Assembly (NCBI GenBank): GCA_944320985.1
Contig: CALUJN010000050.1
Coordinates: 1 to 38,448 of the forward strand
Direction: 5' to 3'
DNA: 38,448 nt
Source: an uncultured Alistipes sp.
GTDB taxonomy: Bacteria > Bacteroidota > Bacteroidia > Bacteroidales > Rikenellaceae
Positions within the stretch are counted from its first letter, which is position 1. The number at the start of each line of letters is the position of its first letter. The notes under the pieces are model-generated. The model saw nothing but the letters and a program-made list of their open reading frames with translations. It was not told the origin of the DNA and searched no databases. This document shows positions 1-38,448 of this stretch, in pieces. The translations under genes and the position numbers were made by a program.

Positions 1-1538
1 TCGCCAACCACGAGAAGATCATGGTCTACGGCGACTACGACGTCGACGGCTGTACGGCCGTTGCGCTGGTCTACAAGTTCCTCCGACAGATCGGGCACAA
101 AAACCTGATGTTCTACATCCCGGATCGCTATACCGAAGGTTACGGTATCTCGATCAAGGGGATCGACCTCGCGGCCCGCAAGGGCGTGGGGCTGATCATC
201 GCCCTCGACTGCGGCATCAAAGCCACGGAAAAGGTTGTCTATGCGAAAAGCAAGGGCGTGGATTTCATCATCTGCGACCATCACCTCCCGGCCGAGGAGA
301 TTCCTCAGGCCGTAGCCGTTCTCGACCCCAAACGGGTCGACTGCTCCTATCCCTTCGACGAACTCTCGGGTTGCGGCGTGGGATTCAAACTCGTGCAGGC
401 CTATGCCCAGAAGAACCACATCCCCGCCGAACAGGTCCTCAATCTGCTCGATCTGCTCGTCGTGTCGATCGCGTCGGACATCGTACCGCTCACGGGCGAA
501 AACCGTATTCTGGCCTATTTCGGCCTGAAGAACCTCAACCGCGAGCCTTCGAAGGGGCTGCTGTCGATCATCAAGATCTGCGGCCTGGACAAGCACAACA
601 TCACCATCGACGACATCGTCTTCAAGATCGGCCCCCGCATCAACGCCGCAGGCCGCATGCGGATGGACGAAAACGACGAAAATGCATCCCCCTCGGGAGG
701 CCATGCCGCCGTGGAGCTGCTTATCGAAGGAAATGAAAGCGTTGCCGCCGAGTTCGGAAATGTCATCGACTCCTACAACCAGGACCGCAAGTCGATCGAC
801 CGCCACGTCACGCAGGAGGCACACGAATACATCGAAAAGAACCCCCGGCTCAAGGAACTCAAAAGTACGGTGATCTACAATCCGCGCTGGATGAAGGGTA
901 TCGTCGGGATCGTCGCCTCGCGCCTGATCGAAACCTACTACCGCCCGACCGTGGTGCTGACGATGAGCAACGGATTCGTCACCGGCTCGGCGCGTTCGGT
1001 TCCGGGATTCGACCTCTACCAGGCCGTCGAATCGTGCTCCGACCTGCTGGAGAACTTCGGTGGGCACATGTATGCCGCCGGATTGACGATGCGCCCGGAA
1101 AACGTCGAAGAGTTTACACGACGCTTCAACGCCTTCGTGGAGCAGAACATCGACCCGCAGATGTTGATCCCACAGGTCGACATCGACAGCGAACTGCTTT
1201 TCTCGGACATCACGCCCGCCTTCCGCAAGGATCTGAACCGTTTCCAGCCCTTCGGGCCCGGCAATACGGCCCCGGTCTTCGTAACCTACGGCGTGAGCAA
1301 CCACGGCGAAGCCAAACTCGTCGGTATGGAGAGCGAGCACCTTCGCATGGACCTCATGCAGCGTCAGAAGCCCAATACGAAACTCCAGGCCATCGCCTTC
1401 CAGCAACCCACCCATTACGAATGGGTACGGGCCGGAAAACCGATCGACGTCTGCTACCAGATCGTCGAGAACCACTACCGCGGAACCGTCTCCACGCAGC
1501 TGCGCGTGAAGGACATCAAACCCGTTACGGGGCGATAG
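1..1538 (+). CDS. recJ: Single-stranded-DNA-specific exonuclease RecJ (5'-truncated)
   Basis: RecJ degrades single-stranded DNA 5' to 3' in recombination and mismatch or base-excision repair. The frame is open from base 3 and the first ATG in view (21) is internal, because the YGDYDVDG metal-binding motif follows directly. Roughly the first 60-70 residues lie outside the window. Visible in order, numbered from the methionine at base 21: the phosphoesterase motif with Asp residues at 5-9, the DHH motif (ICDHH, 84-88), the DHHA1 nucleic-acid motif containing GGHMYAAG near 350, and a C-terminal OB-fold region with FGPGN near 415. The length and all core motifs fit an active RecJ. The gene ends 8 bases before a 22-bp tandem array, which is followed by a terminator. 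Confidence 0.95.
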   Translation, partial: ANHEKIMVYGDYDVDGCTAVALVYKFLRQIGHKNLMFYIPDRYTEGYGISIKGIDLAARKGVGLIIALDCGIKATEKVVYAKSKGVDFIICDHHLPAEEIPQAVAVLDPKRVDCSYPFDELSGCGVGFKLVQAYAQKNHIPAEQVLNLLDLLVVSIASDIVPLTGENRILAYFGLKNLNREPSKGLLSIIKICGLDKHNITIDDIVFKIGPRINAAGRMRMDENDENASPSGGHAAVELLIEGNESVAAEFGNVIDSYNQDRKSIDRHVTQEAHEYIEKNPRLKELKSTVIYNPRWMKGIVGIVASRLIETYYRPTVVLTMSNGFVTGSARSVPGFDLYQAVESCSDLLENFGGHMYAAGLTMRPENVEEFTRRFNAFVEQNIDPQMLIPQVDIDSELLFSDITPAFRKDLNRFQPFGPGNTAPVFVTYGVSNHGEAKLVGMESEHLRMDLMQRQKPNTKLQAIAFQQPTHYEWVRAGKPIDVCYQIVENHYRGTVSTQLRVKDIKPVTGR

Positions 1539-1544
1539 CGGCCC

Positions 1545-1708
1545 GTGACCGGGCAGGGGAGGGCCGGATACCAGGCAGGAGTGAGCTGGAGACCGGGCAG
1601 GAGTGAGCCGAAGACCCGGCAGAAGTGAGCCAAAAACCGGGCAGGAGTGGCCGAAGACCCGGCAGGAGTGGCCGAAGACCCGGCAGGGGCGAGTCGAAGA
1701 CCGGAACG
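1545..1708. repeat. Tandem array, 21-22 bp period, about 7.5 copies
   Basis: The core word GGCAG recurs at 1552, 1574, 1596, 1618, 1640, 1661 and 1682, giving spacings of 22, 22, 22, 22, 21 and 21. A decayed further copy lies near 1703. A typical unit begins GACCGGGCAGGAGTGAG. The array sits just after the recJ stop and before a bidirectional terminator. No convincing coding frame runs through it. Function is unknown: a simple slipped-strand repeat, or a 3'-UTR element. Confidence 0.85.
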
Positions 1709-1733
1709 ACCGAAAACGGCCCGAAAACACAAG

Positions 1734-1769
1734 AAAAAACGGACGAGGATCTATCCTTGTCCGTTTTTT
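1734..1769. terminator. Bidirectional terminator between recJ and the lipoprotein gene
   Basis: Two 17-nt arms (1734-1750 and 1753-1769) pair with a single G-T wobble around a very short loop. The stem starts with six A and ends with six T, so it gives a U-tract in both directions. It serves the two convergent genes on either side. Confidence 0.9.
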
Positions 1770-1786
1770 GATAGATTCCAGCCGAG

Positions 1787-2674
1787 CTACTCCTCGACGA
1801 TCACCACGCGGCTGTTCGGCAGATCGGGGATATAGATTCTGCCATCGGCAACGGTTATGTCGGCTGGACCGACGAGCGGCTGTTCGAGCGTTAATGCTAC
1901 GGAATCGATCTGCCGTGTCTGCAAGTCGATACGCGAAACGCCGGCCGGAGCCCAGTTCGTCACATAAAGCCACTTGCCGTCTCCCGAGAAGGCAATGCCG
2001 TCATACTGACCCGGAACTGTCACAAAGGGTTCGGCAACCGGATTCTGCAGGTCAGGGATGCGATAGATAACGTGTTCGCTCTTCGCCTCGCCGTCGGGCG
2101 AATAGGAGGCCACATACATCTCCCCGTCACGGATAACAAGTCCGTTGGGTCCGGCAATCTCCAGCCACAACTCAGGCCTCCCCGGCTGTGCGGGATCGGA
2201 GATATCCAGGCGGAAAATATGGCCCGTATTGGTCACGGAGGCGTAGAGATTGTCCCCGTCGGCTGCCAGATCGTTGACAAAGGCTTCGCCCTCGGGCAAG
2301 GCGATCACCTGCGGGGCCGCATCACGATGATCCAGATCGTAAACGACGATCTTGTTCACGTCGCAGATGAAGAGATGCCCCTCCCGAAGGTACATGCCCC
2401 GGGGTCCGGAAAGGTTTCCGTCGGCGGGAATCAGCACCTCGGAGCCTCCCTCCCCGTAACGAACGATATATCCTTTGCCCTCGCTGTTGAGCGGATCAAG
2501 TTGAGAAGAGCCGAAATTGGCTATCAGGATACCGCCTTCATAGGGATAGGTGCTCTCGCAGTAGCGGAGTCCCTCGTCGAAAATCGTCACGGCAGGAGCT
2601 TTCGGTGTCGAACAGCAACTCGCAAGGCTCAAGGCGGCCATCATCGAAAGGCTTGTCAAAATTGTCTTTTTCAT
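1787..2674 (-). CDS. SMP-30/NHL-like beta-propeller lipoprotein
   Basis: This is a predicted exported lipoprotein of 295 aa. The start is set at 2674 because a lipoprotein signal peptide begins there (MKKTILTSLS..., lipobox L-A-S-C with Cys20). The frame stays open further upstream, but that stretch overlaps the nitroreductase gene and does not look like protein. After the signal, repeated blade-like segments are seen: GPRGMYLREG, a NDLAADGDNLYAS segment, GPNGLVIRDGEMYVAS, YDGIAFSGDGKWLYVTN and GPADITVADGRIYI. This is the pattern of six-bladed SMP-30/gluconolactonase or NHL propellers. The substrate cannot be read from sequence, and a binding role is as likely as lactonase activity. It is transcribed away from the nitroreductase stop, 52 bases downstream of it. 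Confidence 0.8.
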   Translation of the reverse strand: MKKTILTSLSMMAALSLASCCSTPKAPAVTIFDEGLRYCESTYPYEGGILIANFGSSQLDPLNSEGKGYIVRYGEGGSEVLIPADGNLSGPRGMYLREGHLFICDVNKIVVYDLDHRDAAPQVIALPEGEAFVNDLAADGDNLYASVTNTGHIFRLDISDPAQPGRPELWLEIAGPNGLVIRDGEMYVASYSPDGEAKSEHVIYRIPDLQNPVAEPFVTVPGQYDGIAFSGDGKWLYVTNWAPAGVSRIDLQTRQIDSVALTLEQPLVGPADITVADGRIYIPDLPNSRVVIVEE

Positions 2675-2726
2675 GGTCGTTTCATGATTTAGAATAATAC
2701 GTTGCGGCGTGCAGGTGGCCCGGGTT

Positions 2727-3254
2727 TCAAAGGCGGATGATCCGGGACGCGTCGTCGCTCTCGGGCAGAGGGGCCGGCACGAAGTCGGAATATCCGATGG
2801 CGATGGCACACAACGGTTCACAGGTGTCGGGAACAGGCAGAAAACTCCGCAGATAATCCGCTGCCTGCTCGCCTTCGGGCTCATCCTTGCGGCGCGGGCG
2901 TCCGTGGATGTGCACCCAGCAGGAGCCGAGTCCTTCGTCGACACAGGCCAACTGAAGCACCGTGGCCGAAATGGCGGCATTCTCGCGCCACAGATCGCTC
3001 GCCGTGGTATCGCCCAGCACGACGATCGCCAAAGGAGCGTTTTTCAAAAAACCAGAACCGTAATCGCGCATATCCGCCATGCGGGCCACGAGGGCCGGGT
3101 CATCCACAATCAGAAAGCGCGTCGTTCGCGTATTGCGGGCTGAAGGGGCTGTCAAAGCCTCCGCAAGAAGCCGCACCACAACCTCCCGCGGTACGGGACG
3201 ATCCGTAAACTTGCGGATCGAACGTCGTTTGGCAATCAAATCCTTGAATTCCAT
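2727..3254 (-). CDS. Small nitroreductase family protein (FMN-dependent)
   Basis: A 175-aa protein of the nitroreductase/FMN oxidoreductase fold. The N-terminal RRSIRKFTDRPV (10-21) is the classic FMN phosphate-binding start of the family. APSARNTRTTRFLIVDD and the mid-protein run AAISATVLQLACVDEGLGSCWV match the FMN-stacking core helix. The C-terminal AIAIGY is also typical. These enzymes reduce nitro compounds, quinones or flavins with NAD(P)H, and the natural substrate is not predictable. A TAnnTTTG promoter element at 3281-3288 (- strand) sits 27 bases before the ATG, back to back with the promoter of the glycosyltransferase-like gene at 3335. Confidence 0.88.
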   Translation of the reverse strand: MEFKDLIAKRRSIRKFTDRPVPREVVVRLLAEALTAPSARNTRTTRFLIVDDPALVARMADMRDYGSGFLKNAPLAIVVLGDTTASDLWRENAAISATVLQLACVDEGLGSCWVHIHGRPRRKDEPEGEQAADYLRSFLPVPDTCEPLCAIAIGYSDFVPAPLPESDDASRIIRL

Positions 3255-3280
3255 AACTCATTCATTTCGTACGATTGTTG

Positions 3281-3288
3281 CAAAAATA
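3281..3288 (-). promoter_or_regulatory. Bacteroidota -7 element for the nitroreductase gene
   Basis: Read on the minus strand this is TATTTTTG, matching TAnnTTTG. It lies 27 bases upstream of the start codon at 3254. No clear TTTG -33 element is visible. Confidence 0.6.
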
Positions 3289-3321
3289 GGGAAAATTATC
3301 GATATTCGAGATAAAAAGAGT

Positions 3322-3329
3322 TACCTTTG
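3322..3329 (+). promoter_or_regulatory. -7 element directly before the DUF5672 gene, probable leaderless start
   Basis: TACCTTTG matches TAnnTTTG and ends only 5 bases before the ATG at 3335. A start site a few bases beyond the element would fall on or next to the start codon. Confidence 0.6.
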
Positions 3330-3334
3330 CAATT

Positions 3335-4147
3335 ATGGAAAAGACGCCTCTTTCAAAAAAGGACATTGCCGTTGTCATCCCCGTTTACCGAACAGCGCTT
3401 TCCAAAACGGAGGAGTTGTCACTCGGGCAATGCGCGAAGATGCTCTCGGATTATGACATCATCTTCGTAAAACCCGAGCATCTTGACATTACATCCATCA
3501 GCCAACGATGCCGGGGCGCTCATGAAGAGGCATTTCCCGACGAGTGGTTTGTCAGTCGGCGTGCCTACAACCGGATGGTCCTCGAAGAGTCTTTCTACCG
3601 ACGTTTCGAAAAATACGAGTATATCCTTATCTATCAACTGGATGCCTTTGTCTTCAGAGACGAGCTCCTCGAGTGGGCCCGGAAAGGCTACGACTACATC
3701 GGCGCCCCGTGGCTCCCGCTGAAAAAACGCTATCTGACAACCGCAGGACGCATCTATTTTCACATAAAGGCCTGGTACAAAAAACATTTCAAACCCCGCG
3801 CCTTCCGATCTTCCAAATACCACGCCTATGAAGTGGGAAACGGCGGGCTTTCGCTGCGCAAGGTCTCCACAATGGTCGAAATCACGCGCTTCTACCGGGA
3901 AAAAATCCAGGAACTGCTGGCCGATGACCGGGAGTTCTATGCCGAAGATGTCTTCCTGCTCCGCGAACTGGACAACAAACGGTTCCGGTTGAAAAAACCA
4001 TCCTGGCGCGAAGCAATCCATTTTGCCATCGAGGAGTGCCCCGCGTGGGCCTATCGGTACAACCGATACCGGCTACCGTTCGGATGCCATGCCTTCGATC
4101 TCAAAGAGTTCTCGGATTTCTGGAAACCTTTCATCCATTCCAATTAA
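3335..4147 (+). CDS. DUF5672 family protein, putative glycosyltransferase
   Basis: A 270-aa cytoplasmic protein with no signal peptide. It matches what I know of DUF5672, a family found in surface-polysaccharide loci. The N-terminus (KDIAVVIPVYRT, 9-20) looks like a GT-A nucleotide-sugar fold strand. YEYILIYQLDAFVF (94-107) carries a D-x-F acidic motif where GT-A enzymes place a metal-binding DXD. YDYIGAPW (119-126) is the most typical DUF5672 signature. The chemistry of the family is not established, so glycosyl transfer is inference. A GT2-like gene follows 15 bases later on the same strand, suggesting a two-gene unit acting on a common glycan. It is driven from the -7 element at 3322. Confidence 0.8.
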   Translation: MEKTPLSKKDIAVVIPVYRTALSKTEELSLGQCAKMLSDYDIIFVKPEHLDITSISQRCRGAHEEAFPDEWFVSRRAYNRMVLEESFYRRFEKYEYILIYQLDAFVFRDELLEWARKGYDYIGAPWLPLKKRYLTTAGRIYFHIKAWYKKHFKPRAFRSSKYHAYEVGNGGLSLRKVSTMVEITRFYREKIQELLADDREFYAEDVFLLRELDNKRFRLKKPSWREAIHFAIEECPAWAYRYNRYRLPFGCHAFDLKEFSDFWKPFIHSN

Positions 4148-4162
4148 AAAGAAAAGATTATC

Positions 4163-5056
4163 ATGCTGTCGATCATCATCTGCTCCATCTCCACGGAACG
4201 TCTCCACGATATCGAAAAGAACATCGATCGTACAATCGGATGCGAATACGAAATCATTGCCGTAGACAGCCGGGAAAAGAGATGGCCGATCGCCAAAGTA
4301 TACAACCATGCCGCTGCTCAGGCCAAATATCCCTACCTGCTCTTCGTGCATGAAGATGTGGAGTTTCTCTCCGAGGCATGGGGTCCCTTCGTAGAGGAAA
4401 AACTCCGTGAGCCCGACTGCGGCGTGATCGGATTCGCCGGGAACAAGGCCAAACTCCGCTGTTATTCCGGATGGTCACAATATGACAAATGGGATTGTGC
4501 CTATCTCTATCAAGGCGGCTACGAAAACCAAAATATCAAGTTCGACGTCAAGAATGTATTCATCAACATCCCATTTGCGCAAGTGACCGTTCTGGACGGC
4601 ATGGCCCTGTTCGTCCGAAAAGAGGTATGGAAAGCATATCCTTTCGATGAAGTGCTGCTGACGGGATTCCATTGCTACGATCTGGACTTTTCGATCCAGA
4701 GCGCAATCGCAGGATACAAGAACTACGTCTGCTGCTCAAACCGGCTTCTGATTAAACACTTTTCACTCGGGAACTACTCTGCGGAATGGTACCGTACCAC
4801 GATACGTCTGTACGAAAAATGGAAGTCGAAACTCCCCGTCAGCACTCCGGATGTAAATGTCAACACGAAAGTAATCCATAAACTGGAAGAACGGACATCC
4901 AATGATTTTTTGAAAAAAGTCCAGAAACTGAAACTTCCGGAAAGCCGAGCGGTTCTCCGGAAATTTCTGCAGCAATATCCGATGACCTGGCGCCATTTCC
5001 GACACTGCGTAGAGGCAATCTTCCGGCAACTGACCATCCGAACTTCCGAAAAATAA
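4163..5056 (+). CDS. Glycosyltransferase family 2-like protein
   Basis: A 297-aa GT-A fold glycosyltransferase of the 'glycosyltransferase like family' type. The N-terminus MLSIIICSIS is the first nucleotide-binding strand. EIIAVDSREKR (30-40) follows as the second strand. YLLFVHEDVEF (58-68) contains the acidic HEDV motif used for the metal and sugar nucleotide. The stretch with TGFHCYDLDFSIQ (near 170-185) resembles the E/D-D acceptor motif. No membrane segment is seen, so it would act in the cytoplasm. It lies 15 bases after the DUF5672 gene. The sugar and acceptor are unknown. Confidence 0.82.
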   Translation: MLSIIICSISTERLHDIEKNIDRTIGCEYEIIAVDSREKRWPIAKVYNHAAAQAKYPYLLFVHEDVEFLSEAWGPFVEEKLREPDCGVIGFAGNKAKLRCYSGWSQYDKWDCAYLYQGGYENQNIKFDVKNVFINIPFAQVTVLDGMALFVRKEVWKAYPFDEVLLTGFHCYDLDFSIQSAIAGYKNYVCCSNRLLIKHFSLGNYSAEWYRTTIRLYEKWKSKLPVSTPDVNVNTKVIHKLEERTSNDFLKKVQKLKLPESRAVLRKFLQQYPMTWRHFRHCVEAIFRQLTIRTSEK

Positions 5057-5173
5057 CGGATCATTCGGTCCCGAATCGGTAAAGTTGCGGTTTTTCTGTC
5101 CGTTTTTCATCCGAAACCCGAAAATATTCGGTAAATTGCAGGCAATTATCACCCTATCCCGCACAACTGAAAG

Positions 5174-6019
5174 ATGATGATGGATTACCGTTTCACCATA
5201 GCCCTGATCTACGATTTCGACGGCACGCTCGCTCCCGGCAACATGCAGGAGTATGACTTCATTCCGGCCGTCGGAAAAAGCAACAAGGAGTTTTGGAGCG
5301 ACGCCAATACGCTGGCCGAAACACAGGATGCCGACATGGTCCTCACCTACATGGCCCGCATGATCCAGGAAGCAAAATCAAAGGGGCTGTCTCTGCGCCG
5401 CGAGGCCTTCCAGGAGTCCGGGCGCCGCGTCGTGCTCTTCAACGGTGTCAAGGAGTGGTTTTCGAGAATCAACCGCTACGGCGAAGAGCGGGGGATACGC
5501 ATCCTGCACTACATCAACTCCTCGGGTCTGAAGGAGATCATCGAGGGTACGGAGATCGCGCACGAATTCCGCAAAATATACGCCTGCTCGTTTCTGTACG
5601 ATGTCGACGGTATCGCCTATTGGCCCGCCGTGGCGGTCAACTACACCAACAAGACGCAGTTCATCTTCAAGATCAACAAGGGCGTCGAATCGGTCTTCGA
5701 CTCGAAACTCGTAAACCGATACATTCCCGAAAACGAACGCCCCGTGCCGTTCAAACACATGATCTACGTCGGGGACGGAACAACCGACATCCCCTGCATG
5801 CGGCTGGTGAAAAACTTCGGCGGACACTCCATCGCTGTCTACAACCCCGACCAGAAAGGGGCCCGCAAGGAGCTCTCGTCGCTGATTCACGACAACCGTG
5901 TGAATCATGTCTGCCCGGCCGACTATACCGAAGGTTCGGAGATGGACACGTTGGTCAAAACCATCATCGAGAAGATCGATCTCGACGACCGGCTCGAAAA
6001 ACTCGGTGTCATCCGTTGA
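5174..6019 (+). CDS. HAD-superfamily phosphatase
   Basis: A 281-aa haloacid-dehalogenase-type hydrolase with all four motifs. Motif I is YDFDGT (nucleophile Asp14, acid/base Asp16), motif II the Ser in HYINSSG, motif III the Lys in YTNKTQF, and motif IV YVGDGTTDIPC (GDGxxD). A helical cap lies between motifs I and II. The substrate is unknown. The gene starts with three consecutive ATG codons; I chose the first, although the second or third is equally possible. Its stop codon lies 5 bases before the ATG of the next membrane-protein gene, so it probably heads the run that continues through the ABC-like ATPase and rdgB. Confidence 0.87.
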   Translation: MMMDYRFTIALIYDFDGTLAPGNMQEYDFIPAVGKSNKEFWSDANTLAETQDADMVLTYMARMIQEAKSKGLSLRREAFQESGRRVVLFNGVKEWFSRINRYGEERGIRILHYINSSGLKEIIEGTEIAHEFRKIYACSFLYDVDGIAYWPAVAVNYTNKTQFIFKINKGVESVFDSKLVNRYIPENERPVPFKHMIYVGDGTTDIPCMRLVKNFGGHSIAVYNPDQKGARKELSSLIHDNRVNHVCPADYTEGSEMDTLVKTIIEKIDLDDRLEKLGVIR

Positions 6020-6024
6020 TTGAA

Positions 6025-6612
6025 ATGTCCTCCACGAACGCAAAACGTATCTATACCGGACGCTGGATCCGCCCCGAACGCTTCGGTGGATCCCCCGAAT
6101 GGACTGCCGGGCTGCGACGGCACCCTTCGGCCGTGTGGATCACCGCTGGGGTATTGGTGCTCTGCATCCTGCTGCCCGCCGTCGGATTCCCGGCGCTCTA
6201 TGTGGCCGCTGTGGCCTGCGGAGGCTTCTATCACGCCTGCGAACCCCTGGAGCTGCTGCGACTCCCCGAAATGAATGCCAGCCGGCTGCTCGTCCGCAAG
6301 GTTCTTACCGCCTGGAGAAACTACTTCCTGCTGACGCTGCCCTTCACGCTGCTGGCCATCCTCGCACATCCCCGGACGGCATGGATCGCCGCAGCATGGG
6401 CCCCTCTCTCGGCCCTGGCGCTGCTCTATGCCGTCGTGGCGAAATATGCCCGCTACCAGCCCGACAGCAACCTCCGGCCACCCCTGGCAACCCGGATCGG
6501 AAGCGTCGGATTCATCGTCCCGCTGCTGTTGCCGCTGAGCCTCTGCCTCACGGTCAGCTACGCCCTCCGGGCCGAACGCAACCTGAACCGTTATCTCCAT
6601 GATTACGATTGA
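6025..6612 (+). CDS. Small polytopic membrane protein, probable partner of the ABC-like ATPase
   Basis: A 195-aa protein with about five hydrophobic segments (roughly 36-53, 55-72, 99-114, 119-139 and 159-180). The N-terminus is basic and probably cytoplasmic, and the charged C-terminus is short. I recognise no family. The ATG at 6025 is chosen; a TTG at 6016 in the same frame would overlap the HAD gene. Its last 14 bases overlap the start of the ATPase gene at 6599, which argues for translational coupling. That pairing suggests a transporter-permease-like role, but the protein is smaller than usual ABC permeases, and this is inference. Confidence 0.75.
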   Translation: MSSTNAKRIYTGRWIRPERFGGSPEWTAGLRRHPSAVWITAGVLVLCILLPAVGFPALYVAAVACGGFYHACEPLELLRLPEMNASRLLVRKVLTAWRNYFLLTLPFTLLAILAHPRTAWIAAAWAPLSALALLYAVVAKYARYQPDSNLRPPLATRIGSVGFIVPLLLPLSLCLTVSYALRAERNLNRYLHDYD

Positions 6613-7255
6613 TTCTCTCCGGGTCCGCGAGGGCAGACGGATGCTGCTCGACGGCGTAACGATGCATCTGCCGAAAAATGCCGTGCACGGCGTAGCGGGT
6701 GAAGGACGCGGCGCACTGCTTCGCGCCGTTTACGGCGAGTTGCGCCCCGAAGGGGGTACGATTTCCGAAGCGGGACATCCGCTGCAGCGACACGAAATGA
6801 CCTTTCTCAAGGCCGATCCGCACTTCTGGCCCGGTCTGACGGCCCGCGACTGCATCGGACTGGTCCGCTACTACGATCGCCGGGTCAATCCCGAAGCGCT
6901 GATCCGACGTTTCCCCGTACCGCTCGACGCGGAGGCCGCAACGTTGGACTCCGAAGCCCGCAAACATCTGGGAATCATCCTCACGCTGATGCGCGGAAAA
7001 CGCATCCTGCTGCTCGACGAACCCTTCCGGGGATTGGCTCCCGAGCGGATCTTCGTCATGCAGCAACTGCTCCTCCACCTGGGATCCGAAGGCCGGACCG
7101 TTCTTCTCTCTTCAACGCGGATTCCGTTGATCGAAGGGGTTTGCGACGACCTCTATCTGCTGGGCGGAGGCTGTGTCCGAGCCCGCTACGAGCACTATGA
7201 ACTCGGCCGCATGACCCAAAATCCCGACTCCGACGAAGACATTCCGCAAAATTGA
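6599..7255 (+). CDS. ABC-type ATPase domain protein with degenerate catalytic motifs
   Basis: A 218-aa protein with the overall plan of an ABC nucleotide-binding domain, but key residues are replaced. At the Walker A position the sequence reads GVAGEGRG (31-38), so the invariant Lys is Arg and the following Ser/Thr is Gly. At the signature position (LSGGQ) it reads LDSEA (116-120). Walker B is intact (ILLLDEP, Asp140-Glu141). The H-loop His is replaced by Thr173 (LLSSTR). This makes normal ATP hydrolysis doubtful; it may bind nucleotide without turnover or act as a structural half of a pair. Its start overlaps the membrane-protein gene by 14 bases. No second ATPase gene is adjacent. Confidence 0.8.
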   Translation: MITIDSLRVREGRRMLLDGVTMHLPKNAVHGVAGEGRGALLRAVYGELRPEGGTISEAGHPLQRHEMTFLKADPHFWPGLTARDCIGLVRYYDRRVNPEALIRRFPVPLDAEAATLDSEARKHLGIILTLMRGKRILLLDEPFRGLAPERIFVMQQLLLHLGSEGRTVLLSSTRIPLIEGVCDDLYLLGGGCVRARYEHYELGRMTQNPDSDEDIPQN

Positions 7256-7291
7256 CTGCCTTTACGGAAAAACTTGCACGAAATACCGACC

Positions 7292-7873
7292 ATGAAAATT
7301 ATCTTTGCTACGAACAATGCCCACAAGCTCAGCGAGGTACAGGCCGTCCTGGGCGACGGATTCACGCTGGTGACACCGCGCGAATGCGGTGTGGTGGAGG
7401 AGATTCCCGAAGAGCAGGAGACCCTCGAGGGGAATGCCTCGCAGAAATCCCACTACCTCTACGACCGAACGGGACTGGACTGCTTTGCCGACGATACGGG
7501 ACTCGAGGTCGCCGCCCTGGGAGGGGCCCCGGGAGTACACTCGGCACGTTACGCCACCGACGGACACGACTTTGCGGCCAACAACCGGCTGCTGCTCAGG
7601 AATCTTGAAGGCGTCACCGACCGCCGGGCCCGCTTCCGAACGGTCATCTCACTGATCCTCAACGGTGAGGAGCATCTCTTCGAAGGGGTAGTCGAAGGCC
7701 GTATCATCGAACACGAAGCTGGACACGAGGGGTTCGGGTTCGACCCGTTGTTCATTCCCGACGGCTGCGAGCGGACCTTCGCCGAAATGACTCCCGCGGA
7801 AAAGAACGCCATCTCGCACCGGGGCCGCGCCGTACGCAAACTCGCCGAATATCTCCACGCACACGGAAAATAG
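7292..7873 (+). CDS. rdgB: Non-canonical purine NTP pyrophosphatase (RdgB/HAM1)
   Basis: A 193-aa nucleotide-pool sanitising enzyme that hydrolyses dITP/ITP and XTP to the monophosphates. The start at 7292 gives the canonical N-terminus MKIIFATNNAHKLSEV, while an upstream in-frame ATG at 7274 would add six residues not seen in the family. Further signatures are DDTGLEVAALGGAPGVHSAR (active-site loop), FGFDPLFIPDG and the C-terminal SHRGRAVRKL. It sits 36 bases after the ATPase gene and 11 bases before the oxidoreductase, so it is probably co-transcribed. Confidence 0.96.
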   Translation: MKIIFATNNAHKLSEVQAVLGDGFTLVTPRECGVVEEIPEEQETLEGNASQKSHYLYDRTGLDCFADDTGLEVAALGGAPGVHSARYATDGHDFAANNRLLLRNLEGVTDRRARFRTVISLILNGEEHLFEGVVEGRIIEHEAGHEGFGFDPLFIPDGCERTFAEMTPAEKNAISHRGRAVRKLAEYLHAHGK

Positions 7874-7884
7874 AGCGCGTCGAC

Positions 7885-8871
7885 ATGGAAGCGGAAAAAA
7901 CGGTTCATTGGGGAATTCTGGGGTGCGGCGACGTCTGCGAACGCAAAAGCGGACCGCCGATGTATCTGAGCGACCACTCCGAACTGGTGGCCGTCATGCG
8001 GCGTGACGGAGCCAAGGCCGCCGATTTCGCCCGCCGCCACGGTGTGAAACGCTTCTACACCGATGCCGCGGAGTTGATCGCCGATCCCGAAGTCGACATC
8101 GTTTATGTCGCCACTCCTCCCGCGTCGCACAAGGAGCTGGCCATCCGCGTTCTGGAGGCCGGGAAACCCGTTTATGTCGAGAAACCCATGGCGATGAACC
8201 ATGCCGAGTGTCGGGAGATGCTCGCCGCGGCCGAACGTTGCGGACAACGGCTCTTCGTCGCCTATTATCGGCGTGCCTTGCCCTATTTCCGGAAGGTGAA
8301 GGAGCTGCTCGAAAGCGGACGGATCGGTCGCCCGCAGCGGGTCGAGGCGCGTTATCTGCGCCCGGCAGGTGCGGAGGACCGGGATCCGGCCCATCTGCCG
8401 TGGCGCCTGCGCCGCGAAGTGGGCGGCGAGGGATACTTCTACGACATGGCGCCCCACACGCTCGACATCCTCGATTTCCTGCTCGGAGAGATCGCCGAAG
8501 CCGAAGGGACCAAGAGCAATCTGGGCGGACTGTACGAGGTGGCCGACACGGTCTCCGCGCTGCTGCGTTTCCGCTCGGGAGTCCTCGGAACCGGGCTCTG
8601 GAGCTTCGTCTCCCGACCCGAAGAGCAGGACGATTCGGTGTTTGTCACGGGCAGCGAAGGGGCGATACGCTTCAGCACCTTTGCCTTCACGCCCATCGAA
8701 CTCTCGACGCCCCACGGCATGGAGCGTTTCGACATCGAACCCCCGAAACACATTCAGGGCCCGCTGATCGAAACGATCATCGCCGAACTCCGCGGCGAAG
8801 GCCGATGCCCCTCGACCGGCGCCTCCGCAGCCCGCACATCGTGGGTCATGGATCAAATCATGAAGGAATAA
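7885..8871 (+). CDS. Gfo/Idh/MocA family oxidoreductase
   Basis: A 328-aa NAD(P)-dependent dehydrogenase. The N-terminal Rossmann motif is WGILGCGDVCE. DIVYVATPPASHKE ends the nucleotide-binding half, and GKPVYVEKPMAMN carries the catalytic-lysine EKP motif. The C-terminal half (from about 125) is the alpha/beta substrate domain, with GGEGYFYDMAPHTLDILDF supplying the usual Asp and His. The substrate is probably a sugar or inositol derivative but cannot be named. It follows rdgB by 11 bases; folE follows but has its own -7 element. Confidence 0.9.
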   Translation: MEAEKTVHWGILGCGDVCERKSGPPMYLSDHSELVAVMRRDGAKAADFARRHGVKRFYTDAAELIADPEVDIVYVATPPASHKELAIRVLEAGKPVYVEKPMAMNHAECREMLAAAERCGQRLFVAYYRRALPYFRKVKELLESGRIGRPQRVEARYLRPAGAEDRDPAHLPWRLRREVGGEGYFYDMAPHTLDILDFLLGEIAEAEGTKSNLGGLYEVADTVSALLRFRSGVLGTGLWSFVSRPEEQDDSVFVTGSEGAIRFSTFAFTPIELSTPHGMERFDIEPPKHIQGPLIETIIAELRGEGRCPSTGASAARTSWVMDQIMKE

Positions 8872-8877
8872 TTTCAC

Positions 8878-8885
8878 TATCTTTG
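8878..8885 (+). promoter_or_regulatory. -7 element directly before folE, probable very short leader
   Basis: TATCTTTG matches TAnnTTTG exactly and ends 7 bases before the folE ATG at 8893. It overlaps nothing coding, because the oxidoreductase stops at 8871. Confidence 0.65.
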
Positions 8886-8892
8886 CCCCGCT

Positions 8893-9501
8893 ATGGAGAC
8901 AAAAAACTACGACAAGGAGGAGCATTTCTATACGGAGACGATCGAAGCCCTCAAAGGCCATTATACCGAGATCCTGCGCCTGCTGGGCGAGGATCCCGCA
9001 CGTGAAGGGCTCTTGAAGACCCCCGAGCGGGTCGCAAAAGCCATGTCGTTCCTCACGAAAGGTTACGACGAAAACCCCCTGGAGATCATCCGCTCGGCCA
9101 CGTTCCGTGAAGAGTACAAGCAGATGGTGCTCGTCAAGGACATCGAGCTCTATTCGCTCTGCGAACACCACATGCTGCCCTTCTACGGAAAGGCACACGT
9201 GGCCTATATCCCCAACGGATACATCACCGGACTCTCGAAGATCGCCCGCGTGGTCGAATGCTTCGCCCGGCGGCTGCAGGTTCAGGAGCGACTGACGGTA
9301 CAGATCCGTGACTGCATCCAGGAGGCCCTCAGTCCGATGGGCGTGGCCGTGGTCATCGAGGCCAGCCACATGTGCATGCAGATGCGGGGCATCGAAAAAC
9401 AGCAGTCCGCCACCACCACCTCGGCCTTCACCGGGATCTTCCTCTCGGATCATCGGACCCGCGAGGAGTTCATGACCCTTATCTCACACAAATACCGGTA
9501 G
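8893..9501 (+). CDS. folE: GTP cyclohydrolase I
   Basis: A 202-aa enzyme converting GTP to 7,8-dihydroneopterin triphosphate, the entry step to folate and to queuosine via QueD. Zinc ligands and catalytic residues are visible: Cys90 and His93 in [10 protein letters not shown], and Cys161 in [10 protein letters not shown]. The [12 protein letters not shown] tail is the conserved GTP-binding stretch. Length and motifs are those of a type IA enzyme. It is read from its own -7 element at 8878 and ends in a terminator at 9527. The queD gene in the same window would use its product. Confidence 0.97.
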
Positions 9502-9526
9502 CCGGCCGATTTCCAACCGTTTCCAC

Positions 9527-9563
9527 AAAACCGGAGATCCTCGTTGCGGATTTCCGGTTTTTT
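9527..9563. terminator. Terminator after folE
   Basis: Arms 9527-9540 and 9548-9561 pair with one G-T wobble around a 7-nt loop. The arm ends in a run of six T (9558-9563). It separates folE from the DUF4136 lipoprotein gene. Confidence 0.88.
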
Positions 9564-9657
9564 CATGTCCCGTTCGGTTCGGGTTGCAGAAAATCATCCA
9601 TCCGGGAATGAATTTTGGGGTGGGAGTGCAGACAGCAAACCAAAAATCAAAAACATC

Positions 9658-10299
9658 ATGAACGTCAAACAACTCCGTTACATTGCGTTCGCGCTCGCAG
9701 CAGCCGCGTTCTGCTCGTGCCAGAAAGACCCTTCGACGTCGGATCTCCACAGGGACTATCTGGTCTACACCGCCCACGATTCCGGAACCGACTTCTCCGC
9801 AATCGAAACCTATTATCTCCCGGACAGCATCCTCGTGATCGGAAACAGCGACCAGACCGAGTACTGGAAAGACGAAGATGCCCTGTCGATCGTCGACGCC
9901 GTCGTCTCACAAATGGACAACGCCGGGTACACGCGCATCGACGACAAAGCTCTCGCCAACGTGGGACTCCAGCTCAGCTACGTGCGCAAAGTGACCTACT
10001 TCGTAGGGTATGACAATCCCTACTGGTGGTGGTACTATCCCTACTACTGGGCTCCCGGATACTGGGGCAACTGGGCCGGCTGGCACTATCCCTACAGCGT
10101 CTACTACGGCTACACGGCCGGATCGCTCCTGATGGAGATGCTCAACCTGGAGGCCGATCAGGAGAGCGGGAAAAAACTCCCCGTCGTTTGGGACAGCTTT
10201 ATCGGCGGACTGTTGACCGACAACGCCGAACTCAACCTTCAGCGTACGATCGACGGCGTGAATCAGGCCTTCGAACAATCGCCCTATCTGACCAAATAA
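9658..10299 (+). CDS. DUF4136 domain lipoprotein
   Basis: A 213-aa exported protein. The start at 9658 gives a lipoprotein signal (MNVKQLRYIAFALAAAAFCSC, modified Cys21). The body fits DUF4136: a strand-rich N-terminal half with TYYLPDSILVIG, a middle rich in Trp and Tyr (PYWWWYYPYYW and neighbouring Gly-Tyr residues at about 121-155), and a C-terminal IDGVNQAFEQSPYL helix. DUF4136 proteins are envelope lipoproteins of unknown function. The following beta-barrel gene starts 23 bases later, so the two may form an outer-membrane unit. Confidence 0.85.
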   Translation: MNVKQLRYIAFALAAAAFCSCQKDPSTSDLHRDYLVYTAHDSGTDFSAIETYYLPDSILVIGNSDQTEYWKDEDALSIVDAVVSQMDNAGYTRIDDKALANVGLQLSYVRKVTYFVGYDNPYWWWYYPYYWAPGYWGNWAGWHYPYSVYYGYTAGSLLMEMLNLEADQESGKKLPVVWDSFIGGLLTDNAELNLQRTIDGVNQAFEQSPYLTK

Positions 10300-10322
10300 G
10301 TACAACTCTAAACACTCCGAAC

Positions 10323-10949
10323 ATGAAAACATCGAAATACTTCCGAATGCTCGCATGCTGCGTCGTCATGCTGGCAGCCGCACTGCCGGGCAAAGCGCAA
10401 CTCATCCCCAACACCTACCTCAATGTCGACTGGCAGATGGGCGTACCTCTGGGCAACGACTTCGCCGATAAAACCTCGGGGTGGGGGATGAACTTCGAAG
10501 GCGGCTATTTCGTTACGCCGACCATCACCGTAGGTGCCTTCATCTCCTACCAGACCAATCTGGAGAGCATCGACCGTCAGACGCTCGATCTGAGCAACGG
10601 ATCCGCGCTGACCACCAACCAGAAACATGCCCTGTTCCAGTTGCCGTTCGGTGTAACGGGTCGATACAACTGGCTTACCGACAGCGTTCTCCAGCCTTAC
10701 GTCGGCATGAAGATGGGTGCCTGCTATGCGGAGCTCTCCTCCTATTATTACGTCGTGCGTCAATACTCCGAGACCTGGGGATTCTACCTCTCGCCCGAGG
10801 TGGGCGTGTCGATCTTCCCGCGTCCCGACTACCGCATGGGCTTCCACGTGGCGCTCTACTACAACTACGCCACCAACGAGGGAGATGTGCTGATCTACAA
10901 GGTAAACAACATCAACAATTTCGGAATCCGCGTCGGCGTCTCCTTCTGA
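10323..10949 (+). CDS. Outer-membrane beta-barrel protein (OmpA-like/OmpW-like fold)
   Basis: A 208-aa protein with a cleavable signal peptide (about 1-25, ending PGKAQ). Amphipathic strands alternate with short turns. Recognisable stretches are YLNVDWQMGVPLG, GWGMNFEGGYFVTPTITVG, LFQLPFGVTGRYNW and YVGMKMGACYAEL. It ends in a strand closing with Phe (FGIRVGVSF), the usual outer-membrane sorting end. It resembles the 'outer membrane beta-barrel' families of Bacteroidota; no specific function can be given. It lies immediately after the DUF4136 lipoprotein gene and before a bidirectional terminator. Confidence 0.8.
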   Translation: MKTSKYFRMLACCVVMLAAALPGKAQLIPNTYLNVDWQMGVPLGNDFADKTSGWGMNFEGGYFVTPTITVGAFISYQTNLESIDRQTLDLSNGSALTTNQKHALFQLPFGVTGRYNWLTDSVLQPYVGMKMGACYAELSSYYYVVRQYSETWGFYLSPEVGVSIFPRPDYRMGFHVALYYNYATNEGDVLIYKVNNINNFGIRVGVSF

Positions 10950-10967
10950 GTTTTGCCAATCGCCCAT

Positions 10968-11010
10968 AATGAAAAAGCCGGACCTCATTGTGAGATCCGG
11001 CTTTTTCATT
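10968..11010. terminator. Bidirectional terminator, beta-barrel gene / aldo-keto reductase
   Basis: Twenty-base arms (10968-10987 and 10991-11010) pair with a single mismatch around a 3-nt loop. Runs of five A and five T flank the GC core. It serves the convergent genes on both sides. Confidence 0.9.
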
Positions 11011-11056
11011 TCCGCCTTCCACGTCTGTTTTTGACGGCTCCGCAAAGAGTCTTCCG

Positions 11057-12061
11057 TCAAAGACGCACCAGCGACTCGATCCGGGTCAGCTCCTCCTCCG
11101 AAAAATCAAGACCTTGCAGACTCCGGAGGTTCTCCTCGATCTGGGCCGTGGAGCTCGCTCCGATAATCACCGAGGTGACGCGTTCATCGCGCAGCAACCA
11201 CGACAACGACATCCCGGCCAGCGACTGGCCGCGTTCCCGAGCCAGCGCATCCAGGGACTGAAGACGGTGCAGCATCGCCTCATCGAGCACGTCGCGGTGC
11301 AGCGTACGATCCTCGGCCATCCGCGAATCGGCCGGTATGCCATTCAGATAGCGGTTGGTCAACAGACCCTGGGCCAGCGGCGAGAAGACAATGAACCCGG
11401 ACCCGGCAGCGACCGTCAGGTCGAGAACTCCCGATTCGATCGGGGCCCTGTCCAGCAGATTGCAACGATCCTGGAACAACAGGCACGGCACGTCGCGGGC
11501 CGCCAGATAATCGAACGCAAAGCGGGCCGCCTCCAACGGATAACGCGACAGCCCCACATAGAGCGCCTTGCCGCCGCGAACGATGTCCACCAGCGCCTGC
11601 AAGGTCTCTTCGAGCGGCGTGGCGGGATCGTAACGATGCGAATAGAAGAGATCCACGTAGTCGAGCTTCATGCGGCGCAGGCTCTGGTCGAGGCTCGCCA
11701 TGAGGTACTTGCGCGAACCCCAGTTGCCGTAGGGGCCCGGCCACATGTCGTATCCGGCCTTGGTCGAGACGAAAAGCTCGTCGCGATAGGGGCGGAACGA
11801 CGTTTCCATCAACCGCCCGAAATTCTCCTCCGCCGTGCCGTACTCCGGACCGTAGTTGTTCGCCAGATCGAAGTGCACGATCCCCCGATCGAAGGCGTAA
11901 TGAGCCATCTCCCGCACCTTCGAAAAGGTCTGACGGCTCCCGAAGTTGTGCCAGAGTCCGAGCGACAGCAGCGGCAGCTGAATGCCGCTGCGTCCGGCCC
12001 GGCGATAGATCATACCGTCGTCATAACGCGACGGCGACGGCGTGTAGACAGGTTCGATCAT
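11057..12061 (-). CDS. Aldo/keto reductase, YghZ-like L-glyceraldehyde 3-phosphate reductase
   Basis: A 334-aa NADPH-dependent aldo/keto reductase of the AKR14 (YghZ/Gpr) group. This is shown by the N-terminus RYDDGMIYRRAGRSG and the family mark LSLGLWHNFG. The catalytic tetrad is visible: Asp and Tyr in DLANNYGPEYG, Lys in VSTKAGYDMWPGPYG, His in LFYSHRYDP. The C-terminal TSVIIGASSTAQIEENL is the NADP-binding end. E. coli YghZ reduces L-glyceraldehyde 3-phosphate and methylglyoxal; the role here is inferred from similarity. It lies 74 bases downstream of polA on the same strand and may share its transcript. Confidence 0.9.
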   Translation of the reverse strand: MIEPVYTPSPSRYDDGMIYRRAGRSGIQLPLLSLGLWHNFGSRQTFSKVREMAHYAFDRGIVHFDLANNYGPEYGTAEENFGRLMETSFRPYRDELFVSTKAGYDMWPGPYGNWGSRKYLMASLDQSLRRMKLDYVDLFYSHRYDPATPLEETLQALVDIVRGGKALYVGLSRYPLEAARFAFDYLAARDVPCLLFQDRCNLLDRAPIESGVLDLTVAAGSGFIVFSPLAQGLLTNRYLNGIPADSRMAEDRTLHRDVLDEAMLHRLQSLDALARERGQSLAGMSLSWLLRDERVTSVIIGASSTAQIEENLRSLQGLDFSEEELTRIESLVRL

Positions 12062-12135
12062 AGTTTTTTCAATTGGACTGACATTTCACCTTTTTCATTC
12101 GCCGGTCTTCCGGCAAGGAGGTCTCCGCTCGGGGT

Positions 12136-15015
12136 TCAGTGCGCCTCGAGCCAGTTGTTGCCGACGCCGGCATCGGCGATCAGCCGCACCTTGAGCGCCG
12201 CGGCCGACTCCATGCATTCGGTGACGATCCGCACGACCTGCTCCTGCTCCGAACGCAGCATGTCGACGACCAGTTCGTCGTGCACCTGCAGGATCACCTT
12301 CGAGCGGATCCCCTCGGCGGCAAAACGACGGTGGACGTTGATCATGGCGATCTTCATGATGTCGGCCGCCGAACCCTGGATCGGGGCATTCACGGCATTG
12401 CGCTCGGCCAGACCCCGCGCCACGGCATTGTGCGACGTGATGTCGTTCAGGTAACGGCGGCGTCCGAAAATCGTCGTCACAAAACCATCCGACCGGGCCT
12501 GTTCAACCACTCGCTCCATATACTCCCTGACCTTGGGATAGGAGACAAAATAGCCGTCGATGATCTCCCGGGCCTCCTTGCGCGGGATCTCCAGCCGCTG
12601 GCTCAGTCCGAAAGCCGATATGCCGTAGATGATGCCGAAATTGGCCGTCTTGGCCCGTCGGCGCTCCTCCGAAGTCACCTCGCCGATCGGCTTGTTGAAG
12701 AGGCGTGCGGCCGTCGAGGCGTGGACATCCTCGCCGTGCTCGAAGGCTGCAATGAGCGATTCGTCGCCCGAAAGGTGTGCCATAAGCCGCAATTCCACCT
12801 GGCTGTAGTCGGCCGAGAGCAGCAGATGATCCTCATCCGAGGGAATGAAGGCCTTGCGGATACGGCGTCCCATTTCGTCCCGCACGGGAATGTTCTGCAG
12901 GTTGGGATTCGTCGACGAAAGGCGTCCGGTAGCCGTTACGGCCTGGTTGAACGAGGTGTGGATGCGCCCCGTACGGCGGTTGACCAGCTGCGGCAACGCC
13001 TCGACATAGGTCGACAGAAGCTTCTTCACCCCGCGGTATTCGAGGATCAGATCCACGATCCGGTGTTTGTGCGCAAAGCTCTGCAGGTACTCCTCGTCGG
13101 TGCAGAACTGCTTCGTACGGGTCATCTTCGGCTTCTCGACAATGCGCATCTTCGCAAAGAGCACCTCGCCCAGCTGCCGCGTCGAATTGATGTTCAGATT
13201 CGGCTCCCCGGCCTCGGCACGCACCGCCGCCTCCAATTCCGAGAGCTTGCGGTTCAACTCCACGGCATAGAGCGCCAGTGCATCCGAATCGATCCGAACA
13301 CCCGCCATCTCGATGTCGGCCAGCACGGCGATCATCGGCTCCTCGATCTCGAAATAGAGATCATGCAGACCAATTTGTTCGACCATCGGATAGAGCACCT
13401 GTTTCAGACGCAGCGTCACGTCGGCATCCTCCGCCGCGTACTCCTTTACGCGTTCGACGTCCACCAGATCCATCGTCAGCTGTTTCGAACCCTTGCCGAT
13501 CAGTGTCTCGATTTCGATCGGCTTGTAATTCAGGTATTTTTCAGCCAGGATATTCATGTTGTGCCGCGACTCGGGATCGAGCAGGTAGTGAAGGATCATC
13601 GTATCGTAGAAGCGACCCCGGATCGTGATGCCCAACTGCCGCAGGACCATCAGGTCGAACTTGATGTTCTGACCGATCTTGGCGATGCGTTCGTTTTCGA
13701 AGAGCGGGCGGATGATCTCCACATACTCGGGCGTCTGCTCCTCGCGGAAGGGGATGTACCACGCCTTGAAGGGCTCCACGGCCAGCGACATGCCCACGAT
13801 CCGATCGTTGAAGATGTCGAGGCCCGTCGTCTCGGTATCGAAACAGAACTCCCCGTAACGCTCCACCGCAGCGATCACCTCCCGCAGATGATCCGCCGTC
13901 TCGACCAACGTATATTCATGCGGTGTGGTCTGGGCCGTTTCGAAGTGCATCGCCTCGGCTTCGGCCTGCAATTCGGCCGACGGAACCGGAGCCACGGCCG
14001 AGGCCGGAACAACCGGATCGCCGAAGAGATTGCCCTGACCGGCCAGCGCCGCCTTCTTCGCCGCAGCGGATTTCGCTCGGGCCATCTCCGCCAACTGGGT
14101 CTGCGCCTCCTGCCGGGGTACGTCCGAATCCGGTTCGGGAGGGGCCAGATTGGCCAAATCATTCAGAAAAGCCTTGAAGTCCAGTTCGGCAAACAGCGCA
14201 CGCAGATCGTCCAGATGCGGCTCACAAACCGTAAGATCCTCTTCGCGCAACTCGATCGGCACATCGAGGCAGATGGTCGTCAGACGTTTGGCCAGACGCA
14301 GATTGTCGGCCCAGGAGGCGATCTTCTCACCCTGTTTTCCGGAAATCCTGTCGACGTTCGCCAGGATATTCTCCACCGTCCCCCATTCGCGGACCAGTTT
14401 GCAGGCGATCTTCTCACCGATACCCGGTACGCCGGGAATATTGTCCGAGGCATCGCCCCACAGAGCCAGAATATCACGAACCAACTGCGGATCCTCGATG
14501 CCGTACTTCTCGCGGATCTCGTCGCACCCCACGATCTCGATGCTCCCTTCGGACCCGCGCTGTTTGTAGATCCGGCAATGTTCCCGCACAAGCTGTCCGT
14601 AATCCTTGTCGGGCGTCACCATATAGACGTCGTAACCCGCTTCGACACCCTTCTGTGAAAGGGTGCCGATCACGTCGTCGGCCTCGTACCCCTCCACCTC
14701 GAGGATCGGAATGCACATCGCCTCCAGAACCCGTTTGACATAGGGTACCGAACGAATGATGTCCTCGGGAGTCTCCGAACGGTTGGCCTTGTACTCGGGA
14801 AAGATCTCCCGACGGAAACTGCCCCCCGGCGGGTCGAACGCCACACCCAACAGATCGGGATGCTCGCGCTTCTGGATGTCGCGCAAAAACTTCACGAACC
14901 CGAACACCACCGAGGTGTTCATCCCCTCGCGATTGCGCATGGGACGCCCCAAAAAGGCATAATAATACTTGAAAATCAACGCATAGGCGTCGACCAAAAA
15001 GAGTTTTTTCATCAT
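12136..15015 (-). CDS. polA: DNA polymerase I with 5'-3' and 3'-5' exonuclease domains
   Basis: A 959-aa three-domain Pol I. The start is placed at 15015 (MMKKLFLVDAYALIF), with 15012 possible; the frame extends 17 codons further, but that stretch overlaps the 3' end of queD. Residues 1-290 are the 5' nuclease with Asp clusters (VDAYALIF, EADDVIG, TPDKDYGQLV and GDASDNIPG). About 292-365 is an Ala/Pro-rich linker. From about 366 comes a proofreading domain with an intact FDTETTGLD (Asp393, Glu395). The polymerase palm follows with DYSQVELRL (motif A), RRAKTANFGIIYG (motif B) and QVHDELVVD (motif C). All catalytic acids are present. The linker contains QGNLF (327-331), a plausible sliding-clamp peptide. 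queD ends 16 bases upstream on the same strand. Confidence 0.97.
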   Translation of the reverse strand: MMKKLFLVDAYALIFKYYYAFLGRPMRNREGMNTSVVFGFVKFLRDIQKREHPDLLGVAFDPPGGSFRREIFPEYKANRSETPEDIIRSVPYVKRVLEAMCIPILEVEGYEADDVIGTLSQKGVEAGYDVYMVTPDKDYGQLVREHCRIYKQRGSEGSIEIVGCDEIREKYGIEDPQLVRDILALWGDASDNIPGVPGIGEKIACKLVREWGTVENILANVDRISGKQGEKIASWADNLRLAKRLTTICLDVPIELREEDLTVCEPHLDDLRALFAELDFKAFLNDLANLAPPEPDSDVPRQEAQTQLAEMARAKSAAAKKAALAGQGNLFGDPVVPASAVAPVPSAELQAEAEAMHFETAQTTPHEYTLVETADHLREVIAAVERYGEFCFDTETTGLDIFNDRIVGMSLAVEPFKAWYIPFREEQTPEYVEIIRPLFENERIAKIGQNIKFDLMVLRQLGITIRGRFYDTMILHYLLDPESRHNMNILAEKYLNYKPIEIETLIGKGSKQLTMDLVDVERVKEYAAEDADVTLRLKQVLYPMVEQIGLHDLYFEIEEPMIAVLADIEMAGVRIDSDALALYAVELNRKLSELEAAVRAEAGEPNLNINSTRQLGEVLFAKMRIVEKPKMTRTKQFCTDEEYLQSFAHKHRIVDLILEYRGVKKLLSTYVEALPQLVNRRTGRIHTSFNQAVTATGRLSSTNPNLQNIPVRDEMGRRIRKAFIPSDEDHLLLSADYSQVELRLMAHLSGDESLIAAFEHGEDVHASTAARLFNKPIGEVTSEERRRAKTANFGIIYGISAFGLSQRLEIPRKEAREIIDGYFVSYPKVREYMERVVEQARSDGFVTTIFGRRRYLNDITSHNAVARGLAERNAVNAPIQGSAADIMKIAMINVHRRFAAEGIRSKVILQVHDELVVDMLRSEQEQVVRIVTECMESAAALKVRLIADAGVGNNWLEAH

Positions 15016-15031
15016 CGTGCGTCGCGTCTGT

Positions 15032-15487
15032 TTATCGGATATTGTCTTCGGCAAACCATTCGGCAAACGAGGTGGCCGTCTCGTGCAGCCGCAGCGAATG
15101 AAGCATTACCCCCTCGGGCAACCGCGATGCAATGCGTGCGGCAAAATCCTCCAGCATGTTTTCACACGTCGGCTGGTAGCTCACCGTAACGATGTTTCCG
15201 AAACGCGCCGACAACACCCGAAAAAGTTCCTCCCCGGCCTCGGAGGCCTTCAGCACCAACGCATGATCGAAGCGTGAAACGATCTCTTCGTTAACGATCC
15301 GTTTCAAAACGCCGAAATCCATTACCATCCCGTATTTCGGATCCTGAGCATCCGAAACGGGAGTTCCTTTCACCGTCACGAAAAGACGGTAGGAGTGCCC
15401 GTGAATCTCGCGGCACGGGCCGTCGTATCCCTCGAGAGCGTGCGCCGCCTCGAAGGAGAATTCCTTGGTCAATCTGATTACTGCCAT
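15032..15487 (-). CDS. queD: 6-carboxytetrahydropterin synthase QueD (PTPS family)
   Basis: A 151-aa enzyme using 7,8-dihydroneopterin triphosphate for queuosine precursor synthesis. Zinc-binding His16 (FEAAHAL) and His29/His31 (CREIHGH) are present, with catalytic Cys25 four residues before the first of the latter. FDHALVLK and PTCENMLEDFA supply the remaining active-site residues. The start at 15487 is chosen because the upstream extension reads through the promoter. A TAnnTTTG element ends four bases before the ATG. It is first in a queD-polA unit. A eukaryote-like PTPS activity cannot be excluded by sequence alone. Confidence 0.92.
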   Translation of the reverse strand: MAVIRLTKEFSFEAAHALEGYDGPCREIHGHSYRLFVTVKGTPVSDAQDPKYGMVMDFGVLKRIVNEEIVSRFDHALVLKASEAGEELFRVLSARFGNIVTVSYQPTCENMLEDFAARIASRLPEGVMLHSLRLHETATSFAEWFAEDNIR

Positions 15488-15491
15488 ATTG

Positions 15492-15499
15492 CAAAGATA
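15492..15499 (-). promoter_or_regulatory. -7 element abutting the queD start, probable leaderless start
   Basis: On the minus strand this reads TATCTTTG, with only four bases between it and the queD ATG at 15487. The expected transcription start coincides with the start codon. Confidence 0.65.
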
Positions 15500-15542
15500 A
15501 TCGAAAGGCAAGAGAAAACACGCCTCCGGGGTATTTTTTCCG

Positions 15543-15575
15543 AAAAAAGGCGCCCTTCTCAGGACGCCTTTTTTT
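15543..15575 (-). terminator. Terminator after sppA
   Basis: Ten-base arms beginning AAAAAAGGCG pair with CGCCTTTTTT around a loop of about 12 nt. It lies 20 bases beyond the sppA stop and upstream of the queD promoter. U-tracts exist in both directions. Confidence 0.85.
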
Positions 15576-15594
15576 CATCTCGACGATCGGCTCT

Positions 15595-17370
15595 CTACCG
15601 CAATTCCACCCGGTAGGGTGAATACATCACGATTCCCTGCTGGCTCAAGGCTTCGCGGACCGTTTCGTACTCCTTCATCATGCCGCCCAGATCCGAACGC
15701 GTGAAGGCCGTCCGCAGGCTCAGATTCAACGTCGAAAGGATGGCCGCCAGTCCCGTAGGCTGCTCACGGACCTCCACAACCCGATAATTCTCTCCCAATC
15801 CGGCCTTGTCCACAGCCAGGGCAATGGCCATTTTCAAACCGCCCAGTGCATCAACCAGTCCTACTCCGAGCGCCGCCTCCCCGGACCAGACGCGTCCTCC
15901 GGCAATCTCCAAAACCCGTTCAAGCGGCAGGTTGCGCCCTTCGGATACATCCTTCGTGAAGGTCTCGTAGACGCGGTCCACGCCGCGCATGACCATCGCC
16001 CGCTGAACCGGCGTCAAGGGCCCTTTGCCCAGAAAATCCGACGACGTATTGCTCTGCACACCGTCGATCGTGATGCCGAGCTTGTTTTTCAAAGCATCCC
16101 GGGGATCCAGAATCATACCAAAGACTCCGATCGATCCGGTCAGCGTCAGCCGGTCGGCAACGATTACATCCGCCGGACACGAAATATAGTATCCGCCGCT
16201 GGCCGCATAGGAGCCCATCGAAACGATCACCGGCTTCTCGGCCCGCAGCAACTCCATCTCCCGCCAGATGACATCCGAAGCCAGGGCACTGCCGCCGGGC
16301 GAATTGACCCGTACGACCACGGCCTTAACCCGATCGTCCTTGCGGACGTCGGCCAGCGTCGAAGCCAGCGTATTGCCGTAAATCTCCCGGCCGTAACCCT
16401 CTCCGTCGACGATCTGCCCGTCGGCATAGACGATGGCCACCTGATCGGCCGAAATGTTCTTCAGATCGGCACCGACCTGTGAGGCATACTCTCCCAACGT
16501 CACGAAACGGTAGTCGCCGCCGTCGGACTCGACACCCAGTTCGGCAAAGACATCCTCCATCTGATCCTCATAGAGCAGTCCGTCAACAAATCCGTATTGA
16601 AGCGCCTCGTCGGCCAGCGAAACCTTCAAATCATCCGTCAAACGGCGCATCTGTACGGAATCGATGCCCCGCGATGCGCACACATCCCCCGAAATGGTGC
16701 TCCACATCGAGTTGACGAGCTCCTGCATCTGCTCCCGGTTGGCCGGGGACATCTTCGACAGAATAAAGGGCTCCACGGCACTCTTGTATGGACAGGCCGT
16801 AGGGCGGAAAACCTCCACCTTCAAGTCAAGCTTGTCAAGCAGCCCCTTGTAAAAGGTGACATTCGAAGCCAGACCGCTCCAATCGATCCCCCCTTCGGGC
16901 TGGAGGTAGATCCGATCGGCCACCGAAGCCAGATAATACTGCCCCTGAGAATAGGTCTCGTTATAAGCCACAATGAATTTACCGCTCTGCCTGAACTCCT
17001 CGAGAGCGGCACGCAACTCCTCCAGAAGAGCCGTTCCTTCGATCCCTCCCACGCCGTTCATGCGCAGGTAAATTCCCTTGATCCTCTCATCCGCGGCAGC
17101 AGCCTCAAGGCTCTGCAACACCTTGAACAAGGGCAGTTGCGGGGTGCTTTGAAGCGTCAGGACATCTATTCCCGCCAGCGGATCGGACGACGGGGCATCG
17201 GTCATCACCTCCGAAAAATCGATCTTCAGAATCGACTCGGGATAGACACCGACACTCCGCTCCATGGATCCGGCAATCCCCAAAAGAAGAAAAATCCAAA
17301 AAAAGAAGACCAGTACTGTTCCCACCACTACGGCAAGCAAACTGGCTAAAAATGTTTTCAAAAAATTCAT
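15595..17370 (-). CDS. sppA: Signal peptide peptidase SppA, 67K type
   Basis: A 591-aa membrane-anchored serine protease (family S49) that degrades cleaved signal peptides at the inner membrane. A single N-terminal transmembrane segment lies at about 8-34. The protein has the duplicated 67K architecture. Catalytic Lys196 lies in the first repeat (ACPYKSAVEPF) and nucleophile Ser391 in the second (SYAASGGYYIS), together forming the Ser-Lys dyad. VRVNSPGGSALASD is the oxyanion-hole segment. The promoter is seen at 17436-17465. It is divergent from the Mrp gene and followed by its own terminator. Confidence 0.96.
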   Translation of the reverse strand: MNFLKTFLASLLAVVVGTVLVFFFWIFLLLGIAGSMERSVGVYPESILKIDFSEVMTDAPSSDPLAGIDVLTLQSTPQLPLFKVLQSLEAAAADERIKGIYLRMNGVGGIEGTALLEELRAALEEFRQSGKFIVAYNETYSQGQYYLASVADRIYLQPEGGIDWSGLASNVTFYKGLLDKLDLKVEVFRPTACPYKSAVEPFILSKMSPANREQMQELVNSMWSTISGDVCASRGIDSVQMRRLTDDLKVSLADEALQYGFVDGLLYEDQMEDVFAELGVESDGGDYRFVTLGEYASQVGADLKNISADQVAIVYADGQIVDGEGYGREIYGNTLASTLADVRKDDRVKAVVVRVNSPGGSALASDVIWREMELLRAEKPVIVSMGSYAASGGYYISCPADVIVADRLTLTGSIGVFGMILDPRDALKNKLGITIDGVQSNTSSDFLGKGPLTPVQRAMVMRGVDRVYETFTKDVSEGRNLPLERVLEIAGGRVWSGEAALGVGLVDALGGLKMAIALAVDKAGLGENYRVVEVREQPTGLAAILSTLNLSLRTAFTRSDLGGMMKEYETVREALSQQGIVMYSPYRVELR

Positions 17371-17435
17371 GGTACAATTCCTAAATTATATTCATTTACG
17401 ATGCATCCCCCGTGACATCGGGTACAGTTCTTTTG

Positions 17436-17465
17436 CAAAGATACGGATCTTTTACGAAAGACAAA
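17436..17465 (-). promoter_or_regulatory. Complete Bacteroidota promoter for sppA
   Basis: On the minus strand, TTTG (17465-17462) is followed after 18 bases by TATCTTTG (17443-17436). This fits the -33/-7 pattern of Bacteroidota sigma-ABfr promoters. The leader to the sppA ATG is about 60 bases. Confidence 0.75.
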
Positions 17466-17528
17466 TAAAATTTATCGTTTTTCGATAAAATATATAGTTA
17501 TCCTATATCTAATCGTAAAAATATACGT

Positions 17529-17536
17529 TATCTTTG
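17529..17536 (+). promoter_or_regulatory. -7 element for the Mrp gene
   Basis: TATCTTTG lies 23 bases before the ATG at 17560. The surrounding 17460-17530 segment is very AT-rich. No clear -33 TTTG is seen at the expected distance. Confidence 0.6.
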
Positions 17537-17559
17537 CAAAAAAGTAACGCTTTGCGACC

Positions 17560-18612
17560 ATGGAAGAAAAAATAAAACAACTGCTCGCTTCGGTCATCCA
17601 TCCCGAAACAGGCAAGGATATCGTCTCGAGCGGATTCATCGAACACCTGGCCACGGCCGAGGGCAAAGTGACCGTCGTGCTGCGCTTTACCAAGACACGC
17701 GATCCCTTCGCCGTGAAGATCAAGAACCAGGTAGAACATCTTCTGCAGGAGGCTTTTCCGGGAGCTGAAATCCTCGTTGTCATCAAGGAGGGTGGGGCGG
17801 CACCCCGTCCGGAACCCAAACTCTCGACCACAACGGGCGGCATCGCCAAGGTGATTGCCGTGGCTTCAGGAAAGGGCGGGGTAGGGAAGTCGACCGTCAC
17901 GGCCAACCTGGCCATCGCCCTGCGTAACATGGGATTCCGTGTGGGTGTGCTCGATGCCGATATCTACGGACCTTCGCAACCCAAGATGTTCGGGGTAGAG
18001 GGGTACATGCCTGAAGCGATCGTGGAAAAGGGCGCCGAACACATTGTTCCGGCCGAATCGATGGATATCCGCCTCATGTCGATCGGTTTCTTCATCAAAC
18101 CCACCGACGCACTGCTGTGGCGCGGAGCCATGGCCGTGAGCGCCCTGAAACAGATGATTCACCAGACGCAATGGGGAACATTGGACTTCCTGCTGGCGGA
18201 TCTGCCCCCCGGAACGGGTGACGTGCATCTGTCGATCATCGGTGAATTGAAGATCGATGCCGCAGTGATTGTCTCCACGCCGCAGCAGGTCGCCGTAGCC
18301 GACGTGGTACGGGGTGTGGAGATGTTCCGCAATGAAAATGTGAACATTCCCGTAGCAGGCATCATCGAGAACATGGCGTGGTTTACTCCGGCGGAGTTGC
18401 CGCAGAACCGCTACTACCTCTTCGGACGGGGCGGAGCGCGTGCCTATGCCGAAAAGAACGGCGTGGATTTTCTCGGCGAAATACCGATCGTTCAATCGAT
18501 TATGGAGGGTTCGGAAGAGGGTCGTCCTGCCACGGCCACTCATCCCGAAGTCGAGGAACGTTACCGGTCGATTGCGGAGAAGATTGTCAGCAAAGTGATG
18601 AAAAACGGTTGA
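17560..18612 (+). CDS. Mrp/NBP35 (ApbC-like) P-loop ATPase without cysteines
   Basis: A 350-aa member of the Mrp/NBP35 family, normally an Fe-S cluster carrier. Residues 1-75 form a MIP18/DUF59 domain. Residues 95-345 form the ATPase with the deviant Walker A SGKGGVGKST (103-112), VLDADIYGPSQPKMFG (switch I) and LADLPPGTGDVHLS (switch II). In canonical Mrp, a CxxC follows the 'ENM' motif and ligates the bridging cluster. Here that stretch reads ENMAWFTPAELPQ, and I find no cysteine anywhere in the protein. Fe-S transfer by the usual ligands is therefore unlikely. The stop codon is the left border of the putative origin spacer. Confidence 0.93.
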   Translation: MEEKIKQLLASVIHPETGKDIVSSGFIEHLATAEGKVTVVLRFTKTRDPFAVKIKNQVEHLLQEAFPGAEILVVIKEGGAAPRPEPKLSTTTGGIAKVIAVASGKGGVGKSTVTANLAIALRNMGFRVGVLDADIYGPSQPKMFGVEGYMPEAIVEKGAEHIVPAESMDIRLMSIGFFIKPTDALLWRGAMAVSALKQMIHQTQWGTLDFLLADLPPGTGDVHLSIIGELKIDAAVIVSTPQQVAVADVVRGVEMFRNENVNIPVAGIIENMAWFTPAELPQNRYYLFGRGGARAYAEKNGVDFLGEIPIVQSIMEGSEEGRPATATHPEVEERYRSIAEKIVSKVMKNG

Positions 18613-19008
18613 CAAGTTGTCGACAACCCGTTCAACAACGGATGAAAAATAAAGATAAATCCCAGGTCGAAAAACTTGCTTTTCGAAAATCAAGCCGGGT
18701 ATATACGGAAAATCTCCGAAAACAAATTTTTTTATGAAAAGTTGTGCCGCCCGCAATCCGGCCGAAAAGGGAATCCGATGTTGAAAAAATGAGGCTGTTG
18801 AAGTGTGGAAAAACGTTATAAACAATTGTTGATTACTTTTACTTGCCTCTGTTTTTCAAAAATTTAAAAGGAAAAATAAATAAGAAAAAGAAAGAAAAGT
18901 GTTGATAGAAAACTAACAGCAGAAGTTGTGAACAGTATCAACACCCTTTTTAATTCTTCTTCTTTTCTATTTAATTATTTATTTAAAAGGAATAAAAATA
19001 AAAAAGCG
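18613..19008. other. Candidate replication origin (oriC-like AT-rich spacer)
   Basis: A gene-free spacer of 396 bases, AT-rich against GC-rich surroundings. Near its left end is a 12-bp perfect palindrome, GTTGTCGACAAC (18616-18627). Between 18779 and 18943 are 9-mers close to the DnaA box TTATNCACA. One-mismatch matches are TTTTCCACA (minus, 18804-18812) and TTATAAACA (18816-18824). Two-mismatch matches are at 18779, 18827, 18900, 18927 and 18935, several sharing TGTTGA. Purine-rich A tracts (18852-18899) and T/A-rich DNA (18947-19006) could serve as unwinding elements. G/C bias of the + strand changes around this spacer. It also contains the nadA leader, so some elements may be promoter sequence. 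Confidence 0.6.
18779..18943. repeat. Cluster of DnaA-box-like 9-mers
   Basis: Candidate boxes: 18779-18787 (-), 18804-18812 (-), 18816-18824 (+), 18827-18835 (-), 18900-18908 (-), 18927-18935 (-) and 18935-18943 (+). The two best have a single mismatch to TTATNCACA. The cluster density is the argument, since individual boxes are weak. Confidence 0.5.
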
Positions 19009-19950
19009 ATGAACGTCGAAAACTCCTCCGAACTCACCCGCCGCATCGAGTCGCTCAAACGCGAAAATAACGCCGTGATCCTGGCGCATTACTATACGAC
19101 GCCCGAGGTGCAGGCCGTGGCCGACTTTCTGGGAGACTCGCTGGCTCTCTCGGTCCAGGCCCAACAGGTCGATGCGCGTATCATCCTATTCGCCGGAGTG
19201 CACTTCATGGCCGAGACCGCCAAGGTCCTCTGTCCCGATAAAAAGGTGTTGATACCCTGCCCCGAGGCGGGCTGCTCGCTGGCCGAATCGTGCGATGCGA
19301 AGGAGTTTGCCGCCTTCAAGGCCAAGTATCCCGACCATAAGGTGGTTTCGTATGTCAATACGACCGTTGAGGTCAAGGCCCTGACGGATGTCTGCTGCAC
19401 GTCGTCCAATGCGCTGAAGGTCGTCGAATCGCTGCCTGCCGACCAGCCGCTGATCTTCGCTCCGGACCGCAACCTGGGATCGTATATCCAGAAGCTGACC
19501 GGACGACGCAACATGGTGCTCTGGGACGGCGCCTGCCATGTTCATGAGGAGTTTTCCCTGGAGCGACTCCTGGCGCTCAAACGCGAACATCCCCAGGCCA
19601 AGGTGGTCGTTCATCCCGAATGCCGGGCCTATATCGTCGAGGTGGCCGATTATGTGGGTTCCACGGCCGGCATTCTCGACTATTGCGGGCGCAGCGAGGC
19701 GAAGGAGTTCATCGTCGTGACCGAAGCCGGCATTCTGGCCGAGATGCGGAAACGGTATCCCGAAAAGAACTTCATTCCCGCACCCCCCGACGACGAGACG
19801 TGCGGGTGCAACAATTGTCGGTATATGAAGATGGTGACGCTGGAGAATATCGCCGAGTGTCTCGAGAAGGAGTCTCCCGAAATCGTGCTCGATGAGGAGA
19901 TCCGGCGTGCCGCCGAGCGTTCGATCCGCAACATGATCGCCATCCGTTAG
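19009..19950 (+). CDS. nadA: Quinolinate synthase NadA
   Basis: A 313-aa [4Fe-4S] enzyme condensing iminoaspartate with dihydroxyacetone phosphate to quinolinate in NAD synthesis. The start at 19009 gives MNVENSSELTRRIESLK. An earlier in-frame ATG at 18928 would add 27 low-complexity residues encoded by the AT-rich spacer and is rejected. Recognisable signatures are AVILAHYYTTPEVQAVADFLGDS, the cysteine segment LCPDKKVLIPCPEAGCSLAESC, DVCCTSSNA and the C-terminal CGCNNCRYMKM cluster-ligand region. nadB and nadC are not in the window. A PNPOx-like gene follows 21 bases later. Confidence 0.96.
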   Translation: MNVENSSELTRRIESLKRENNAVILAHYYTTPEVQAVADFLGDSLALSVQAQQVDARIILFAGVHFMAETAKVLCPDKKVLIPCPEAGCSLAESCDAKEFAAFKAKYPDHKVVSYVNTTVEVKALTDVCCTSSNALKVVESLPADQPLIFAPDRNLGSYIQKLTGRRNMVLWDGACHVHEEFSLERLLALKREHPQAKVVVHPECRAYIVEVADYVGSTAGILDYCGRSEAKEFIVVTEAGILAEMRKRYPEKNFIPAPPDDETCGCNNCRYMKMVTLENIAECLEKESPEIVLDEEIRRAAERSIRNMIAIR

Positions 19951-19971
19951 TTTGTCCTGGCTGTCGGTGGA

Positions 19972-20460
19972 ATGTTAAGGTTCGACAATGCGGCGGTGAG
20001 GCGTCGGGATCGGTTGCTGGAGGCGGAGGCGGCATGCGAACTGTTGCGTGAAGGGGAGTTCGGAGTCCTGTCGATGCAGGCTGAAGAGGGCGGTGCTTAC
20101 GGAGTGCCGGTGAGTTACGTGTGGGACGGCGACGAGCGGATTTATCTCCATTGTGCCCCCGAAGGGCGGAAATTGCGTTGTCTGGATCGTTGTGCCGCGG
20201 TCTCGTTCTGTGTCGTGGGGCACACGAAGGTCTTTCCCGGAAAGTTCACTACGGCGTACGAAAGTGTGGTCGTTTCGGCCCGGGCGGTGCGTGGGCTCGG
20301 GGAGAAGGAGCGTTGGAGCGCGTTGCGCCTCCTGCTCGGGAAGTATGCCCCCGAGGATTGCGAATTAGGGATGCACTATGCCGAAAAATCCTTCGCAAGG
20401 ACCGAAATCCTGCGCCTGGAGATCCTTTCGATCAGCGGAAAATCCAAGAAAATCAAGTAA
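19972..20460 (+). CDS. Pyridoxamine 5'-phosphate oxidase family protein, NimA-like
   Basis: A 162-aa split-barrel flavin-binding protein of the NimA-like PNPOx group (PF12900 type). The pattern VLSMQAEEGGAYGVPVSYVWDGDERIYLH is the family core, followed by GRKLRCLDRCAAVSFCVVG and the FTTAYESVVVSARA strand pair. Relatives reduce nitro groups (Nim proteins, nitroimidazole resistance) or bind flavin or haem. Family membership alone does not show resistance, and many chromosomal homologues are of unknown function. The gene is closely packed between nadA (21 bases) and the S46 peptidase (18 bases). Its coding strand is notably G/T-rich. Confidence 0.85.
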   Translation: MLRFDNAAVRRRDRLLEAEAACELLREGEFGVLSMQAEEGGAYGVPVSYVWDGDERIYLHCAPEGRKLRCLDRCAAVSFCVVGHTKVFPGKFTTAYESVVVSARAVRGLGEKERWSALRLLLGKYAPEDCELGMHYAEKSFARTEILRLEILSISGKSKKIK

Positions 20461-20478
20461 TCATATAGAATCACTCTT

Positions 20479-22620
20479 ATGTCCATGAAGAAAACACTTT
20501 TATTGCTTGCGGCCGTGGGGATGACGCTCTCCGCGGCGGCGGATGAGGGTATGTGGCTTCTGCCCTACCTTCAGAAGATGAACATCAAGAACATGAAGGA
20601 GCGCGGGTGCAAACTCTCCGCCGAGGAGATTTACAGCGTGAACAACTCCTCGCTCAAGGATGCCATCGTCATCTTCGGCGGCGGCTGCACGGGAGAGATC
20701 GTCTCGCCGGAAGGTTTGCTCTTTACGAACCACCATTGCGGTTACGGCTCGATCCAGGCTCTTTCGTCCGTCGAGCATGATTATCTGAAGAATGGTTTCT
20801 GGGCCATGTCCCAGGCCGAAGAGCTGCCGGCTCCGGGGCTTGAGGTGCGCTTTATCCGCAAGATTGCCGATGTGACGGCCGATGTGTTGGGCAACGTGCC
20901 GTCGATCGCCTCGCAGGAGGAGTACCAACGGATCACCCGCGAGAACATCCTCAACATCGAATCGAACCTCCGGGACGAAAATCCCGACATGGAGATCGAG
21001 GTCAAGTCCTTTTTCGGGGGCAATCAGTTCTTCGCTTTCGTGATGGAGGTGTACAAGGATGTCCGTCTGGTCGGAGCTCCCCCCTCGTCGATCGGCAAGT
21101 TCGGAGGGGATACCGACAACTGGATGTGGCCGCGTCATACGGGCGATTTCTCGATCTTTCGCGTCTATGCCGGACCGGATAACCGTCCGGCCGAATATTC
21201 GCCCGAAAATCGTCCCTATAAGGCTGAAAAATTCTTGAAGATCTCGCTGGATGGTGTCCGCGAGGGGGATTTTGCCATGATCATGGGATTCCCCGGTTCG
21301 ACGGAGCGTTACGCCACCTCGTATGAGATCGACAACCTGCTGAAGGTCGAAAACCCGCAGCGGATCTTCATTCGCGGCGAGCGTCAGGCCATCCTCTGGG
21401 AGGATATGATCGCAAGCGATGCCATCCGCATTCAGTATGCCTCGAAATACGCCTCGTCGTCGAATTACTGGAAAAATTCGATCGGCATGTCGCGCGGCAT
21501 CGAGAAACTCGGTGTAAAGGCTCGTAAAGAGGCGCAGGAGGCTTCGTTCCAGGCCTGGGCCGAGAAGAACACCCTGCCCGAGGAGGGATATGTCGATGCG
21601 CTGGAGAAGATCCGCAAGTCGGTGGAGGAGATGTCCGAGTCGGGTGCTGCACGGCAATATCTCGGCGAGGCTTTCCTGGCGGCCGTCGAGCTGCTCAAGC
21701 CCACTCGCAGTTTTGTGGGGAGCATGAGGACCATGAAACTCAAGGAAGAGATCGATAATGTCGACGAAGTGCGCAGTGAACTGGCCGACTGGTACAAGGA
21801 TTACAGTCCTTCGACCGATCGCAAGGTGGCCAAACGCATGCTTGCGATTGCCCGTGAGAACATGAAGAGTCTGCCGTCGTTCTATACGGAGATTATTGAC
21901 AAGAAGTTCGATGGCGACATCGATGCCTATGTCGATTACCTTTACGATCATTCGATATTTGTTTCCGAAGAGAAGGTGATGGCGCTGTTGGACGACTATT
22001 CTCCCAAGAAGATTGCCGGGGATCCCGCACTCAAACTCGCCGAGTCGATCATGACCCAATACGGTGAACTCTCGGCCGGACGGCGCGAATCGATGGAACT
22101 CTTTAACGAGGGCCACCGCAAGTACATTGCCGGGCTGATGTTGCAGAACCCCCGCAAGGCCTGGGCCCCGGATGCCAACTTCACGATCCGTCTGACCTAT
22201 GGCCGGGTACTCCCCTATTCGCCGGCCGACGGTATCGAATACAACTACTATACGACGCTCAAGGGGGTCATGGAGAAGGAGGATCCTGAAAATCCCCAGG
22301 AGTTCTTCGTGCCCGAGCGGCTCAAGGAGCTCTACGCTGCCAGGGATTTCGGACGTTATGCCAATGAAAAGGGAGAACTGCCCGTGGCATTCCTGGCCGA
22401 TTGCGATATCACGGGTGGAAATTCCGGATCGCCCGTCATGAATGATCGCGGTGCATTGATCGGTCTGGCTTTCGACGGCAACTGGGAGGCCATGTCGGGG
22501 GATATTGCCTTCGAACCCGATCTGCAGCGGACGATTGCCGTCGATATCCGTTACGTACTCTTTGTAGTCGACAAGTTTGCCGGTGCCGGTTGGCTCCTCG
22601 ACGAGCTGCAGTTCGAATAG
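20479..22620 (+). CDS. S46 family dipeptidyl-peptidase, DPP7-type
   Basis: A 713-aa periplasmic serine exopeptidase that removes N-terminal dipeptides, a Bacteroidota route to amino acids from peptides. The signal peptide is about residues 1-21 (a second start at 20485 gives MKKTLLLL). The catalytic triad is visible: His in LFTNHHCGYG (85-86), Asp in DTDNWMWPRHTGDFS, and Ser649 in TGGNSGSPV. In S46 enzymes a single residue shortly after the serine separates DPP11 (Arg, acidic P1) from DPP7 (Gly, hydrophobic P1). Here the stretch reads GLAFDGNWEAMSGD with Gly667, so DPP7-like specificity is inferred. A terminator follows at 22646. Confidence 0.94.
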   Translation: MSMKKTLLLLAAVGMTLSAAADEGMWLLPYLQKMNIKNMKERGCKLSAEEIYSVNNSSLKDAIVIFGGGCTGEIVSPEGLLFTNHHCGYGSIQALSSVEHDYLKNGFWAMSQAEELPAPGLEVRFIRKIADVTADVLGNVPSIASQEEYQRITRENILNIESNLRDENPDMEIEVKSFFGGNQFFAFVMEVYKDVRLVGAPPSSIGKFGGDTDNWMWPRHTGDFSIFRVYAGPDNRPAEYSPENRPYKAEKFLKISLDGVREGDFAMIMGFPGSTERYATSYEIDNLLKVENPQRIFIRGERQAILWEDMIASDAIRIQYASKYASSSNYWKNSIGMSRGIEKLGVKARKEAQEASFQAWAEKNTLPEEGYVDALEKIRKSVEEMSESGAARQYLGEAFLAAVELLKPTRSFVGSMRTMKLKEEIDNVDEVRSELADWYKDYSPSTDRKVAKRMLAIARENMKSLPSFYTEIIDKKFDGDIDAYVDYLYDHSIFVSEEKVMALLDDYSPKKIAGDPALKLAESIMTQYGELSAGRRESMELFNEGHRKYIAGLMLQNPRKAWAPDANFTIRLTYGRVLPYSPADGIEYNYYTTLKGVMEKEDPENPQEFFVPERLKELYAARDFGRYANEKGELPVAFLADCDITGGNSGSPVMNDRGALIGLAFDGNWEAMSGDIAFEPDLQRTIAVDIRYVLFVVDKFAGAGWLLDELQFE

Positions 22621-22645
22621 TTCCTTGTTTCGGACTCTTTCATTC

Positions 22646-22677
22646 GGGGTGTCTGTGTCATGCAGACACCCCTTTTT
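22646..22677 (+). terminator. Terminator after the S46 peptidase gene
   Basis: A perfect 10-bp stem, GGGGTGTCTG with CAGACACCCC, with a 7-nt loop and followed by TTTTT. Confidence 0.92.
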
Positions 22678-22784
22678 CATGCCGTGATCTCTTCGCTGGC
22701 TCCTCTTCCTGGTTGCAAAACGCCGCTTTTTTTACGAACCGCACAAAATCTCCCCTTTTCGTTCCGGAATCGCTTAAAAATTCG

Positions 22785-22792
22785 TACTTTTG
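22785..22792 (+). promoter_or_regulatory. -7 element for metG
   Basis: TACTTTTG matches TAnnTTTG and lies 29 bases before the metG ATG at 22822, just after the S46 terminator. Confidence 0.6.
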
Positions 22793-22821
22793 GCAGAAAA
22801 TAGCAATATTCCACCTTATTT

Positions 22822-24864
22822 ATGGCCAAAGAGTTCAAACGTTATCTCGTTACGTCCGCACTCCCCTATGCCAACGGTCCTGTTCATATCGGACACCTGG
22901 CGGGAGTCTACATACCGTCGGATATTTATACCCGTTATTTGCGGCTGAAGGGCTGCGATGTCATTTCGGTCTGCGGTTCCGATGAGCACGGCGTGCCCAT
23001 TACCATCAAGGCCCGCAAGGAGGGCGTCTCCCCTCAGCAGATCGTCGACCGCTATCATGAACTGATCAAACGTTCGTTCGAACGGCTGGGCATGTCGTTC
23101 GATATCTATTCGCGCACCTCGTCGAAAACCCATGCCGAGACCGCTTCGGCCTTTTTCCGCAAACTTTATGACGAGGGCAAGTTCATCGAGAAGACCTCGA
23201 TGCAGTATTATGACGAAGAGGCCCAGACCTTTCTTGCCGACCGTTATATCATCGGGACCTGCCCGAAATGCGGCAACGACCGTGCTTATGGCGATCAGTG
23301 CGAAAAATGCGGTTCGACGCTCTCGCCCGACGAGTTGATCGATCCCCACAGCGCCGTGTCGGGTTCCGTGCCCGTAAAGCGCGAAACGAAGCATTGGTAT
23401 CTGCCTTTGGATCAATACGAGGAATTCCTCCGCCGATGGATTCTCGATGGACACAGGGAGTGGAAATCGAACGTATACGGGCAGTGCAAGAGCTGGCTCG
23501 ACGGCGGGTTGCAGCCGCGTGCCGTAAGTCGTGATCTGGATTGGGGCATTCCCGTTCCGGTCGAAGGGGCCGAGGGCAAGGTGCTCTATGTATGGTTCGA
23601 TGCACCGATTGGCTATATATCTGCTACCAAGGACCTTACGACCGACTGGGAGAAATATTGGAAATCGGAGGATACGAAGATGGTCCACTTTATTGGCAAG
23701 GACAACATCGTCTTCCACTGCATTGTCTTCCCTTCGATGTTGAAGGCTCACGGCGGGTATATCCTTCCGGAAAATGTTCCGGCCAACGAATTCCTGAACC
23801 TCGAGGGAGATAAGATCTCCACGTCGCGCAACTGGGCCGTCTGGCTGCACGAATACCTCGACGAATTCCCCGGCAAGGAGGATGTGCTGCGTTACGTGCT
23901 CTGTGCCAATGCCCCCGAAACCAAGGACAACGACTTCACCTGGAAGGATTTCCAGGCGCGCAACAACAACGAACTCGTCGCCATCCTCGGCAATTTCGTC
24001 AATCGGGCGCTGGTGTTGACCAAAAAATATTTCGATGGCAAGGTTCCGGCCTGCGGCGAGTTGAACGATTACGACCGTCAGACAATCGCTGAAGTGGCTT
24101 CGGTCAAGGCTTCGCTCGAGTCCAACATCGAAAACTATCGTTTCCGTGAGGCCTTGAAGGATGCCATGAATATCGCCCGTATCGGCAACAAGTATCTGGC
24201 CGATACCGAACCCTGGAAGGTCGTCAAGAGCGATCTCGAGCGGGTGAAGACCATTCTCTATGTTGCTCTTCAGATTACGGCCAATACGGCTATTGCCATC
24301 GAACCCTTCATGCCCTTCTCTTCGGCGAAGATCCTTAGGATGCTTGCCGTCGAGAAGTTCGGTTGGGAGCGTCTCGGAGCTACGGATCTGATCCCTGCCG
24401 GACACGAGATCGGAGAGCCGGAGTTATTGTTTGAAAAGATCGAAGATGATGTGATCCAGCGTCAGTTGGACAAACTCGCAGCCACAAAAGCTGCCAATAT
24501 GGCCGCTGAAGCTGCTCAACATGTTGAACCTCAGAAGGATACGGTTCAGTTCGACGATTTTCAGAAGATGGATATCCGCGTTTCGACCATTCTGGCGGCC
24601 GAAAAGGTGGCAAAAACCAAGAAATTGTTGAAATTGACGGTCGATACGGGAATCGACAAGCGGGAAATTGTCTCGGGTATTGCCGAGCACTTCACGCCCG
24701 AAGAGTTGGTCGGCAAGCAGGTACTCGTGTTGGTCAATCTCGCTCCGCGTGAACTGAAGGGAATTCTCTCCAAAGGAATGATTCTGATGGCTGAGGATGC
24801 CTCCGGAAAATTGTGTTTGCTGCAGCCCGGCGATGCGACCAACAATGGAGCCATTGTCGGATAA
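22822..24864 (+). CDS. metG: Methionyl-tRNA synthetase with C-terminal tRNA-binding domain
   Basis: A 680-aa class I aminoacyl-tRNA synthetase. The HIGH motif is at 22-25 ([14 protein letters not shown]), the KMSKS loop reads KISTS ([10 protein letters not shown]), and a zinc knuckle [18 protein letters not shown] lies at about 147-164. The anticodon-binding helical domain follows from about 390. Residues from about 570 to the end form a Trbp111/EMAP-type OB-fold ([17 protein letters not shown], ending with KGMILMAED), as in the dimeric MetG1 type. Its own promoter is at 22785. The aminotransferase gene starts 55 bases downstream. Confidence 0.97.
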
Positions 24865-24919
24865 GCCCGGGATTTTTCGATTTATTTTGGATTGTCAAAA
24901 CACTAAAAACTCAAAGAAT

Positions 24920-25933
24920 ATGGAAAATACGGATTGGAGTGCGCTCGGTTTCGACTATTGCAAGACGGATTACAACGTTCGTTTCTCCTATACGGACGGC
25001 AAGTGGAGCGAGATGATCGTAACGCAGGACGAGTATATTCAGATGCACATGTCGGCATCGTGTCTGCATTACGGTGTTGAGCTTTTCGAAGGTTTGAAGG
25101 CTTTCCGCGGAGCGGATGGCAAGGTGCGTCTTTTCCGTGTCGAGGAGAATGCCCGTCGCATGCAGTCGTCGGCAAAGCGGCTTTGTCTGCCGGTTCCCTC
25201 GGAGGAGATGATCGTTAAAGCCTGCATCGAGGTCGTCAAGCTCAACGAACGTTTCATTCCGCCTTATGGTACGGGTGCGTCGCTGTATCTGCGTCCGGTG
25301 ATGTTCGGTACGACAGCCGGACTGGGTGTAAAACCCGCCAAGGATGCGTTGTTGATTGTCTACTGCTCGCCGGTCGGAGCCTATTTCAAAACGGGTATCA
25401 AACCCATCCGTGTTGCCATCGATCGTGAACAGGACCGTGCTGCTCCACGTGGAACAGGTGACGTGAAGGTCGGAGGGAACTATGCGGCCAGTCTGCTTTC
25501 CGGTGAAAAAGGACATGAACTCGGCTATTCAAACATTATGTATCTGGACGCTGCCGAGCATAAGTATATCGAAGAGTGCGGTGCTGCCAACTTCTTCGGC
25601 ATTAAGGATGGTAAATACATTACGCCGAAATCGCAATCCGTGCTGCCTTCGATCACGAACAAGAGCCTCCGTCAATTGGCCCGCGACATGGGGCTTGAGG
25701 TCGAGGAGCGTCATATTCCGGTTGAGGAGTTGCCGACCTTCGAGGAGTGCGGTGCTTGCGGAACGGCTGCCGTGATCTCCCCTATCGGTTACATTTACGA
25801 CATGCAGACCGGTGAATCGTATAATTATGGCGATGAAGTAGGCAAGGTTTCTATGGAGTTGTACACCCGTTTGCAGGATATTCAGTACGGTCGTGCCGAA
25901 GATAAATACGGCTGGTGTACGATTGTTCTCTGA
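24920..25933 (+). CDS. ilvE: Branched-chain amino acid aminotransferase
   Basis: A 337-aa class IV PLP aminotransferase catalysing the last step of Leu, Ile and Val synthesis or the first of their breakdown. The start at 24920 (MENTDWSALGFDY) gives the family N-terminus. The frame opens earlier, but that DNA is the metG 3' end. Signatures are HYGVELFEGLKAFRG, YLRPVMFGT, the PLP-lysine segment GDVKVGGNYAAS and EECGACGTAAVISPIG. Codons just upstream of the PLP lysine (AAPRGT) contain a parS-like palindrome (25441-25456). Two hairpins follow the stop codon. Confidence 0.95.
   Translation: MENTDWSALGFDYCKTDYNVRFSYTDGKWSEMIVTQDEYIQMHMSASCLHYGVELFEGLKAFRGADGKVRLFRVEENARRMQSSAKRLCLPVPSEEMIVKACIEVVKLNERFIPPYGTGASLYLRPVMFGTTAGLGVKPAKDALLIVYCSPVGAYFKTGIKPIRVAIDREQDRAAPRGTGDVKVGGNYAASLLSGEKGHELGYSNIMYLDAAEHKYIEECGAANFFGIKDGKYITPKSQSVLPSITNKSLRQLARDMGLEVEERHIPVEELPTFEECGACGTAAVISPIGYIYDMQTGESYNYGDEVGKVSMELYTRLQDIQYGRAEDKYGWCTIVL
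25441..25456. other. parS-like site inside the aminotransferase gene (15/16)
   Basis: TGCTCCACGTGGAACA differs by one base from the perfect palindrome found twice 0.6-0.75 kb downstream. It lies within codons for A-P-R-G-T. Chromosomal ParB sites embedded in genes are known in other bacteria. Confidence 0.75.
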
Positions 25934-25947
25934 TATTCGATTTTTGA

Positions 25948-25985
25948 ACTTGGTTTATTTTCCGCTTTTATTTAATAAACCAAGT
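25948..25985. terminator. First hairpin after the aminotransferase gene
   Basis: Perfect 12-bp arms (25948-25959 ACTTGGTTTATT and 25974-25985) with a 14-nt AT-rich loop. There is no U-tract after the downstream arm, so it may be an mRNA 3'-end stabiliser and not a true terminator. Confidence 0.55.
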
Positions 25986-26008
25986 CGGGAAATTTTAAAA
26001 TAGTATCT

Positions 26009-26045
26009 AATAAAAAGGATCAACGATTAGTTGATCCTTTTTATT
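26009..26045. terminator. Bidirectional terminator, aminotransferase / mnmG
   Basis: Perfect 16-bp arms (26009-26024 and 26030-26045) with a GATTA loop. A runs and T runs flank the core GGATCAAC. It lies between convergent genes and 7 bases before the first intergenic parS site. Confidence 0.92.
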
Positions 26046-26052
26046 ATTGTAT

Positions 26053-26068
26053 TGTTCCACGTGGAACA
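26053..26068. other. parS site (perfect 16-bp palindrome)
   Basis: TGTTCCACGTGGAACA is a perfect palindrome and matches the widely conserved chromosomal parS sequence bound by ParB. It is one of two intergenic copies between the aminotransferase gene and mnmG. Confidence 0.88.
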
Positions 26069-26169
26069 TTGTGTGGAGTCTGTGAGAATTATTTCTGTAT
26101 AGATATTTCTTAGTGGTTTTTATTCGGATGTATTTTATAAATTTTACCTTTTAAAGATATCCGGGAGTG

Positions 26170-26185
26170 TGTTCCACGTGGAACA
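26170..26185. other. parS site (perfect 16-bp palindrome, second copy)
   Basis: The same TGTTCCACGTGGAACA, here extended to an 18-bp palindrome by flanking G and C (26169-26186). It lies 117 bases from the first copy and 20 bases from the mnmG stop. The AT-rich DNA between the copies shows no gene. Confidence 0.88.
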
Positions 26186-26204
26186 CTTGTGTATCTCTTG
26201 CCTC

Positions 26205-28205
26205 TTATCGTCCGAATTTGATTAGAAGAACGTTTACATCGGCCGGAGATACCCCGGGAATTCGTGACGCCTGACCGATCGTCTTCGGTCGGATTCGGTT
26301 TAACTTCTGACGTGCTTCGATCGTCAGCGAATTCATTGAAGTGAAATCAAAATCGTCCGGAATGCGGCTATTTTCAAGACGATGCAGCTTTTCGGCAATA
26401 AATTTTTCCCGTTCGATGTATCCTTTGTACTTGATCTGAATCTCTGCCTCCTCGATCGTTTCGACATCGATGTTGTGCGATTCGATGAATCGGCGCAATT
26501 TCGGAAGAACCTTTTGCAGCGATTCGAAGGTAACATTGTTGCGCATCAGAATGTCGTACAGCTTTCGACCTTGCGTCAAAGGCTCCGAACCGACCGATTT
26601 CAAATAGTCTGAAATTTCGCTTGCTTTGATACTCTGTTCGCGAGCGAAAGCTACAAGCGATTCTACGTTCGATTTTTTTTGCAGGAATTCAGCGTATCTT
26701 TTCTCCGAAATCAGACCGATTTTATATCCCAGTGGTGTGAGTCGCAAGTCTGCATTATCCTGCCGGAGCAGAATCCGATATTCGGCCCGTGAGGTGAACA
26801 TCCGATAAGGTTCATCGACACCCTTTGTTACCAGGTCGTCGATCAATACGCCAATGTAGGCTTCGTCGCGCTTCAGTACGATCGCCTCCTCCCCTCTCAG
26901 TGACCTGTGTGCATTGATGCCGGCCATCAGACCTTGTGCGGCAGCCTCTTCATATCCTGTCGTTCCGTTGACCTGGCCCGCAAAATAGAGCCCCGATACG
27001 AGCTTCGTTTCGAGGGAATGATAGAGCTGTGTGGGCGGAAAATAGTCGTATTCGATCGCATATCCCGGCCGATAGATATGCAGATCCTCGAATCCCCGAA
27101 TCTTGTGCAGTGCCTCCCATTGTACCTCCCACGGCAGTGAGGAGGAGAATCCATTCAAGTAGTATTCATTGGTCGAACGGCCTTCCGGTTCGAGAAAGAG
27201 CTGGTGTTGATCCTTGTCGGCAAAGGTCCGCAGCTTGTCCTCGATCGAGGGACAATAACGTGGTCCGATGCCGTGAATCGTTCCGTTGAAGAGCGGAGAA
27301 CGGTCGAATCCCGTACGCAGAATGGTGTGAACCTCCGGAGTCGTGTAGACCAGAAAACAGGGCATCTGATCCTTTACGGGTTCTGTTTCGCTCGAAAAAG
27401 AGAATTTTGAGGGATTTTCATCGCCGTATTGCGGTTCGAGAATCTCGAAATTGATCGACCGGGCATCGAGACGGGCCGGAGTTCCGGTCTTCATGCGCCC
27501 GGTTTCAAAACCGATCGACTGCAGGCAGGCGGTGATTCCGTGCGAGGCGGCATCTCCGGCACGTCCTCCTTCGGCGCGTGCGGCTCCGCAATGCATCATT
27601 CCGTCGAGGAAAGTACCGGCTGTCAGCACAACGGCCCGGCAGCTGAATTCGACTCCCATACGGGTTCGAACTCCTCGGATCCGGCGGTGGATTGGGCTCA
27701 CTCCCCTTTCGGTGTTGGCGGCTGAGATGCTTTCGGGCTCTTTCGCATGCGGATCGGGGACGTCCGTACAGAAGTTCTCCTGCGCTTCGGCAACAACGGA
27801 TGAAGTCTTTTCCGGCTCTTCGAAGAGCAGTTCCGTGGCAGCGTCCTGCCAGATATGGAGGTTTGGGGTGTTTTCCAGCGTGTGTCGCCACTCCTCCGAG
27901 AAGCGTGTCTTGTCACATTGTGCCCGCGGACTCCACATCGCCGCACCTTTTGACCGATTGAGCATCCGAAACTGTACGGCCGTGCGGTCGGTGATCCGTC
28001 CCATTTCTCCGCCTAAAGCATCTATCTCTCTGACAATCTGACCTTTAGCTACTCCTCCTACGGCGGGATTGCACGACATGGAGGCCATTTTCGTCATGTC
28101 CATCGTCAGAAGCAGCGTACGTGATCCGAGTCGTGCCGCGGCGGCAGCGGCTTCGCATCCGGCGTGTCCGCCTCCAATGACGATGATATCGTAATCGAGG
28201 GTCAT
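26205..28205 (-). CDS. mnmG: tRNA uridine-5-carboxymethylaminomethyl synthase MnmG (GidA)
   Basis: A 666-aa FAD enzyme that, with MnmE, installs cmnm5 at wobble U34 of tRNAs. The FAD motif IIVIGGGHAGCEAA (7-20), the SCNPAVGGVAKGQIVREIDALGG segment, AVVLTAGTFLDG, GYEEAAAQGLMAGINA and the C-terminal RIPGVSPADVNVLLI are all canonical. An insertion of about 45 residues (about 129-175) separates two normally adjacent strands; without it the length would be the usual ~620. The start overlaps the ybeY stop by 4 bases (ATGA), implying translational coupling. Closeness to parS fits the common origin-proximal location of this gene. Confidence 0.96.
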   Translation of the reverse strand: MTLDYDIIVIGGGHAGCEAAAAAARLGSRTLLLTMDMTKMASMSCNPAVGGVAKGQIVREIDALGGEMGRITDRTAVQFRMLNRSKGAAMWSPRAQCDKTRFSEEWRHTLENTPNLHIWQDAATELLFEEPEKTSSVVAEAQENFCTDVPDPHAKEPESISAANTERGVSPIHRRIRGVRTRMGVEFSCRAVVLTAGTFLDGMMHCGAARAEGGRAGDAASHGITACLQSIGFETGRMKTGTPARLDARSINFEILEPQYGDENPSKFSFSSETEPVKDQMPCFLVYTTPEVHTILRTGFDRSPLFNGTIHGIGPRYCPSIEDKLRTFADKDQHQLFLEPEGRSTNEYYLNGFSSSLPWEVQWEALHKIRGFEDLHIYRPGYAIEYDYFPPTQLYHSLETKLVSGLYFAGQVNGTTGYEEAAAQGLMAGINAHRSLRGEEAIVLKRDEAYIGVLIDDLVTKGVDEPYRMFTSRAEYRILLRQDNADLRLTPLGYKIGLISEKRYAEFLQKKSNVESLVAFAREQSIKASEISDYLKSVGSEPLTQGRKLYDILMRNNVTFESLQKVLPKLRRFIESHNIDVETIEEAEIQIKYKGYIEREKFIAEKLHRLENSRIPDDFDFTSMNSLTIEARQKLNRIRPKTIGQASRIPGVSPADVNVLLIKFGR

Positions 28206-28633
28206 TGTTTTTCCCAGAATTTCAAGTATTTATCCTCTTTTCGGTGCATCTGCGCATTGGTGCGTGGGGTTTTGTCGTTCTGTCCGCAGAGGTGAAGTAC
28301 GCCGTGCACCACTACCCGACGCATCTCCTGAAGAGGTGTGGCTCCGTATTGGCGGGCATTGTCCGCTACGGTCTCCACATCGATGAAGATATCGCCCGAG
28401 ACAATCCGCGACCCTTTGCGGTCGCTGTAGTCGAAGGTGATCACATCGGTGAAATAGTCATGTCCGAGGTACTGCCGGTTCATCTCCAGCAGGCGCCGGG
28501 CCGAACAGAAGATATAGCAGACATCTCCCAGCGTATAACCTTCGGCTTCGGCCACTTCTCGGAGCCACCGGGCCGTCAGCCGTTTCTGTGGATAACGGTA
28601 TGCACAGTCGTCGGTATAGTATTTTACAGCCAT
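28202..28633 (-). CDS. ybeY: Endoribonuclease/rRNA maturation factor YbeY
   Basis: A 143-aa metal-dependent RNase involved in 16S rRNA 3' maturation. The zinc motif starts HGVLHLCGQND: two histidines are present, and the third ligand position (usually His) is Asp, as I recall for Bacteroidota homologues. FTDVITFDYSD and RIVSGDIFID are the family's core strands. It overlaps mnmG by 4 bases. Upstream lies a 301-base spacer with strong purine/pyrimidine asymmetry and no recognisable promoter. Confidence 0.93.
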   Translation of the reverse strand: MAVKYYTDDCAYRYPQKRLTARWLREVAEAEGYTLGDVCYIFCSARRLLEMNRQYLGHDYFTDVITFDYSDRKGSRIVSGDIFIDVETVADNARQYGATPLQEMRRVVVHGVLHLCGQNDKTPRTNAQMHRKEDKYLKFWEKQ

Positions 28634-28934
28634 TTTTTCTTGATTTTAGAGGTTTGCTCCGGTCGGCATTGCTCGTTTTCTTCGTTTTATTCGGTTCTCT
28701 TTCTCCTCTCGATCTTCGTCATGCCGGTCGGGATCTCCGTCATCTCTTCGCAACCTTTATCACATCAGAAGGCTGTCTCTCTTTCTCTCGCCACAAGCCT
28801 TTGTCCGGGTTTTCGGTGCCTCTTTTTGACCGCTCCGTCCTTTTCGCCCTCTTTTCGCCGCCCCTCTTTCACTTCCTCTCGTCATCCTACCTCTCGATCC
28901 ATTTCTCGCCCTTTCTCTCTCTCACCCCTCGCAA
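28634..28934. other. Gene-free, pyrimidine-rich spacer (+ strand)
   Basis: These 301 bases lie between the ybeY start and the EnvC-like gene stop. The + strand is strongly C/T-rich: 52 of 60 bases are pyrimidines at 28861-28920 and 46 of 60 at 28801-28860. Transcripts of the flanking genes would therefore be purine-rich here. Open frames exist on both strands but look like composition artefacts. I see no terminator hairpin, promoter element or RNA gene. Confidence 0.7.
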
Positions 28935-30056
28935 TTATCTCTTGAAACAGTTTTCGGCCAGCATCTTCTGATTCGGGTCCGGAGGATAGATGCCGAAGAC
29001 GAGTTTGTACTCCGTTTCCATGGTCGTTACGTCGACGGCCGAGCCAATGGTTCCCAATTGCTGGTTTCTGGCCACTTTTTGGCCCTTTTCAACGCTGATC
29101 GTCCCCAGGTTGGCATAGGAGGTCAGATACTCGCCATGAGCCACGTAAACGTCGTATTTGTTCGTGATACGGTTGCGCTTGATGTCGATCACCTTGCCTT
29201 CGTAGATCGAGATGACGCGGGCTCCCTTCGGTCCCGTGATTTCAGCCATGTTTTCCCTGTAGCGTTTCACGCGCCCCGATTCTACCGGAAGCCGCAATCC
29301 CGTCGTCTTCGACGAGAACGAGGCACCCTCCTTGTTGCCTTTCGTGAGCTTGCGCAGTTCGTTGATCGCCACGTCGAGTTGCTGTTCCTGGGCTATTTTG
29401 CGCTGCAGGGCCGATCTCTCCTTCTGGGACAGACTCTGGATGTTGGCACGCGCATTCCGCGAATCACGCTGGAGTTTCTCGCGCTGTGCCGAGAGCTGTT
29501 GCGTTACCGAATCAAGCGAGTGCTGGCGGCGGTCAAGCTCCTCCTTTTCGATGCGGACCTGTTCGGTGAGCTGTTCGATGTCGCGCAGTTTGCGCTCGCG
29601 CATCGAGGCAATCTCACGCAAAACCGTGATTTTACGGGCTACATCGGTGAAATCCCGCGACGAAAAGAGATAGGTGAGGTAGTTGTTATGACGGTAGTTG
29701 CGGTAGGCCTCGCGGACCATTTCGGCGTATTGGCTACGGTTCTGCTCGAGCGTCGAGGCCAGGTCCCCCGCCACGCTGTCCTTGCGTGCGATCTCTTCCC
29801 GCAGGATCGAAGCCTGTTTTTCGGTCTCGTCGAGAAGCTGGTTCCGGGAGTCGATCTGACGCGCCAGGCGCCGTACCCGCTCCTCGGTGTCCGCACGACC
29901 CTTCTGGAGTTTCGAAATCTCCCGTTCCTCGTTGGCTATGCGCTTTTCCAGGTCCGCAATGATCTGTTTCTGCTTCTCGATGCGGCTGTCGGTCTGGGCC
30001 GATACCCCGAGGGTGAAAAGCAGAAAACAGAACGTCAGGAGGTGGGCGGATTTCAT
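28935..30056 (-). CDS. EnvC-like murein hydrolase activator (degenerate M23/LytM protein)
   Basis: A 373-aa periplasmic protein. The signal peptide is about 1-20 (ends VSAQ). Residues 22-240 form long charged heptads typical of the EnvC coiled coil. Residues 255-373 form a LytM/M23 fold in which the catalytic zinc ligands are lost: the expected H-x-x-x-D region reads ENMAEITGPKG, and the final Y-x-H-L reads YANL. EnvC-type proteins of this kind activate amidases during division instead of cutting peptidoglycan themselves. It starts 9 bases after the TPR gene in a pheS-TPR-envC unit. Confidence 0.88.
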   Translation of the reverse strand: MKSAHLLTFCFLLFTLGVSAQTDSRIEKQKQIIADLEKRIANEEREISKLQKGRADTEERVRRLARQIDSRNQLLDETEKQASILREEIARKDSVAGDLASTLEQNRSQYAEMVREAYRNYRHNNYLTYLFSSRDFTDVARKITVLREIASMRERKLRDIEQLTEQVRIEKEELDRRQHSLDSVTQQLSAQREKLQRDSRNARANIQSLSQKERSALQRKIAQEQQLDVAINELRKLTKGNKEGASFSSKTTGLRLPVESGRVKRYRENMAEITGPKGARVISIYEGKVIDIKRNRITNKYDVYVAHGEYLTSYANLGTISVEKGQKVARNQQLGTIGSAVDVTTMETEYKLVFGIYPPDPNQKMLAENCFKR

Positions 30057-30065
30057 GGTGTCGGA

Positions 30066-31871
30066 CTATTCGGAGGGTTTGGTTTTGGCGGGCCGTTTGA
30101 AGCGCTCCTCGATCAGACGGACGTTGTAACCCTTCTCCAGGGCCCGACGCCAATAGATCTCGGCCATGAACTGCTCGCCCAGTTCGTGGAGGATGTCGCC
30201 GTAGTGAACCATCAGTTCGGGACTCTTCTGACCATCGAGTGCCACGGCTTTCTGCAGGATTTTGCGGGCCTCCTCCAGACAGCCCATCTTATAGAGCACC
30301 CACGCCTGCGTATCCAGATAGGTGGGGTTGTTGTCCGTCAGCGACACAACGCGGCTCGCCATGACGAGCGCCCGGTCCAGATCCCGTTCCTCCAACGAGA
30401 GAAAATAGGCGTAGTTATTCATTACCAGTGCATTATCCGGCCAGTACGAAAGGCTTTTTTCGTAGGCTTTGTAGCATTGTTTCATGGCACGGCGATCGAT
30501 GCCCCGTTTCCCGGCTTTTGTTCGGGCGAAGAGCTGCTCCTCGGGAATCGAATCGGTGAGAATAGCCTTCTGGTGCCACGTATCCCCGATCATGCCCCAG
30601 ATAACGCTACGCAGCGAATCCGTATCGGCATGGTCCAGCGATTCCCGATAGGTGTGAATCGCCTTATCGTATTGTTTCGTCTGGAGCATTACATGCCCTT
30701 TCGAGAGGTGGAAATCGATCTTTTCGGGGAAGAGTGTCAAGGCCCGGGTGACGTATTGGTTCACCGAATCGGGGTGTTGGAGGTAGCTCTCGATGTCGAT
30801 CACCATGCGGTAGTACTCCTCGACGGGAGGACGGTCCGTCAGATGGCTCTTGTAGAGCGAAAGCGCCTGTTCCAACTCGCCGGAGGCGATCAGGTGTTGG
30901 GCGTAGAGCGACACGACCCGAGGATCGTCCGGGTAGCGGATGGCCAACGTCGAGGCCAGGTCGTTCAACTGGAAGTAGAATTCCCGGTAGAAACGGGTAT
31001 CGGAGGTGAAATTTTCAAAACGGTTGACCTTGAGTTCGAGAGGCAGGTCGTCCGAAAGAAAGAGCTGTCGCGTGACGGCCAGCAACGAACGGTAATCCTG
31101 ACGGCGGGCGTGGAAATCACTCAGCGACAAAAGCGTCTGCACGTTCGTGGAGTCGATTTTCAGCGCGGCCCGGTATTCGGCCAGCGCCAGCGAATCCTGT
31201 TTGTCGGCAGCGTAAAGATCGGCCAGGACAACATGGTTTGCGGCATCGTAGGGAGCCTCTTCGACCATCGTCCGGGCCTCTTCGAGAGCCTTCGGAATCT
31301 GGTTCGTGGCGATCAGCAAACGTCGTTTCATGCTGCTCAGCAACGGAATGCGCCCGAAACGCATCTCGGCCGAATCGAGTGTCACCAAGGCTTGAAACGG
31401 GCTTTGCCGCTGTTCGTAGAGCGCCGCCACGATGCGGTAATTGTCCGGATCCTTCGGGTTCTCCTCCATCAGGCGGCGGAAGACCTTCAATGCCTCGCCG
31501 TAACGGTCGGTCATGAGCAGCGTCTGGCCGTATAACTGGTGATACCACCGGTTGGTCGTATCGAGCTGCCAGGCTTGGCGTGCGGCATCGACGGCCCCGT
31601 CGGGCGAGGTGGAGAGAAGATTGCCGGCCAGTTCATACCAGGCCGGAGCGTAGGTCGAATCGCGGCGGATCGCCTCCTGGAAAAATTCCCGGGCACGCAG
31701 CGTATCTCCGCTGATGGTGTTCTCTTTGATGCCCTCGGTATAGAACCACACGCTCGGCAGCGAATCGGGATACTCCGGGGCGGCTGTTGTCCGCATGCCC
31801 TTTCCCGAGCCGAAAGCTGCCGGAAAGAGTGCAACGAGGCAGAATATCGTGATCGCCGTGAGTCGTTTCAT
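30066..31871 (-). CDS. Tetratricopeptide-repeat protein, exported
   Basis: A 601-aa protein with a signal peptide (about 1-21) and many degenerate TPR units through its whole length. Examples are ARQAWQLDTTNRWYHQLYGQ, AALYEQRQSPFQALVTLDSA, YRAALKIDSTNVQTLLSLSD and the strongest, ALVMNNYAYFLSLEERDLD followed by NPTYLDTQAWVLYKMGC (about 490-535). No catalytic domain is seen. It lies 11 bases downstream of pheS and 9 bases before the EnvC-like gene, suggesting an envelope scaffold role next to a cell-wall regulator. The partner proteins are unknown. Confidence 0.88.
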   Translation of the reverse strand: MKRLTAITIFCLVALFPAAFGSGKGMRTTAAPEYPDSLPSVWFYTEGIKENTISGDTLRAREFFQEAIRRDSTYAPAWYELAGNLLSTSPDGAVDAARQAWQLDTTNRWYHQLYGQTLLMTDRYGEALKVFRRLMEENPKDPDNYRIVAALYEQRQSPFQALVTLDSAEMRFGRIPLLSSMKRRLLIATNQIPKALEEARTMVEEAPYDAANHVVLADLYAADKQDSLALAEYRAALKIDSTNVQTLLSLSDFHARRQDYRSLLAVTRQLFLSDDLPLELKVNRFENFTSDTRFYREFYFQLNDLASTLAIRYPDDPRVVSLYAQHLIASGELEQALSLYKSHLTDRPPVEEYYRMVIDIESYLQHPDSVNQYVTRALTLFPEKIDFHLSKGHVMLQTKQYDKAIHTYRESLDHADTDSLRSVIWGMIGDTWHQKAILTDSIPEEQLFARTKAGKRGIDRRAMKQCYKAYEKSLSYWPDNALVMNNYAYFLSLEERDLDRALVMASRVVSLTDNNPTYLDTQAWVLYKMGCLEEARKILQKAVALDGQKSPELMVHYGDILHELGEQFMAEIYWRRALEKGYNVRLIEERFKRPAKTKPSE

Positions 31872-31882
31872 GGGCAGGCGTT

Positions 31883-32908
31883 TTAGAGTGCTTCGTCGAA
31901 CTGATGCAGGAAGCGCACGTCGTTTTCGAAGTAGAGGCGCAGATCCTTCACGCCGTATTTGAGCATGGCGATGCGCTCAATGCCCATGCCGAAGGCGAAG
32001 CCGGAATACTTCTCGGGATCGATATTGTTGGCTTTCAGGACGTTCGGATCCACCATGCCGCAGCCCATGATCTCGAGCCATCCCGTTCCCTTGCAGACCG
32101 GGCACCCTTTGCCGCCGCAGAGGTTGCACGAAACGTCGACCTCGGCCGAAGTCTCCGTGAAGGGGAAGTAGGAGGGACGCATCCGGATGGCGGTCTGCTC
32201 GCCGAAGATCTCCTTGGCGAAGTAAAGCAGCGACTGTTTCATGTCGGCGAACGAAACCCCTTCATCGATGTAGAGACCCTCGATCTGATGGAAGATACAG
32301 TGGGCGCGGTAGGAGATGGCTTCGTTACGGAAGACTCGCCCGGGGCAGATGACCCGGATGGGCGGCTGTTGGCGCTCCATCGTGCGAACCTGGATCGACG
32401 AGGTGTGCGTACGCAGCAGAATGTCGGGATTCTTCTCGATGAAGAAGGTATCCTGCATGTCGCGTGCCGGGTGCTCGGGCGGGAAGTTCAGCGCCGAGAA
32501 GACATGCCAGTCGTCTTCGATCTCGGGACCGTCGGCTACGGTATAACCCAGTCTCGAAAAGACCTCGACGATCTGATTGCGGACCAACGAAATCGGATGG
32601 CGTGAGCCGAGCTCTTCGGCCGTGCCGGGGCGTGTCAGATCGCCCGACGTGGCAACGGTATCCGCTGCGGCGTTCTGCAGCGCCTCGCGCAGCGTTGAAA
32701 TGCGCTCCGTTGCCGTGTTTTTGAGTCGGTTGAGCTGCTGGCCCAGTTCGCGCTTGAGTTCCGGGGCTACCGTCTTGAACTCCTCCATCAGGGCATTCAG
32801 TTCGCCCTTCTTGCCCAGAATCCGGATGCGGAACTCTTCGAGTTCCTGGGCTGCCTTGGGTTTGAACTCCTCGACTTGTCGCAGGAGCTCATTGATTTTG
32901 TCGATCAT
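31883..32908 (-). CDS. pheS: Phenylalanyl-tRNA synthetase alpha subunit
   Basis: A 341-aa class II synthetase subunit that works as an alpha2-beta2 tetramer with PheT, which is not in the window. The N-terminal coiled coil (about 1-85) binds tRNA. Motif 2 reads ICPGRVFRNEAISYRAHCIFH, the zinc-like CNLCGGKGCPVCKGTGW insert is typical, and motif 3 is SGFAFGMGIERIAML. A TAnnTTTG element at 32963-32970 (- strand) is 55 bases upstream. It heads the operon continuing into the TPR and EnvC-like genes. Confidence 0.97.
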   Translation of the reverse strand: MIDKINELLRQVEEFKPKAAQELEEFRIRILGKKGELNALMEEFKTVAPELKRELGQQLNRLKNTATERISTLREALQNAAADTVATSGDLTRPGTAEELGSRHPISLVRNQIVEVFSRLGYTVADGPEIEDDWHVFSALNFPPEHPARDMQDTFFIEKNPDILLRTHTSSIQVRTMERQQPPIRVICPGRVFRNEAISYRAHCIFHQIEGLYIDEGVSFADMKQSLLYFAKEIFGEQTAIRMRPSYFPFTETSAEVDVSCNLCGGKGCPVCKGTGWLEIMGCGMVDPNVLKANNIDPEKYSGFAFGMGIERIAMLKYGVKDLRLYFENDVRFLHQFDEAL

Positions 32909-32910
32909 AT

Positions 32911-32941
32911 TTTGTGCGTGTTTCTTTTTTGTCTACTTTTG
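32911..32941 (+). promoter_or_regulatory. Complete Bacteroidota promoter for the patatin gene
   Basis: TTTG (32911-32914), a 19-base spacer and TACTTTTG (32934-32941) fit the -33/-7 consensus closely. The leader to the ATG at 32986 is about 40 bases. It interleaves with the divergent pheS promoter. Confidence 0.75.
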
Positions 32942-32962
32942 AGGGTCATCCTTAGTAACGTG

Positions 32963-32970
32963 CAAAGTTA
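32963..32970 (-). promoter_or_regulatory. -7 element for pheS
   Basis: On the minus strand this reads TAACTTTG. It lies 55 bases before the pheS ATG and inside the leader of the divergent patatin gene. Confidence 0.6.
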
Positions 32971-32985
32971 TAAAAAAATTGAGAT

Positions 32986-35283
32986 ATGTTGCGTAAAATC
33001 GGCTCATTTGTGGGTTTGCTGCTCCTCCTGGCGTTGCGTGCCGAGGCGGGAGGCGTCGGGGTGGTATTGAGTGGAGGCGGAGCCAAGGGCCTTTATCACA
33101 TCGGCGTGCTCGAGGCCCTCGAAGAGAACGGAATCCCCATCGATTATGTCGCCGGAACCTCCATGGGCTCGATCATCGCCGCCATGTATGCCGCCGGATA
33201 CGCCCCCTCCGAGATGCGGGCCATCGTCTCCTCGGGGGTTGTCCGCGAATGGGTCTCGGGACGTATCGATCCCAACCGCTACATGAGTTATTATCGTCAG
33301 TTGGGAAACAACCCCTCGTTTCTGAGCGTGCGCGTGAATCTTGGAAATCCTGCCGGGGAGCGCCTCCAGTTTCCGACCAATCTCATCTCCTCGACACAGA
33401 TCGATCTGGCACTGATCGACCTTTTTGCTCCGGCCACGGCGGCATCGGGCGGGAATTTTGACCGGCTGATGGTGCCGTTTCTCTGCGTGGCCAGCGACAT
33501 GAACCACCGACGTCCGGTGGTGATGCGCTCGGGCGATCTGAGTGTGGCGATCCGTTCGTCGATGTCCATCCCGCTGGTCTTCAAGCCTGTGGCCATTGAT
33601 TCGATGCTGCTTTACGACGGTGGCATCTACGACAATTTCCCCTGGAAACCCCTTGACGCGGAGTTTCATCCCGATCTGATTATCGGATCGATCTGTACGG
33701 CCGGAAACACCCCGCCCAGTGAAAACAGCGATATCATGGATCAGGCCTTCATGCTCGCCATGCAGGACACCGACTATACGCTGCCCGCGGAGCGGAGCGT
33801 CACGATCCGACGCGCCGTGGGGGTTTCGATGCTCGATTTCGGTCAGGCCGAGGCGATCATGAATGCCGGATACGAGGATGCCATGGCCGCCATGCCGCAG
33901 CTGTTGGAGCGGGTGAGTGAACGTCGTGATTCCGCGTGGTTCGCCGAACGACGCCGGGCTTTCCGCGAAAAGTGTCCTCCGCTGATCTTCAACGACTATG
34001 AACTCGAGGGGTTGAAACGCGAGCAGCGCGAGTATATCCGTGATTTCCTGCACATGGATCGTCGTACGCCCGGCGTACAGCGGCCGATGTCTTTTGGCGA
34101 GTTGCGGAACAACCTCTTCGAGATCCTTGCGGAGGGAAATCTCACGATGGGATTCCCGAAGGTGCAGTACGACTCTCTTACGCGGGGCTACTCCTTCGAT
34201 GCCCGTTTCACGGCCCGTCCCAGTTTCAAGATCACCATCGGCGGCAATGTCTCCTCAACAGCCTTCAACCAGGCCTATATCGGCATCGGATATCGTTCGA
34301 TCGGGCGTGTTTCGCAACAACTCGGAGCCGATCTCTATCTCGGGCCGCTTTATACATGGGGATCGCTCGGGGGGCGGACCGATCTTTATGCCATCGAACC
34401 GCTCTTTTTCGACTATTCCTACAACTTCTCGGTCAGCAACTTCCGGCACGGTTATTTCGGAAACGTCTCCCGCATCCGCAATGCCGAACAGGTCAAGAGC
34501 AGCGAAAGTTTCCTCTCGATGGGGGTCGGCATGCCGATGACTCATCGCAGCCTTTTCGTGCTGCGCGCCAACGGAGGTCATGTCAATTACCGTTACGATT
34601 CCGACGATCTGTTTGCCGACGATACCGATCATTCGCGTTTCTCCTTCTTCGGACTCAAGGCCGCAATCGCCCGCAATACGCTTGACAAGTTCCTCTACCC
34701 GCGTCGAGGATCGGAACTCTATCTTTCGGGGATTTTCATCTCCGGACGCGACAAATACCAGCCTTATGATGCCGAGGAGTTCCTCATACGCGAACGTCGG
34801 CAATGGTTCGGCGGACGCTTCACCTGGAACAAGTTCTTCGATCTGCCGCAGTGCAGCTGGTTCTCCTTCGGGTTCAATGTCGATGCCGTCTACACGAATC
34901 ATCCGTCGTTCAGCACCCGAAGCGCCTCGCTGATGTCGATGCCCGAATATGCACCCGTGTCGCATGCCCGGATGGTCTTCATGCCCGATTACCGGGCCGA
35001 TCGTTTCGTGGCAGGAGGTGTGATGCCGACCTTCGATCTGATGCCCGATTTCTTCTTCCGCACGGGATTTTATACCATGTTCCGCAACAAACGGGAATTC
35101 AATCCCCTGGGGGTTCCCGACGAGCGCTGGCACTATATAGCCGAAGCGTCGCTTGTCTATCACTCGCCGATCGGTCCGGTGAGTCTTTCGCTGACGAAAT
35201 ACGACCTGAAGGATTGGAACAACATGTATCTGACCTTCAATTTCGGATACGCTATCTTTGCCCCCAAAGGAACCTTTTATTGA
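32986..35283 (+). CDS. Patatin-like phospholipase fused to a BamA-type beta-barrel
   Basis: A 765-aa outer-membrane protein. The signal peptide is about 1-21. The patatin domain (23-300) has the oxyanion loop SGGGAKG (29-35), the nucleophile in GTSMGS (Ser59) and DGG (Asp211-Gly213), so the Ser-Asp dyad is complete. From about 400 to the end is a strand-rich region closing with aromatic-ended strands (last residues APKGTFY), matching the surface-antigen/BamA barrel seen in such fusions. This is the layout of PlpD-type (type Vd) proteins, though here the link between the domains is not obviously a POTRA. The substrate lipid is unknown. Its promoter is at 32911; a 92-bp tandem repeat and a terminator follow the stop. 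Confidence 0.9.
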   Translation: MLRKIGSFVGLLLLLALRAEAGGVGVVLSGGGAKGLYHIGVLEALEENGIPIDYVAGTSMGSIIAAMYAAGYAPSEMRAIVSSGVVREWVSGRIDPNRYMSYYRQLGNNPSFLSVRVNLGNPAGERLQFPTNLISSTQIDLALIDLFAPATAASGGNFDRLMVPFLCVASDMNHRRPVVMRSGDLSVAIRSSMSIPLVFKPVAIDSMLLYDGGIYDNFPWKPLDAEFHPDLIIGSICTAGNTPPSENSDIMDQAFMLAMQDTDYTLPAERSVTIRRAVGVSMLDFGQAEAIMNAGYEDAMAAMPQLLERVSERRDSAWFAERRRAFREKCPPLIFNDYELEGLKREQREYIRDFLHMDRRTPGVQRPMSFGELRNNLFEILAEGNLTMGFPKVQYDSLTRGYSFDARFTARPSFKITIGGNVSSTAFNQAYIGIGYRSIGRVSQQLGADLYLGPLYTWGSLGGRTDLYAIEPLFFDYSYNFSVSNFRHGYFGNVSRIRNAEQVKSSESFLSMGVGMPMTHRSLFVLRANGGHVNYRYDSDDLFADDTDHSRFSFFGLKAAIARNTLDKFLYPRRGSELYLSGIFISGRDKYQPYDAEEFLIRERRQWFGGRFTWNKFFDLPQCSWFSFGFNVDAVYTNHPSFSTRSASLMSMPEYAPVSHARMVFMPDYRADRFVAGGVMPTFDLMPDFFFRTGFYTMFRNKREFNPLGVPDERWHYIAEASLVYHSPIGPVSLSLTKYDLKDWNNMYLTFNFGYAIFAPKGTFY

Positions 35284-35298
35284 ACCATACCCTTTTCG

Positions 35299-35511
35299 TG
35301 CTGTCGGGCGGTCTCTCGGTTCCGGGTTGCTTGCTCGCTTTCGGAGGAGATTTTGGGTTCCGGAACTCTTCACGGTATCTAGGCCGGTCATGCTGTTGTG
35401 CAGTCGCTCGGTTTCGGGGCGTTTTCTCGCTTTCGGAGGAGATTTTCGGTTCCGGAACTCTTCGCGGTTTCCTGACCGGTCATGCTGTCGGGCGGTCTCT
35501 CGGTCCGGGAT
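35299..35511. repeat. Tandem repeat, 92-bp period, about 2.3 copies
   Basis: Unit 1 is 35299-35390, unit 2 is 35391-35482, and a partial third unit runs from 35483 to about 35511. The spacing is exactly 92 in both steps. The best conserved part is CTCGCTTTCGGAGGAGATTT, followed by a shared TTCCGGAACTCTTC and CCGGTCATGCTGT. It lies between the patatin stop and a terminator. No gene is seen in the 324-base spacer. Confidence 0.88.
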
Positions 35512-35527
35512 GTCCTCCCATTCTTGC

Positions 35528-35563
35528 AAAAAAGCCGTCCGAACAACTTTCGGACGGCTTTTT
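35528..35563. terminator. Bidirectional terminator, patatin / M13 peptidase
   Basis: Fifteen-base complementary arms around GCCGTCCGAA / TTCGGACGGC, with five or more A on one side and five T on the other. It serves both convergent genes. Confidence 0.92.
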
Positions 35564-35607
35564 CATGAAGGACCTGTGCAAGGCTGCCTCTCCCCTTTTT
35601 GGGGCGG

Positions 35608-37644
35608 TTACCAGATGATCACGCGCTCCTCTTCGGGCAGGAACATCTCTCCGTCGGTGATTCCGAAGGCATCGTAGAAATCCTGGATGTTGCGCAGCGT
35701 GGCATTCACGCGCCACTTGCCCAGCGAGTGGACATCGAGTTTCGTCAGACGGGCGATCTCCTCGTCACGGATGTTCTGAGCCCAGAGCGTGGCATAGGCC
35801 AGGTAGAAGCGCTGGGCGTCGGTAAAGCCGTCGATCGGAGCCGGAGCCTCTTTCCCTTCGAGCGAATTGTGATAGGCTGTCCAGGCCACGCGCAGACCTC
35901 CCTGGTCGGCAATGTTCTCACCCAGCGAAAGAGCTCCGTTGGCGTGCAGGGCCGGTTGACCCTCCTTGGCCGGAAGAACCTCGATGGCGTCGAACTGCTT
36001 GACCAGAATATCGGTCTTGGACTTGAAGGCGGCGGCATCCTCTTCGGTCCACCAGTTGTTCATGTTGCCGTCCTTGTCGAACTGGCGCCCCTGATCGTCG
36101 AAGCCGTGGGTCATCTCATGACCGATTACCACACCGATAGCGCCGTAGTTCACCGCATCGTCGGCTTCGGGATTGTAGAACGGCGGCTGCAGAATCGCGG
36201 CCGGGAAGCAGATTTCGTTCGTCGTGGGATTGTAGTAGGCGTTCACCGTCTGCGGCGTCATGCCCCACTCGGCCCGGTCGACCGGTTTGCCGTACTTCCC
36301 GAGGTTGTCTTTCGTGGCCCAGAGTCCGGCATTGCGCAGGTTCTCATAGTAGCTCTTCGTCGGATCGATCGTCAGCGTCGAATAATCCTTCCATTTGTCC
36401 GGATAGCCGATCTTTACGGTGAAGGTCGAGAGCTTCTCCTGAGCCCGGGCCTTCGTGGCCTCCGACATCCAGTCCAGGGCGGCGATGTGCTGCGAGAGTG
36501 ACGTCTGCAGGTTCTTGACCAGTTCCATCATGCGCTGCTTGTCCTTCTCGGGGAAATACTTCGCCACGTACATCTCGCCCACGGCCTCGCCCAGCAGTCC
36601 GTTGGGCACCGACATGGCACATTCCCAGCGGGGTTTCTGCTCCTGCTGTCCCGACATGGTCTTGCCGTAGAATTCGAACGACGCGGTCTGGAAATCGTCG
36701 CTCAGAGAACGTGCTCCTCCGTCGATGATCTGGGCGGCCAGGTAGTGGCGGATCTTTTCGAGCGGAAGGTTCTTGAGCAGCTCATTGACACGCTCCATCA
36801 CGCGCTTGTGCTGTACGATCATACGGTCGGCGTCGGCCAGACCCATCCCTTCGAAATAGATATCCCAGTCGATGGCGTCGTAGGCCTTGGCAAACTCCGC
36901 ACGCGACATGGGGTTGTACTGTGCGGGAAGGTCGCGCTGCTCGACGTTCGAGAAGTAGACCTCGGCCAGCGAATCCTCGATCTCCAGCGCATCGGCAGCG
37001 GCCGTTTCGGCGGCGGCAGCCTCATAGCCGCACAGCGTGAAGAGCTTGATCAGGTAGTTTTTGTAGGCCTCCTTGATCTTGGCGTTCTGAGGATCCACAT
37101 AGTAGTCGCGGTCGCCCATCGAGATTCCAGACTGGGCCACGTAGAGCGTATTGGTGTTGCTGTCCATCAGGTCGGCCATCCCGCCGATGCCGAAGAACGG
37201 GTTGGCGAGTGCCATGTGGATTTTGGCCAGCACCTCGGGCAGTTGGGCCCGGTCGGTGAGTCCGTCGACCAATTGCAGGTCGGCGGCCAGCGGAGCGGCC
37301 CCTTCGGCGTTCAGACGTGCGGAGTCGAGCCCCATTTTGTAGAGATCCGCGATCTTCTGTTCGATGCTCCCCGGGGTAGTCTCCAGTTTGGTCATCTCCT
37401 GGAAGAGGGCGTTGATGCGTTTTTCGTTGTTTTCGCGCAGCACGTCGAAGGAGCCGTAGCGCGAGAATTCGGGTTTGAGCGGATTGTTCTTCTGCCAGCC
37501 GCCCGTGGCATACTGGTAGAAGTCGGCGTTCGGGGCTACCGTCAGGTCGAAATTCCTGAGGTCGATGGCCGGAGTTTTCGTATTGTTGTTCTGACAGGAT
37601 GCCATACAGGCTACGGTTGCTGCTAAGAGGATGATACGTTTCAT
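35608..37644 (-). CDS. M13 family zinc metallopeptidase (PepO/neprilysin-like) lipoprotein
   Basis: A 678-aa exported endopeptidase. The start at 37644 gives MKRIILLAATVACMASC with lipobox Cys17; eight upstream codons are rejected. The zinc site is HEMTH (His509, Glu510, His513) in VIGHEMTHGFDDQGRQFD. The third ligand is Glu576 in GENIADQGG, and CxxW is absent, as usual in bacterial forms. The N-terminal M13 domain starts near 33 (FYQYATGGWQKNNPL). The family cleaves short peptides; the substrate here is unknown. It lies downstream of pgk on the same strand, separated by a strong hairpin. Confidence 0.95.
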   Translation of the reverse strand: MKRIILLAATVACMASCQNNNTKTPAIDLRNFDLTVAPNADFYQYATGGWQKNNPLKPEFSRYGSFDVLRENNEKRINALFQEMTKLETTPGSIEQKIADLYKMGLDSARLNAEGAAPLAADLQLVDGLTDRAQLPEVLAKIHMALANPFFGIGGMADLMDSNTNTLYVAQSGISMGDRDYYVDPQNAKIKEAYKNYLIKLFTLCGYEAAAAETAAADALEIEDSLAEVYFSNVEQRDLPAQYNPMSRAEFAKAYDAIDWDIYFEGMGLADADRMIVQHKRVMERVNELLKNLPLEKIRHYLAAQIIDGGARSLSDDFQTASFEFYGKTMSGQQEQKPRWECAMSVPNGLLGEAVGEMYVAKYFPEKDKQRMMELVKNLQTSLSQHIAALDWMSEATKARAQEKLSTFTVKIGYPDKWKDYSTLTIDPTKSYYENLRNAGLWATKDNLGKYGKPVDRAEWGMTPQTVNAYYNPTTNEICFPAAILQPPFYNPEADDAVNYGAIGVVIGHEMTHGFDDQGRQFDKDGNMNNWWTEEDAAAFKSKTDILVKQFDAIEVLPAKEGQPALHANGALSLGENIADQGGLRVAWTAYHNSLEGKEAPAPIDGFTDAQRFYLAYATLWAQNIRDEEIARLTKLDVHSLGKWRVNATLRNIQDFYDAFGITDGEMFLPEEERVIIW

Positions 37645-37668
37645 GGTTTCGTTCGGGTTTTGACGCAA

Positions 37669-37702
37669 AGCGGAGACTTCCGGAGGTCCGGAAATCTCCG
37701 CT
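37669..37702 (-). terminator. Strong hairpin between pgk and the M13 gene
   Basis: Sixteen-base arms (37669-37684 and 37687-37702) pair with one mismatch and a 2-nt loop. On the minus strand the following bases are TTTGCG, a weak U-tract, so it may be a partial terminator or an mRNA-stabilising element. Confidence 0.65.
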
Positions 37703-37726
37703 GTGGGATTGCGTGTTCGTAAAGTA

Positions 37727-38448
37727 CTATTCGCGGATGGCCTCTACGCCGGGCAGTGTGCCGAACTCGATGTACTCGAGCAGGGCGCCGCCGCCGGTCG
37801 AGATGTAGGATACCTGGTCGGCCAGCCCGAACTTGTTGATGCAGGCTACCGAGTCACCGCCACCGATGAGCGAGTAGGCACCCTTCTTCGTGGCCTCGGC
37901 GATGGCCAGTGCCACCTCCTTCGATCCGGTTGCGAACTTGTCGATCTCGAAGACTCCCACGGGACCGTTCCACAGGATGGTCTTGCAGCCGAGGATGTGC
38001 TCGCGGAACTTCTTCTTGCCTTCGTCGGCGATGTCGACACCCTCCCAGCCGTCGGGGATGTTGTCGGCCGGAGCCGTCGAGGTGTTGGCGTCAGCCGAGA
38101 AGGCGTCGGCGATCAGCGCGTCGGGCGACATCACCAGCTCGACACCCTTCTGCTTGGCCAGCTCGAGGATCTCCAGAGCCACCGGGAACATGTCGGGCTC
38201 GCAGATCGAGTTGCCGACCTTGCCGCCCTGGGCTGCAGCGAACGTGTAGGTCATACCGCCGCCGATGACGATCGAATCGACCTTCTCGATGAGCGACTTG
38301 ATGACGCCGATCTTGGTCGAAACCTTCGAACCGCCGATGATGGCGCAGAACGGGTGCTGCGGAGCCTCCATGAGCGACGAGATGGCCTTGACCTCCTTCT
38401 CCATCAGGTAGCCGAACATCTTGTCGTTGGGGAAGTGCTTGGCGATCA
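37727..38448 (-). CDS. pgk: Phosphoglycerate kinase, C-terminal part (truncated by the window edge)
   Basis: Glycolytic enzyme transferring phosphate between 1,3-bisphosphoglycerate and ADP. About 240 C-terminal residues are visible, starting [19 protein letters not shown]. The nucleotide-binding half is complete: [37 protein letters not shown], the [12 protein letters not shown] phosphate loop and [13 protein letters not shown]. The frame is open to the last base, so the N-terminal substrate domain lies beyond 38448. Confidence 0.97.

What the first reader, a model, noticed from the sequence alone, without database searches (positions are those of the whole stretch)
26053..26185. Two perfect parS palindromes in the aminotransferase/mnmG spacer
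Seen: TGTTCCACGTGGAACA occurs twice, 117 bp apart, in a 271-bp gene-free spacer between convergent genes. Known: this 16-mer is the ParB-binding parS sequence conserved across many bacterial phyla, usually clustered near oriC. Inferred: this is a centromere-like ParB loading region for the chromosome, about 7 kb from the proposed origin.
Basis: partly seen in the sequence, partly recalled or inferred. Interest (0 to 1): 0.75.

Follow-up and report, generated by a model that had tools for sequence, protein, structure and literature searches.

The report
Chromosome centromere (parS) beside mnmG
The two palindromes, and a third hidden inside the next gene, are almost certainly this gut bacterium's chromosome centromere, the landing sites for its segregation protein ParB near the replication origin; most sampled relatives across the phylum keep such a site beside the same gene, mnmG.

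Summary
Observation confirmed. TGTTCCACGTGGAACA lies at 26053-26068 and 26170-26185 and nowhere else in the 2.66-Mb draft genome. A third site with one mismatch (25441-25456) lies inside ilvE. The genome has one ParB match, beside a ParA gene, on another contig. The local GC-skew minimum falls in the mrp gene, 8.3 kb from site 1; likewise in two single-contig relatives, 7.6 and 8.6 kb from their sites. The parS reading is supported.

ParB binding is untested. Known kind; the mnmG link and codon-embedded site are noteworthy.

The parts
26053..26068 (.). parS site 1, perfect palindrome TGTTCCACGTGGAACA, in the ilvE/mnmG spacer
   Evidence: sites in this spacer recur in relatives, number and spacing varying
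26170..26185 (.). parS site 2, perfect palindrome, about 20 bp beyond the mnmG stop codon
25441..25456 (.). parS site 3, TGCTCCACGTGGAACA (1 mismatch), inside ilvE; written by codons GCT GCT CCA CGT GGA ACA (Ala-Ala-Pro-Arg-Gly-Thr)
   Evidence: the six codons rank 1-6 of 72 in synonymous conservation
24797..25933 (+). ilvE, branched-chain amino-acid aminotransferase, host gene of site 3
   Evidence: PRK13357, 442 bits
26205..28205 (-). mnmG (gidA), the gene beside which most sampled sites lie
   Evidence: TIGR00136, 835 bits
26008..26046 (.). bidirectional terminator-like hairpin between the convergent genes, beside site 1; not part of parS
   Evidence: 17-nt perfect inverted repeat
17371..18927 (.). 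candidate origin region: mrp/apbC gene (17560-18612) with its two spacers; cumulative skew minimum at 17712. Which spacer holds oriC is open: mrp/nadA (18613-18927) is AT-rich and has the one DnaA-box-like word here (18804)

Best explanation
It is the ori-proximal parS (centromere) cluster of an Alistipes-type chromosome: three ParB loading sites within 745 bp, two in the ilvE/mnmG spacer and one written into ilvE codons. Most likely way of working (from known ParABS biology, partly recalled; only the DNA and gene content are shown here): the genome's ParB, a CTP-dependent clamp, binds the palindromes as a dimer, loads, slides out and forms a partition complex about 8 kb from the origin. ParA, encoded beside parB, then moves the newly copied origins apart. 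Because no canonical SMC was found, the complex probably works through ParA, or recruits a condensin not yet recognised.
For: Shown: unique, clustered perfect palindromes. One ParB match in the own genome; the ORF has N-terminal and HTH domains (PF02195, PF17762), aligns over residues 4-227 with the solved ParB 6t1f_A at E 1.7e-51 including the GERR and ENxQR boxes, and lies next to a ParA-type ATPase gene. Conservation: 116 of 120 family genomes have a site with up to 1 mismatch, 71 of 71 good-quality ones; 72 of 72 sites in 32 same-genus genomes lie within 1.5 kb downstream of mnmG, while spacing varies. Origin: single-base skew minimum inside mrp in the window, G087 and G008, 7.6-8.6 kb from the nearest exact site; G008 also shows the chromosome-wide minus-to-plus switch there. 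Codon freezing in ilvE.
Against: No binding or segregation experiment. The genome is a 90-contig, 87% complete draft, so parB's distance to parS and the missing part are unknown. In G087 and G013 the sampled chromosome-wide skew is patchy, so only the local switch supports the origin. DnaA-box support in the window is weak: one word near mrp. 4 of 120 family genomes show no site; none of the four is among the 71 good-quality genomes. parB is not beside parS, unlike the usual layout.
Confidence: 0.94

Rival explanations
1. The palindromes are transcription-terminator hairpins for the convergent genes.
For: They lie between convergent genes, and the scan flags 26169-26186 as terminator-like.
Against: A separate 17-bp bidirectional terminator-like hairpin already sits at 26008-26046. 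The word recurs with one mismatch inside the ilvE coding sequence, and in other Bacteroidota exact or near-exact forms lie upstream of, inside or at the start of mnmG.
Confidence: 0.02
2. They are operators of a transcription factor or of a Noc-like ParB relative that regulates mnmG or ilvE.
For: ParB affects promoters near some parS sites in Pseudomonas (search listing only: title of PMC5521831). The genome's ParB has a Noc-like lysine at one of four specificity positions (positions recalled; alignment). In some other Bacteroidota genomes a site lies just before the mnmG start.
Against: Sites lie at 3' ends, 5' ends or inside genes, and in the window downstream of both convergent genes. The own genome has one ParB match, and it scores 222.7 bits against a Noc cut-off of 315.
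Confidence: 0.04
3. The ilvE copy is a by-product of protein conservation or codon bias, not a ParB site.
For: It lies in a conserved aminotransferase motif (A-P-R-G-T-G) and has one mismatch to the perfect palindrome. Two relatives that keep the Arg have lost the word (L009, L027).
Against: The synonymous third bases are frozen: the six codons rank 1-6 of 72 degenerate columns; CCA, GGA and ACA are used there in 27, 28 and 26 of 31 genes but in 4.5%, 10.3% and 13.2% of such codons elsewhere in the same genes.
Confidence: 0.05

Closest known systems
Chromosomal parS of Pseudomonas aeruginosa (parS2/parS3)
   Same: Identical 16-mer TGTTCCACGTGGAACA; four sites cluster under 16 kb from the origin and any one of them suffices for segregation (PMC4368675, passages read).
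   Different: In P. aeruginosa parAB is about 7 kb from oriC; here parB is on another contig, and in 12 relatives checked the best parB match is 0.3 Mb or more from mnmG.
parS clusters used to place ori in gut bacteria, including two Bacteroidetes (PMC10197239)
   Same: parS cluster plus GC skew marks ori; ori does not always coincide with dnaA; no known condensin found in the two Bacteroidetes (passages read).
   Different: It holds no mention of gidA (one search count) or Alistipes (one search count), and no paper in the library holds both 'parS sites' and 'mnmG'.
Bacillus subtilis parS inside the parB gene
   Same: A parS inside a coding sequence (parS-359 in parB; PMC4442127, one passage read).
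   Different: Here the host gene is ilvE, unrelated to segregation, and the site shows up as frozen synonymous codons across relatives.
[quoted passage not shown]
   Same: gidA is mnmG; it is one of the genes said to lie often near origins (PMC2099444, passages read).
   Different: In the 12 Bacteroidota genomes checked the cluster is broken up: parB lies 0.3 Mb or more from mnmG in 12 of 12, dnaA 0.4 Mb or more in 9 of 12.

Membership tests
chromosomal parS (ParABS centromere) | 16-bp palindrome matching TGTTNCACGTGNAACA (consensus recalled; related forms in PMC7022226 table, passages) | tested here: met
   Two perfect copies and one with 1 mismatch
chromosomal parS (ParABS centromere) | Few copies, clustered rather than scattered | tested here: met
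   All 3 sites found within 745 bp of a 2.66-Mb draft; 72 of 72 at the mnmG locus in 32 same-genus genomes
chromosomal parS (ParABS centromere) | Close to the replication origin | tested here: met
   7.6-8.6 kb from the skew minimum in mrp in the window, G087 and G008. Origin inferred from skew, not measured; chromosome-wide skew patchy in G087 and G013
chromosomal parS (ParABS centromere) | Genome encodes a chromosomal-type ParB, with ParA | tested here: met
chromosomal parS (ParABS centromere) | par operon near parS and oriC (usual, not obligatory) | tested here: not met
   ParB on contig C90, window is C50. Best ParB match on the same contig as mnmG but 0.48 Mb or more away in 11 of 12 relatives and about 0.30 Mb in G121 (G122 counted across the record start, its length known only rounded)
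chromosomal parS (ParABS centromere) | Specific ParB binding and a role in segregation | not testable with these tools
   needs gel shift, ChIP-seq and mutants
SMC-loading parS | Genome encodes Smc | tested here: not met
   SMC_prok_B over the cut-off in 2 of 9 genomes (G122, G124); not in G000, G087, G101, G008, G013, G148, nor in G149, which has two large partial matches. MukB and MksB not tested; own genome 87% complete

The most novel reading that the evidence does not exclude
Across Bacteroidota the chromosome's centromere is tied to the ends of mnmG rather than to parB or dnaA: the ancestral origin cluster broke up but parS stayed with mnmG, so mnmG plus parS marks the origin better than dnaA. 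In Alistipes-type genomes selection also holds a parS inside the ilvE reading frame through synonymous codons, and the centromere works without a canonical SMC condensin.
Probability: 0.6. Interest if true: 0.6.

Novelty: new member of a known kind. Interest (0 to 1): 0.42.

Why it matters
Chromosome segregation in Bacteroidota, a dominant gut phylum, seems little studied (few papers in my searches). A fixed mnmG-parS address would help to find origins in draft genomes (growth-rate and replication estimates), give a place to tag the origin for imaging, and allow a test of what ParB does where no SMC is found. The codon-frozen site suggests that a centromere word can constrain an unrelated metabolic gene.

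Tried and rejected
Terminator reading: rejected because a separate hairpin exists and the word occurs inside coding sequence and 5' of mnmG. Noc or regulator reading: thought unlikely. DnaA boxes as proof of oriC: of seven regions scanned, 10 boxes within 500 bp were seen in G124 (about 20.5 kb from parS) and 3 in the mrp/nadA spacer of G087; the window has one near mrp (18804), G008 has scattered single boxes near mrp, and nothing stood out at the expected place in G013, G149 or G148, so skew is the main evidence. Exact place of oriC: skew minima fall inside mrp, so either of its spacers may be meant. ParB coevolution in G046, whose four sites share one variant: the HTH differs little from the others, no clear answer. 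Chromosome-wide skew in G087 and G013 is patchy and does not by itself locate the origin. Literature: the searches showed no paper on parS tied to mnmG/gidA in Bacteroidetes, but lists were capped (20 of 40, 20 of 65 and 15 of 143 papers shown) and only passages of some papers were read; 'parS sites' with 'mnmG' gave 0 papers. Livny et al. 2007, a survey of parS cited in PMC10197239, is not held, so a statement there cannot be excluded.

Limits of the counts: one search kept the best 80 of 584 mnmG relatives, so speaks for the nearer ones. The ilvE set comes largely from loci fetched by the parS pattern and may hold near-identical species; one sequence (L029, short) was dropped. In loci fetched by mnmG alone, 10 have ilvE: 6 keep all six codons, 1 (L040) differs in the last base, 2 (Leu for Arg) have lost the word, and in 1 (L037) my motif search found nothing. 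One search gave loci for 30 of 31 genomes. In one search, 9 of 80 loci lack a site within 200 bp; 4 of these (L043, L044, L048, L050) have under 300 bp of downstream sequence. parA was not searched in relatives, only parB.

Full report
What was checked. The window is contig C50 of a draft genome of 2,658,254 bases in 90 contigs. Its named nearest relatives by mnmG are Alistipes and Rikenellaceae records, the closest an uncultured Alistipes at 88% identity. The 16-mer occurs exactly at 26053-26068 and 26170-26185; with up to 3 mismatches the window has one more site, 25441-25456, against a shuffle mean of 0.04. Genome-wide there are no further exact copies, and up to 2 mismatches adds only this third site; the reversed-pattern control is 0.

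The partner proteins. The own genome has one match to the ParB family model (186 bits, cut-off 58). The ORF (290 aa) has ParB_N and HTH_ParB domains, follows a ParA-type ATPase gene, and aligns with solved ParB/Spo0J proteins, best 6t1f_A at E 1.7e-51, including the GERR and ENxQR boxes. The residue positions said to set ParB versus Noc specificity are recalled from memory: by that alignment two of four look ParB-like, one Noc-like, one neither. ParB binding to the 16-mer is inferred, not shown.

Place relative to the origin. In the window the cumulative GC skew has its minimum at 17712, inside mrp/apbC (17560-18612), 8.3 kb from site 1. In the single-contig same-genus genome G087 the minimum of the 60 kb read (1,153,807) is also inside mrp, 7.6 kb from the exact site at 1,161,377; in G008, another genus, it is at 1,838,149, again in mrp, 8.6 kb from the sites at 1,829,502 and 1,829,549. 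Across 20 sampled stretches G008 is negative from 0.3 to 1.84 Mb, but for one stretch at 1.1 Mb, and positive elsewhere. In G013 the local minimum is 7.3 kb from a one-mismatch site just upstream of mnmG and 9.3 kb from the nearest exact one. Sampled skew also switches near mnmG in G124, G149 and G148. Against: G087 and G013 have patchy skew chromosome-wide, G124 has a positive stretch before its switch and no clear local minimum in the 60 kb read, and DnaA-box clusters at the expected place are absent or weak in most; three boxes lie in the mrp/nadA spacer of G087, and ten within 500 bp about 20.5 kb from parS in G124. The origin is supported by skew, not proven, and its exact spacer is open.

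Link to mnmG. In a family sample 116 of 120 genomes have a site with up to 1 mismatch, including 71 of 71 good-quality genomes. In the 32 same-genus genomes (own included) all 72 sites lie 6-1491 bp downstream of the mnmG match. Loci fetched only by mnmG similarity (the best 80 of 584) carry a site with up to 1 mismatch within 200 bp after the mnmG end in 17 of 22 Alistipes/Rikenellaceae and 54 of 58 other Bacteroidota loci; first-order Markov sequences of the same composition gave 0, 1, 0, 0 and 0 sites in 1.42 Mb. In a phylum-wide sample of 31 genomes (own included) 27 have an exact TGTTNCACGTGNAACA; 44 of 52 such sites, and at least one site in 24 of the 27 genomes, lie within 2 kb of mnmG, upstream, downstream or inside. 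Exceptions: G144 and G132 (exact sites on another contig; G144 does have one-mismatch sites by mnmG, G132 none), G149 (exact sites 7-13 kb away, a one-mismatch site at 0.3 kb), and four genomes without an exact site, of which G148 and G138 have a one-mismatch site by mnmG and G121 and G120 none. The gene downstream of mnmG changes: ilvE is within 6 kb in only 10 of 68 loci with enough sequence, yet the site mostly stays. In 12 genomes (10 of one contig) the best ParB match lies 0.48 Mb or more from mnmG in 11 and about 0.30 Mb in G121; G087 and G049 have a second, larger ParB-domain protein, also far away. DnaA is 15 kb from mnmG in G121, 26 kb in G149, near it in G122 only if the record is circular (its length is given rounded), and 0.4 Mb or more away in the other 9. 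So the link holds for most of what was sampled, not for all.

The site inside ilvE. The third site is written by codons GCT GCT CCA CGT GGA ACA (Ala-Ala-Pro-Arg-Gly-Thr). In 31 ilvE genes of the window and its relatives, among 72 conserved columns of Ala, Pro, Gly, Thr, Val or Arg, these six codons are exactly the six with the lowest synonymous variation; 24 of 31 genes are identical over all 18 bases; CCA, GGA and ACA are rare elsewhere in the same genes (4.5%, 10.3%, 13.2%). Six given columns filling the first six ranks of 72 has a chance of about 6e-9 if columns were exchangeable (my arithmetic; neighbouring columns are not fully independent). Changing the second GCT to GTT would perfect the palindrome but turn Ala into Val, so this is the best parS the protein allows (from the genetic code). 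The word is absent where the Arg is Leu or Lys (L041, L087, L021, L022) and in two genes that keep Arg (L009, L027). In loci fetched by mnmG alone, 6 of 10 ilvE genes keep all six codons and a seventh differs in one base.

Mechanism. Known (PMC4368675, passages): in P. aeruginosa the same 16-mer near oriC is bound by ParB, and one ori-proximal site suffices for segregation. I infer the same here. A canonical Smc, the usual partner loaded at parS, passed its cut-off in 2 of 9 genomes tested, and in none of the five Rikenellaceae-type ones (G000, G087, G101, G008, G013); PMC10197239 (passages) reports no known condensin in two other Bacteroidetes. So ParA-driven movement is the likely main role, with an unrecognised condensin as alternative; MukB and MksB were not tested.

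Novelty. What I did not find in print (searches in an open-access library, lists capped; Livny 2007 not held) is the tie of parS to mnmG across Bacteroidota and the codon-frozen site in ilvE.

Noticed in passing
L144:619-663 (genome G133): In another Bacteroidota genome the parS word overlaps the mnmG start codon and is translated as the protein's first residues (MFHVKHSYDVIVVGG); in several others a site lies some ten bases before the apparent mnmG start.
   Followed up: partly
L027 (genome G046), G046:C11:40344-40667: The four sites of this relative carry the same variant TGTTCCACGGGGAACA in mostly different flanks, while its ParB HTH is nearly unchanged.
   Followed up: partly
G000, G087, G101, G008, G013, G148: No SMC_prok_B match over the curated cut-off, unlike G122 and G124.
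   Followed up: partly
window 17371-18927: mrp/apbC with its two spacers holds the skew minimum, as in G087 and G008: candidate origin region.
   Followed up: partly
G143, G129, G123, G131, G133 (L142, L143, L136, L119, L144): mnmG is bracketed by a parS-like site at each end.
   Followed up: partly
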